Below, in pieces: positions 1-32,526 of a stretch of DNA of 32,526 bases. The notes beneath the pieces are model-generated. The model did no database searches and was not told the origin of the DNA. It saw only the letters and a program-made list of their open reading frames with translations. The position numbers and the translations under genes were made by a program. This DNA comes from Thiobacillus denitrificans (GTDB lineage: Bacteria > Pseudomonadota > Gammaproteobacteria > Burkholderiales > Thiobacillaceae). The stretch spans positions 1-32,526 of the forward strand of contig DYFW01000021.1 in NCBI GenBank assembly GCA_020725005.1, given 5' to 3'. How positions within the stretch are numbered: position 1 is the stretch's first letter; each line of letters begins with the position of its first letter.

Positions 1-55
1 CATCGACCTGTTTGGCGATGCTTACGAATTCCTCATCTCCAACTACGCCGCAAAT
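1..55 (+). pseudogene. hsdM: Host hsdM, 5' part, interrupted by prophage
   Basis: Frame 2 reads IDLFGDAYEFLISNYAAN, the conserved block just before the SAM-binding region of type I restriction-modification DNA methyltransferase subunits (HsdM, which forms the M2S modification complex with HsdS). The gene starts before the window. The matching continuation is found at 32472-32526, beyond the prophage. The host frame does not stop at the junction: it stays open through prophage DNA antisense to two phage genes until a TAG at 527-529. If expressed, this would give a chimeric protein with about 157 foreign residues and no SAM-binding or catalytic motifs. The modification function should be lost. 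Confidence 0.88.
50..55. repeat. Target-site duplication, left copy (GCAAAT)
   Basis: GCAAAT occurs directly at both prophage borders, and one copy belongs to the intact hsdM frame (Ala-Asn codons). Six matching bases are seen. Mu itself duplicates five, so the true duplication could be five with one chance match. Confidence 0.85.
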
Positions 56-139
56 TCATGCGGCGCGCGAAAAATCACGCGGCGAACAAAGATAACTGAC
101 TCAGTCCAAAAATTACACCAGACAAAACGAATTTGCGCC
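56..139. other. Prophage left terminus, candidate transposase-binding end
   Basis: This non-coding stretch lies between the target-site duplication and the stop of the last late gene. It starts 5'-TCATGCGGCG. Two short motifs recur in inverted orientation at the right end: AGATAACT (90-97 here, complement at 32452-32459) and AATTACA (111-117 here, complement at 32372-32378). Such subterminal repeats are what MuA-type transposases bind, so these are candidate end sites. Binding is inference. The terminal dinucleotide is TC, not the TG usual for Mu-family ends. Confidence 0.55.
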
Positions 140-400
140 TTACAAATCGACTGGGTTCGCCGGCTCAGCCGCCAGAAGACCTCTGGCCACGTCAGCCAGG
201 TCGACCTCGCCGGCCGCAATCGCTGCCACCAGGTAGTCCGGCAGCGTCTCCATCAACCGCGTCATCCGCCTCTCCAGCTCGCCCTGGGCTCTGGCCTGCC
301 AGTCGGCGTATCCGGCGACCTCGGCCAGGTTGTGGCGGTTGCTGCGGCCGTAGCCAGCCAGGTAGTCGGTCAGGTGCTGGGTGACGTTAGCGCGGTCCAT
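140..400 (-). CDS. Small hypothetical protein, last late gene
   Basis: An 86-residue soluble protein whose family I do not recognise. It starts MDRANVTQHLTDYLAGYG and is rich in Ala, Leu and Arg, with helical, charged stretches and no membrane segment or Cys motif. The ATG at 400 follows a good ribosome-binding site (AAGGAG, 7 bases upstream). It is the promoter-distal gene of the leftward late block, just after the adenine methylase gene (gap 59 bp), next to the phage end. In Mu this position holds the com/mom modification genes, but the sequence here shows no resemblance to Com or Mom that I can see. Function unknown. Confidence 0.65.
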   Translation of the reverse strand: MDRANVTQHLTDYLAGYGRSNRHNLAEVAGYADWQARAQGELERRMTRLMETLPDYLVAAIAAGEVDLADVARGLLAAEPANPVDL

Positions 401-459
401 GTTGAGCTCCTTCAGGGTTGGGTTTGCGGTCTACATGGACGCTCTGCCGCCCGCCACAG

Positions 460-1227
460 TCAACCTTTCCAGCTGAAGATCAGAAGCTCCTTCCGAGGAG
501 CCCGGTTGGCGTTTCCGCCCACAATGTAGGCGATGTCCAGGGTTCGCATCCGGTAGCCCTTGAACACCCGCCGCATTTCGGGGTGGTCGTTCACGCTGAC
601 AATGGCCTTGCCCTGCAGCTCGCTCATCAGGGTGGCCATCTTCTCGTATTGCTCCAGGCCGAATTCTACCCCGTAGCCGGCGGTGCCCCAGTAGGGCGGG
701 TCCATGTAGGTCAGGGTATGCGGCCGGTCGTATTTGGCCACACAGATCGCCCAATCCAAGTGCTCGATGGTTACCGTGGCTAGGCGCTCCCAGGCGGCTG
801 ACAGCTCGGCCCCGACGTCAGACAGGCGCAGCTTGGGCGGTGTCGTGGTCGACGTGCCAAAGGTCTGGCCATCGACCTTTCCCCCAAACGCCAGGCGCTG
901 AAGGAAAAAGAACCTGGCCGCCCGCTGGATATCGGTCAGTGTTTCCGGGTGGGTCATCTTGGCCCACTCGAACATCTGGCGGCTGACCAGGGCGAAGTTG
1001 AACTGGTGGACGAATTCCTCCAGGTGGTGCTTTACCACCCGGTAAAGGTTCACTAGGTCGCCGTTGACGTCGTTCAGTACCTCGGCCTTGGCTGGCTCCT
1101 TCTTGAAGAACAAGGCCGCCGCTCCGGCGAAGGGTTCGACGTAGCAGGTGTGTTGCGGGAACAGCGGGATGATGTCCTTGGCGAGACGGGATTTCCCTCC
1201 CATCCAGGGGATGATTGGCTTAGACAC
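460..1227 (-). CDS. dam: D12-class DNA adenine N6-methyltransferase
   Basis: A 255-residue methylase that would transfer a methyl group from S-adenosylmethionine to N6 of adenine in a short target sequence. The order of motifs is that of the Dam/D12 class: PWMGGKSRL near residues 7-15 (motif X), VEPFAGAAALFF at 30-41 (motif I, SAM binding), LNDVNGDLVNLYR at 51-63 and the catalytic DPPY at 176-179. Length fits the family (250-280). The start is GTG with GGAGA upstream. It lies at the distal end of the late operon, where Mu has mom, so its likely role is to mark phage DNA against host restriction. Target specificity cannot be read from sequence, and the Dam name is by family only. Confidence 0.9.
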   Translation of the reverse strand: MSKPIIPWMGGKSRLAKDIIPLFPQHTCYVEPFAGAAALFFKKEPAKAEVLNDVNGDLVNLYRVVKHHLEEFVHQFNFALVSRQMFEWAKMTHPETLTDIQRAARFFFLQRLAFGGKVDGQTFGTSTTTPPKLRLSDVGAELSAAWERLATVTIEHLDWAICVAKYDRPHTLTYMDPPYWGTAGYGVEFGLEQYEKMATLMSELQGKAIVSVNDHPEMRRVFKGYRMRTLDIAYIVGGNANRAPRKELLIFSWKG

Positions 1228-1265
1228 GGCTTTCTCCAGCGCAATAGCATTGCATTGTGTGATAC

Positions 1266-1353
1266 GCTTCCCGCCGCCGTGACGTCGCGGTGGGAAGCCT
1301 TGGCTAGACCACGGCCGTGTACCGTGGCTTGGCGGCCGGCACCGTGTTCCACC
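1266..1353. repeat. Cluster of inverted repeats between late genes
   Basis: The 152-bp gap between the methylase start and the lipoprotein stop has no gene. It holds three stem-loops: GCTTCCCGCCG/CGGTGGGAAGC (1266-1276 with 1288-1298, one mismatch), CCACGG/CCGTGG (1309-1314 with 1322-1327), and CCGTG/CACGG (about 1342-1357). None has a T-run, so they are not classic terminators. They could stabilise or attenuate the late mRNA ahead of the methylase gene. Confidence 0.4.
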
Positions 1354-1379
1354 ACGGCGCCGGTCGCTTCCTCTTCTTC

Positions 1380-1895
1380 CTACTCCACCAGCTCGAACTT
1401 CACCTGCACCACATCCACCACCTCGGCCGCACCTGCCCCGTACAGCGTGGCGGTCAGGGCGCGCTGGCCGGTGGGCATGTCCCCGCAGGAGCCGCCGATG
1501 GCCGTCGACCAGGTCGTGCCGGCGGCGATGGCGGGCGTGGGCTGAACGGTGACGATCTCCCAGGTCGGCGCGCCGTTGCAGCCGGCGTCGAACATCATGC
1601 CCCAGTAGCCCTGCCAGGCGCTGGCAGTGGTGTTGCTCACGGTGAGCGACGCCTCGACCATCTGCGCGCGGCTGATGACGCCGGCATCGATGATGGTCAC
1701 GGCCGCGTGCGCCGTCGGCCAGAATCCGGCGGCCACGGGCTGGGCGCAGTCGCTGGCGCTACCCGCGTTGACCAGGTCGGCGCAGGTGATACCGACCGTG
1801 CCCGGCTGCGGCGCGGGACCGGCCGAGCCGCCACCACCATCGCAGCCCACCAACACGACCACGGTCATCATCAATAGTGCAATCAAGTGTTTCAT
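1380..1895 (-). CDS. Putative phage-encoded lipoprotein
   Basis: A 171-residue protein with a lipoprotein signal: MKHLIALLMMTVVVLVGC, with the lipobox cysteine at 18, followed by a Gly/Ser-rich linker. The mature part has three further Cys residues and a Ser/Thr/Ala-rich beta-type composition, ending in VVDVVQVKFELVE. The ATG at 1895 follows AAGGAGAAAAACG, a strong ribosome-binding site. It is directly downstream of the tail fibre gene. I do not recognise the family. A surface lipoprotein beside a fibre gene could block receptors or superinfection, as in T5 Llp (known precedent), but nothing in this sequence proves it. Confidence 0.7.
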   Translation of the reverse strand: MKHLIALLMMTVVVLVGCDGGGGSAGPAPQPGTVGITCADLVNAGSASDCAQPVAAGFWPTAHAAVTIIDAGVISRAQMVEASLTVSNTTASAWQGYWGMMFDAGCNGAPTWEIVTVQPTPAIAAGTTWSTAIGGSCGDMPTGQRALTATLYGAGAAEVVDVVQVKFELVE

Positions 1896-1913
1896 CGTTT
1901 TTCTCCTTTTAGG

Positions 1914-3626
1914 TCAGGTCAACTTCCAACGGTAGGGCACCACCATCACGCCGGGCGGGCTGGCACGGTTGAGGGCGGTGTTATCGATGCGCAGGTAATC
2001 GTCGTGCAGCAGCTCGTTGGGCGAGACGCCGTTTTCGTGGTACTCGGCCAGGCGCCAGGTGGTGTCGCACACCGGGTCGAGCAGCACTACGGTTTTGCCG
2101 GTTAGATCGTTGCCCAAGAACGGGTGCGGGATCATGGCCATGTCGCGCTGCTTCATGGCCTGCGTGATCTCGATCTGCTCGCGCCCGACAACCTCGTAGG
2201 ACGGCACCAGCAAATCGCCGAATACCTGCTCGACGGCGATGCTCTGCTCGGCGCAGAGGTCCCTCCACGTCCGCACGGTGGAGAACAGCGTGCCGTTGGT
2301 GAAGGTGTCCCGCCTGCCGGTTTGCAGGAAGCGCTCCAGCGATGCCTCCTCCGGCAACACGCCACGCCAGCCGGCATAGCGCGCGGCGCTGATGTAGTCG
2401 GTTAGATCCTCGGGCGCGAACGTCGGCTCCTTTATGTCCTGCCACCGCCAGCCGCGGCGCATCGCGTCGTAGTACTCGGCGCGGATGTCGGTGGGGCCGT
2501 TGAGATGAAATGGGGCCTCCGGCCCTGCGTAGATGGCATCGATGGCGCCCGTTGCGTTGATGAGTAGGTATGTGAATAGTGGCACCTCGCCATCGCCGAG
2601 GTTGTACGGCTCGCACGCTTGGACGTAGCGCTGCCGTGCGTAGCTAGTCCCCCCCGACCTTGATAGCGCAACCGTTGCAACTGGTGACGTTGAGAACGTC
2701 TGTGCCGACCACGCTGCTTGGTTCAAATTGAAATCCCAACCGATCCGGGTGTCGTAACCAGTATTGCTGAAAATCTGTGGGAAGAATCCGTAAGCGCCGC
2801 CGGGGAGTGTCAGATTGGTCGGAGAGAGCGTACCTGTCGAAACATCACCGTATGTCGTTTTCAACTGGGATTGCCCGACCGCCGCAGCGCCAATATTTGC
2901 CTGCGCGATGCCGCCGGCCTGGATCGAGACCGAATCGATCCTCGGAACGTCCGGGACCATCACCCCATCGAAATACACCGTGCCCACAGCAGACCCCACG
3001 GCCGGCACGCCGCCCGTCAGGCGCAGTTTGGCCAGCCGCGCGGTGGCCGGCGCGGCGACGCGGCCGCGCGCCTCAGTGAACGTGGTCTCGGTTGTGCTGA
3101 TGCTGAACAGTGCACTGACGCTGATCTGCGCCTCGGCGGCGTCGTACCAGATGATCTCCGCTTGGCTGCTGATGTTGGCGATCGAGCCCGCGCGCCAGAT
3201 CTTCCACAGATAATCCTCGCCGCCGCCCACATCGATGTAATTGGCGCTTTCGTAATAGCCGCCGCCATTGGCGAGCACGGTACTGGTGATGCCGACGCAA
3301 GTTTTGCCGTGCTTCTGCGTGGCGGTGACCATCGCTGCGGAGCCGCCGGTGTAGGCGGTGAACACCCAGCCCGCCGGCACGCCACCGCCGCCGTCACGCT
3401 CGAAGCTGCCGTTCTTGACCAGGTTCGGCAGCGCCTCGATGGGGGCGGAGTTCACCCCGTCGTGATCGTGGTTCTGGACGGCGCCGGCGAGGTAGGAGCC
3501 GCCGACCCACTGGCGCAGAAAATCGAGGTTGTCCCACTCCTTGTTTTTGAGGCCCGTGGTGATCGGCTTGCCCGGATCGAGCAGCGCCGGGTCTTTATTG
3601 GTCCAGACAACGGTTATGCCGCTCAC
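1914..3626 (-). CDS. Tail fibre / receptor-binding protein
   Basis: 570 residues. The N-terminal region contains NHDHDGVNSAPI, a pattern common at the start of phage fibre shaft domains. Residues about 68-225 (NLVKNGSFERDG...GWVF... to FDGVMVPDVP) resemble a carbohydrate-binding jelly-roll module of the CBM4/9 type (NxSFE, GW and a final FDDV-like strand). The rest is Gly/Ser/Thr-rich, then a C-terminal domain of over 200 residues with Trp and charged residues that I do not recognise. It is the last structural gene of the tail module, the usual place for host-recognition proteins. The upstream gene overlaps its start by 4 bp. Receptor binding is inferred from position and the glycan-binding-like module. 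Confidence 0.75.
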   Translation of the reverse strand: MSGITVVWTNKDPALLDPGKPITTGLKNKEWDNLDFLRQWVGGSYLAGAVQNHDHDGVNSAPIEALPNLVKNGSFERDGGGGVPAGWVFTAYTGGSAAMVTATQKHGKTCVGITSTVLANGGGYYESANYIDVGGGEDYLWKIWRAGSIANISSQAEIIWYDAAEAQISVSALFSISTTETTFTEARGRVAAPATARLAKLRLTGGVPAVGSAVGTVYFDGVMVPDVPRIDSVSIQAGGIAQANIGAAAVGQSQLKTTYGDVSTGTLSPTNLTLPGGAYGFFPQIFSNTGYDTRIGWDFNLNQAAWSAQTFSTSPVATVALSRSGGTSYARQRYVQACEPYNLGDGEVPLFTYLLINATGAIDAIYAGPEAPFHLNGPTDIRAEYYDAMRRGWRWQDIKEPTFAPEDLTDYISAARYAGWRGVLPEEASLERFLQTGRRDTFTNGTLFSTVRTWRDLCAEQSIAVEQVFGDLLVPSYEVVGREQIEITQAMKQRDMAMIPHPFLGNDLTGKTVVLLDPVCDTTWRLAEYHENGVSPNELLHDDYLRIDNTALNRASPPGVMVVPYRWKLT

Positions 3627-3874
3627 AGCTTGACCTCCAGCATTTCCATACCGCGCGGGTGCGCGCAGTTGAGGCGGTAGCGCTCAACAAATTTCATCGC
3701 AGCGATCTTCTCCGCCGGCCCCACCACATCCAGGCCATACAGCCCGCAGAAATGAGGGCACCGCTCGACGCACTCGCGCATCACGCTGACGTTGTCCCAC
3801 AGCCCCTCTTTTGGGCACGGCACGAACACGTTTGCCGGGACGGTGATTTCTTCGATGGTCGTTTTATCGCTCAT
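3623..3874 (-). CDS. Small cysteine-rich protein in tail module
   Basis: 83 residues, starting MSDKTTIEEITVPANVFVPC. Five cysteines (20, 35, 39, 43, 70), with C-x3-C-x3-C in the middle (ECVERCPHFCG), suggest metal binding or disulfides. There is no signal peptide. The ATG follows GAGGA, and the stop overlaps the fibre gene start (ATGA), indicating translational coupling. Position between the hub and the fibre suggests a small tail-tip accessory or fibre-assembly factor. Family not recognised. Confidence 0.7.
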   Translation of the reverse strand: MSDKTTIEEITVPANVFVPCPKEGLWDNVSVMRECVERCPHFCGLYGLDVVGPAEKIAAMKFVERYRLNCAHPRGMEMLEVKL

Positions 3875-3882
3875 GGTTGTCC

Positions 3883-5841
3883 TCAGATGATCAGGTAACC
3901 GCTGGTGCCGTCCGGCATCAGACCGTCGTTCTGGCTGATGTGCGCATAGTCGCTGTCGGCCGGGTAATCCGGCGTGCCGTCCGGTGCAATGAATGCGTAG
4001 CGCTTGGCGAACGTCGTGGTGCGCCCCTCGATGGCGATGTCGCGGCCGCGGTCGGTCAGCTTGGTGACCAGGATGCGCACCTTTTTCGGCTGGCCGGACA
4101 CGTCAACGATGGCCGGCGTGGTGATATCCACCTGATCGCCGGCCTGGAATGTGTAGTCCTTCGGGTCAATGCGCGCCACCACCAGGGCCGGCGCGTCGCG
4201 CCGGTAATCCACTTTTCGCGACGCCAGATTGCGAGCGGCCTGCGTGTTGCCGGCGCCGAACCAGCGCGAATACACCACCTCGGTGCGCTCGCCGTCGTAT
4301 TCGTTCGGTCCCTCGGCCGCGGCGTCGATGTAGATCGCCCCGCCGATATAGTTCTTCGCCTCGTCGCGGTTGGCAGTGGCGTTGCGCAGGTTGTAATTGA
4401 CGGCCGTCGCGGTGAGGCGCAGCTCGTCCAGCGTGCGCACGTCGAGGGAGCCGTCGATGATGCTGGCCTCGGCGGTGAGGTGGGGCGGCGCGCCGGAACC
4501 CTGTGGCACGATGACGCGGAAGTGCAGCTTCTGGTGCGCGGGCGACCACCACATCGCGGCGCCGGCCTCAAGCGCCAGCTCTTTGAGGTACTTGCTCACG
4601 CTCTCCGGCGTGTGCAGCGGCACGGTGACGCGGTAATCGGCGCCGAGCCAGGTACTGTCCTGGTCGGCGAACATCACCGTGTCGATATAGCCGGAATCGA
4701 GGCCGGCCTCGTTGACCAGGTCGATGATCACGTCGGTGTACGCCTGGTCGACGTACACCTTGCACAGCTGCACCGCCTCATCAGCCTTGTGCGTCTGCAA
4801 CGGAGTGGAGAACTGCACGCGGTCGGCACTGGTGTCCCACTTCAGCGTGTCATCGTCGCGGCCGGTGATGCGCACCAGCTCCTCGCCGAGCCGCACCCAC
4901 GCCGGATAGCCATAGCGATCATACTGCGCGCCCTGGCCGACGCCCAGCGCCGCTTGCAGGTGATGCACCGAGTAGATGGTCGTTGCGTCGGGCGCAACGG
5001 AGAACGCCGGACTGACGGTCGCCGTGCGCGACGGGCCGTCGTACGCGGAGATCACTCGCTCCTGGCCGGCGCCTGCCTGATCATCCAGCCGCACCGCCAT
5101 GCCCACGTAGTAGTCGTTGACGGCCGACGCCTCCGTGCGCAGCACAATGGTGTTTCCGCTGCCGCCCTGGGCCGTACCGCGGTCGGCATAGTCTGGCAGC
5201 TCCACCGCCAGCTTGCCGTCCGTGGGGCGCGGCACCTTGACCGTGTCGGCGAGCTTGAGCGGGTCTTTGAGCACGACGGAGACCTTGCCGCCGGCATCCG
5301 GCCCGGTGATCGTGTCGATAATGTAGGTCTCGGTCTGGAACGTATCCCAGTCCCACGGCGAAACCACGTAGCCGCGCCGCACACGCGCGATGCGACCGGC
5401 GTAGTTCTTGTTGCGCGCCAGCAGGCGGCGCCAGAACGTCCCCGCCGGCGGCACCGGCCGCGTGGCCACATAAGGGTCTTGCTCGATGTCGCTGTCCGGC
5501 TCGTCGGCCAGATCCACCCTGACCCTCGCGCTGCGCGCCAGACCGCCTTCCAGGTCTATAATGGTGGGCGCCGCGTCCGCCTTGCCGATGATGTACGGCC
5601 GCAGCGCCTCGCCGGTCGGAATCGGCGCGCCGCGAGAAATGAAACCATAGGTGTGGACGCCCCTGTCGTAGGCCGCCTTGGCCTGACAGGTCTGGTAGGT
5701 GTTGCGGCACTCGGTGCCGACCGCCCCTGTCGCCGTGCAGGGCGCAACGCCGTATGTGAGCGTACAGCGATCGAGGTCCAGCTCCAGCACCTCGACATAC
5801 TGCCGGTCGTGCGCCTGGCGCGCGAGATCCCGCGCGCTCAC
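3883..5841 (-). CDS. Central tail hub / tail tip protein
   Basis: 652 residues from a GTG that overlaps the upstream stop by 4 bp. The reading frame extends further upstream, but that part is inside the previous gene. Four N-terminal cysteines (26, 35, 45, 52; RCTLTYGVAPC...ECRNTYQTC) match a signature seen in tail proteins of D3112/B3-like phages, and their x8 and x6 spacings recall the Fe-S-binding cysteines of lambda gpL. The middle and C-terminal parts are beta-rich and end in a region (QAARNLASRKVDYRRDAP...GDQVDITTP) typical of hub proteins. It would sit at the tail tip below the tape measure and connect tube to fibre. Metal content is inference. Confidence 0.78.
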   Translation of the reverse strand: MSARDLARQAHDRQYVEVLELDLDRCTLTYGVAPCTATGAVGTECRNTYQTCQAKAAYDRGVHTYGFISRGAPIPTGEALRPYIIGKADAAPTIIDLEGGLARSARVRVDLADEPDSDIEQDPYVATRPVPPAGTFWRRLLARNKNYAGRIARVRRGYVVSPWDWDTFQTETYIIDTITGPDAGGKVSVVLKDPLKLADTVKVPRPTDGKLAVELPDYADRGTAQGGSGNTIVLRTEASAVNDYYVGMAVRLDDQAGAGQERVISAYDGPSRTATVSPAFSVAPDATTIYSVHHLQAALGVGQGAQYDRYGYPAWVRLGEELVRITGRDDDTLKWDTSADRVQFSTPLQTHKADEAVQLCKVYVDQAYTDVIIDLVNEAGLDSGYIDTVMFADQDSTWLGADYRVTVPLHTPESVSKYLKELALEAGAAMWWSPAHQKLHFRVIVPQGSGAPPHLTAEASIIDGSLDVRTLDELRLTATAVNYNLRNATANRDEAKNYIGGAIYIDAAAEGPNEYDGERTEVVYSRWFGAGNTQAARNLASRKVDYRRDAPALVVARIDPKDYTFQAGDQVDITTPAIVDVSGQPKKVRILVTKLTDRGRDIAIEGRTTTFAKRYAFIAPDGTPDYPADSDYAHISQNDGLMPDGTSGYLII

Positions 5842-6590
5842 GAGTGCACCCCCGTCACCTCGAACGACAGATCGCAGAACTGGCCACCGCGGTGCGGCGC
5901 CTTGAACTCGCCGCTGCTGGAGACCAGATACAACTCGTCGGCGTGCTCGGCCGGATCCCAGGCGAACACGAACGGCGTGGAGCGCAGATGCGACAGCCAT
6001 GCCGGCAGGAACGTCTCTCGCACCCAGCTCTGTTCGACGTTTCGCTGCTGTATGGTCTCCGACCATTCCTCGAACTCGAACACACGGCCGAGCGGGTGAC
6101 CCTGCATGGATCGGTTGCTGGTGCCGTGCATCTTGCGCGCCAGCGGGTCGAATCCGGTGGGCAGGTGGCGCGGCAGTTCGAGGGCGATTCCGGCTGCAGC
6201 AATGGCCAGTGATGGCGCCGTGGCGCCCGTTATCCGCAGGCGCCTATAGCGATACAGCGAACTGGCAAACTGCATCAGGAACGGCAGATCGTCGGCAGGA
6301 CTGTTGCTGGCGATCAGGTCATCGGATGCGGCGAAATTATCGGTGGACCCGCGCAGTTCCAGGGTTGCTGCGTGAGTCCCCATGTTGTGGCCATAGACAA
6401 CCAGATAATCGGCCGCTGCCGGCGCACCGCTGTCCACAGTAACCGTCGCCGGCAGCGCCTCGGGTTGCCACCAGGTGTAGGGCCGCCAATCAGCCAGATT
6501 AGCCACGCTATAGCCAACTGCAGTCGAGCTGGCCACAGGCAGGGCATCGGCGAATCGGTTGTCAAAAAGCAACTTAGGGCGACCAAACAT
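5838..6590 (-). CDS. Tail protein with discoidin-like domain
   Basis: 250 residues in two apparent parts. Residues about 15-140 (SVANLADWRPYTWWQPEALPATVTVDSG...ADYLVVYGHNMGTHAATLELRGS...YRYRRLRITG) have the layout of an F5/8 type C (discoidin/galactose-binding-like) fold. The C-terminal part (GRVFEFEEWSETIQQRNVEQSWVRETFLPAWLSHL...FCDLSFEVTGVHS) is typical of a distal-tail structural protein in D3112-like phages. It lies between the tape measure and the hub, the place of the distal tail (Dit-like) protein. A Dit-like role with a glycan-binding insertion is inference. Confidence 0.7.
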   Translation of the reverse strand: MFGRPKLLFDNRFADALPVASSTAVGYSVANLADWRPYTWWQPEALPATVTVDSGAPAAADYLVVYGHNMGTHAATLELRGSTDNFAASDDLIASNSPADDLPFLMQFASSLYRYRRLRITGATAPSLAIAAAGIALELPRHLPTGFDPLARKMHGTSNRSMQGHPLGRVFEFEEWSETIQQRNVEQSWVRETFLPAWLSHLRSTPFVFAWDPAEHADELYLVSSSGEFKAPHRGGQFCDLSFEVTGVHS

Positions 6591-6591
6591 A

Positions 6592-8679
6592 TCAGCCTCG
6601 CGCGGTCACGAACTCGACGCCGTCACCGGCCGCCTCGTTAAGCATTGGGAACAGCCGATCACGGATCCACGAGGTGGACACCATGCCGCCGTCGTCGGCG
6701 ATGGACACGTACACCGAGCGCGGCGTCTGCTGCTGCGCTGCGGTGACGGCCTCGGGCTGCGCCGGCAGCGGCACGCCGGTGTTGGGATTGACCGGCACGG
6801 TGGGCGTGGTGCCGCCGGAGATGGTGCCGCCGGCGGTGCGCGAGCCGAACTGTTGCGAGCGGATGGCGTTGACGCGCGCCATGCCGGCCACCGTGGCCGC
6901 CACGGCCGCCGCGGCGCCCAGGGCAGGACCAATGTAGGGGATGGACGAAAACGCGGCATAGGCGCCCTGGGCGGCCTTGTAGGTCTGGATGATGGTCTCG
7001 CCGATGGCGGCCGCCTTGCCGGCCTCGAACATCTCCTTGTTGCCGCTCTGCATCAGCGCGGACATATTGCCCATCCACGCCTGTGCCGAGGTCAAATCGG
7101 CGGCGCGATACACCGCCTGCAACCCGTGGCGCTGTTTCAGCGCGGCATCTTCCAGCGCCGTGCGCCGCGCCTCGTACTGCTGCGCCAGTTGCATCTTGCG
7201 CTCGTCGTAGGCCGCCTCGCCGATCAGGCTCTCCTGGCGCAGCTCCTCCAGCAGCATCTCCTGCTCCAGGTGCCACGCCTCCAGGCGCTCCATCTCCGTC
7301 ATGTGCGCGGCATCCGCCGCGGCCAGCTTGTTCGCCAGCTCACCGTGATACCGCTCCATCTCGGCGCGGCTCTTCTCGGTGCGCGCCTCCTCGTACTGCG
7401 CGGCAAGCGCCGCGCGCTGCTGCTCGTAGGCATCCTCGGTGAGCAGCTTCGCCACCAGCGCCTCCTGGAGCGTGGCCTGGTCCACGGCGTATTTCTCAGC
7501 CAACAGCTGCTGCTCGCTGAGCAGCGCGAGGCGCACGTCCTCCAGGCGCTTCTCCAGCTCCTGGCGGCGCTTCTCGGCCTCCTTGGCCTCGCCCTCGGTA
7601 TCCTCCGGCACAACGATGGTCCCACTGCTGCGTGTGGTGCCGGCGACAGCGTCGGCCGCCTCCTTGGCCTTCCACAGGTTGGCCACGCGCTCCATCGCCT
7701 TGCGGTCCATCTCGGCCAGATCGGCATTGAGGCTGACCATGATCGCCTTGGCAGAGCCGAAGTTGCCTTGCGCAACTTCGACCGCGGCCGCCGACACGGC
7801 GCCGATGGTGGTGCCGACCTTGCCGAGCACGGTAGCCGCGCCGATACCGACGCTCACCACACCCTTCAGCGTGAACGACAGCACTGCCGCAGCCCCGTCG
7901 AACAGCTGCGCTTCCTTGGCGCTCTCAATCAGCGCGCCGGTTACGTCGGCCAGCGGCCCCATCAACTCGGCGGCCATCACGTTGCCTGCGCCGGAGACGG
8001 TCTTGGTCAGGCGTGTGAGGTTGTCATTGAAGCGCTCAGCGTCGCGAGCGGCCTCCTCGGAGATCACCTGGCCGAATTCGCGTGCTTCTTCCATCGCGGC
8101 ACGGATGGCCGGCGCGCCACCCTTCATGACGTTGATCATGCCGGCACCGGAGCGGCCGAACAGGTCCATTGCCACCGATGTCTTCTGGGCGGGATTCTCG
8201 ATCCCCTCCAGCGCGTCGGCGATGGCCATCATCGCCTGATCCGGCTCCATCTCGGCGAGGGCCTTGGCGTCCAGGCCCAGCATGCTTATGGCGTCCTTGG
8301 CAGGGCCAGCGTTGTTCGCGGCGTCGGCCAGGTTGCGGCTCATCATCTGGAGGGAGACGTTCAGCTCTGCGTTGCCGACGCCAGCCAACTCCGCAGCGTA
8401 GCGCATCGCGGTGAGCTGCTCGACCGTCATGCCGAGCCGGTCGGCGGTCTTCACCGCCTCGTCGGCGACCTTCGCCGAGTGCATGACCATTGCAGCGGCC
8501 GCAGTCGCCATCGCGACGGAGGCGCCTGCGGCCATCTTGCTGTACTTGCCCCAGGCGCCGCCGGCACGCTCGCCCTCACGCTCGGCCTTGTCGCCGAAAC
8601 GTTCGAGCACGACGGAGCCGTCGTCCTGGACCTTCAGGACGACGGCCACCTCGCCGTTATTGCCTACCGCTATCGCCAT
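6592..8679 (-). CDS. Tail tape measure protein
   Basis: 695 residues. The N-terminal third (MHSAKVADEAVKTADRLGMTVEQLTAMRYAAELAGVG... to DLFGRSGAGMINVMKGG) is the standard tape-measure domain of long-tailed phages. A central region of about residues 335-540 is strongly charged (long Glu/Arg/Ala helices), consistent with coiled coil running along the tail lumen. Near residue 600 there is an Ala/Gly-rich hydrophobic stretch (YIGPALGAAAAVAATVAG) that may enter the host membrane during DNA ejection. It directly follows the frameshifted chaperone pair, as in lambda-like tails. At 695 residues it predicts a tail of very roughly 100 nm (about 0.15 nm per residue). The gene overlaps the chaperone C-terminal frame by 23 bp. 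Confidence 0.92.
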   Translation of the reverse strand: MAIAVGNNGEVAVVLKVQDDGSVVLERFGDKAEREGERAGGAWGKYSKMAAGASVAMATAAAAMVMHSAKVADEAVKTADRLGMTVEQLTAMRYAAELAGVGNAELNVSLQMMSRNLADAANNAGPAKDAISMLGLDAKALAEMEPDQAMMAIADALEGIENPAQKTSVAMDLFGRSGAGMINVMKGGAPAIRAAMEEAREFGQVISEEAARDAERFNDNLTRLTKTVSGAGNVMAAELMGPLADVTGALIESAKEAQLFDGAAAVLSFTLKGVVSVGIGAATVLGKVGTTIGAVSAAAVEVAQGNFGSAKAIMVSLNADLAEMDRKAMERVANLWKAKEAADAVAGTTRSSGTIVVPEDTEGEAKEAEKRRQELEKRLEDVRLALLSEQQLLAEKYAVDQATLQEALVAKLLTEDAYEQQRAALAAQYEEARTEKSRAEMERYHGELANKLAAADAAHMTEMERLEAWHLEQEMLLEELRQESLIGEAAYDERKMQLAQQYEARRTALEDAALKQRHGLQAVYRAADLTSAQAWMGNMSALMQSGNKEMFEAGKAAAIGETIIQTYKAAQGAYAAFSSIPYIGPALGAAAAVAATVAGMARVNAIRSQQFGSRTAGGTISGGTTPTVPVNPNTGVPLPAQPEAVTAAQQQTPRSVYVSIADDGGMVSTSWIRDRLFPMLNEAAGDGVEFVTARG

Positions 8680-8998
8680 GTTGCTCTTTGATTCGCTCGC
8701 GTATGAGTTGCGCCGCCTTGCCCACCTGGTCGCGCACGATCTCTATCGCGTCGACCCAATACCGCGGCTGCTCGATCCAGCCCACAGCGTGCGGCATGAT
8801 GGATTTTTCGTAGAACGTGTACGCGGTGATGAAATCCTCGTACTCCGGCACCAGCAGCACCGGACACACCACGTCCGGCTCGATGTCGTCACGCCAGTAG
8901 ATCGGTTCTGCCTCGCGGCACTCGGACGGGAACACACCGAGTCGTGGACACTGCTCGCACGCGCCGCCCAGTGCCCATGCACGGGCGGCGCGTCTCAG
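8657..8998 (-). CDS. Tail assembly chaperone, C-terminal part (made by -1 frameshift)
   Basis: 113 residues encoded in the -1 frame after the upstream chaperone. The frame is open straight from the slippery site at 8998-9004 and reads LRRAARAWALGGACEQCPRLGVFPSEC... then WRDDIEPDVVCPVLLVPEYEDF. A weak internal GTG (8935) exists, but starting there would lose the conserved-looking CEQC pair. The fused product (9456 to 8657) would be about 266 residues, analogous to lambda gpGT, whose T part contacts the tail tube protein while G coats the tape measure. The CxxC plus a later Cys suggest metal binding. Expression only as a fusion is inference from the signal. Confidence 0.78.
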   Translation of the reverse strand: MRRAARAWALGGACEQCPRLGVFPSECREAEPIYWRDDIEPDVVCPVLLVPEYEDFITAYTFYEKSIMPHAVGWIEQPRYWVDAIEIVRDQVGKAAQLIRERIKEQHGDSGRQ

Positions 8999-9004
8999 TT
9001 TTTT
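8960..9004 (-). promoter_or_regulatory. Programmed -1 ribosomal frameshift signal
   Basis: On the minus strand the slippery heptamer A AAA AAC (9004-8998) sits in the correct phase, directly before the TGA stop of the upstream chaperone gene. After a 5-nt spacer (TGAGA) a 10-bp perfect stem follows (CGCGCCGCCC pairs with GGGCGGCGCG, 8992-8983 with 8969-8960). Four more pairs inside it (GTGC/GCAC) close an ATGG tetraloop, with one bulged T. Heptamer, spacer and stem are all close to the optimum for -1 frameshifting. Confidence 0.88.
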
Positions 9005-9456
9005 GCGTCGGCCGCCGACAGTCGCGTGATGCGGATCACCTCCGCGCCCAGCTCGCGCACCTGGTCGGCCGAGAGCATGCGCAACACGTCGGCCGCAGCG
9101 GCATCGATGGCGGCGCCGTCCAGGTCCACCAGGTTGCGCACGCCGGTGAGGCCGAAGCCGGCTGCCCGCGCCATCTGCGCGGTGAGCTTGCCCATGAACT
9201 CCCGATCAGCCGGCGCAATCTCGTTGATGTGCGCCAGCTCTTCGACGGAGAGGCCGCGCCGCTCGGACTCGGCATGCAGGCGGATGGCGTTGATCTGGAG
9301 CGACTGCTCAGGCGTCAGCGGAGAGAGCGCCTTGATCTGTTCGTCCTCCTCCCAGCTCAGCGGGCGAATGTCGAACACGGTCGGCTGCGCCGACTCGCGG
9401 TCGGCCTCCAGGATGAACTCGAAAACCTTGCCGGGGCGGTGAACACGGATAGCCAT
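8995..9456 (-). CDS. Tail assembly chaperone, N-terminal protein (gpG-like)
   Basis: 153 residues, starting MAIRVHRPGKVFEFILEADRESAQPTVFDIRPL. The reading frame extends upstream, but the extension lies inside the tube protein gene, so the ATG at 9456 (just after that gene's stop) is chosen. It is largely helical, including EEDEQIKALSPLTPEQSLQINAIRLHAESERRGLS. It sits between the tail tube and tape measure genes, the fixed position of lambda gpG-type chaperones that keep the tape measure soluble before tube polymerisation. It terminates at TGA 8997-8995 unless ribosomes slip at the preceding AAAAAAC, giving a longer form. Confidence 0.82.
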   Translation of the reverse strand: MAIRVHRPGKVFEFILEADRESAQPTVFDIRPLSWEEDEQIKALSPLTPEQSLQINAIRLHAESERRGLSVEELAHINEIAPADREFMGKLTAQMARAAGFGLTGVRNLVDLDGAAIDAAAADVLRMLSADQVRELGAEVIRITRLSAADAKN

Positions 9457-9458
9457 AG

Positions 9459-10418
9459 TTAGAGCACGCTCGTCCAGGTGATGGTGTATTGATCGTCGCC
9501 GGTGGTCTCCTTGAGGGAGAACTTCTTTTGGCGCGTGATGCGGCCGGCGCGGTCGCCGGCAGACACTTCGGTCGGGACGCACTTCGGCGCGCTGAACACC
9601 AGCGTCTCGCCGAGCGAGTTGGTGAACGTCGCCACGATGGCGACAGACGCCGCATTGGTCAGCGCGTTCCAGTCGGCGGCGGTGGCCACCGCGCGCGGGT
9701 CGATGGCGATGGTCGGATTGCGGTTCGCCACCTCGAAGAAGTGCGCGCCGGTCTCGTAGGCCTCCTGCACCTCGACGCCGGGGTCGAAGGTGAACGAGCC
9801 GATCTTCACTGCCGCGCCGCCCTCAGTGACCGCGCAAAGCGTGGCGGTCATGCGGAAAATCTCCTCGTCCGGCATCGTCACCGCCGGCAACGCCACCACG
9901 GTGGGCACGGCATAGGGCGCCTGGATGCTGGCCTTGGCCATCAGCACCGCCATGCTCGCCTCGAACGACAGCGAGTTGGCGCAGCCGAGCAGCTTGTACA
10001 GCAGGCCGTCCTCGTAGGCATACGCCGAGAACGACGCCAGCTCGGCCGGATTGCTGGTGGGCTTGTACTGTGCGCTGCGCGGCGTGGCCGCGCCGTCGCC
10101 GCTGGTGGTGACCTTATGGCCGGAACCGATCAACAGCGGATGCAGGTCCGGTACCAGGCGCGCGGTGGCGCCCTGGCCGAGACCGCGCACGCGGGAGGTG
10201 ACCTCGGTTTGCAGCGCCTGCTTCAGGGTGATGGACTCGCCGGGGCCGAAGGTGCCCTTCAGGTCGCCGTCGCCGGCATCCTGCTCGGTGGGCACGGCGA
10301 CGTTCAGATCGCCGTTCGGGATGATCAGGTCATCGACCACGGTGGGAACGGCGTCAACGCCCTTGGTCCCCTCGACCTTGGCGGTAAACACCTTGCGGCG
10401 GGTGAGCATGTCGGGCAT
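9459..10418 (-). CDS. Major tail tube protein
   Basis: 319 residues starting MPDMLTRRKVFTAKVEGTKGVDAVPTVVDDLIIPNG. The N-terminus (conversion of a first strand, then pTxxDDLIIPNGDLNV) and the later GPGESITLKQALQTEV and KKFSLKETTGDDQYTITW segments are typical of phage tail tube subunits. It polymerises as stacked rings around the tape measure. It lies directly upstream of the chaperones, with a tail-completion candidate before it. No sheath gene is present nearby, so the tail should be non-contractile. No C-terminal Ig-like domain is evident. Confidence 0.8.
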   Translation of the reverse strand: MPDMLTRRKVFTAKVEGTKGVDAVPTVVDDLIIPNGDLNVAVPTEQDAGDGDLKGTFGPGESITLKQALQTEVTSRVRGLGQGATARLVPDLHPLLIGSGHKVTTSGDGAATPRSAQYKPTSNPAELASFSAYAYEDGLLYKLLGCANSLSFEASMAVLMAKASIQAPYAVPTVVALPAVTMPDEEIFRMTATLCAVTEGGAAVKIGSFTFDPGVEVQEAYETGAHFFEVANRNPTIAIDPRAVATAADWNALTNAASVAIVATFTNSLGETLVFSAPKCVPTEVSAGDRAGRITRQKKFSLKETTGDDQYTITWTSVL

Positions 10419-10419
10419 A

Positions 10420-10899
10420 TCAAATGTCCTCTGTGGTTTCAGTCAACAACGACAGCGTCGCGCGATGGCACAACACGCCGCCGAACATCACCGGCTCGAT
10501 GCGCTCCACCTGGAGGCCCATCGCGCCGCGGTTTTGATTCAGGTCTTTGGTGGCGAGCACCAGGCCGCCCAGCGTCGGATCGGCGCGGAACGCGGTAGCC
10601 GCCAGCTCCACCAGGTCATCGAACAGCAGGCCGCTCTGGCTGGCGTCGTCCAGGCCCATGAAGCCGTACAGGCGCCAGGTGTGCAGGCGGCGCACCTCGC
10701 CGATATCCAACTCCTGCTCCGTGGTGCGCTCGCGGTAGAACACAAAACCGAGCAGCCGGCTGCTGCCGGCGTCCAGGAACAGCTCGCGCAGCTCCTTCTC
10801 GCGCGTCGCGTAGCGCTCGTAGTCATGCACCTTGCCGATGCCGGCAACACCCTGCAGGGTGGTCTTGATGGCCGCGCGGATTTGCGCCAGAGAGGCCAT
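10420..10899 (-). CDS. Tail terminator-like protein
   Basis: 159 residues starting MASLAQIRAAIKTTLQGVAGIGKVHDYERY. The pattern of an N-terminal helix, a central beta-sheet (FYRERTTEQELDIGEVRRLHTWRLYGFMGLDD) and a C-terminal strand pair fits gpU/terminator folds that cap the tail tube and join it to the head. The start codon overlaps the preceding stop (TGATG) and the gene ends 2 bp before the tube gene. The assignment rests mainly on gene order (connector, terminator, tube) and fold-like pattern. Confidence 0.62.
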   Translation of the reverse strand: MASLAQIRAAIKTTLQGVAGIGKVHDYERYATREKELRELFLDAGSSRLLGFVFYRERTTEQELDIGEVRRLHTWRLYGFMGLDDASQSGLLFDDLVELAATAFRADPTLGGLVLATKDLNQNRGAMGLQVERIEPVMFGGVLCHRATLSLLTETTEDI

Positions 10900-11432
10900 C
10901 AGTTGGATTCTCCGAGGCGGGCGAAGATGCGCTCGATGTAACGGGCAAATGTCCGACGCACCTGATCCTCGTTCTCTTTGATCGTATTTCCGAACATGTG
11001 CTTACCTTTGGTCCCGTATCGCTTAATGCTTCCGGCAACAATATGGGCCACGCGCACGGCGTCGTCGCCGCTGTACCCTTTGCTGCGAGCCCAATCAATC
11101 AGGCTCTCGGGGAACTGATCCTTCGCCTTGTCCCACGGGTAGTGGGGCTTGGTTCCCAGCTCCACCGGCGCCGCATGCGCCAGGCTGCTGAACACCCTGC
11201 CGCGCAACACGTCGCCGGCCTCCGTGCCGCGCAGGTCGGTGGTCACAGAACCACGCAGGGATTCAGTAGCGCCCGCTGGCGTGCGCTCCATCACCTCGCG
11301 GTAGAGCATTTGCAGAACATCCTCCATCGCGGCCCGCAATTCCTGCTTGGCAATCTTCGGCGCCGCACGAAACGCCTGCCCCAGCCGCTCCAGCTGCGCA
11401 GTGTCGAGCGCGACGGACGCAATCTCGCCCAT
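10899..11432 (-). CDS. Head-tail joining protein, HK97 gp10-like
   Basis: 177 residues from the ATG at 11432, which overlaps the previous stop (TGATG). The longer open frame upstream is antisense-free but lies inside the preceding gene. It starts MGEIASVALDTAQLERLGQAFRAAPKIAKQELRAAMEDVLQMLYREVMERTPAGATESLRGS, the helix-rich start and TPxxTxxLRxS segment typical of the HK97 gp10/gpZ-like family. The later LGTKPHYPW and HIVAGSIKRYGTKGKHMF segments also fit. These proteins help complete the head-tail joint and tail. Neighbours agree. Confidence 0.75.
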   Translation of the reverse strand: MGEIASVALDTAQLERLGQAFRAAPKIAKQELRAAMEDVLQMLYREVMERTPAGATESLRGSVTTDLRGTEAGDVLRGRVFSSLAHAAPVELGTKPHYPWDKAKDQFPESLIDWARSKGYSGDDAVRVAHIVAGSIKRYGTKGKHMFGNTIKENEDQVRRTFARYIERIFARLGESN

Positions 11433-12136
11433 CAGCGGTACCTCGCCGGATGGGTCAGGCGGTCCTGGCCCAGGCTGTTCGGCAATGCCAGGTTGACGAC
11501 GGCGCCGCTGGCGACGTTGCGCTTCGGGTCGATGCCCAGTTCGTTGTAGTAGCGGGCGCGCAGTGAATTGCCGCGCTTGGCGAACTCCGCCGCCTTGCTC
11601 TGATGCTGCACGCTGTCGGCCTGGATAGTCGGGTCCGAGGTGCCTGAGTAAAGTGCCGCCAGCTGGTCGCACAGCAGCGCGGCCGCCCAGCAGGCCACCG
11701 CCTCGCGGTTGGTGACAGGCACGGTATCGACAACGTCAGAAACGGTGTGACTCACCGTGTAGGTCAGCCGCGCATCGGCACCGAACGAGATAGCCTGCTG
11801 CATGGCTATCTTCTGCACGCCGCCCGGCAGGTTGTAGATGCCCCAGCAGCCCGGCTGGATGTAGGTCGGCGGAATCGCGCCGATGGGGTATTCGATGGCG
11901 CGCAGGCCGGAGACGCCGGCCTCCCATTGCGCGGGCAGCGCCAGATACTGGGTGCCGTCGCCGGTCGCGTCTTCCACCAGCTCGCGCGGCCGGTCCTTAC
12001 CGTAGCGCACCACGGCCAGGGCAATGGCCTGGTCGCGCTGCGGGGTGGATATCTTCCCCTCCTCATCGCGCACCAGGCTGTCGGTCAACGTTTGGAAATC
12101 ACTCAGCATCACGGCCACCGGAAATAGGTGGGGCAT
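11432..12136 (-). CDS. Putative head-tail connector protein
   Basis: 234 residues if started at 12136 (AAGGGG 6 bases upstream). A second ATG at 12109 (MLSDFQTLTDSLVRDEEGKIS) is a plausible true start and gives 225 residues. The N-terminal half (RDQAIALAVVRYGKDRPRELVEDATGDGTQYLALPAQWEAGVSGLRAIEYPIG) and the C-terminal helices (EAVACWAAALLCDQLAALYSGTSDPTIQADSVQHQSKAAEFAKRG) resemble adaptor proteins that plug below the portal. It follows the capsid gene and precedes the gp10-like gene, the normal place for a connector. The exact family is not recognised. Confidence 0.65.
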   Translation of the reverse strand: MPHLFPVAVMLSDFQTLTDSLVRDEEGKISTPQRDQAIALAVVRYGKDRPRELVEDATGDGTQYLALPAQWEAGVSGLRAIEYPIGAIPPTYIQPGCWGIYNLPGGVQKIAMQQAISFGADARLTYTVSHTVSDVVDTVPVTNREAVACWAAALLCDQLAALYSGTSDPTIQADSVQHQSKAAEFAKRGNSLRARYYNELGIDPKRNVASGAVVNLALPNSLGQDRLTHPARYR

Positions 12137-12164
12137 CCCTGCCCCTTGGTTGTTATCCCTTCCC

Positions 12165-14429
12165 TTACGCCACCACAGACTTGTCGAAGGCGCGGTGGTC
12201 GGTCACGTTGCCGCCATACACATGACGGATTTTGTAGGTGACCTGGTCGTTGCTGAACAGCGAGCCGGCGTTGGGCAGATCCTGGATGAACAGCTCCGGC
12301 TCTTCGTTGCCGTCCAGGAAGCCGATTTCCAGGCCCGGAATGTCCAGCGGATCGGCGGCGAGCGCCCAATCGTTGGCATCGGTCCAATACCAGACCGGCA
12401 ACACCTCCAGCGACAGGCTATTGATGAACGACTTGTCGTTGTTGGTGTTGCGCGCGAACAGGTCGACGCCGGTCTGCTCCAGATCGTTCGGCACGATCAG
12501 GTATTTCGGGCCGATACCCAGGCGCTCGCCCGAGGTCAGCTCGGTCTGGTTCAGCATCGCCAGGCGGCGCGCGGCCAGGCTGGTGGCGTCCAGGGCGGCG
12601 GCACCCAGGTTGCCGTGGCCGACGGTGAACAGCGCGGTGCCGTCGTAAATGTTCGGGTTGGTACGGATGAAGTCGAACACGAACTTGCCCAGGGTGCGCT
12701 TGGCGGCGCGCGAAAGCTTGGTCGGGATCAGACGAATGGCGCCGACGTCGTCGTTCTTGATCGCCTCCAGGGAGACGGTCTCCAGTCCGCCGCGCTTGGT
12801 TACCGCGTAGCTCGCCTTCTCGTCGTCCGGCGAGGTCACCGCCAAGTAAGCACCCTTCTCGGCCACAGCGGCGAGATCGCCATAGCCGCCGACACGGGTG
12901 CGTTCCTGGGAACGGAAGTCATTGACCGGCACCACGTTGACGATCTTGCGCCACATGTCATAGACGGACGGCGCCCGGTAGTCGGCCAGCATGCGGCGGG
13001 TGATGGCCAGGCCCAGCACGTCGCCGAACTGGGTGGTGTCGATGGCCTCACGCAGCCGCGCCTGGTCGCAGTCCTTCAGGTGGCCGGTGACGCGCTTGTC
13101 GCCGGTGATGTCGATGTAGCATTCGCGGAACGACGACAGCTTGCCGCCGAAGAAGTCGTCCAGCATCGCGCCCACCTTCTCGCGGCGATCCTCTCCGGCC
13201 TGGACGCGGCCTTCGCCGCCCAGCTCGACCGGCTTGCCGGACTCGGTGAAACGTGCCAGGTAGTCGCGCTCGGCGGTGATGGCGGCGGCAACGTTCGCCT
13301 CGGTGAAACGCTCCATGCCGTCGAACTGCTTGCGCAGTTTCTGCTTGGCCACGTCGGGCAGGTTGCTCTCGGCGATCAGCACACGCATCTCGGCGCGGGC
13401 CTCGATCATGCGCAGGTCATCGCGGGTGACGACGTCACCGGCGGCGGGCTCTCCCTTCGCCGGCGGCACCTCGCATCCGCTCTCGTCGCTCGCAATGGCC
13501 TCGCGGAACGCTGCCTCCAGCGCCTCATCGTTCTCGATATTGAGCCCGGCAGGCAGGCTCCCCTTGTTGGCCTTCTTGATGGCCTCGATCATGCGGTCGC
13601 GCAGTTTCATGTCTGCTTGTGCCTCCGGGTTGATTGCTTCGATGAGTTGGATCAGTTCGCCGCCGGCGCCCGGCTCGATGATCAGATCGAGCGAATGCAC
13701 CTTGGTGAACTTGACGGCCTCGCGCAGACGGCCGTTCTTCTTGCTCTGTGCGTTGGCGTCGATGGAAAAACCGAACAGGTCGGCCATGCCGCGGTTCCAC
13801 GCCTCCAGCAGCTTGGTGTGGACGCCGGCCGACTCCAGCAACTCCAGGGTGGCCTGGATCTCGCCGGTGTCGCGCTTCGCGCCCTCGACGAAGCGGGGAG
13901 CGGAGAGGCGGCCGATGAGGTTGCGGAAATCCTTGCCCTCGGTGTTGAGGTGTTCTGCGTCCGATTTGACGAACACGCGCGCACCGTCGAACAGCGGAAC
14001 GGCTTCGCGCAGCGCGGTGTCGGGGTAGTAGTTGTTGTTGCCCGAGGCGCCCGCCTTGATGACGCGCACCTGCCACTTCAGGCCCTGGGTGTCGGCGGTG
14101 GCCTCCAGGAACGCGCCCTGAGCCTCCTGCATCGGTACTGCACCGGATGCAACGGGCTTGAACTCGCGCGTCACCTCCACGGCAGCACCGAGCTGCACCT
14201 GGTTGTCATCGGTGATGGTGTAGGGATAGGACAGCAGGCGTGCGTCACGGGACACGATGGCGCGGTCGGCGAACATGGCCTCGACGCTCACCCAGCAGTC
14301 CGCCCGCGTGCCGCACAGATGCACCTGGAGCGCACGGCGGACCAGCTCGACCAGGTCGCGCAGTTCGCTGGTGGCCTCGCGGAACGCCTGCTCGCCGACC
14401 AGGCCGCCTTTCGGGATGCGGACGGCCAT
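12165..14429 (-). CDS. Head maturation protease fused to major capsid protein
   Basis: 754 residues with three regions. Residues about 1-240 look like a prohead protease: the FVKSDAEHLN and DLFGFSIDA segments give candidate catalytic His160 and Ser222, as in S78-type proteases. Residues about 240-450 are helical and charged, like a scaffold (delta) domain. Residues about 470-754 (APSVYDMWRKIVNVVPVNDFRSQERTRVGGYGDLAAVAEKG... to FDFIRTNPNIYDGTALFTVGHGN...LIVPNDLEQTGVDLF) are a capsid subunit of the Mu gpT-like/HK97-fold type. In Mu, protease, scaffold and capsid come from separate or nested genes. The frame is uninterrupted here, so self-cleavage should release the capsid part (inference). Confidence 0.85.
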   Translation of the reverse strand: MAVRIPKGGLVGEQAFREATSELRDLVELVRRALQVHLCGTRADCWVSVEAMFADRAIVSRDARLLSYPYTITDDNQVQLGAAVEVTREFKPVASGAVPMQEAQGAFLEATADTQGLKWQVRVIKAGASGNNNYYPDTALREAVPLFDGARVFVKSDAEHLNTEGKDFRNLIGRLSAPRFVEGAKRDTGEIQATLELLESAGVHTKLLEAWNRGMADLFGFSIDANAQSKKNGRLREAVKFTKVHSLDLIIEPGAGGELIQLIEAINPEAQADMKLRDRMIEAIKKANKGSLPAGLNIENDEALEAAFREAIASDESGCEVPPAKGEPAAGDVVTRDDLRMIEARAEMRVLIAESNLPDVAKQKLRKQFDGMERFTEANVAAAITAERDYLARFTESGKPVELGGEGRVQAGEDRREKVGAMLDDFFGGKLSSFRECYIDITGDKRVTGHLKDCDQARLREAIDTTQFGDVLGLAITRRMLADYRAPSVYDMWRKIVNVVPVNDFRSQERTRVGGYGDLAAVAEKGAYLAVTSPDDEKASYAVTKRGGLETVSLEAIKNDDVGAIRLIPTKLSRAAKRTLGKFVFDFIRTNPNIYDGTALFTVGHGNLGAAALDATSLAARRLAMLNQTELTSGERLGIGPKYLIVPNDLEQTGVDLFARNTNNDKSFINSLSLEVLPVWYWTDANDWALAADPLDIPGLEIGFLDGNEEPELFIQDLPNAGSLFSNDQVTYKIRHVYGGNVTDHRAFDKSVVA

Positions 14430-14432
14430 CGC

Positions 14433-14720
14433 TTACTTGCCGCCCTTCTCGCCGCGCAGCTTCTCGCCGCTGGTGGTGACCACGACAACGTGATCGCCGT
14501 AGTCGGCGAATGCCATCACCTCACTTGCATCGATGGCCGCCAGCTCGGTGAGCGGCTGCTTGGTCTTCTCGCCGAGGACCGGCTTGCCGTCCTTGGTTTT
14601 CACCACGGAGCGCTTGACAAGCTTCGCCGCATCGGCGGCGGTCATCTTCGGCTGTTCGGCGTCCTTGGGCTTCGGCTGTTCGGTGGTCTTCGGGTTCGGG
14701 TTCGGGTTCGGCTGGGACAT
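14433..14720 (-). CDS. Small Pro/Lys-rich head-operon protein
   Basis: 95 residues. The N-terminus is a low-complexity tail (MSQPNPNPNPKTTEQPKPKDAEQPK) with PN repeats encoded by a direct CGGGTT-type repeat on the DNA. A compact C-terminal part (MTAADAAKLVKRSVVKTKDGKPVLGEKTKQPL then FADYGDHVVVVTTSGEKLRGEK) follows. It has a strong ribosome-binding site (GGAGGAAGTC before ATG) and ends 3 bp before the capsid gene. Possibly a capsid decoration or head-assembly factor. Family not recognised. Confidence 0.7.
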   Translation of the reverse strand: MSQPNPNPNPKTTEQPKPKDAEQPKMTAADAAKLVKRSVVKTKDGKPVLGEKTKQPLTELAAIDASEVMAFADYGDHVVVVTTSGEKLRGEKGGK

Positions 14721-14742
14721 GACTTCCTCCGTCGTGGATAAC

Positions 14743-14761
14743 GCGGAGGAACAACCTCCGC
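14743..14761 (-). repeat. Hairpin in leader of head transcript
   Basis: GCGGAGG and CCTCCGC form a perfect 7-bp stem with a 5-base loop in the 100-bp gap upstream of the small head gene. Further CCTCCG/CGGAGG copies nearby (about 14725-14731 and 14769-14774) could pair alternatively. It may tune leader stability or ribosome access. There is no T-run. Confidence 0.4.
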
Positions 14762-14780
14762 AGCGAGTACGGAGGCCATG

Positions 14781-14823
14781 CTAGGGGAGGGTCGCGCGGT
14801 GGGCGTATTAACTCGGGTTACTA
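14781..14823 (-). promoter_or_regulatory. Candidate late promoter for head genes (repeat copy 1)
   Basis: Positions 14801-14823 match 22463-22485 in 22 of 23 bases. The element begins at the stop codon of the upstream gene (TAGTAACCCG on the minus strand) and contains a dyad TAAC-N4-GTTA. A second shared block, CCCTCCC-N-TAG, follows 5 bases further away than in the other copy. TAGCAT here could serve as a -10 box. Both copies lie upstream of late gene groups, so they may be Mor-activated promoters. This is inference. Confidence 0.45.
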
Positions 14824-15516
14824 TTTGAGCGCGGGCCGGATGCCGCCGCTGGAAACGCCATGATGCAGCTGCGCATCCTTGCCGGACAGACGGCCACGAG
14901 TGTAGTCGTCGTACTCGTGGTCACGCAGGCGGCGGCCGTCGTTTCGATCAGTCGTGGCGAGATCGCCGGTGCTAGGGTAATGCTTTGCCATGTAGGCGTC
15001 GAGAGCCTTGGTCTGCTGCTCGTTGCCGGCAAACACGTCGATGTGGCCGGCAACCGCAATCACCCATCCATCACAGAACAGATCGGCGCGCCTGGTTTTT
15101 GTCGCCGTTTTGCACCGCTTCAGCTTGGCCTTGATGTGTTCCTCGCGTGCCCGCTTTACCTGGCGCAACAATACATCGAACGCATACTGCGCAATCTCCG
15201 GCGCGGAGCCGCAGCCGATGAACACCCATTCACCGGGCTTCATCCAGCCGCCGCTGAAGAGCAGGCGACAACCGAACGCGCCAGAAATGCGGTTTGCCAG
15301 TGCAGCTTCCCAGTTGCTCGGCTTGGTCTTTGCCCCGGCCTTGCGGCGTCGTTCCTGCGCCTCCGCCGCCTCAATGTCCAGGTCCGTGACGCCGTGCGCC
15401 TCCATCAGTTTCCGCGCCTGGCGCAGAGCCGCCTCGGCTTCGTGCTCGTTGGCGCTCCTGGACAGCGCCAGGCACTTCTTGATCTTGTCGATGATCTTCT
15501 CGTTGTCTTTCTGCAT
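14821..15516 (-). CDS. DUF2786-type protein
   Basis: 231 residues from the ATG at 15516, which overlaps the upstream stop (TGATG). The N-terminal 40 residues (MQKDNEKIIDKIKKCLALSRSANEHEAEAALRQARKLMEAHGV, residues 1-43) are the DUF2786 signature. The rest (RISGAFGCRLLFSGG... to FIGCGSAPEIAQYAFDVLLRQVKRARE...) matches the domain that usually follows it in phage and plasmid proteins. Biochemical function is unknown. It sits within the head gene cluster between gpF and the capsid, which is odd for a non-structural protein and suggests a later insertion. A candidate late promoter begins at its stop codon. Confidence 0.82.
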   Translation of the reverse strand: MQKDNEKIIDKIKKCLALSRSANEHEAEAALRQARKLMEAHGVTDLDIEAAEAQERRRKAGAKTKPSNWEAALANRISGAFGCRLLFSGGWMKPGEWVFIGCGSAPEIAQYAFDVLLRQVKRAREEHIKAKLKRCKTATKTRRADLFCDGWVIAVAGHIDVFAGNEQQTKALDAYMAKHYPSTGDLATTDRNDGRRLRDHEYDDYTRGRLSGKDAQLHHGVSSGGIRPALK

Positions 15517-15689
15517 CAGTTCCCGTCCATCTTCGTCAGATGATACGCCCGGCACTGCTGGCACCAGTAGTGCCGGCGTTCGGTCATGCCGCCGTGGCGG
15601 CGCTGCTTGAGCTTGACCAGCGCGCGGATGGCGCCGGCCTTGTCGTAGGGCACCTTGCCGCAGTACTGATGCTCGCGCGGCCGGCTCAT
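15516..15689 (-). CDS. Small zinc-ribbon-like protein
   Basis: 57 residues starting MSRPREHQYCGKVPYDKAGA. One Cys at 10, a basic helix (IRALVKLKQRRHGG), then YWCQQCRAYHLT (Cys43, Cys46, His50) form a likely zinc-binding site, in the layout of short phage zinc-ribbon proteins with a CxxCxxxH end. The start overlaps the upstream gpF stop (ATGA) and the stop overlaps the DUF2786 start (TGATG), so it is firmly part of the operon. Function unknown; nucleic-acid binding is possible. Confidence 0.72.
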   Translation of the reverse strand: MSRPREHQYCGKVPYDKAGAIRALVKLKQRRHGGMTERRHYWCQQCRAYHLTKMDGN

Positions 15690-16579
15690 TGATTCATCGC
15701 ATCCTGCAAGGCGCGGCGGAACGGGTTGCCGGCCATCTCGTCTTCGGTAAACGGCTTGCGGCCGGGCGTACTCATCTCCCAGCTCTCCATCCAGGGAAGG
15801 CTTTCGCAGCCGCAGTTGATGGTCTCGCCGATGGGCGCGGCCGGGTCACGCGGAAACATCAGCGCCACGCCGCCGACGATGAATGGCTTATCCACGTCGA
15901 CGATCTGCCCATCTGCCGCATCATGCTCCGGCCGCGAATGCAGCTTGCCGCTGCGGCGCCACTGCTTCTTCATTCCAGGAAGCACCTCCGCCGCCTGCTC
16001 CTGGCGTTGCTGTGTCGCCATCGAGTAGGCCCGGCCCAGCTCGGTGCGCACGATGCTGATCGCCCGCGTCCGGCCGCCCTCGACCAGCCCGTCGACCTTG
16101 TTGATCGCATCGCCCACCGACTGCGAGCCGATCATCACCAGGCCCAGCTCCGAGTTGATGCGGTTGGCGACGGTGAGGGAGATGTCCGAGACGCGGTCGG
16201 TAAGGAACGCGCTCATCGCCATCAGCTGGCGCGTATCCACCTCGTGGATCGCGGCGGCGATGTTGACACCGCCCGCCTTGATCGGTTCGTCGATGAGCGC
16301 AACGCCGTTTTCCCACGATGCGCGCGCCCCGTTGCGCAGCAGCGTGCCGGCCTCCATGCTCATCTCGTCCATCGCCTGGCGCACCGCGCGCTGCAACTGC
16401 GGCAGATACCACGCCTCCCACTCGCTGGGGCTGGCCTTGAGCTGCTGCTTGATGCGCTCGGCGGCGAGGGTGAGCAGGCGCTTGACCTCCTTGGCCGTAT
16501 CACGCTGGAGATGGGTCTGCCCGCGGCGGATTTTGGCCTGCTCGGCGCGAAAACGGCGATTGCGCTCCCGGTCGTTCAT
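15686..16579 (-). CDS. Minor head protein, Mu gpF-like
   Basis: 297 residues. The C-terminal half (RAISIVRTELGRAYSMATQQRQEQAAEVLPGMKKQWRRSGKLHSRPEHDAADGQIV... then FPRDPAAPIGETINCGCE, given as segments) is the diagnostic Mu gpF/SPP1 gp7-like head morphogenesis domain, with the RTE, HxxxDGQ and INCGC motifs. The N-terminus is basic and helical. These proteins bind the portal and enter the prohead with few copies, helping DNA ejection or prohead assembly. AGGGGGA stands 6 bases before the ATG. It follows the portal and a tiny gene, the usual Mu order (portal, gpF). Confidence 0.9.
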   Translation of the reverse strand: MNDRERNRRFRAEQAKIRRGQTHLQRDTAKEVKRLLTLAAERIKQQLKASPSEWEAWYLPQLQRAVRQAMDEMSMEAGTLLRNGARASWENGVALIDEPIKAGGVNIAAAIHEVDTRQLMAMSAFLTDRVSDISLTVANRINSELGLVMIGSQSVGDAINKVDGLVEGGRTRAISIVRTELGRAYSMATQQRQEQAAEVLPGMKKQWRRSGKLHSRPEHDAADGQIVDVDKPFIVGGVALMFPRDPAAPIGETINCGCESLPWMESWEMSTPGRKPFTEDEMAGNPFRRALQDAMNQ

Positions 16580-16598
16580 CGCAATCCCCCTGAGACCC

Positions 16599-16618
16599 CT
16601 TTATAAAGCTTTATAAAG
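16599..16618. repeat. Tandem palindrome CTTTATAAAG x2
   Basis: CTTTATAAAG is repeated twice head to tail. Each copy and the whole 20 bp are perfect palindromes. It is a rare A/T island in the 118-bp non-coding gap just upstream of the gpF-like gene. It could be a protein-binding site or a promoter element. Nothing else is evident in the gap. Confidence 0.5.
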
Positions 16619-16697
16619 TGGTGATCGCCGAAAACGCGGGCGGATGGGGCGGCCCACCGGGCAAAACGGCATACGCGCCCGCTGCGGCGGCCGCCCA

Positions 16698-16814
16698 TCA
16701 TCGCCCGATCCTCCGCTTGTCCTTCGGTGCGTCGACCGCATCGAGCAGTGCGTCGATGTCGCGCAGCAGCAGGCGGTAATCCCACCACCAGTCGCCGTAG
16801 TCCACCTCGATCAT
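16698..16814 (-). CDS. Tiny acidic/Trp-rich protein
   Basis: 38 residues: MIEVDYGDWWWDYRLLLRDI then DALLDAVDAPKDKRRIGR. The start overlaps the portal stop (ATGA), the same coupling style as its neighbours, which is the main support for a real gene. It has three consecutive Trp and a short helical core. It lies between the portal and gpF genes. No family recognised. A role in portal or prohead assembly is only a guess from position. Confidence 0.55.
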   Translation of the reverse strand: MIEVDYGDWWWDYRLLLRDIDALLDAVDAPKDKRRIGR

Positions 16815-18250
16815 TCGTCGGCGCCCACCGGGTCGCGGAACACGTCGGCCTCCGCCCTGCGCAGCGCATCCTCGCGCGCCGCCGCCAGCTCGGTGACCGC
16901 GTCGAACGGCACGCCCAGCCGGCCCGCGATGGCCTCCACCATCACCAGGCCGCGCTCCTCCGAGATCAGGCCACGGTCGATGAGCATGCCCACCGCAACC
17001 ACGACCTGCTGCAACGCCGCTGCGTAGGAGGTGGTGTCGCGTGCGGTCATCTCCGGCCATTGCGCCGTCACCGCGAAACGCTCATCGCTCAAATCCGGCT
17101 CGCCGCGGCTGGCCGCCAGGTGCCACTGCCGCAGCACGTACAGGCCCACGCTCTCCAGCGCCGCGCCGATGAACCGCTGGCGCATGGAGAGCAGCTTGAA
17201 CGTCGGCGTGCCCATCGAATCGCCGGTGGCGCGGTTGACATCGGCGGCGCCGCCGTACCAATGCTCCGGCACGCTGGCGCCGCCCAGGATGTGGTTGCGG
17301 AACAGGCGCGCATGCTCGGCGGTACCGCCGGCCTGGAGGTCGGGCGTGACGGCGTCCCACTTCTCGCCGTCGTTGTGCACGCGCACCGAACCGGGCGAGG
17401 GCGGGCCGATCTTCTTGGCCCGCTCCGTCACCTCGTCCGGCGTGGCGCCGGTCAGTGTCACGTCCCACAGAAACGCCCGCAGGAACTGCGCCCGGTCCAC
17501 CTCGCCGAACAGGAACTGATCGTAGGCATCGAGCCAGTCGATCTGCGCCAGCAGGTCGGAGCGGCCGCGGCTGCCGGCGGAGAGGTCGTTGATGCGGAAA
17601 TAGAACGCATCGCCGTCGTCGAACGTCGCGCGGATCGCCTGCGTACGCTGGGTGAAGATATCCTCCGGCCCATTGACGATGACGCGGTAGCGGCGGCTGG
17701 CGCCGTGCTTGTCCTTCTGCGTCACGATGCCGATGGGCTGTTCGCCGTTGTCCGGGTCGGTGACCACCGTGGCAATCTGCGAGGGGTCCAGGTAGCCCAG
17801 CCGAACGTGACCGTTGTGCTCGTTGACGAACGCCGGCCAGCACTGCTCGCCGAACAGCGCCAGCTCACGCACTTTCTTCGCTAGCTTGAGGTCCATCTGA
17901 TTGATCGGGTCGAACCAGAACCGATCCAGCACTGCCTGCGTCTCGTCGTCGCCGGCCTCCAGGCGCACGCCCTCGGCCAGCAGGAACGCCACCTGCAATT
18001 CCACAATGCGATTGGCGACCAGATTCACCTCCCACAGGTAGGCGGACATTTTCTGCATGCGCGCCTGGGTCAGTGGCCCGAGGTCACGGAGCTTATCGCC
18101 GGTGAGGCGGCGGAAGCCTTCCTCGTCGGCGTCGATGGTGGTGCCCGCGGCCTCCATCAGGCGCACCGGCGCCGTCTTGCCGGCGGCCTCGATCAGCGAC
18201 AGGTCGTTGCCCAGCGCGGCGGCGATGCGATGCTTGAGTGTGTCGTTCAT
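16811..18250 (-). CDS. Portal protein
   Basis: 479 residues. The pattern is that of phage portal proteins: an N-terminal helix set (LTQARMQKMSAYLWEVNLVANRIVELQVAFLLAEG), a wing region (LAKKVRELALFGEQCWPAFVNEHNGHVRLGYLDPSQIATV), then HNDGEKWDAVTPDLQAGGTAEHARLFRNHILGGASVPEHWYGG and a C-terminal crown. It forms the dodecameric ring at the capsid vertex through which DNA is packed and ejected. It lies directly after the terminase large subunit (gap 9 bp) and before gpF, as expected. It occupies the place of Mu gp29, but I am not sure it is in that exact family. Confidence 0.88.
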   Translation of the reverse strand: MNDTLKHRIAAALGNDLSLIEAAGKTAPVRLMEAAGTTIDADEEGFRRLTGDKLRDLGPLTQARMQKMSAYLWEVNLVANRIVELQVAFLLAEGVRLEAGDDETQAVLDRFWFDPINQMDLKLAKKVRELALFGEQCWPAFVNEHNGHVRLGYLDPSQIATVVTDPDNGEQPIGIVTQKDKHGASRRYRVIVNGPEDIFTQRTQAIRATFDDGDAFYFRINDLSAGSRGRSDLLAQIDWLDAYDQFLFGEVDRAQFLRAFLWDVTLTGATPDEVTERAKKIGPPSPGSVRVHNDGEKWDAVTPDLQAGGTAEHARLFRNHILGGASVPEHWYGGAADVNRATGDSMGTPTFKLLSMRQRFIGAALESVGLYVLRQWHLAASRGEPDLSDERFAVTAQWPEMTARDTTSYAAALQQVVVAVGMLIDRGLISEERGLVMVEAIAGRLGVPFDAVTELAAAREDALRRAEADVFRDPVGADE

Positions 18251-18259
18251 GCAGTACTC

Positions 18260-19654
18260 CTAGCGGAACATGTGCGCGCGCCGGCGGCCGCGTGCGGCCT
18301 CGGGCGCATAGGCATCAGCGGTGGATTCGATGGAGGCGCCCGCCGCCGGCTGCTGGGTGTCCTCGGCGGCGTGCAGCGCCAGCATGTGCGCCCAGAACTC
18401 GTCCGCGTGTCCCGCCTCGGAGCGGTCGGCGTCGAATCGCGGATTGCCCGCCACGGTCATCATCTTGCGCACGGCGTGATGGCTCTCGCGGATGGCGCGA
18501 TCCTGCGGAATGCGCGCCTTGCGGTCCTCGAACGCCTCCTTGCCCAGCGTGGCCAGGTGCTGCTTGATCGGCCCGGTGAACAGCACGCCCTCGACGCGAT
18601 ATTCGCCATGCCGGCGCTTGGAATCCTCCACCGGCTTCTCGCCCATGCCGGTCTGGTCCTTGCACATGCGGCGCACGCGGTAGGTGCGGAATATCCGATC
18701 CTCTTCTGCATCCTGCTCGGCAAATGACGCGCCCTTGAGTGATACAACCTCGCGCGTCCACAGCACATCGCCGACGCGCTCCAGCACCCAGATCACGGTG
18801 CGGTCGCGGCGGCGGCCGATGTCCATGCCCACATAGCAGTCGCCGCCCTGGTACAGCTCGGGCCGGCCCGCGTCAGCATGCTCGGCGCTGGTGATCAGCT
18901 CCCAGGTCAGCCAGGCCGTGGCCTCGTCCACCGGGTTGCACATGTACTCCTGCTGCCAGGTGTCCTCGTCGCCCGCCGCCTCGCGTGCCTCGTCGATCCA
19001 CGCCTGGCGCTCCGCCGCGATGAGCGTGCGCCCCATGATCTTGTCGGCCAGGCCCTGGGCCACGGCCGTCTCGATGGTCGTGGTGTGCAGGCGCCACTGG
19101 CTCTTGCCCTTCTCGGCGATGTCCTTCTTCGCCTGGCTCACCATGCGGTAGTAGCGGTTGCCCTTGCCGTTGTAGGTGCTGATGATGCGGACGGGGAAAC
19201 CCCAGGTGATCACCGGCAGCGCCGCCTTCCACAGCTCTTCCGGCGCGGCGTGGAAGGCGTACTCATCGATCACCAGCTTGCCGCCCTTGGATCGGAACGC
19301 CTTGGGGTTCGAGGACAGGCCGTAGATGCGCTTGCCGGTGGCGAACTCGATGGACAGCGCCTTGATGTCCTTCTCCGAGTCGAGCACCACCTCGCCCAGG
19401 TCGCGCGCGGCGATGTTGAACAGCTGCGCCCATTGCGCGCAGTAGCGTATGTATTCCGCCGCGGCCGTCTCGTCGGCAGAGGTGAACCAAACGTCCATCG
19501 GCTTGACCGCGCGCGCGGCAGAGAGCACATCCTCATAGGACTGCGCGTAGGTGGCGCCGATGCGGCGGCTCTTTTCCCAGAGCTTGAAACGCGAGGTGTC
19601 CTTGATCCACGCGACCTGGTAGGGCAGGAAATAACTGGAGAGGGATTCGGACAT
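18260..19654 (-). CDS. Terminase large subunit (Mu gp28-like)
   Basis: 464 residues from the ATG at 19654. The longer open frame upstream overlaps the small-subunit gene. Packaging ATPase features: Walker A-like KSRRIGATY at 28-36, Walker B LVIDE ending at Asp130-Glu131, and a motif III-like IISTYNG at 157-163. The nuclease part begins VGMDIGRRRDRTVIWVLE with candidate catalytic Asp278. The enzyme cuts concatemeric or host-integrated DNA and drives it into the prohead. In Mu-type phages packaging starts near one phage end and takes host DNA at the other. The ATG shares a base with the DUF3486 stop. Confidence 0.93.
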   Translation of the reverse strand: MSESLSSYFLPYQVAWIKDTSRFKLWEKSRRIGATYAQSYEDVLSAARAVKPMDVWFTSADETAAAEYIRYCAQWAQLFNIAARDLGEVVLDSEKDIKALSIEFATGKRIYGLSSNPKAFRSKGGKLVIDEYAFHAAPEELWKAALPVITWGFPVRIISTYNGKGNRYYRMVSQAKKDIAEKGKSQWRLHTTTIETAVAQGLADKIMGRTLIAAERQAWIDEAREAAGDEDTWQQEYMCNPVDEATAWLTWELITSAEHADAGRPELYQGGDCYVGMDIGRRRDRTVIWVLERVGDVLWTREVVSLKGASFAEQDAEEDRIFRTYRVRRMCKDQTGMGEKPVEDSKRRHGEYRVEGVLFTGPIKQHLATLGKEAFEDRKARIPQDRAIRESHHAVRKMMTVAGNPRFDADRSEAGHADEFWAHMLALHAAEDTQQPAAGASIESTADAYAPEAARGRRRAHMFR

Positions 19655-20181
19655 TACGCGATCCGCAGCACCTTGGCCTCGATCTCGGCGATGGCCGCCT
19701 CCGACAGGCCGGAGCGCTCGCCGGTCTCGCGGATTTCTGCCGCCGCCGTGCGCACGCGCTCGCGCATCTCCTGCTTCCACTTTTTGCTCGCCACCGATGC
19801 CCGCGCCAGACGCGACACCATGATCCCGATCTTGTCCAGCGGCGCATCCTGTTCCGACGCCAGCAGCACCTCTATGGTCTTGGTCTGCACTAGCCGGATC
19901 AGCGCCTCATTCATCGCGCCTTCGTCGTCCTCGGCGGCCTCGGAGATCGCCTTGGCCTGCTCGGTGGCGACGCGCAGCGCCTCCAGGCGATCCTCGAAGC
20001 CCTGCCCGTGGCGATGGATGGCGGAGCGCGACACGCGCAGTTCCAGGCCGCGCGCGTCCAGCTCCTGTTCCAGCCAGGCATGCAGGCCGTCGTAGTTCGA
20101 GAAACCGGACGCGACCAGGCGCCGGTTCAGTTCCGCGCGCAGTTCCTCCGGCAGTTCCAACAGCGATGAACGCCTCGGCAT
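19654..20181 (-). CDS. DUF3486 protein (Mu gp27-like), terminase small subunit candidate
   Basis: 175 residues starting MPRRSSLLELPEELRAELNRRLVASGFSNYDGLHAWL, the DUF3486 hallmark: a short DNA-binding N-terminus (LPEELRAELNRRL then SRSAIHRHGQ, a helix-turn-helix like segment), followed by long charged helices. In Mu, gp27 is placed before the large terminase and is thought to be the small subunit that recognises the packaging site. Here the order is the same and the stop overlaps the large subunit start. Confidence 0.88.
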   Translation of the reverse strand: MPRRSSLLELPEELRAELNRRLVASGFSNYDGLHAWLEQELDARGLELRVSRSAIHRHGQGFEDRLEALRVATEQAKAISEAAEDDEGAMNEALIRLVQTKTIEVLLASEQDAPLDKIGIMVSRLARASVASKKWKQEMRERVRTAAAEIRETGERSGLSEAAIAEIEAKVLRIA

Positions 20182-20184
20182 GAT

Positions 20185-20490
20185 CTACACCGACGCCGGG
20201 CGGGCGATACCCGGATCGACCATCGCCGGGTTCTCCAGGTAATCCACGCCGGCGGGCAGCAGACGCGCGTCCCAGTACTCCGGGGCACGGTTCAGCTCCA
20301 CATACTGCTTGTCGGCCAGATACTGCAACGCGCGGCGGATACCCACCTGCGTCACCTGCAAGTCCGCATCCACCAGGATCTGCGCGATCAGCCCTTCGCC
20401 TACGGGCATCGGGCGGCCCACGTCCAGTATCCGCAGGATTCGATAGCGCGTCATCCGCGCGCGAGCCGCTTCGAGGTTTTGCACATCCAT
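20185..20490 (-). CDS. Small winged-helix protein (Mu gp26 position)
   Basis: 101 residues: TRYRILRILDVGRPMPVGEGLIAQILVD, then TQVGIRRALQYLADKQYVEL looks like a winged helix (helices 2-3 then wing) of the type found in this position in Mu-like phages. It sits between DUF2730 and DUF3486 with gaps of 1 and 3 bp. It may help DNA recognition in packaging. Function is inferred from fold-like pattern and position. Confidence 0.7.
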   Translation of the reverse strand: MDVQNLEAARARMTRYRILRILDVGRPMPVGEGLIAQILVDADLQVTQVGIRRALQYLADKQYVELNRAPEYWDARLLPAGVDYLENPAMVDPGIARPASV

Positions 20491-20491
20491 C

Positions 20492-20917
20492 TCATTTGCC
20501 TCCGTTTGCGAGCGCCTGTTCCAGTCGCTCAGAGAGTCGTCCCATCGCCGTATTCAGGGCCACGAGGCGTTCGCCGTCGCGATCCTGCTTGGCCTCGATC
20601 ACCGCCGAGAACCTGATCCAGTCCTCGCGGCGCACGTACTGCAACGGCAGCTCAGCGCGCAGCGCGAGGAGGTCTTTTTCCAACTTTGCAACCGTCTGCG
20701 TCTCGGCGTTAAGGGCCAATTTCAGCCCGCCGAACAGCGCGTCCCAATGCTTCTGCGCCTCGGCCCGCGCCGCCTCCTGCGCCTCGAAGCGCTGATCGAG
20801 GCTGCGCTGCATCTGGGCCAGCAGCAGCTTCCCCGCGCCGAAAACGAAACCCAGAAACGACAACAGCAGCCCCACCAGGAACAGCAGCAACTGCCAAAAT
20901 TCCACCTGCACCTGCAT
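20492..20917 (-). CDS. DUF2730 membrane protein (Mu gp25-like)
   Basis: 141 residues from the ATG at 20917, which overlaps the preceding stop (TGATG). A GTG one codon earlier (20920) is also possible. One N-terminal membrane helix (FWQLLLFLVGLLLSFLGFVFGAGKLL), then a charged coiled-coil region (LAQMQRSLDQRFEAQEAARAEAQKHWDALFG...QTVAKLEKDL). This is the DUF2730 layout found just before the packaging genes of Mu-like phages. Function unknown. Confidence 0.83.
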   Translation of the reverse strand: MQVQVEFWQLLLFLVGLLLSFLGFVFGAGKLLLAQMQRSLDQRFEAQEAARAEAQKHWDALFGGLKLALNAETQTVAKLEKDLLALRAELPLQYVRREDWIRFSAVIEAKQDRDGERLVALNTAMGRLSERLEQALANGGK

Positions 20918-21393
20918 CACTCCGCCCCCTTCAAATGCGCCGGCTCCGGCGCATTTGCGCCCTCATGAGTGGACCAGCACAGCGCCTCCAGCTCCTCCGC
21001 GTACTGCCGCCGCAGCGTCTCGCGCCACACCAGGCGCGCATGCGCCTCCGGCGTCATGCAGTCCAGTTCCTCGGCGCTCACCGTGGGCAGCTCCGGCCGC
21101 GCCGGGCAGTCCAGCGGCAAGCTCACGTAGCGCACCTCCGGCGCCGCGCAGCCGGCCAGCAGGGCCGCCAGCAGCAGGGTCAAAACGGCCAACGTTGGCC
21201 GTTTTGCCACCGGCGCGCCCCGTCCAAATGCGTCGCTAGCGACGCATTTGGTGGCCCCCAAAACGGCCGTTAACGGCCGTTTTGCCGGCGACTCGCCCCA
21301 GCCAAATGCGCCAACGTTGGCGCATTTGCCCCCCGGCGCCGTGGCCCCCAAATGCGCCAACGTTGGCGCATTTGCCCGTGACCGGCTCACCAT
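20917..21393 (-). CDS. Rz1-like outer-membrane spanin with in-frame palindrome insertions
   Basis: 158 residues from the ATG at 21393, which has a strong ribosome-binding site (GGAGGGGAA) and overlaps the Rz gene, as Rz1 genes do. The signal sequence is split: basic MVSRSR at 1-6, then about 60 residues encoded by five palindromic repeats (ANAPTLAHLG, KCANVGAFG, AKRPLTAVLG, KCVASDAFG, AKRPTLAVL), then the hydrophobic core and lipobox LTLLLAALLAGC with the Cys at 82. The mature part (AAPEVRYVSLPLDCPARPELP...) is Rz1-like. A sixth palindrome codes ANAPEPAHL near the C-terminus. Rz1 and Rz join outer and inner membranes in the last lysis step. Whether the stretched signal works is open; an unseen internal start could bypass it. 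Confidence 0.72.
   Translation of the reverse strand: MVSRSRANAPTLAHLGATAPGGKCANVGAFGWGESPAKRPLTAVLGATKCVASDAFGRGAPVAKRPTLAVLTLLLAALLAGCAAPEVRYVSLPLDCPARPELPTVSAEELDCMTPEAHARLVWRETLRRQYAEELEALCWSTHEGANAPEPAHLKGAE
20932..20957. repeat. 26-bp palindrome, isolated copy
   Basis: CAAATGCGCCGG and its complement flank a central CT. It belongs to the CAAATGCG...CGCATTTG type seen in the array at 21.2-21.4 kb. It lies 15 bp before the end of the Rz1-like gene, in frame, and codes ANAPEPAHL. Confidence 0.85.
21181..21374. repeat. Array of five 26-28-bp perfect palindromes
   Basis: Copies at 21181-21206, 21224-21251, 21259-21284, 21303-21328 and 21349-21374, all perfect palindromes without loops. Two arm types alternate: CAAAACGG...CCGTTTTG (copies 1, 3) and CAAATGCG...CGCATTTG (copies 2, 4, 5). 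The cores differ (CCAACGTTGG, TCGCTAGCGA, CCGTTAACGG, CCAACGTTGG). Spacers are 7-20 bp and rich in GGCCCC. All lie in frame in the Rz1-like gene, in two different phases. Confidence 0.95.
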
Positions 21394-21653
21394 TTCCCCT
21401 CCAGCTGATCCCGCCGCCCCTCGCTCAAACCGGCCTCGATCTCGGCCCGCTCCTCGGCGTGCTGCCGCTGCGTCTCCCGTCTGGCATCGTCCGCCCGCTG
21501 CCGCGCCGCCTGGCCGGCCTCGGCCACCTGCGCCCGCAACCGGTCGCGCTCCGCCTCCGCCTGGCGCCGCTGCGCACCCGAGCGGAACCACGCGGCCAGG
21601 AACAGGCCCAGCGCCGCCAGCGCGGCCAGCGCCTTACTCCAGAGGCTGCGCAC
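21387..21653 (-). CDS. Rz-like inner-membrane spanin
   Basis: 88 residues from a GTG. A short N-terminus and one membrane helix (ALAALAALGLFLAAWF, residues 8-23) are followed by a periplasmic charged coiled coil (QRRQAEAERDRLRAQVAEAGQAARQR... then ETQRQHAEERAEIEAG). This is the i-spanin architecture. It overlaps the holin-like gene at the start by 20 bp and the Rz1-like gene at the end by 7 bp. It would act with the outer-membrane partner to fuse the membranes at lysis. Confidence 0.8.
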   Translation of the reverse strand: MRSLWSKALAALAALGLFLAAWFRSGAQRRQAEAERDRLRAQVAEAGQAARQRADDARRETQRQHAEERAEIEAGLSEGRRDQLEGKW

Positions 21654-21858
21654 TGGCGCCCCCGAACGTGATCGGCTGCGAGGTCACGACGCGCAGGCCG
21701 ACATTGAGAATCGGCAACCCGAACGCAATGGCCACGTAGAAATTCACCGGCAAATAGGGTTGGAGCAGGTGCATGTTTGCCTCGATGACCGCCAGCACGC
21801 CGACGGCCACGTTGAGGCGCATCGTCTTGCTCTTCCACCAGGGTTTCGGTTCGTTCAT
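21634..21858 (-). CDS. Holin-like small membrane protein
   Basis: 74 residues from the ATG at 21858 (a GTG four codons earlier is possible). MNEPKPWWKSKTMRLNVAVG, then two hydrophobic segments (about residues 13-30 and 40-60: LNVAVGVLAVIEANMHLL and FYVAIAFGLPILNVGLRVV). It sits between the endopeptidase and Rz genes, the place of a holin or pinholin controlling endolysin release. No specific holin family could be recognised, so the name rests on size, membrane segments and position. Confidence 0.7.
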   Translation of the reverse strand: MNEPKPWWKSKTMRLNVAVGVLAVIEANMHLLQPYLPVNFYVAIAFGLPILNVGLRVVTSQPITFGGASAQPLE

Positions 21859-21926
21859 AGTCCGTCGCACCCAATTCGATCGCTCATAAATCCATCATCC
21901 ACAGGTTCGGAAAAACGCAAGGGCCG

Positions 21927-22433
21927 TCAGGCCGCCCGCCGGGCCGCTTCGGCCATGTCGTGCAGGCCGGCCAGGTAAACAGTCCGCTTTATTCCTAAGA
22001 CGCCCCTTGTTTTAACTGCCGTCAGCTGATGTCTCCTGGACCGATACACAGTTTCGGACGTGGATACATGCGCCCACTGGCCGAACTCATGGATCACCTG
22101 GTCGTAGTACTGGATGTTGTCGCGGACCCACTCGCAGACCTGGAGCGGGGTATAACCGGACACGACGATGTCGGCGGCGAAGCCCTGGGTATGCTGTGAG
22201 GTGGACGCGCCGCCCACCAGGCGGTTCACCTCCGGCGGGCGGTATCCGGACAGGACTGTGACAGGACCAAGCGCGTCTCGCAGTGGCTGCAACACGTGAT
22301 CACACAGGCGCCGTAGGTTGAAAAATACGGCGCCGGCAAGATCAACGGAAATGACGATGCCATGCCGCGCCGCCGCTTCGCTGCGCGTGAATTCGTCGAG
22401 ATAGAAGTTCTTTGAAAGTTGAATCCTGCTCAT
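21927..22433 (-). CDS. Endolysin, M15-family peptidase
   Basis: 168 residues. Zinc-peptidase M15A motifs are clear: SGYRPPEVNRLVGGASTSQH with His81 in HTQGFAAD (HxxGxAxD, Asp88 as second ligand), then IHEFGQWAHVS with candidate catalytic Glu116 and third ligand His122. It would cut peptide cross-links in host peptidoglycan. There is no signal peptide or membrane segment, so it should be released by a holin. The ATG at 22433 has no visible ribosome-binding site and lies only about 15 bases from a candidate -10 box (CATAGT), so the message may be almost leaderless. First gene of the leftward lysis group. Confidence 0.9.
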   Translation of the reverse strand: MSRIQLSKNFYLDEFTRSEAAARHGIVISVDLAGAVFFNLRRLCDHVLQPLRDALGPVTVLSGYRPPEVNRLVGGASTSQHTQGFAADIVVSGYTPLQVCEWVRDNIQYYDQVIHEFGQWAHVSTSETVYRSRRHQLTAVKTRGVLGIKRTVYLAGLHDMAEAARRAA

Positions 22434-22444
22434 GTGAGCAGGAT

Positions 22445-22485
22445 CAACTATGGGAGGGGGTGGGGCGTATTAACGCGGGTTACTA
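22445..22485 (-). promoter_or_regulatory. Candidate late promoter for lysis genes (repeat copy 2)
   Basis: Positions 22463-22485 match 14801-14823 in 22 of 23 bases, again starting at a stop codon. The dyad TAAC-N4-GTTA is present, and the CCCTCCC-N-TAG block follows at a spacing 5 bases shorter than in the other copy. CATAGT (about 22446-22451) is a possible -10 box right before the endolysin gene. The Mor-type activator is the candidate regulator (inference). Confidence 0.45.
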
Positions 22486-23088
22486 CTGGAGATGCGGCGC
22501 GACTTGCTCATCATAAAAGCGGCGCAGGTTCTGCTGCAAGTTGGCGCCGAGCTTGGTCCCCGCGCGCGGAATCGCGCGAGAACCCTCTCGCCCAGCAACT
22601 TTCATCTCAAGGCTGGACGCATTTGCGATCTTCAAAAGTTGCTCTGCCGTAACTGAATACCTGCCCAGGTCGTAATAGGTTGTTGACGGCCCCGTTGCAG
22701 TTCGTTCAACCACATGGTCTATATTTCCGCTGATAGCCTTCAATGCCAGGCGTTCGCCATCAGCCAGCACAACCATTTCGTCCCCCGCGCGAATCGCAAG
22801 CCATTTCGGCTCCCCGCTCCAGATCAACTCGCCGCTGGTTGCGACCCTGGTATATTCCAGCCCAATCATGACAACGCGCCCGGAATTTCGATCACGAGAT
22901 ACGAAGGCGTCCATATATCCATAGACTGCGATCCCCGACGCATCCGTTTCAAGGGTGTTTCCGTCCATAACAAACATGGCTGGCGCCGCTGGATCGGAGA
23001 ATTTGTCGGTGGATTCCTTGACGGCATATTTTGCCGGGCCGCATCCCACCAAAAACAGCACAGCAAAAACACATACAACCCATTTCAT
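22483..23088 (-). CDS. Lipoprotein beside the repressor, candidate lysogenic conversion gene
   Basis: 201 residues with a lipoprotein signal: MKWVVCVFAVLFLVGC, lipobox Cys16. The mature region is mixed and soluble (TLETDASGIAVYGYMDAFVSRDRNSGRVVMIGLEY, RAGDEMVVLADGERLALKA) and ends FYDEQVAPHLQ. I do not recognise the family. The gene lies 25 bp downstream of the repressor candidate on the same strand, and its base composition is less GC-rich than the surroundings. That position suggests expression in the lysogen. A role in blocking superinfection or changing the host envelope is possible but unproven. Confidence 0.75.
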   Translation of the reverse strand: MKWVVCVFAVLFLVGCGPAKYAVKESTDKFSDPAAPAMFVMDGNTLETDASGIAVYGYMDAFVSRDRNSGRVVMIGLEYTRVATSGELIWSGEPKWLAIRAGDEMVVLADGERLALKAISGNIDHVVERTATGPSTTYYDLGRYSVTAEQLLKIANASSLEMKVAGREGSRAIPRAGTKLGANLQQNLRRFYDEQVAPHLQ

Positions 23089-23113
23089 AACACAGCTCCT
23101 TTTGTCGTCACGT

Positions 23114-23521
23114 TTATTTATCTAGCCAGAAGTTCGCTTCACGCGCTTGTCGCAGCAGATTGAGCAGGATCGTTATCTGTGTATCAGTCAGGTGATTCTG
23201 GAATGCTATATCCCGCAGAGAGCCAAGTCGTATGGGGTCGGGGCGGGGGCTGACTGCCTCTGCCAGCGCCATAACTCGTTTGGTGACCGCCGCCAAGTCA
23301 CGCAAATCGGCCTCGAATTTGTTGCTCCGCATTCCAGTAAGCACATATTGGACATCGACACCGGCCTCAGCGAGAGCATTCCAATAGTCGGCCTTTGGCT
23401 TGCGTTTCCCTGACTCGTAATTCCCCTGGGAAATCCTAGTAACCCCGCCTAGCTCCGCCAAAACGGTCTGGCTCAGTTCTAGACGCTCCCTTTCTTCTCG
23501 TAGGCGCTCGCCTATAGACAT
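23114..23521 (-). CDS. XRE-family repressor candidate
   Basis: 135 residues. A helix-turn-helix of the XRE/Cro-CI class occupies residues about 5-60 (LREERERLELSQTVLAELGGVTRISQGNYESGKRKPKADYWNALAEAGVDVQYVLTG). The C-terminal part is helical (DLRDLAAVTKRVMALAEAV... TDTQITILLNLLRQA), probably for oligomerisation. No LexA-like cleavage domain is present, so induction would not be by RecA self-cleavage. It is transcribed away from the ner-type gene, with the operator region between. It is the obvious maintenance repressor for lysogeny. Confidence 0.82.
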   Translation of the reverse strand: MSIGERLREERERLELSQTVLAELGGVTRISQGNYESGKRKPKADYWNALAEAGVDVQYVLTGMRSNKFEADLRDLAAVTKRVMALAEAVSPRPDPIRLGSLRDIAFQNHLTDTQITILLNLLRQAREANFWLDK

Positions 23522-23598
23522 TTGATATCACCACTTGACAATGCATACGTTTGTTTGCATTCTTAGCACACGGTCACGAATTATGGAGTTTAGCAGCC
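23522..23598. promoter_or_regulatory. Divergent early promoter and operator region
   Basis: The 77-bp gap between the repressor and ner-like genes. Rightwards, TTGACA (23535-23540) is a perfect -35 box; with a 17-bp spacer CATTCT (23558-23563) is a weak -10. A dyad AATGCA-N10-TGCATT (23540-23561) overlaps this promoter exactly, so a bound repressor would block it. A palindrome TGATATCA (23523-23530) lies at the repressor start. The leftward promoter is not clear. Confidence 0.6.
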
Positions 23599-23820
23599 AT
23601 GCAGAAACAAATCCCCGCCCCCGGCAAGCCACTGCTCCACCTGGTGCGGGCCAGGTTCACCGAGCGCGGCGAGAGCCTGCACGGCTGGTGCAAGGCCCAC
23701 GGCGTCGATTGGGGCTACGCCAGCCATTCCCTGACCGGGAAGAACAACTTCCCCGCCGCCCAGCGGCTGCGCGAGCGGATTCTGGTCGCTGCCGGCCTGC
23801 GCAGGAGGGAGCCGTCATGA
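23599..23820 (+). CDS. Ner-like early regulator
   Basis: 73 residues from the ATG at 23599 (GGAG 10 bases upstream). The open frame upstream runs through the promoter and is not used. It reads PLLHLVRARFTERGESLHGWCKAHGVDWGYASHSLTGKNN, a helix-turn-helix like that of small Ner/Nlp or Cro-type proteins, followed by a helix (RLRERILVAAGL). As first rightward gene it takes the place of Mu ner, which dampens early and repressor transcription. Identity as Ner is by size, fold pattern and position. Confidence 0.72.
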   Translation: MQKQIPAPGKPLLHLVRARFTERGESLHGWCKAHGVDWGYASHSLTGKNNFPAAQRLRERILVAAGLRRREPS

Positions 23821-24281
23821 GCTACACGGCCAGGGATACCGAGATCGGAATCCGCCTCAGAGCTATACGGCGAGCTGCGCCGCAAGGCGGGAAGTTCATG
23901 TCGCAAGGTGAGTTCGCAACGGCCCTTGGCTTGTCGTTGCGGGCCTACCAGAACTACGAGCGCGGAGAGCGCCCGATCTCCAAAGACCTCATTAGCTCCG
24001 TTGTGGGCGTATTCGGCATCTCTACCGATTGGCTGTTGTTCGGCGAGGGGGCGATGTTTCGCGCGCGCACCTCCACCACCAACAGCGAGATTGTCGACGC
24101 CTCCCATCTGATCTCCGGGGCCGTGGGAATGGCGCACTGGCGCTTCGCCGGGCTGTGTGCCCGCATCGACGCCGCCGGCAAGCGTGTCGGCGACATGACG
24201 GTCGATGAGCTGCTGCGAGTCATCCGCGAGCACAAGGCCCACATGGAGCGCATCGAGGCGGAGGGCGAAGCCAATGGCTGA
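23817..24281 (+). CDS. XRE-family transcriptional regulator
   Basis: 154 residues. An N-terminal helix-turn-helix (IGIRLRAIRRAAPQGGKFMSQGEFATALGLSLRAYQNYERGERPIS) is followed by DWLLFGEGAMF, the usual end of this domain, then a helical C-terminal part (VGDMTVDELLRVIREHKAHMERIEAEGEANG). A strong AGGAGGGAG precedes the ATG, which overlaps the ner-like stop (ATGA). Having a second DNA-binding regulator in the early operon suggests a further switch, for example control of the repressor promoter. Confidence 0.8.
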   Translation: MSYTARDTEIGIRLRAIRRAAPQGGKFMSQGEFATALGLSLRAYQNYERGERPISKDLISSVVGVFGISTDWLLFGEGAMFRARTSTTNSEIVDASHLISGAVGMAHWRFAGLCARIDAAGKRVGDMTVDELLRVIREHKAHMERIEAEGEANG

Positions 24282-24576
24282 CTACACCTGCGCCTCGCAG
24301 CAACGCATCCTGCGCGTGCTGCTCGCCCTGGGCGGCCACGAGGTCAACGGCCTCGCGCCCGCAGAGATCGCCCACGGTCTGGGCATCTCGCAGCCCAACA
24401 CCATCCGCGACCTGGAGAACCTGCGCATCGCCGGCATCGCCGAGAAGATCGACGACTCCGGCCGCTGGCGCCTGTCGCCGCGCATCCCGCAGATCGCCGT
24501 CGCCATGCTTTCCGCCATCGACCGTTCGCAGCGCAAGGTCGATGAAGTCCGTCAACGCTACACACGAGAGGTCTGA
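24274..24576 (+). CDS. Winged helix-turn-helix protein
   Basis: 100 residues from the ATG at 24274, overlapping the previous gene by 8 bp. TCASQQRILRVLLALGGHEVNGLAPAEIAHGLGISQPNTIRDLENLRIAGIAEKI, followed by GRWRLS, is a standard winged helix (IclR/MarR-like N-terminal fold) with recognition helix ISQPNTIRDLENL. The C-terminus is a basic helix (AIDRSQRKVDEVRQRYTREV). It probably binds DNA. In BcepMu-like phages small proteins of this kind precede the transposase. Confidence 0.72.
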   Translation: MADYTCASQQRILRVLLALGGHEVNGLAPAEIAHGLGISQPNTIRDLENLRIAGIAEKIDDSGRWRLSPRIPQIAVAMLSAIDRSQRKVDEVRQRYTREV

Positions 24577-24578
24577 TC

Positions 24579-25493
24579 ATGCCCCGCAAGAAAGCCACAC
24601 CGGCCACGCCCGCCATCGAAGCCGAAGGCGTCAACGTCGAGGCCATCAATAAGGCCGTCGCCGAGGCCGACGCGAACGCCAAGCGCCTGAGCGTCATCGA
24701 CGCCCAGTTCAGCGACAACCTGCCCTACGACAAGGTGCGTATCGAGAACGAGGCGCGGTTCTTTTTGACCGAGTCGGCCGGCGCCCTGCTGGAGGCCGGC
24801 AAACGCCTCATCCTGCTCAAGGAGCACGAGGTGCATGGTGAATTCATCGCCGCGCTGGAGCGCATCGGCATCGCGCCCCGTGCCGCCCAGAAGATGATGC
24901 AGGCCGCTCTGAAGTTCTCCAGCAAGCCGCAGATCGCCGCGCTCGGCCGCTCGAAGCTGTTGGAGCTGATGGCGGAAGACGACGAGACGCTTGAGGCACT
25001 GGAGGAAGGCGGCACCATCGCCGGCCTTGCCATCGACGAACTTGATCGTATGTCGGTCCGCGAACTGAAGGACGCCCTGCACAAAGCACGCGACAAGAAC
25101 CAGCACGACGCCGAGGTGCACGAAAAGTTGATCGCGCAGAAGGACCGCAAGATCAACGAACTCCACAAAAAGGTGCACGAGCGCGAGAAGCGCACCAAGG
25201 AATGGCCGTTCCGCGTCCGCGAAATCCAGATCGAGACCACGGAGCTGGGCGCGGCGATGCTGGAGGAGGCCGACCGTCTCGATGTGCTGCGCGATGCCAT
25301 CCTCACCGAGCAGTTCGGCGAGGAGGAACACGAGCCGGCCAACGAGGCGATGGCGGTGGTCTATTACGACACGCTCACCCAGGTGATGAACCGCGTCATC
25401 GACCTGTGGCAGGCCTGCGATGAAGTGTTCTCCGGCTACAAGGCGAAGGCCCGGCCGATGCTGGACGTGCAGCTCCCCGAGGCCGGCGAATAA
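24579..25493 (+). CDS. DUF3102-like early protein
   Basis: 304 residues. Residues about 55-115 (ENEARFFLTESAGALLEAGKRLILLKEHEVHGEFIAALERIGIAPRAAQKMMQAALKF) carry the DUF3102 pattern: LxEAGxxLLxLKE followed by a short helix-turn-helix. Then comes a long charged coiled coil (LHKARDKNQHDAEVHEKLIAQKDRKINELHKKVHEREKRTKE) and a helical C-terminus. Proteins like this often stand just before the transposase in BcepMu-type phages and have been suggested to bind DNA, but the function is not established. The gene ends 12 bp before the transposase. Confidence 0.78.
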   Translation: MPRKKATPATPAIEAEGVNVEAINKAVAEADANAKRLSVIDAQFSDNLPYDKVRIENEARFFLTESAGALLEAGKRLILLKEHEVHGEFIAALERIGIAPRAAQKMMQAALKFSSKPQIAALGRSKLLELMAEDDETLEALEEGGTIAGLAIDELDRMSVRELKDALHKARDKNQHDAEVHEKLIAQKDRKINELHKKVHEREKRTKEWPFRVREIQIETTELGAAMLEEADRLDVLRDAILTEQFGEEEHEPANEAMAVVYYDTLTQVMNRVIDLWQACDEVFSGYKAKARPMLDVQLPEAGE

Positions 25494-25505
25494 GGAGCGC
25501 GCGCG

Positions 25506-27311
25506 ATGGCTATCAGCGAACCGCTCAGCCTTGCCACCCTCGACGCCGTGCGGGCGCTCGCCCGCCGGCTCGACGAGGCCGCCCACCGCGACAAGGGCGG
25601 CATCGTCGCGGAGTTCGTGCAGACCTATGGCTGGAGCAAGGCCAAGGTCTACGACGAGCTGAAGCGCGTCGGCTGGACCTCCGGACGCAAGAAGCGCGCC
25701 GACGCCGGCACCACCAGGCAGGACATGGAGGCGTTGACCCACCTGTCCGCTACCCTGCGCCTCGGCGTGCGAAAGAACGGCAAGGCCACGATGCACACGC
25801 CGAACGCCCGCAGCCTGCTGGCCGAAAACGGCCTTTCGTTCGCGGTCAGCAACTCGCGCATCAATCAATTGCTGCGCGAGCGGCAGATGGATCTCGCCAC
25901 GCAGCAGCAGCCGAAGGCCCACGTCAACCTGCGCAGCCTGCACCCGAACCACGTGCACCAGGTGGACCCGTCGTTGTGCCTGCTCTACTACTCGCCGGAC
26001 GGCAAGCAGCGGGTGCTGCGCGACGACGAAATCTACAAAAACAAGCCGGAGTGGGTGGAGAAGGTCGGCAATCTCAAATGCTGGCGCTACGTCCTCACCG
26101 ATCACTACTCCGGAACGATCCTGGTGCGCTACTACCAAGCGCGCGGCGAAACGCAGGAGAACCTATACGACTTCCTGCTCTGGTGCTGGGGCCGGCTCGA
26201 AGGCCGGCCGTTCCACGGCGCGCCGAAAATGTTGGTCGCCGACAAGGGCAGCGTCAACACGGCCGGCCCGATGCGCAACGCGATGCAGGCAATGGGCGTG
26301 GAGATGTACACCCACAAGGCCAAGAACGCACGCGCCAAGGGCCAGGTGGAGGGCGCCAACAACATCGTTGAGACCCACTTCGAGTCGCGCCTGTTGTACG
26401 AGCCGGTGAGCAGCGTCGACGAGCTGAACTCCGCCGCCGAGGCGTGGATGAACGCCTGGAACGCCAACGCGATCCCCCACTTCGACAGCCGGCTGCACCG
26501 CCGCGGCATGGCCGAGCCGGTGGCGCGCTACGCGCTGTGGCAGACCATCCGCCAGGAGCATCTGCGCCTGCTACCCGATCTCGACGTGTGCCGCTACCTG
26601 CTCTCGGCCGACCCGGAGGAGCGCACCGTCGCCGCCGACCTCACCGTGCGCTTCCGCCACCCTGTCACCAAGCGCACCGAGTTCTATGACGTGTCGCACG
26701 TGCCCGGCATCTATCCGCGCTGCCGCGTGCGCATCAGCCCGCTGGTGTACGGCGGCGCCCAGGTGCTGGTGCATCTGGACGACTACCAGGGCGAGGAACA
26801 CGTTTATGCCGTGGCGCCCATCGAGTACGACGAGCGCGCCGGCTTCCGTGTCGATGCCGCCATCATCGGCGAGCAGTTCAAGTCGCAGCCCGACACCATC
26901 GCCGACCAGGCCGGAAAGGCCGCCGACCGTGCCGCGTTCCCCGGCAAGACCGATGAGGAGATCGAGAAGGCAAAGAACAAGAACGCCGCCCCGTTCGGCG
27001 GGCTCGATGCGCACTCGCACCTGAAGGATGTGTACCTGCCGTCCTACATGCCGCGCCCTGGTACCGAACTGGAGGTGCCGAATCGCCACGTCAACGAAGT
27101 CAAGCCGCTGTCGCACATCGAAGCGATGAAGATCATCGCGCGCCGCCTCGGCCAGGCGCTCACCCGCGAGCAGAACGCCGCGGTGCGCGAGGCGTATCCG
27201 CTCGGCGTGCCAGAGCAGGAGTTGGATCAATTGATCGAGCGCCTGCAACGTGGTGACCAGGCCAGCAGCCGGCCCGGCCTCGCCGTCGTCAATGGGGGGA
27301 AAGTGTCATGA
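25506..27311 (+). CDS. Transposase, MuA-type DDE recombinase
   Basis: 601 residues (MuA has 663). An N-terminal DNA-binding part with helix-turn-helix segments (GGIVAEFVQTYGWSKAKVYDELKRVG) binds the phage ends. An rve-type catalytic core has HQVDPS (Asp154), LVADKGS (Asp246) and GQVEGAN (Glu282), a DD(35)E triad. A C-terminal beta-barrel and a basic tail follow, with the tail probably contacting the ATPase. It cuts phage ends and joins them to target DNA, for integration and replicative transposition. AAGGAG stands 7 bases before the ATG and the stop overlaps the ATPase start (ATGA). Confidence 0.95.
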   Translation: MAISEPLSLATLDAVRALARRLDEAAHRDKGGIVAEFVQTYGWSKAKVYDELKRVGWTSGRKKRADAGTTRQDMEALTHLSATLRLGVRKNGKATMHTPNARSLLAENGLSFAVSNSRINQLLRERQMDLATQQQPKAHVNLRSLHPNHVHQVDPSLCLLYYSPDGKQRVLRDDEIYKNKPEWVEKVGNLKCWRYVLTDHYSGTILVRYYQARGETQENLYDFLLWCWGRLEGRPFHGAPKMLVADKGSVNTAGPMRNAMQAMGVEMYTHKAKNARAKGQVEGANNIVETHFESRLLYEPVSSVDELNSAAEAWMNAWNANAIPHFDSRLHRRGMAEPVARYALWQTIRQEHLRLLPDLDVCRYLLSADPEERTVAADLTVRFRHPVTKRTEFYDVSHVPGIYPRCRVRISPLVYGGAQVLVHLDDYQGEEHVYAVAPIEYDERAGFRVDAAIIGEQFKSQPDTIADQAGKAADRAAFPGKTDEEIEKAKNKNAAPFGGLDAHSHLKDVYLPSYMPRPGTELEVPNRHVNEVKPLSHIEAMKIIARRLGQALTREQNAAVREAYPLGVPEQELDQLIERLQRGDQASSRPGLAVVNGGKVS

Positions 27312-28570
27312 AAAATGCTGCACGCGCATTGCCTGCTTACGTACAACTCAACGGGGGATCACGTTACATGCCGCTCAAGCTGAAGGGGGTGCTGTTCCGG
27401 CACGGAATTCAACAATCGGAGTGGGCCGCCGCCATCATCCAGCGTGGCGGGCGCAATGGCGGCCAGGGGCTGTCCCAGCCCACCGCCACGCAAATCCTGT
27501 CGTGGGGTATCTGGCCGAAGCTCACGCCGGCCCACGACATCAAGGCCCAGACCGAGGCGTTCCTGCGCGGCAAGGGCGTGGCGGATGAGCTGATCGCCAG
27601 CGCCTGGGAAGAAGACGAGGAGGACCACCGGGGTGTGGCCACTCCCAAAAAAGAGCCCCGCACGAGCGGGGCCGAATTCGAGTACGAAACCGATACACAT
27701 TTACCGGAGGTTGAAATGTTGACACAGCAGGCAAAAAAGCACTTCTCGCTGTTCCGCGATCCGTTTGTGGATGACGTGCAGGGGCCGGAGGATGTGTTCC
27801 TGGCGGGCGAGCAGCGGTACATCCGCGAGGCCATGTTCCAGACCGCCAAACATGGCGGATTCCTCGCCGTCATCGGCGAGTCCGGCGCCGGCAAGAGCAC
27901 GCTGCGCCGCGACCTGGTGGAGCGCATCCAGCGCGAGCAGGCGCCCATCACCGTGATCCAGCCGGCCAGTCTGGACAAGACGCGCCTCACCGCCGAGCAC
28001 ATCGCCGACGCCATCGTGGGCGACATCTCGCAGGAGCCGGTAAAGCGTACCCGCGAGGCCAAGGCGCGCCACATCCAGAAGCTGCTCACCGGCTCCAGCC
28101 GCGCCGGCAACTCGCATGTGCTGATCATCGAGGAGGCCCACGACCTCAGCGTGCAGACCCTCAAATATCTCAAGCGATTCTGGGAGCTGGAGGATGGATT
28201 CCGCAAACTGCTGGCCATCATCCTCATCGGCCAGCCCGAGCTGAAGAACAAGCTGGACGAGCGCCAGAACTGGGAGGCCCGCGAGGTGATCCGCCGCTGC
28301 GAGATCGCCGAGCTGATGCCGCTGGATCGCGACCTGGAGGCGTACCTCGCCATGAAGCTCAAGCGCATCGGCCGCGAGGTCGGCCAGGTGTTCGCGCCGG
28401 ATGCGTTCGACGCCATCCGCGCGCGCCTGACGCTGACCCGCCGCGGCACGCACCAGGCCGTCTCCATGCTCTACCCGCTGGTGGTCAACAACCTGGTGGT
28501 GAAGTCCATGAATCTCGCCGCTGAAATCGGCGCCGAGACCATCAGCGCCGACGTCGTGAAGGGGGTGTGA
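27308..28570 (+). CDS. AAA+ ATPase, MuB/ExeA-type target selector
   Basis: 420 residues (MuB has 312). The first 135 residues include a DNA-binding-like part (GVLFRHGIQQSEWAAAIIQRGGRNGGQGLSQPTATQIL) followed by an acidic linker. From about 145 (HFSLFRDPF) an ExeA-like AAA+ domain begins: Walker A GESGAGKST at 190-198, Walker B VLIIEEAHDL from 271, sensor-like ILIGQPEL. The protein polymerises on target DNA, activates the transposase and gives target immunity in Mu (known). The N-terminal extension is longer than MuB and resembles the BcepMu/TnpB type. Confidence 0.92.
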   Translation: MKNAARALPAYVQLNGGSRYMPLKLKGVLFRHGIQQSEWAAAIIQRGGRNGGQGLSQPTATQILSWGIWPKLTPAHDIKAQTEAFLRGKGVADELIASAWEEDEEDHRGVATPKKEPRTSGAEFEYETDTHLPEVEMLTQQAKKHFSLFRDPFVDDVQGPEDVFLAGEQRYIREAMFQTAKHGGFLAVIGESGAGKSTLRRDLVERIQREQAPITVIQPASLDKTRLTAEHIADAIVGDISQEPVKRTREAKARHIQKLLTGSSRAGNSHVLIIEEAHDLSVQTLKYLKRFWELEDGFRKLLAIILIGQPELKNKLDERQNWEAREVIRRCEIAELMPLDRDLEAYLAMKLKRIGREVGQVFAPDAFDAIRARLTLTRRGTHQAVSMLYPLVVNNLVVKSMNLAAEIGAETISADVVKGV

Positions 28571-28572
28571 CC

Positions 28573-29094
28573 ATGTTCGATTCGACCCTACCGTTTCGCA
28601 CCCGTGACGGCCGCCCGGTGATGGTGTTCGGGCGCCGCCACGGCCTGATCATGGGCGCCATCCCCAACGACAACGGCGGCTACCAGGCCACCTGCTGGGG
28701 CGAGGAGTCCGGCCTGCGCGTGGACACGTTCGGCGCCACCGGCAGCGACCTGGAGAACTACCAGCCGGTCTATGCCGATGCCTACCTAGAACACTGGGGC
28801 AACGTGTTCGTGTCCCACCGCCTGCACGATATGGGCATCCGCTTCGATATGTTCATCCGCTGCCCGCAGGACATCCTGGAGGCCGTCGAGCGCCACTATG
28901 CCGCCGACCGCGTGATGCTCGGCGACCACGACGACCTGCTGCCCGCGCAGCGCGCGGTGATGCCGCTCACCACCTACGACACCGATGCGCTGCTGCCCGG
29001 CGATGCCGAGTTGCGCGGCGAGCACTACGTGCAGCCGCTGCATCATCACTCGCACGCCGTCTGCGGCCATCGCGCAAAGAAGGTGGCGGTATGA
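28573..29094 (+). CDS. Early hypothetical protein
   Basis: 173 residues from ATG 28573; a GTG at 28567 is possible, but AAGGGGG suits the ATG. It starts MFDSTLPFRTRDGRPVMVFGRRHGLIMGAIPNDNGGY, a beta-rich pattern seen in other phage proteins of unknown role. The C-terminus carries His-rich HYVQPLHHHSHAVCGH, which could bind metal. It lies 2 bp after the ATPase gene and overlaps the next gene. Function unknown. Confidence 0.68.
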   Translation: MFDSTLPFRTRDGRPVMVFGRRHGLIMGAIPNDNGGYQATCWGEESGLRVDTFGATGSDLENYQPVYADAYLEHWGNVFVSHRLHDMGIRFDMFIRCPQDILEAVERHYAADRVMLGDHDDLLPAQRAVMPLTTYDTDALLPGDAELRGEHYVQPLHHHSHAVCGHRAKKVAV

Positions 29095-29372
29095 GAGAAC
29101 TGATGCGACTGCGTGACCGCCTGCCGGCGCTCGGCTACGACGTGTCCAGCCTGCCGCAGGTGGCCCCCTGCGGCCGCTGCGGCCGCGACGATGCGGAGAT
29201 GCACCACGACGGCGAAAACGGCACCTGGCTCGTCTGGTGCGAGTGTGGCCGCGACAGCGGCTACCACCCAACCCTGCTCGCCGCGATCCTCACCTGGAAC
29301 GCCGACCAAGACGAGCAGCCGGCCCTCGGCGTCGAGGCCGCGAACATGGAGGTGATCGGCAATGGCCAATAG
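29091..29372 (+). CDS. Lar-like zinc-ribbon protein
   Basis: 93 residues. The core APCGRCGRDDAEMHHDGENGTWLVWCECG, then an alanine helix ending ILTWN, follows the plan of Lar-family restriction alleviation proteins: CxxC, a short loop, W-V-x-C-x-CG, and a terminal A..WN. Cys27, Cys30, Cys50 and Cys52 would bind zinc. Lar (Rac prophage) relieves type I restriction by favouring methylation. That this one acts so is inference; the fold is shared with other small ribbons. The start overlaps the previous stop (ATGA). Confidence 0.66.
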   Translation: MRELMRLRDRLPALGYDVSSLPQVAPCGRCGRDDAEMHHDGENGTWLVWCECGRDSGYHPTLLAAILTWNADQDEQPALGVEAANMEVIGNGQ

Positions 29373-29703
29373 TAAGGCACGCCGCCGCCGCGCGTTCGAG
29401 GCATGCAGCGTCGAGCGCTACACACTCGACCTGCGCAACGTGAACCTCACGCCGTCCTATCAGTTCCTGGTCGGTACCCGCCTGGTCCCGCTGCGCCGCG
29501 GCCAGAACGTCAGTGACTACGAGATCATCGAGGACGAGCTGCCGCTCGAGTGCGCCGAGACCATGCGCAAGAACATCATCGCCAGGGAGCGCTCGCGCGG
29601 AACGCCGCAGTCGCGCATCGACGAGGTAATGCGGCTACCCATCGGCATCTCCGCGCATTTCCTGCCGGCCGGCGCCGCCATCGTCCGGGGGTACATAGCA
29701 TGA
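29362..29703 (+). CDS. Small hypothetical protein
   Basis: 113 residues: basic N-terminus (MANSKARRRRAFEACSVER), then LDLRNVNLTPSYQFLVGTRLVPLRRGQNVSDYEII and a helix with RSRGTPQSRIDEVMRLP. GGAGG lies 9 bases upstream and the frame overlaps the preceding gene by 11 bp. No family recognised. The basic start suggests nucleic-acid binding. Confidence 0.62.
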   Translation: MANSKARRRRAFEACSVERYTLDLRNVNLTPSYQFLVGTRLVPLRRGQNVSDYEIIEDELPLECAETMRKNIIARERSRGTPQSRIDEVMRLPIGISAHFLPAGAAIVRGYIA

Positions 29704-29912
29704 GCGCGCCGCAGCTCGCCCTGGACATCAACGCCACCCCGGCGCCCGCGCTCTCCGTCGACGTACAGCCGCTGCCGCACCTGCCCGAGGGGCTGCGCCT
29801 GCTGGTGTGTTTCAGCGACGGTCGTTTCCGCCTGCTCACCGTGGTGGAGGCGCGCGAACTGTACACGCAGCTGCACGTCCTGGTGGGCGACATCGAGGAG
29901 CGCGGCCGATGA
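29700..29912 (+). CDS. Small hypothetical protein
   Basis: 70 residues from the ATG at 29700, overlapping the previous stop (ATGA). A Pro/Ala-rich N-terminus (LALDINATPAPALSVDVQPLPHLPEG) precedes a compact part (LRLLVCFSDGRFRLLTVVEARELYTQLHVLVGDIEERG) of two strands and a helix. Coupling on both sides supports a real gene. Function unknown. Confidence 0.6.
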   Translation: MSAPQLALDINATPAPALSVDVQPLPHLPEGLRLLVCFSDGRFRLLTVVEARELYTQLHVLVGDIEERGR

Positions 29913-30442
29913 AGGTGGTGTGCCCCTGCTGCGGCGTGGACTTCCCCATCGACGCGGGCCTCAACGACGCCGATGCGCGCCGCTTCGCCGCGCTGATGGG
30001 CGAGCTGCCGCCCGCGGTGGCCCGCCTGATGCCGGCCTACCTGCGCCTGCACAAGCCGCTCAAGCAGGGACTGCGCTGGAGCCGCATGGTGACCCTGCTC
30101 AACGACCTGGCCGCCGAGATCAAGGCCGCCCAGGTCACCCACGGCGGCATCACCTACGCGGCGCCGACCGACCTCTGGATCGCCTGCATCGAAAAGGTGC
30201 TGGCCATGCCCAGCCTGGAACTGCCGCTCAGCGGCAACGGCCTCCTGCGCAAGATCGTTGCAGGCTCCGCAAACAAGGCCGCCGGCCTCGCCGAGCAGAA
30301 GACCGAGCAGGAGAAGAGCTACCGCCACGGCCGCGGCTCGACGCAAGGCCCGGTGCAGGTGATGGAAACCACCAAGCCGCGCAGCGGGCCGCCGCCCGAC
30401 TGGAAGAAGCAAGCCCTGGGAGGAAACGGAAGCGATGAATGA
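29909..30442 (+). CDS. Early protein with N-terminal zinc ribbon
   Basis: 177 residues from the ATG at 29909 (overlaps the previous stop). It begins MKVVCPCCGVDFPID: Cys5 and Cys8 form half of a zinc site, with an extra Cys7. The middle (LMGELPPAVARLMPAYLRLHKPLKQGLRWSRMVTLLNDL) is helical, and the C-terminus is basic and flexible (RHGRGSTQGPVQ... PPPDWKKQ). Similar proteins occur in the early regions of Mu-like and BcepMu-like prophages. DNA binding is likely, function unknown. Confidence 0.68.
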   Translation: MKVVCPCCGVDFPIDAGLNDADARRFAALMGELPPAVARLMPAYLRLHKPLKQGLRWSRMVTLLNDLAAEIKAAQVTHGGITYAAPTDLWIACIEKVLAMPSLELPLSGNGLLRKIVAGSANKAAGLAEQKTEQEKSYRHGRGSTQGPVQVMETTKPRSGPPPDWKKQALGGNGSDE

Positions 30443-30812
30443 CATGGAACGGGATGAACTGAAGCGCCGCGTGCGCGTGCTGCTGGAGGACCGTGTCGGC
30501 CCCGACGAGTGCATCAACATGTACCAGCTCTACCACGCCGCCACCGGCCGCCAGATCATCCCGCTCCGCCGCGTCGACCAGACCCGGCAGATCCGCACCG
30601 TCATCGCAGAGCTGCAAGAAGACGGCCTCGCCATCGTCCACAAGGCCGGCAACGAAGGCGGCTACTACATCGCCGCCGACAAGGCCGACATCGAGCGCGA
30701 GGCCGCCTGGTTCCGCAAGCGCGCAATGGCCGCCCTGCGCCGCGAGAAGATGCTGCGCCGCATCTCCACCGAGGAGCTGCTGCGCCAACTGCGTATTGAG
30801 TTTGACATGTAG
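30435..30812 (+). CDS. Winged-helix early protein
   Basis: 125 residues: DELKRRVRVLLEDRVGPDECINMYQLYHAATG, then TRQIRTVIAELQEDGLAIVHKAGNEGGYYIAAD is a winged-helix pattern (helix pair, recognition helix RTVIAELQEDG, beta wing). A basic C-terminal helix (RKRAMAALRREKMLRRIS) follows. The start overlaps the previous gene by 8 bp. Likely DNA-binding regulator or replication helper. Confidence 0.68.
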   Translation: MNDMERDELKRRVRVLLEDRVGPDECINMYQLYHAATGRQIIPLRRVDQTRQIRTVIAELQEDGLAIVHKAGNEGGYYIAADKADIEREAAWFRKRAMAALRREKMLRRISTEELLRQLRIEFDM

Positions 30813-30830
30813 GGCGGGTTTGAACCCGCC
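30813..30830 (+). terminator. Hairpin between early genes
   Basis: GGCGGGTT and AACCCGCC form a perfect 8-bp stem with two bases between, directly after the stop of the winged-helix gene and before DUF3164. Only a short TTT follows, so it is at best a weak terminator or an mRNA processing/stability element. Confidence 0.4.
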
Positions 30831-30854
30831 GATTTAAGAGAGGAGCAACACCCG

Positions 30855-31388
30855 ATGAACATGATGCAGGAAATTGAACAGTTCGCCGCCATCTACGCCA
30901 CCGAGCGCGACGCGCTCGCCGCCCTGGTGACGGACATGAACGACGCCATCGAGAAGGTCAAGCGCGCCCGCCTGGCCGCCATCAAGCAAGCGGTGCAGAA
31001 GGCCCGCCAGGCGCAGGCCGATCTCAAGGCCGCCATCGAGGACGGCAAGAGCCTCTTCGACAAGCCGCGCACCCGCGTGCTGCACGGCGTCAAGGTCGGC
31101 CTCACCAAGCAGCGCGGTTCCGTCGAGTTCGACAACGAAGAAAAGGTAATCGCCCGCATCCGCGCCCAGCTCCCGGAAGACCAGGTGGAACTGCTGGTGC
31201 GCGTCAAGGAATCCATCTACAAGCAAGCCGTCTACGACCTCAAGGCCGCCGACCTCAAACGCCTCGGCATCCGCATCACCGCCGACTGCGATGCCGTGGT
31301 GATCAAGTCCGTCGACAGCGACGTGGACAAACTGATCAGCGCCCTGTTGGCGGAAGATGCCCAGGATGCAATCGAGGTGGCGGCATGA
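30855..31388 (+). CDS. DUF3164 protein
   Basis: 177 residues: helical N-terminal half (TERDALAALVTDMNDAIEKVKRARLAAIKQAVQKARQAQADLKAAIE), then VLHGVKVGLTKQRGSVEFDNEEKVIARIRAQLPEDQVELLVRVKESIYKQAVYDLKAADLKRLGI, the conserved DUF3164 core of Mu-like phages. It is found in the same semi-essential early region in Mu-type genomes. Its function is unknown. The stop overlaps the next small gene (ATGA). Confidence 0.85.
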   Translation: MNMMQEIEQFAAIYATERDALAALVTDMNDAIEKVKRARLAAIKQAVQKARQAQADLKAAIEDGKSLFDKPRTRVLHGVKVGLTKQRGSVEFDNEEKVIARIRAQLPEDQVELLVRVKESIYKQAVYDLKAADLKRLGIRITADCDAVVIKSVDSDVDKLISALLAEDAQDAIEVAA

Positions 31389-31489
31389 CTAGCGACCACA
31401 GCGAATACGAGTGCGGCTACCGGGACGGCCGCGTCGCCGGAACCATGATGGCATTAGCGGTCTACGTCATTAACGCAGTCGGGAGGTGA
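31385..31489 (+). CDS. Tiny protein before gemA
   Basis: 34 residues: MTSDHSEYECGYRDGRVAGT then MMALAVYVINAVGR. The start overlaps the DUF3164 stop (ATGA), and the GGGAGG at its end is the ribosome-binding site for gemA. The C-terminal half is hydrophobic and could be a short membrane segment. Operon position supports translation. Function unknown. Confidence 0.5.
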   Translation: MTSDHSEYECGYRDGRVAGTMMALAVYVINAVGR

Positions 31490-31494
31490 GAACT

Positions 31495-32004
31495 GTGGAA
31501 ACCCCACGACAGAAAGACCAACGGTACCGGCTTTATACCCTGCTGAATGTCGGTCGCTCCAAGCTCGGCATGCAGGACGAGGACTACCGCGCCCTCCTGG
31601 CCCGCCACGGCGCCAAGGAGCGCGACGGCCAGGTGTCGGCCACCACCCTCGACCTGCTCGGTCTGGAGCGTGTCCTGGAGGAACTCAAGAAGAAGGGGTT
31701 CAAGCCGATAGCCAAGAACCAGACGCGCCGACGTCGGCGCGTCCCGTCAGCAGGGCACGCCACAACGGAACAGATCGACCTCATGAAATATATCTGGAGC
31801 GCGCTTGGCCAGGCTGACATCCTGCGGGACAAGACCGAGCGCGGCCTGTTGGCCTGGGTAAGGGTTTCCACTCGCCGGGAAACTGGTACCAGCACCGGCT
31901 ACGAGGCCCTGGAGTTCCTCCCCACCGAGATCGCCCAGCACCTGATCGAGCGCCTCAAGAAGTGGGCCGCTCGCAGCGACGTGGAGCTGGCCCTGCATGG
32001 CTGA
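31495..32004 (+). CDS. gemA: GemA-type regulatory protein (Mu gp16-like)
   Basis: 169 residues from GTG 31495, chosen because GGAGGTGA stands 5 bases upstream; a GTG at 31486 overlaps that site. It reads YRLYTLLNVGRSKLGMQDEDYRALLARHGAKERDGQ... LDLLGLERVLEELKKKGFKP, the DUF1018/GemA hallmark (LGMdDEdYRalL...). A C-terminal helical half (QIDLMKYIWSALGQADI) follows. In Mu, GemA alters host gene expression and DNA supercoiling and is co-expressed with mor. The same gemA-mor order is kept here, with 8 bp overlap. Confidence 0.9.
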   Translation: METPRQKDQRYRLYTLLNVGRSKLGMQDEDYRALLARHGAKERDGQVSATTLDLLGLERVLEELKKKGFKPIAKNQTRRRRRVPSAGHATTEQIDLMKYIWSALGQADILRDKTERGLLAWVRVSTRRETGTSTGYEALEFLPTEIAQHLIERLKKWAARSDVELALHG

Positions 32005-32347
32005 GCCCCGCTCGAACGGCCCCGAGCTGCTCCAGGAGCTGCGTGACCATACGGTCCACGTCCTGGTCCAGAACGGCCTGGAAGCCGACCAGGCTGCCAC
32101 CATCGCCGCTAACCTTGTGGACCGTATGCGCCGGTCCTGGGGCGGCCAACAGGTCTACTTCCCGGTCGGCCTGGCCTTCGACATCGAGGAGAAGCACTGG
32201 GCCATCTGGACCGATTACAACGGCCGCAACCGGGACGAGGTTTGCCGCAAGCACGGCATCAGCGTCCAGCATTTCTACCGGGTCATAGACCGCATCCGAC
32301 AGATCGAAAACCAGCGCACCCAACCCGGCCTGTTCCCCACCGAATAA
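31997..32347 (+). CDS. mor: Mor-family transcription activator
   Basis: 116 residues. Dimerisation part LLQELRDHTVHVLVQNGLEADQAATIAANLVDRMRRSWGGQQVYFP contains the conserved WGGQxVYFP motif. A helix-turn-helix follows (NRDEVCRKHGISVQHFYRVIDRIR, about 79-102). Mor binds a dyad upstream of a middle promoter with poor -35 and recruits RNA polymerase. It is the last early gene. No second Mor/C-type gene is seen, so this protein may activate late genes directly (inference). Candidate sites are the repeats at 14.80 and 22.46 kb. Confidence 0.92.
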   Translation: MAEPRSNGPELLQELRDHTVHVLVQNGLEADQAATIAANLVDRMRRSWGGQQVYFPVGLAFDIEEKHWAIWTDYNGRNRDEVCRKHGISVQHFYRVIDRIRQIENQRTQPGLFPTE

Positions 32348-32471
32348 CGGCCGGTCGCCTGTTTCGCTCTCTGTAATTCCGTTTTAATCCGCCGTCCCAT
32401 ATCATCCCTGTTTGTCCGGCCAAATCCCATTTATCTGCCCGTTCCCTGTATAGTTATCTCTCCTCGTGAGA
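32348..32471. other. Prophage right terminus, candidate transposase-binding end
   Basis: Non-coding stretch after mor. Read inwards from the end it starts TCTCACGAGG and has AGATAACT 12 bases in (32452-32459, complement), shared with the left end. Imperfect GATAA/ATGGGA units recur (about 32397-32440), as expected for several transposase sites. CTCTC-N5-GAGAG forms a short hairpin at the extreme end (32457-32471). Binding roles are inferred. Confidence 0.55.
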
Positions 32472-32477
32472 GCAAAT
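32472..32477. repeat. Target-site duplication, right copy (GCAAAT)
   Basis: Second copy of the hexamer found at 50-55, in direct orientation, flanking the prophage. It marks the resumption of the hsdM frame. Confidence 0.85.
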
Positions 32478-32526
32478 GCCGGTAAATCGGGTGGCGAGTT
32501 CTTCACCCCGCAGCATGTTTCGAAGC
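32472..32526 (+). pseudogene. hsdM: Host hsdM, 3' part (continues beyond window)
   Basis: Reads ANAGKSGGEFFTPQHVSK, the conserved SAM-binding entry motif (GEFFTP) of type I HsdM methylases, in exact continuation of the fragment at 1-55. A TAG stop lies in frame at 32451-32453. A GTG at 32466-32468 within the phage end could start translation of a C-terminal fragment with the catalytic motifs, though no good ribosome-binding site is visible. Confidence 0.88.

What the first reader, a model, noticed from the sequence alone, without database searches (positions are those of the whole stretch)
21181..21374. Five perfect palindromes inserted in frame in the Rz1-like spanin gene
Five 26-28-bp loop-free palindromes with two arm types (CAAATGCG and CAAAACGG) and different cores stand at 34-46-bp centre spacing. 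They lie between the basic MVSRSR start (strong ribosome-binding site) and the hydrophobic signal core and lipobox, pushing the lipobox Cys to residue 82. They are translated in two phases into ANAPTLAHL, KCANVGAF, AKRPLTAVL, KCVASDAF and AKRPTLAVL, without a stop. This looks like a family of small mobile or self-amplifying palindromic elements that tolerate coding regions, comparable in concept to Rickettsia palindromic elements but shorter and with another sequence. Shared arms with variable cores suggest spread by copying rather than simple tandem slippage.
Basis: partly seen in the sequence, partly recalled or inferred. Interest (0 to 1): 0.88.

Follow-up and report, generated by a model that had tools for sequence, protein, structure and literature searches.

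The report
Relocated DNA-binding sites of phage protein
The perfect palindromes in this virus's lysis gene look like DNA landing sites for a little-studied phage protein (DUF3102), whose relatives often carry such a site inside their own gene, with the protein's reading helix and the site changing together in a nearly one-to-one code.

Summary
In detail: five perfect 26-28-bp palindromes lie in the Rz1-like gene of a Mu/B3-like prophage; a sixth, missed one lies near the gene's 3' end. They are not a host repeat. Palindromes of this kind (26 bp, CAAA...TTTG ends, variable interior) sit inside the phage gene DUF3102 in 102 of 145 genes collected by protein similarity. In 42 of 65 non-redundant genes 12-13 of 13 pairs match, at one site after the recognition helix; synonymous reshuffling reaches that in 0.05% of trials. 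For in-gene sites the helix residue predicts the base: Gln-C, Arg-G, Val/Ala/His/Ser-T in 126 of 126 distinct cases with these residues (131 cases in all). In B3-like phages helix and site form a divergent island inside near-identical DNA. Phages without the in-gene palindrome, such as this one, more often have one elsewhere (8 of 14 against 3 of 37). Best reading: the palindromes are binding sites of the phage's own DUF3102 protein, lost from the gene and multiplied in Rz1. Four of six fit this phage's reader (Gln); two (CAAAACGG) have the Arg-type base of other phages' proteins. Binding, and what it does, are inferred. No functional study of DUF3102 was found in the library searched.

The parts
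21181..21206 (.). palindrome, B type: CAAAACGG CCAACGTTGG CCGTTTTG (base 7 = G, the type found with Arg-type DUF3102 proteins)
   Evidence: same 26-mer inside the DUF3102 gene of L177
21224..21251 (.). palindrome, A type: (C)CAAATGCG TCGCTAGCGA CGCATTTG(G) (base 7 = C, the type found with Gln-type DUF3102 proteins)
   Evidence: in viral contigs this exact 26-mer was found only in the near-identical phage L093
21259..21284 (.). palindrome, B type: CAAAACGG CCGTTAACGG CCGTTTTG
21303..21328 (.). palindrome, A type: CAAATGCG CCAACGTTGG CGCATTTG
   Evidence: same 26-mer inside the DUF3102 gene of L103
21349..21374 (.). palindrome, A type: CAAATGCG CCAACGTTGG CGCATTTG (identical to 21303-21328)
20932..20957 (.). 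sixth palindrome, A type, one mismatched central pair: CAAATGCG CCGGCTCCGG CGCATTTG, near the 3' end of Rz1
   Evidence: also in the relative G478 (L059/L388) with its asymmetric centre reversed relative to the gene
20917..21393 (-). Rz1-like (outer-membrane spanin) gene, with the array between its start and its signal core/lipobox
   Evidence: relative with a single N-terminal palindrome: VVSGRKCAGAGAFVLLLAALLAGC...
21387..21653 (-). Rz-like (inner-membrane) spanin gene, overlapping the start of Rz1
   Evidence: PHROG Rz-like spanin, E 1.8e-5
24579..25493 (+). DUF3102-type gene (phrog_1748): proposed reader of the palindromes; directly before the large ORF in the transposase position
   Evidence: phrog_1748 E 6.9e-62; B3 homologue annotated DUF3102; PF11300 in 48 of 49 aligned members, though not in the window protein itself at E 0.01
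24888..24893 (+). codons of the two code residues in the predicted recognition helix: Gln104 (X) and Lys105 (Y), in GIAPRAAQKMMQ
24919..24944 (+). home position of the palindrome inside DUF3102: degenerate here (reads SSKPQIAAL, no palindrome)
   Evidence: also degenerate in the relative G478 (SGKPQVAAL)

Best explanation
The palindromes are dyad-symmetric DNA-binding sites of the phage's own DUF3102 protein. This protein has a predicted helix-turn-helix domain (weakly ParB-like in fold) followed by a long coiled coil, and is encoded just before the transposition genes. In many phages of this kind one site is written inside the DUF3102 gene itself, in the codons after those of the recognition helix, so reader and site form one cassette that diversifies as a unit. 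In this phage and its closest relative the in-gene site is degenerate and sites are found in the Rz1 gene instead: one at the N-terminal end plus one at the 3' end in the relative, five plus one here. SHOWN by computation: position, symmetry beyond codon choice, covariation of helix and site, complementarity between in-gene and other sites, a recent change in copy number in Rz1 (gain here or loss in the relative). INFERRED: physical binding by DUF3102. INFERRED, less sure: bound protein acts as a transcription roadblock or repressor (of its own transposition operon where the site is in the gene; of the lysis/head operon here), and the hypervariability reflects competition between phages of the same specificity (immunity or incompatibility).
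For: (1) 102 of 145 DUF3102 genes collected by protein similarity hold a 26-bp CAAA-type palindrome with at most 1 of 13 pairs mismatched inside the gene. In 65 non-redundant genes 42 reach 12-13 pairs, all 42 in the stretch just before the G[KR][ST]KL-like motif, against 0.05% of 13,000 synonymous reshuffles. (2) In 48 of these 65 chosen for at least 10 matched pairs, symmetry includes pair 12 next to the centre (45 of 48; shuffle mean 17.6), and mismatches are not G-T biased (5 GT, 7 AC, 8 AG): a DNA dyad rather than an RNA hairpin. (3) Recognition-helix residue X against site base 7 in 131 distinct combinations: Q-C 80/80, R-G 31/31, V/A/H/S-T 15/15; the other five: T-G 2, N-C 1, N-T 1, D-C 1. 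Residue Y=R goes with base 10=C in 68/69 and Y=L/V with A in 20/20; Y=K is undecided (A 11, C 12). Mutual information is 1.28 bits against 0.09 shuffled. The set collected without reference to the palindrome gives 58 of 58 for coded residues plus one N-C. (4) Close-backbone pairs: X same/base 7 same 132, same/different 0, different/same 3, both different 167; 7 of 26 backbone clusters hold two or more specificities. (5) In B3-like phages the helix-plus-site stretch is a divergent island in near-identical flanks. (6) Phages without the in-gene site more often have one elsewhere: 8 of 14 against 3 of 37, p=0.0005. Out-of-gene sites in such phages obey the code in 18 of 24, permutation p=0.0045. 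(7) The window's DUF3102 has X=Q; its four CAAATGCG sites fit.
Against: Two of the six window sites (CAAAACGG) are of the Arg type and do not fit the window's Gln reader; no second DUF3102 was found in the host genome. Out-of-gene sites in phages that also have an in-gene site fit the code in only 5 of 10. Sites of different arm type in one phage are each perfectly symmetric, which one fixed specificity does not explain. 20 of 145 loci have neither an in-gene nor another site at the loosest threshold, and over all 145 loci only 11 of 31 without an in-gene site show one in the flanks held. Of six further phage genes looked at, one has 12 matched pairs, two 11, one 10 and two none; of 13 loci from the host's order four have 11-12 pairs at the home site. 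14 of 27 tested records with out-of-gene palindromes had no DUF3102, many being fragments; nor did the 6.9-kb record of L093. Fold similarity to ParB is weak (Foldseek E above 1; the top hit is Raf1). No binding experiment exists.
Confidence: 0.82

Rival explanations
1. A selfish, mobile palindromic element (concept of Rickettsia palindromic elements) that copies itself into phage genes; DUF3102 is merely its favoured home.
For: The same 24-bp palindrome core at three places in Microcystis phage Mae-JY22, one in DUF3102 and two in frame behind the apparent signal peptide of another gene; one N-terminal palindrome against five in close relatives; copies in linkers and intergenic DNA.
Against: Does not explain the code between the DUF3102 recognition helix and the site, the fixed position from streptococcal to proteobacterial phages, or in-gene/out-of-gene complementarity. 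No copies elsewhere in the host genome.
Confidence: 0.08
2. RNA hairpins (intrinsic terminators, attenuators or processing sites) kept by selection on RNA folding.
For: Perfect GC-rich inverted repeats with A/T ends can fold as hairpins; some out-of-gene copies lie just upstream of genes.
Against: Symmetry reaches the pair next to the centre, which an RNA hairpin loop would leave unpaired; no excess of G-U over A-C mismatches; no Rfam match in 13 sources at gathering score; RNA folding does not predict covariation with a protein helix.
Confidence: 0.05
3. Functionless quasi-palindromes made perfect by template-switch or hairpin repair.
For: Would explain why sites of different sequence in one phage are each perfectly symmetric (inference; not tested).
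Against: Does not explain conserved position, fixed 26-bp size with CAAA ends, the helix code, or symmetry inside the loop region. It may act in addition to selection.
Confidence: 0.03
4. The array is a centromere-like (sopC/parS-like) partition or incompatibility site for a ParB-like DUF3102 protein, not a gene-regulatory operator.
For: Weak fold matches to SopB, Spo0J, P1 ParB and Noc; array spacing of 44, 34, 44 and 46 bp recalls the tandem sopC repeats (recalled, not from a call).
Against: No ParA in the window proteins scanned (not all proteins were scanned); transposable phages integrate and should need no partition (general knowledge); five of the six named phage records scanned show no dispersed copy, only the site in the gene.
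Confidence: 0.12

Closest known systems
ParB/KorB/SopB-type DNA-binding proteins and their palindromic sites (parS, O_B, sopC; site names recalled)
   Same: Helix-turn-helix protein with dyad-symmetric sites, sites dispersed or clustered, specificity set by the recognition helix; weak fold similarity
DUF3102 (PF11300) / phrog_1748
   Same: The window gene belongs here by phrog_1748 and by its homologues' PF11300 matches
   Different: No function is recorded in Pfam or PHROGs; the three papers that hold the name are about other subjects, judged from titles and starts of abstracts
Rickettsia palindromic elements (RPE; features recalled)
   Same: Palindromes carried in frame inside protein-coding genes
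   Different: No copies elsewhere in the host genome, shorter, phage-borne, sequence tied to a DNA-binding protein
Phage repressor-operator immunity systems
   Same: Reader and sites covary and differ between otherwise similar phages

Membership tests
Binding sites of DUF3102 (proposed) | 26-bp dyad with CAAA...TTTG ends | tested here: met
   all six window copies
Binding sites of DUF3102 (proposed) | the same phage encodes DUF3102 | tested here: met
   24579-25493
Binding sites of DUF3102 (proposed) | site base 7 matches helix residue X of the phage's own reader | tested here: inconclusive
   X=Q: met by 4 of 6 window sites, not by the two CAAAACGG sites
Binding sites of DUF3102 (proposed) | physical binding | not testable with these tools
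   needs gel shift or DAP-seq
ParB/parS partition system | ParB-type DNA-binding fold | tested here: inconclusive
   ParB chains recur in Foldseek but with E above 1
ParB/parS partition system | ParA partner gene | tested here: inconclusive
   none among the window proteins scanned; the B-like protein matches AAA_22; not all window proteins were scanned
Rickettsia palindromic element | many copies across the host genome | tested here: not met
   only the window copies of both arm types in the host genome; CAAATGCG type in 0 of 55 other genomes of the genus
REP/BIME | extragenic repeats of the host chromosome | tested here: not met
   window copies lie in coding sequence
DUF3102 | profile match | tested here: met
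   phrog_1748 E 6.9e-62; PF11300 in 48 of 49 aligned members, but not in the window protein itself at E 0.01
Rz1-like outer-membrane spanin | lipobox lipoprotein gene overlapping the Rz gene | tested here: met
   LLAGC at residue 82, overlap 21387-21393; no spanin profile matched the protein itself, only phrog_19655 of unknown function at E 0.0024; lipidation not testable

The most novel reading that the evidence does not exclude
DUF3102 is a second, hypervariable self/non-self determinant of transposable phages. Its in-gene site lets a resident phage's DUF3102 block an incoming phage of the same specificity inside the transposition operon. Phages that drop the in-gene site escape this and carry sites elsewhere. 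The mixed array in Rz1 (own Gln-type sites plus foreign Arg-type sites, one of them identical to another phage's in-gene site) is a decoy or sensor library against rival phages.
Probability: 0.25. Interest if true: 0.95.

Novelty: new variant of a known kind. Interest (0 to 1): 0.87.

Why it matters
It gives an apparently unstudied phage protein family (DUF3102, here from streptococcal to proteobacterial phages) a function class, a DNA site and a residue-to-base code that simple binding assays can test. The arrangement is unusual: the site lies in the protein's own codons next to its recognition helix, so both change as one cassette. That is a natural system for protein-DNA co-evolution and perhaps an overlooked layer of phage-phage competition. 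It also explains an odd palindrome array in a spanin gene that looked like a mobile element.

Tried and rejected
RNA element: Rfam on the window and 12 loci gave no match at gathering score. Host REP/RPE-like repeat: rejected. Simple tandem slippage: spacers 1 and 3 share GGGGCCAC and spacers 2 and 4 are marginally alike (shuffle p 0.008 and 0.03; the other four spacer pairs 0.27-0.74), so some unit duplication is likely. But the relative G478 matches in 215 of 224 aligned columns of mature Rz1 and has one N-terminal palindrome with a different core, so point divergence after duplication is an unlikely source of the two arm types. A first glance at the window's own DUF3102 suggested a short hairpin there; the real bases show none. 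Literature searches (one search listed 20 of 1,271 papers) showed no description of these palindromes in what I saw. I read passages only of PMC5977238, PMC4378225 and PMC2628397, and otherwise only search listings and starts of abstracts.

Rows dropped or selected: one search kept the best 80 of 211 relatives, ranked by similarity to the B3-type protein, which may favour palindrome-bearing genes. 9 of 145 DUF3102 genes with in-frame stops in the matched stretch were left out, and the other 136 were reduced to 65 by similarity. One search used the 48 of 65 with at least 10 matched pairs at the site, so its pair rates are raised by selection. One search used 90 genes with a 12-13-pair site. One search used 131 distinct helix/site combinations from 305 DUF3102 rows, leaving out 93 rows without exactly one in-gene site; many of those loci had been found by the two palindrome patterns. 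One search counts 104 of 145 because its margin of 60 bases takes in two upstream sites (L259, L278); one search counts 102. One search tested 27 of the 30 loci with outside palindromes and no DUF3102 on the piece; L048 and L074 share contigs with tested or positive loci, and L093 was tested (no match).

Full report
OBSERVATION. A sixth, with one mismatched central pair, lies at 20932-20957 near the 3' end of the same Rz1-like gene. The window is a Mu/B3-like transposable prophage: Gam, GemA, a late transcriptional activator, an AAA ATPase next to a large ORF in the transposase position, terminase, portal and Rz-like spanin. Both arm patterns occur only in this window in the 3.26-Mb draft host genome; the CAAATGCG pattern is in none of 55 other genomes of the genus.

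WHERE ELSE. In viral contigs CAAATGCG-N10-CGCATTTG gave at least 120 stretches (capped) and CAAAACGG-N10-CCGTTTTG 70, against 8 for one scrambled-arm control. The pattern left the ten interior bases free, yet 110 of 128 matches have at most one mismatched pair of five there. Of the 120 loci, 66 hold the palindrome inside a DUF3102 reading frame, 42 outside one (3 both) and 15 have no site with at most one mismatch. Scans of six named phage records (B3, Ps59, Mae-JY22, PhiKM, phiSHP3, KP12; PhiKM and KP12 are partial) found a long palindrome inside the DUF3102 gene in all six. In five it is a full CAAA...TTTG palindrome; in phiSHP3 it is a shorter one.

THE HOME SITE. I then collected DUF3102 genes by a peptide motif outside the palindrome and tblastn: 80 loci from viral contigs (the best 80 of 211) and 65 from titled genome contigs. 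102 of 145 have a 26-bp CAAA-type palindrome, at most 1 of 13 pairs off, inside the gene (104 with a 60-base margin). Reshuffling synonymous codons in 65 non-redundant genes gives 12-13 pairs in 0.05% of 13,000 trials. 42 of the 65 real genes reach that, all in the stretch between the '..MMQA..KF'-like helix and the 'GKTKL'-like motif. A streptococcal phage has 12 of 13 pairs there, a streptococcal satellite and a Campylobacter phage 11, another streptococcal phage 10, and Pseudomonas phages Ps60 and Bise none. Of 13 DUF3102 loci from other genomes of the host's order, four have 11-12 pairs at that site. So in many lineages, not all, the palindrome is kept at DNA level within a coding gene while its sequence changes.

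WHAT KIND OF CONSTRAINT. In 48 of the 65 genes (those with at least 10 matched pairs) the two sides covary far beyond shuffling. This includes the pair next to the centre (45 of 48 against 17.6), which could not pair in an RNA hairpin; a two-base DNA loop cannot be fully excluded. Mismatches show no G-T excess. This is the signature of a two-fold DNA site.

An AlphaFold model of the window's DUF3102 (mean pLDDT 84) shows a helix-turn-helix-like helix pair and a long coiled coil. Foldseek lists SopB, Spo0J, P1 ParB, Noc and VirB chains, but with E above 1 and behind Raf1, so this is a lead only. The decisive evidence is covariation. Residue X of the recognition helix (Gln104 in the window; motif R-x-A-X-Y-MM) and base 7 of the in-gene site are locked: Q-C 80 of 80, R-G 31 of 31, V/A/H/S-T 15 of 15. 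The remaining five of 131 distinct combinations are T-G twice, N-C, N-T and D-C. Y=R goes with base 10=C in 68 of 69, and Y=L or V with A in 20 of 20; Y=K is split (A 11, C 12). Among the genes collected without reference to the palindrome, 58 of 59 distinct cases carry a coded residue and all 58 fit; the 59th is N-C. In 302 pairs with similar N- and C-terminal parts, X and base 7 are both the same in 132, X the same but base 7 different in 0, X different but base 7 the same in 3, both different in 167. Seven of 26 backbone clusters hold two or more specificities, so the switch happened repeatedly. The X codon lies outside the palindrome, so this is not an effect of the genetic code.

THE CASSETTE. 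In three B3-like phages (L140, L143, L147) nucleotides 240-480 of DUF3102 (helix plus site) show 63-86% identity. L140 and L147 are 93-100% identical from 1.4 kb before the gene start to 4.1 kb after it, but differ beyond, on the repressor side; L140 and L143 are 96-100% identical on the repressor side too, and up to 2.8 kb after the start. L140 and L142 show the same island (75-78%, last quarter 96%) plus another divergent stretch. In two more distant enteric pairs the dip is shallower. Over 302 close pairs the helix region differs by 1.7% when the site is identical and 42% when it differs, with 6% and 4% in the N- and C-terminal parts.

SITES OUTSIDE THE GENE. Loci without the in-gene palindrome have one elsewhere more often: 8 of 14 against 3 of 37 non-redundant loci with adequate flanks, p=0.0005; with the stricter in-gene threshold 8 of 17 against 3 of 34, p=0.003; over all 145 loci 11 of 31 against 4 of 114. 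In Neisseria-type phages sites lie just upstream of DUF3102, between the transposition genes and near the capsid genes. In phages without an in-gene site 18 of 24 distinct outside sites obey the code for the phage's own reader, permutation p=0.0045 over 17 phages. In phages that also have an in-gene site only 5 of 10 do. Of 27 records with outside palindromes that I tested, 13 hold DUF3102; among those of 33 kb or more it is 11 of 14.

THE WINDOW. Its DUF3102 has X=Q, Y=K and a degenerate home site. Its relative G478 (81% identical DUF3102) also lacks the home site and has two Rz1 palindromes, both CAAATGCG. There the N-terminal one forms part of a compact signal peptide (VVSGRKCAGAGAFVLLLAALLAGC). 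The mature Rz1 DNA of the two matches in 215 of 224 aligned columns, so the difference of one against five N-terminal palindromes is recent; whether gain here or loss there is not shown. A nearly identical phage (L093) has the whole array plus one extra A that would shift the frame, unless it is a sequencing error. The four CAAATGCG sites fit the Gln reader. The two CAAAACGG sites have the Arg-type base; one is identical to the in-gene site of L177, and no second DUF3102 was found in the host.

MECHANISM. Most likely the palindromes are operators of DUF3102. In B3-like phages a bound dimer inside its own gene would stand in the path of transcription into the transposition genes and limit them. 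In this phage the cluster stands in the lysis gene, ahead of terminase and head genes on the same strand, and may delay late transcription. The hypervariable cassette suggests frequency-dependent competition among phages of one specificity. These functional steps are inference; binding itself is strongly implied but untested.

NOVELTY. The searches named above showed me no paper on these palindromes, and the three papers that name DUF3102 are about other subjects by title and start of abstract. Operators and ParB-type sites are a known kind.

Noticed in passing
window 16599-16618; L388 about 16708: Perfect AT-rich palindrome CTTTATAAAGCTTTATAAAG in a 65% GC prophage, between the head morphogenesis gene and the portal gene; a matching palindrome is kept in the relative G478. 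A different class of site.
   Followed up: no
window 20932-20957; L059 3455-3480 and 3703-3728: The asymmetric two-base centre of the 3' palindrome is in opposite orientation relative to the gene in the window and in G478, as if the element had been flipped or replaced by an inverted copy.
   Followed up: partly
L136 8149-8730 (Microcystis phage Mae-JY22): A gene annotated hypothetical (nuclease-like with a signal peptide by eye) carries two copies of the phage's own DUF3102 palindrome core in frame (KRAAPPVL) right after the signal peptide, a parallel to the Rz1 array.
   Followed up: partly
L093 about 515: A phage nearly identical to the window has one extra A before the last palindrome, shifting the frame between MVSRSR and the lipobox; real or sequencing error unknown.
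   Followed up: partly
window 12165-14429: One 754-aa frame matches both head maturation protease and 'major head and protease' families, suggesting a protease-capsid fusion.
   Followed up: no
window 31722-31743: A 22-bp perfect palindrome GACGCGCCGACGTCGGCGCGTC inside the GemA-like gene, not of the CAAA type.
   Followed up: no
L299 1756, L297 1383: Rare helix residues that may extend the code: Lys with base 7 = G (site 11 of 13 pairs), Thr with G.
   Followed up: partly
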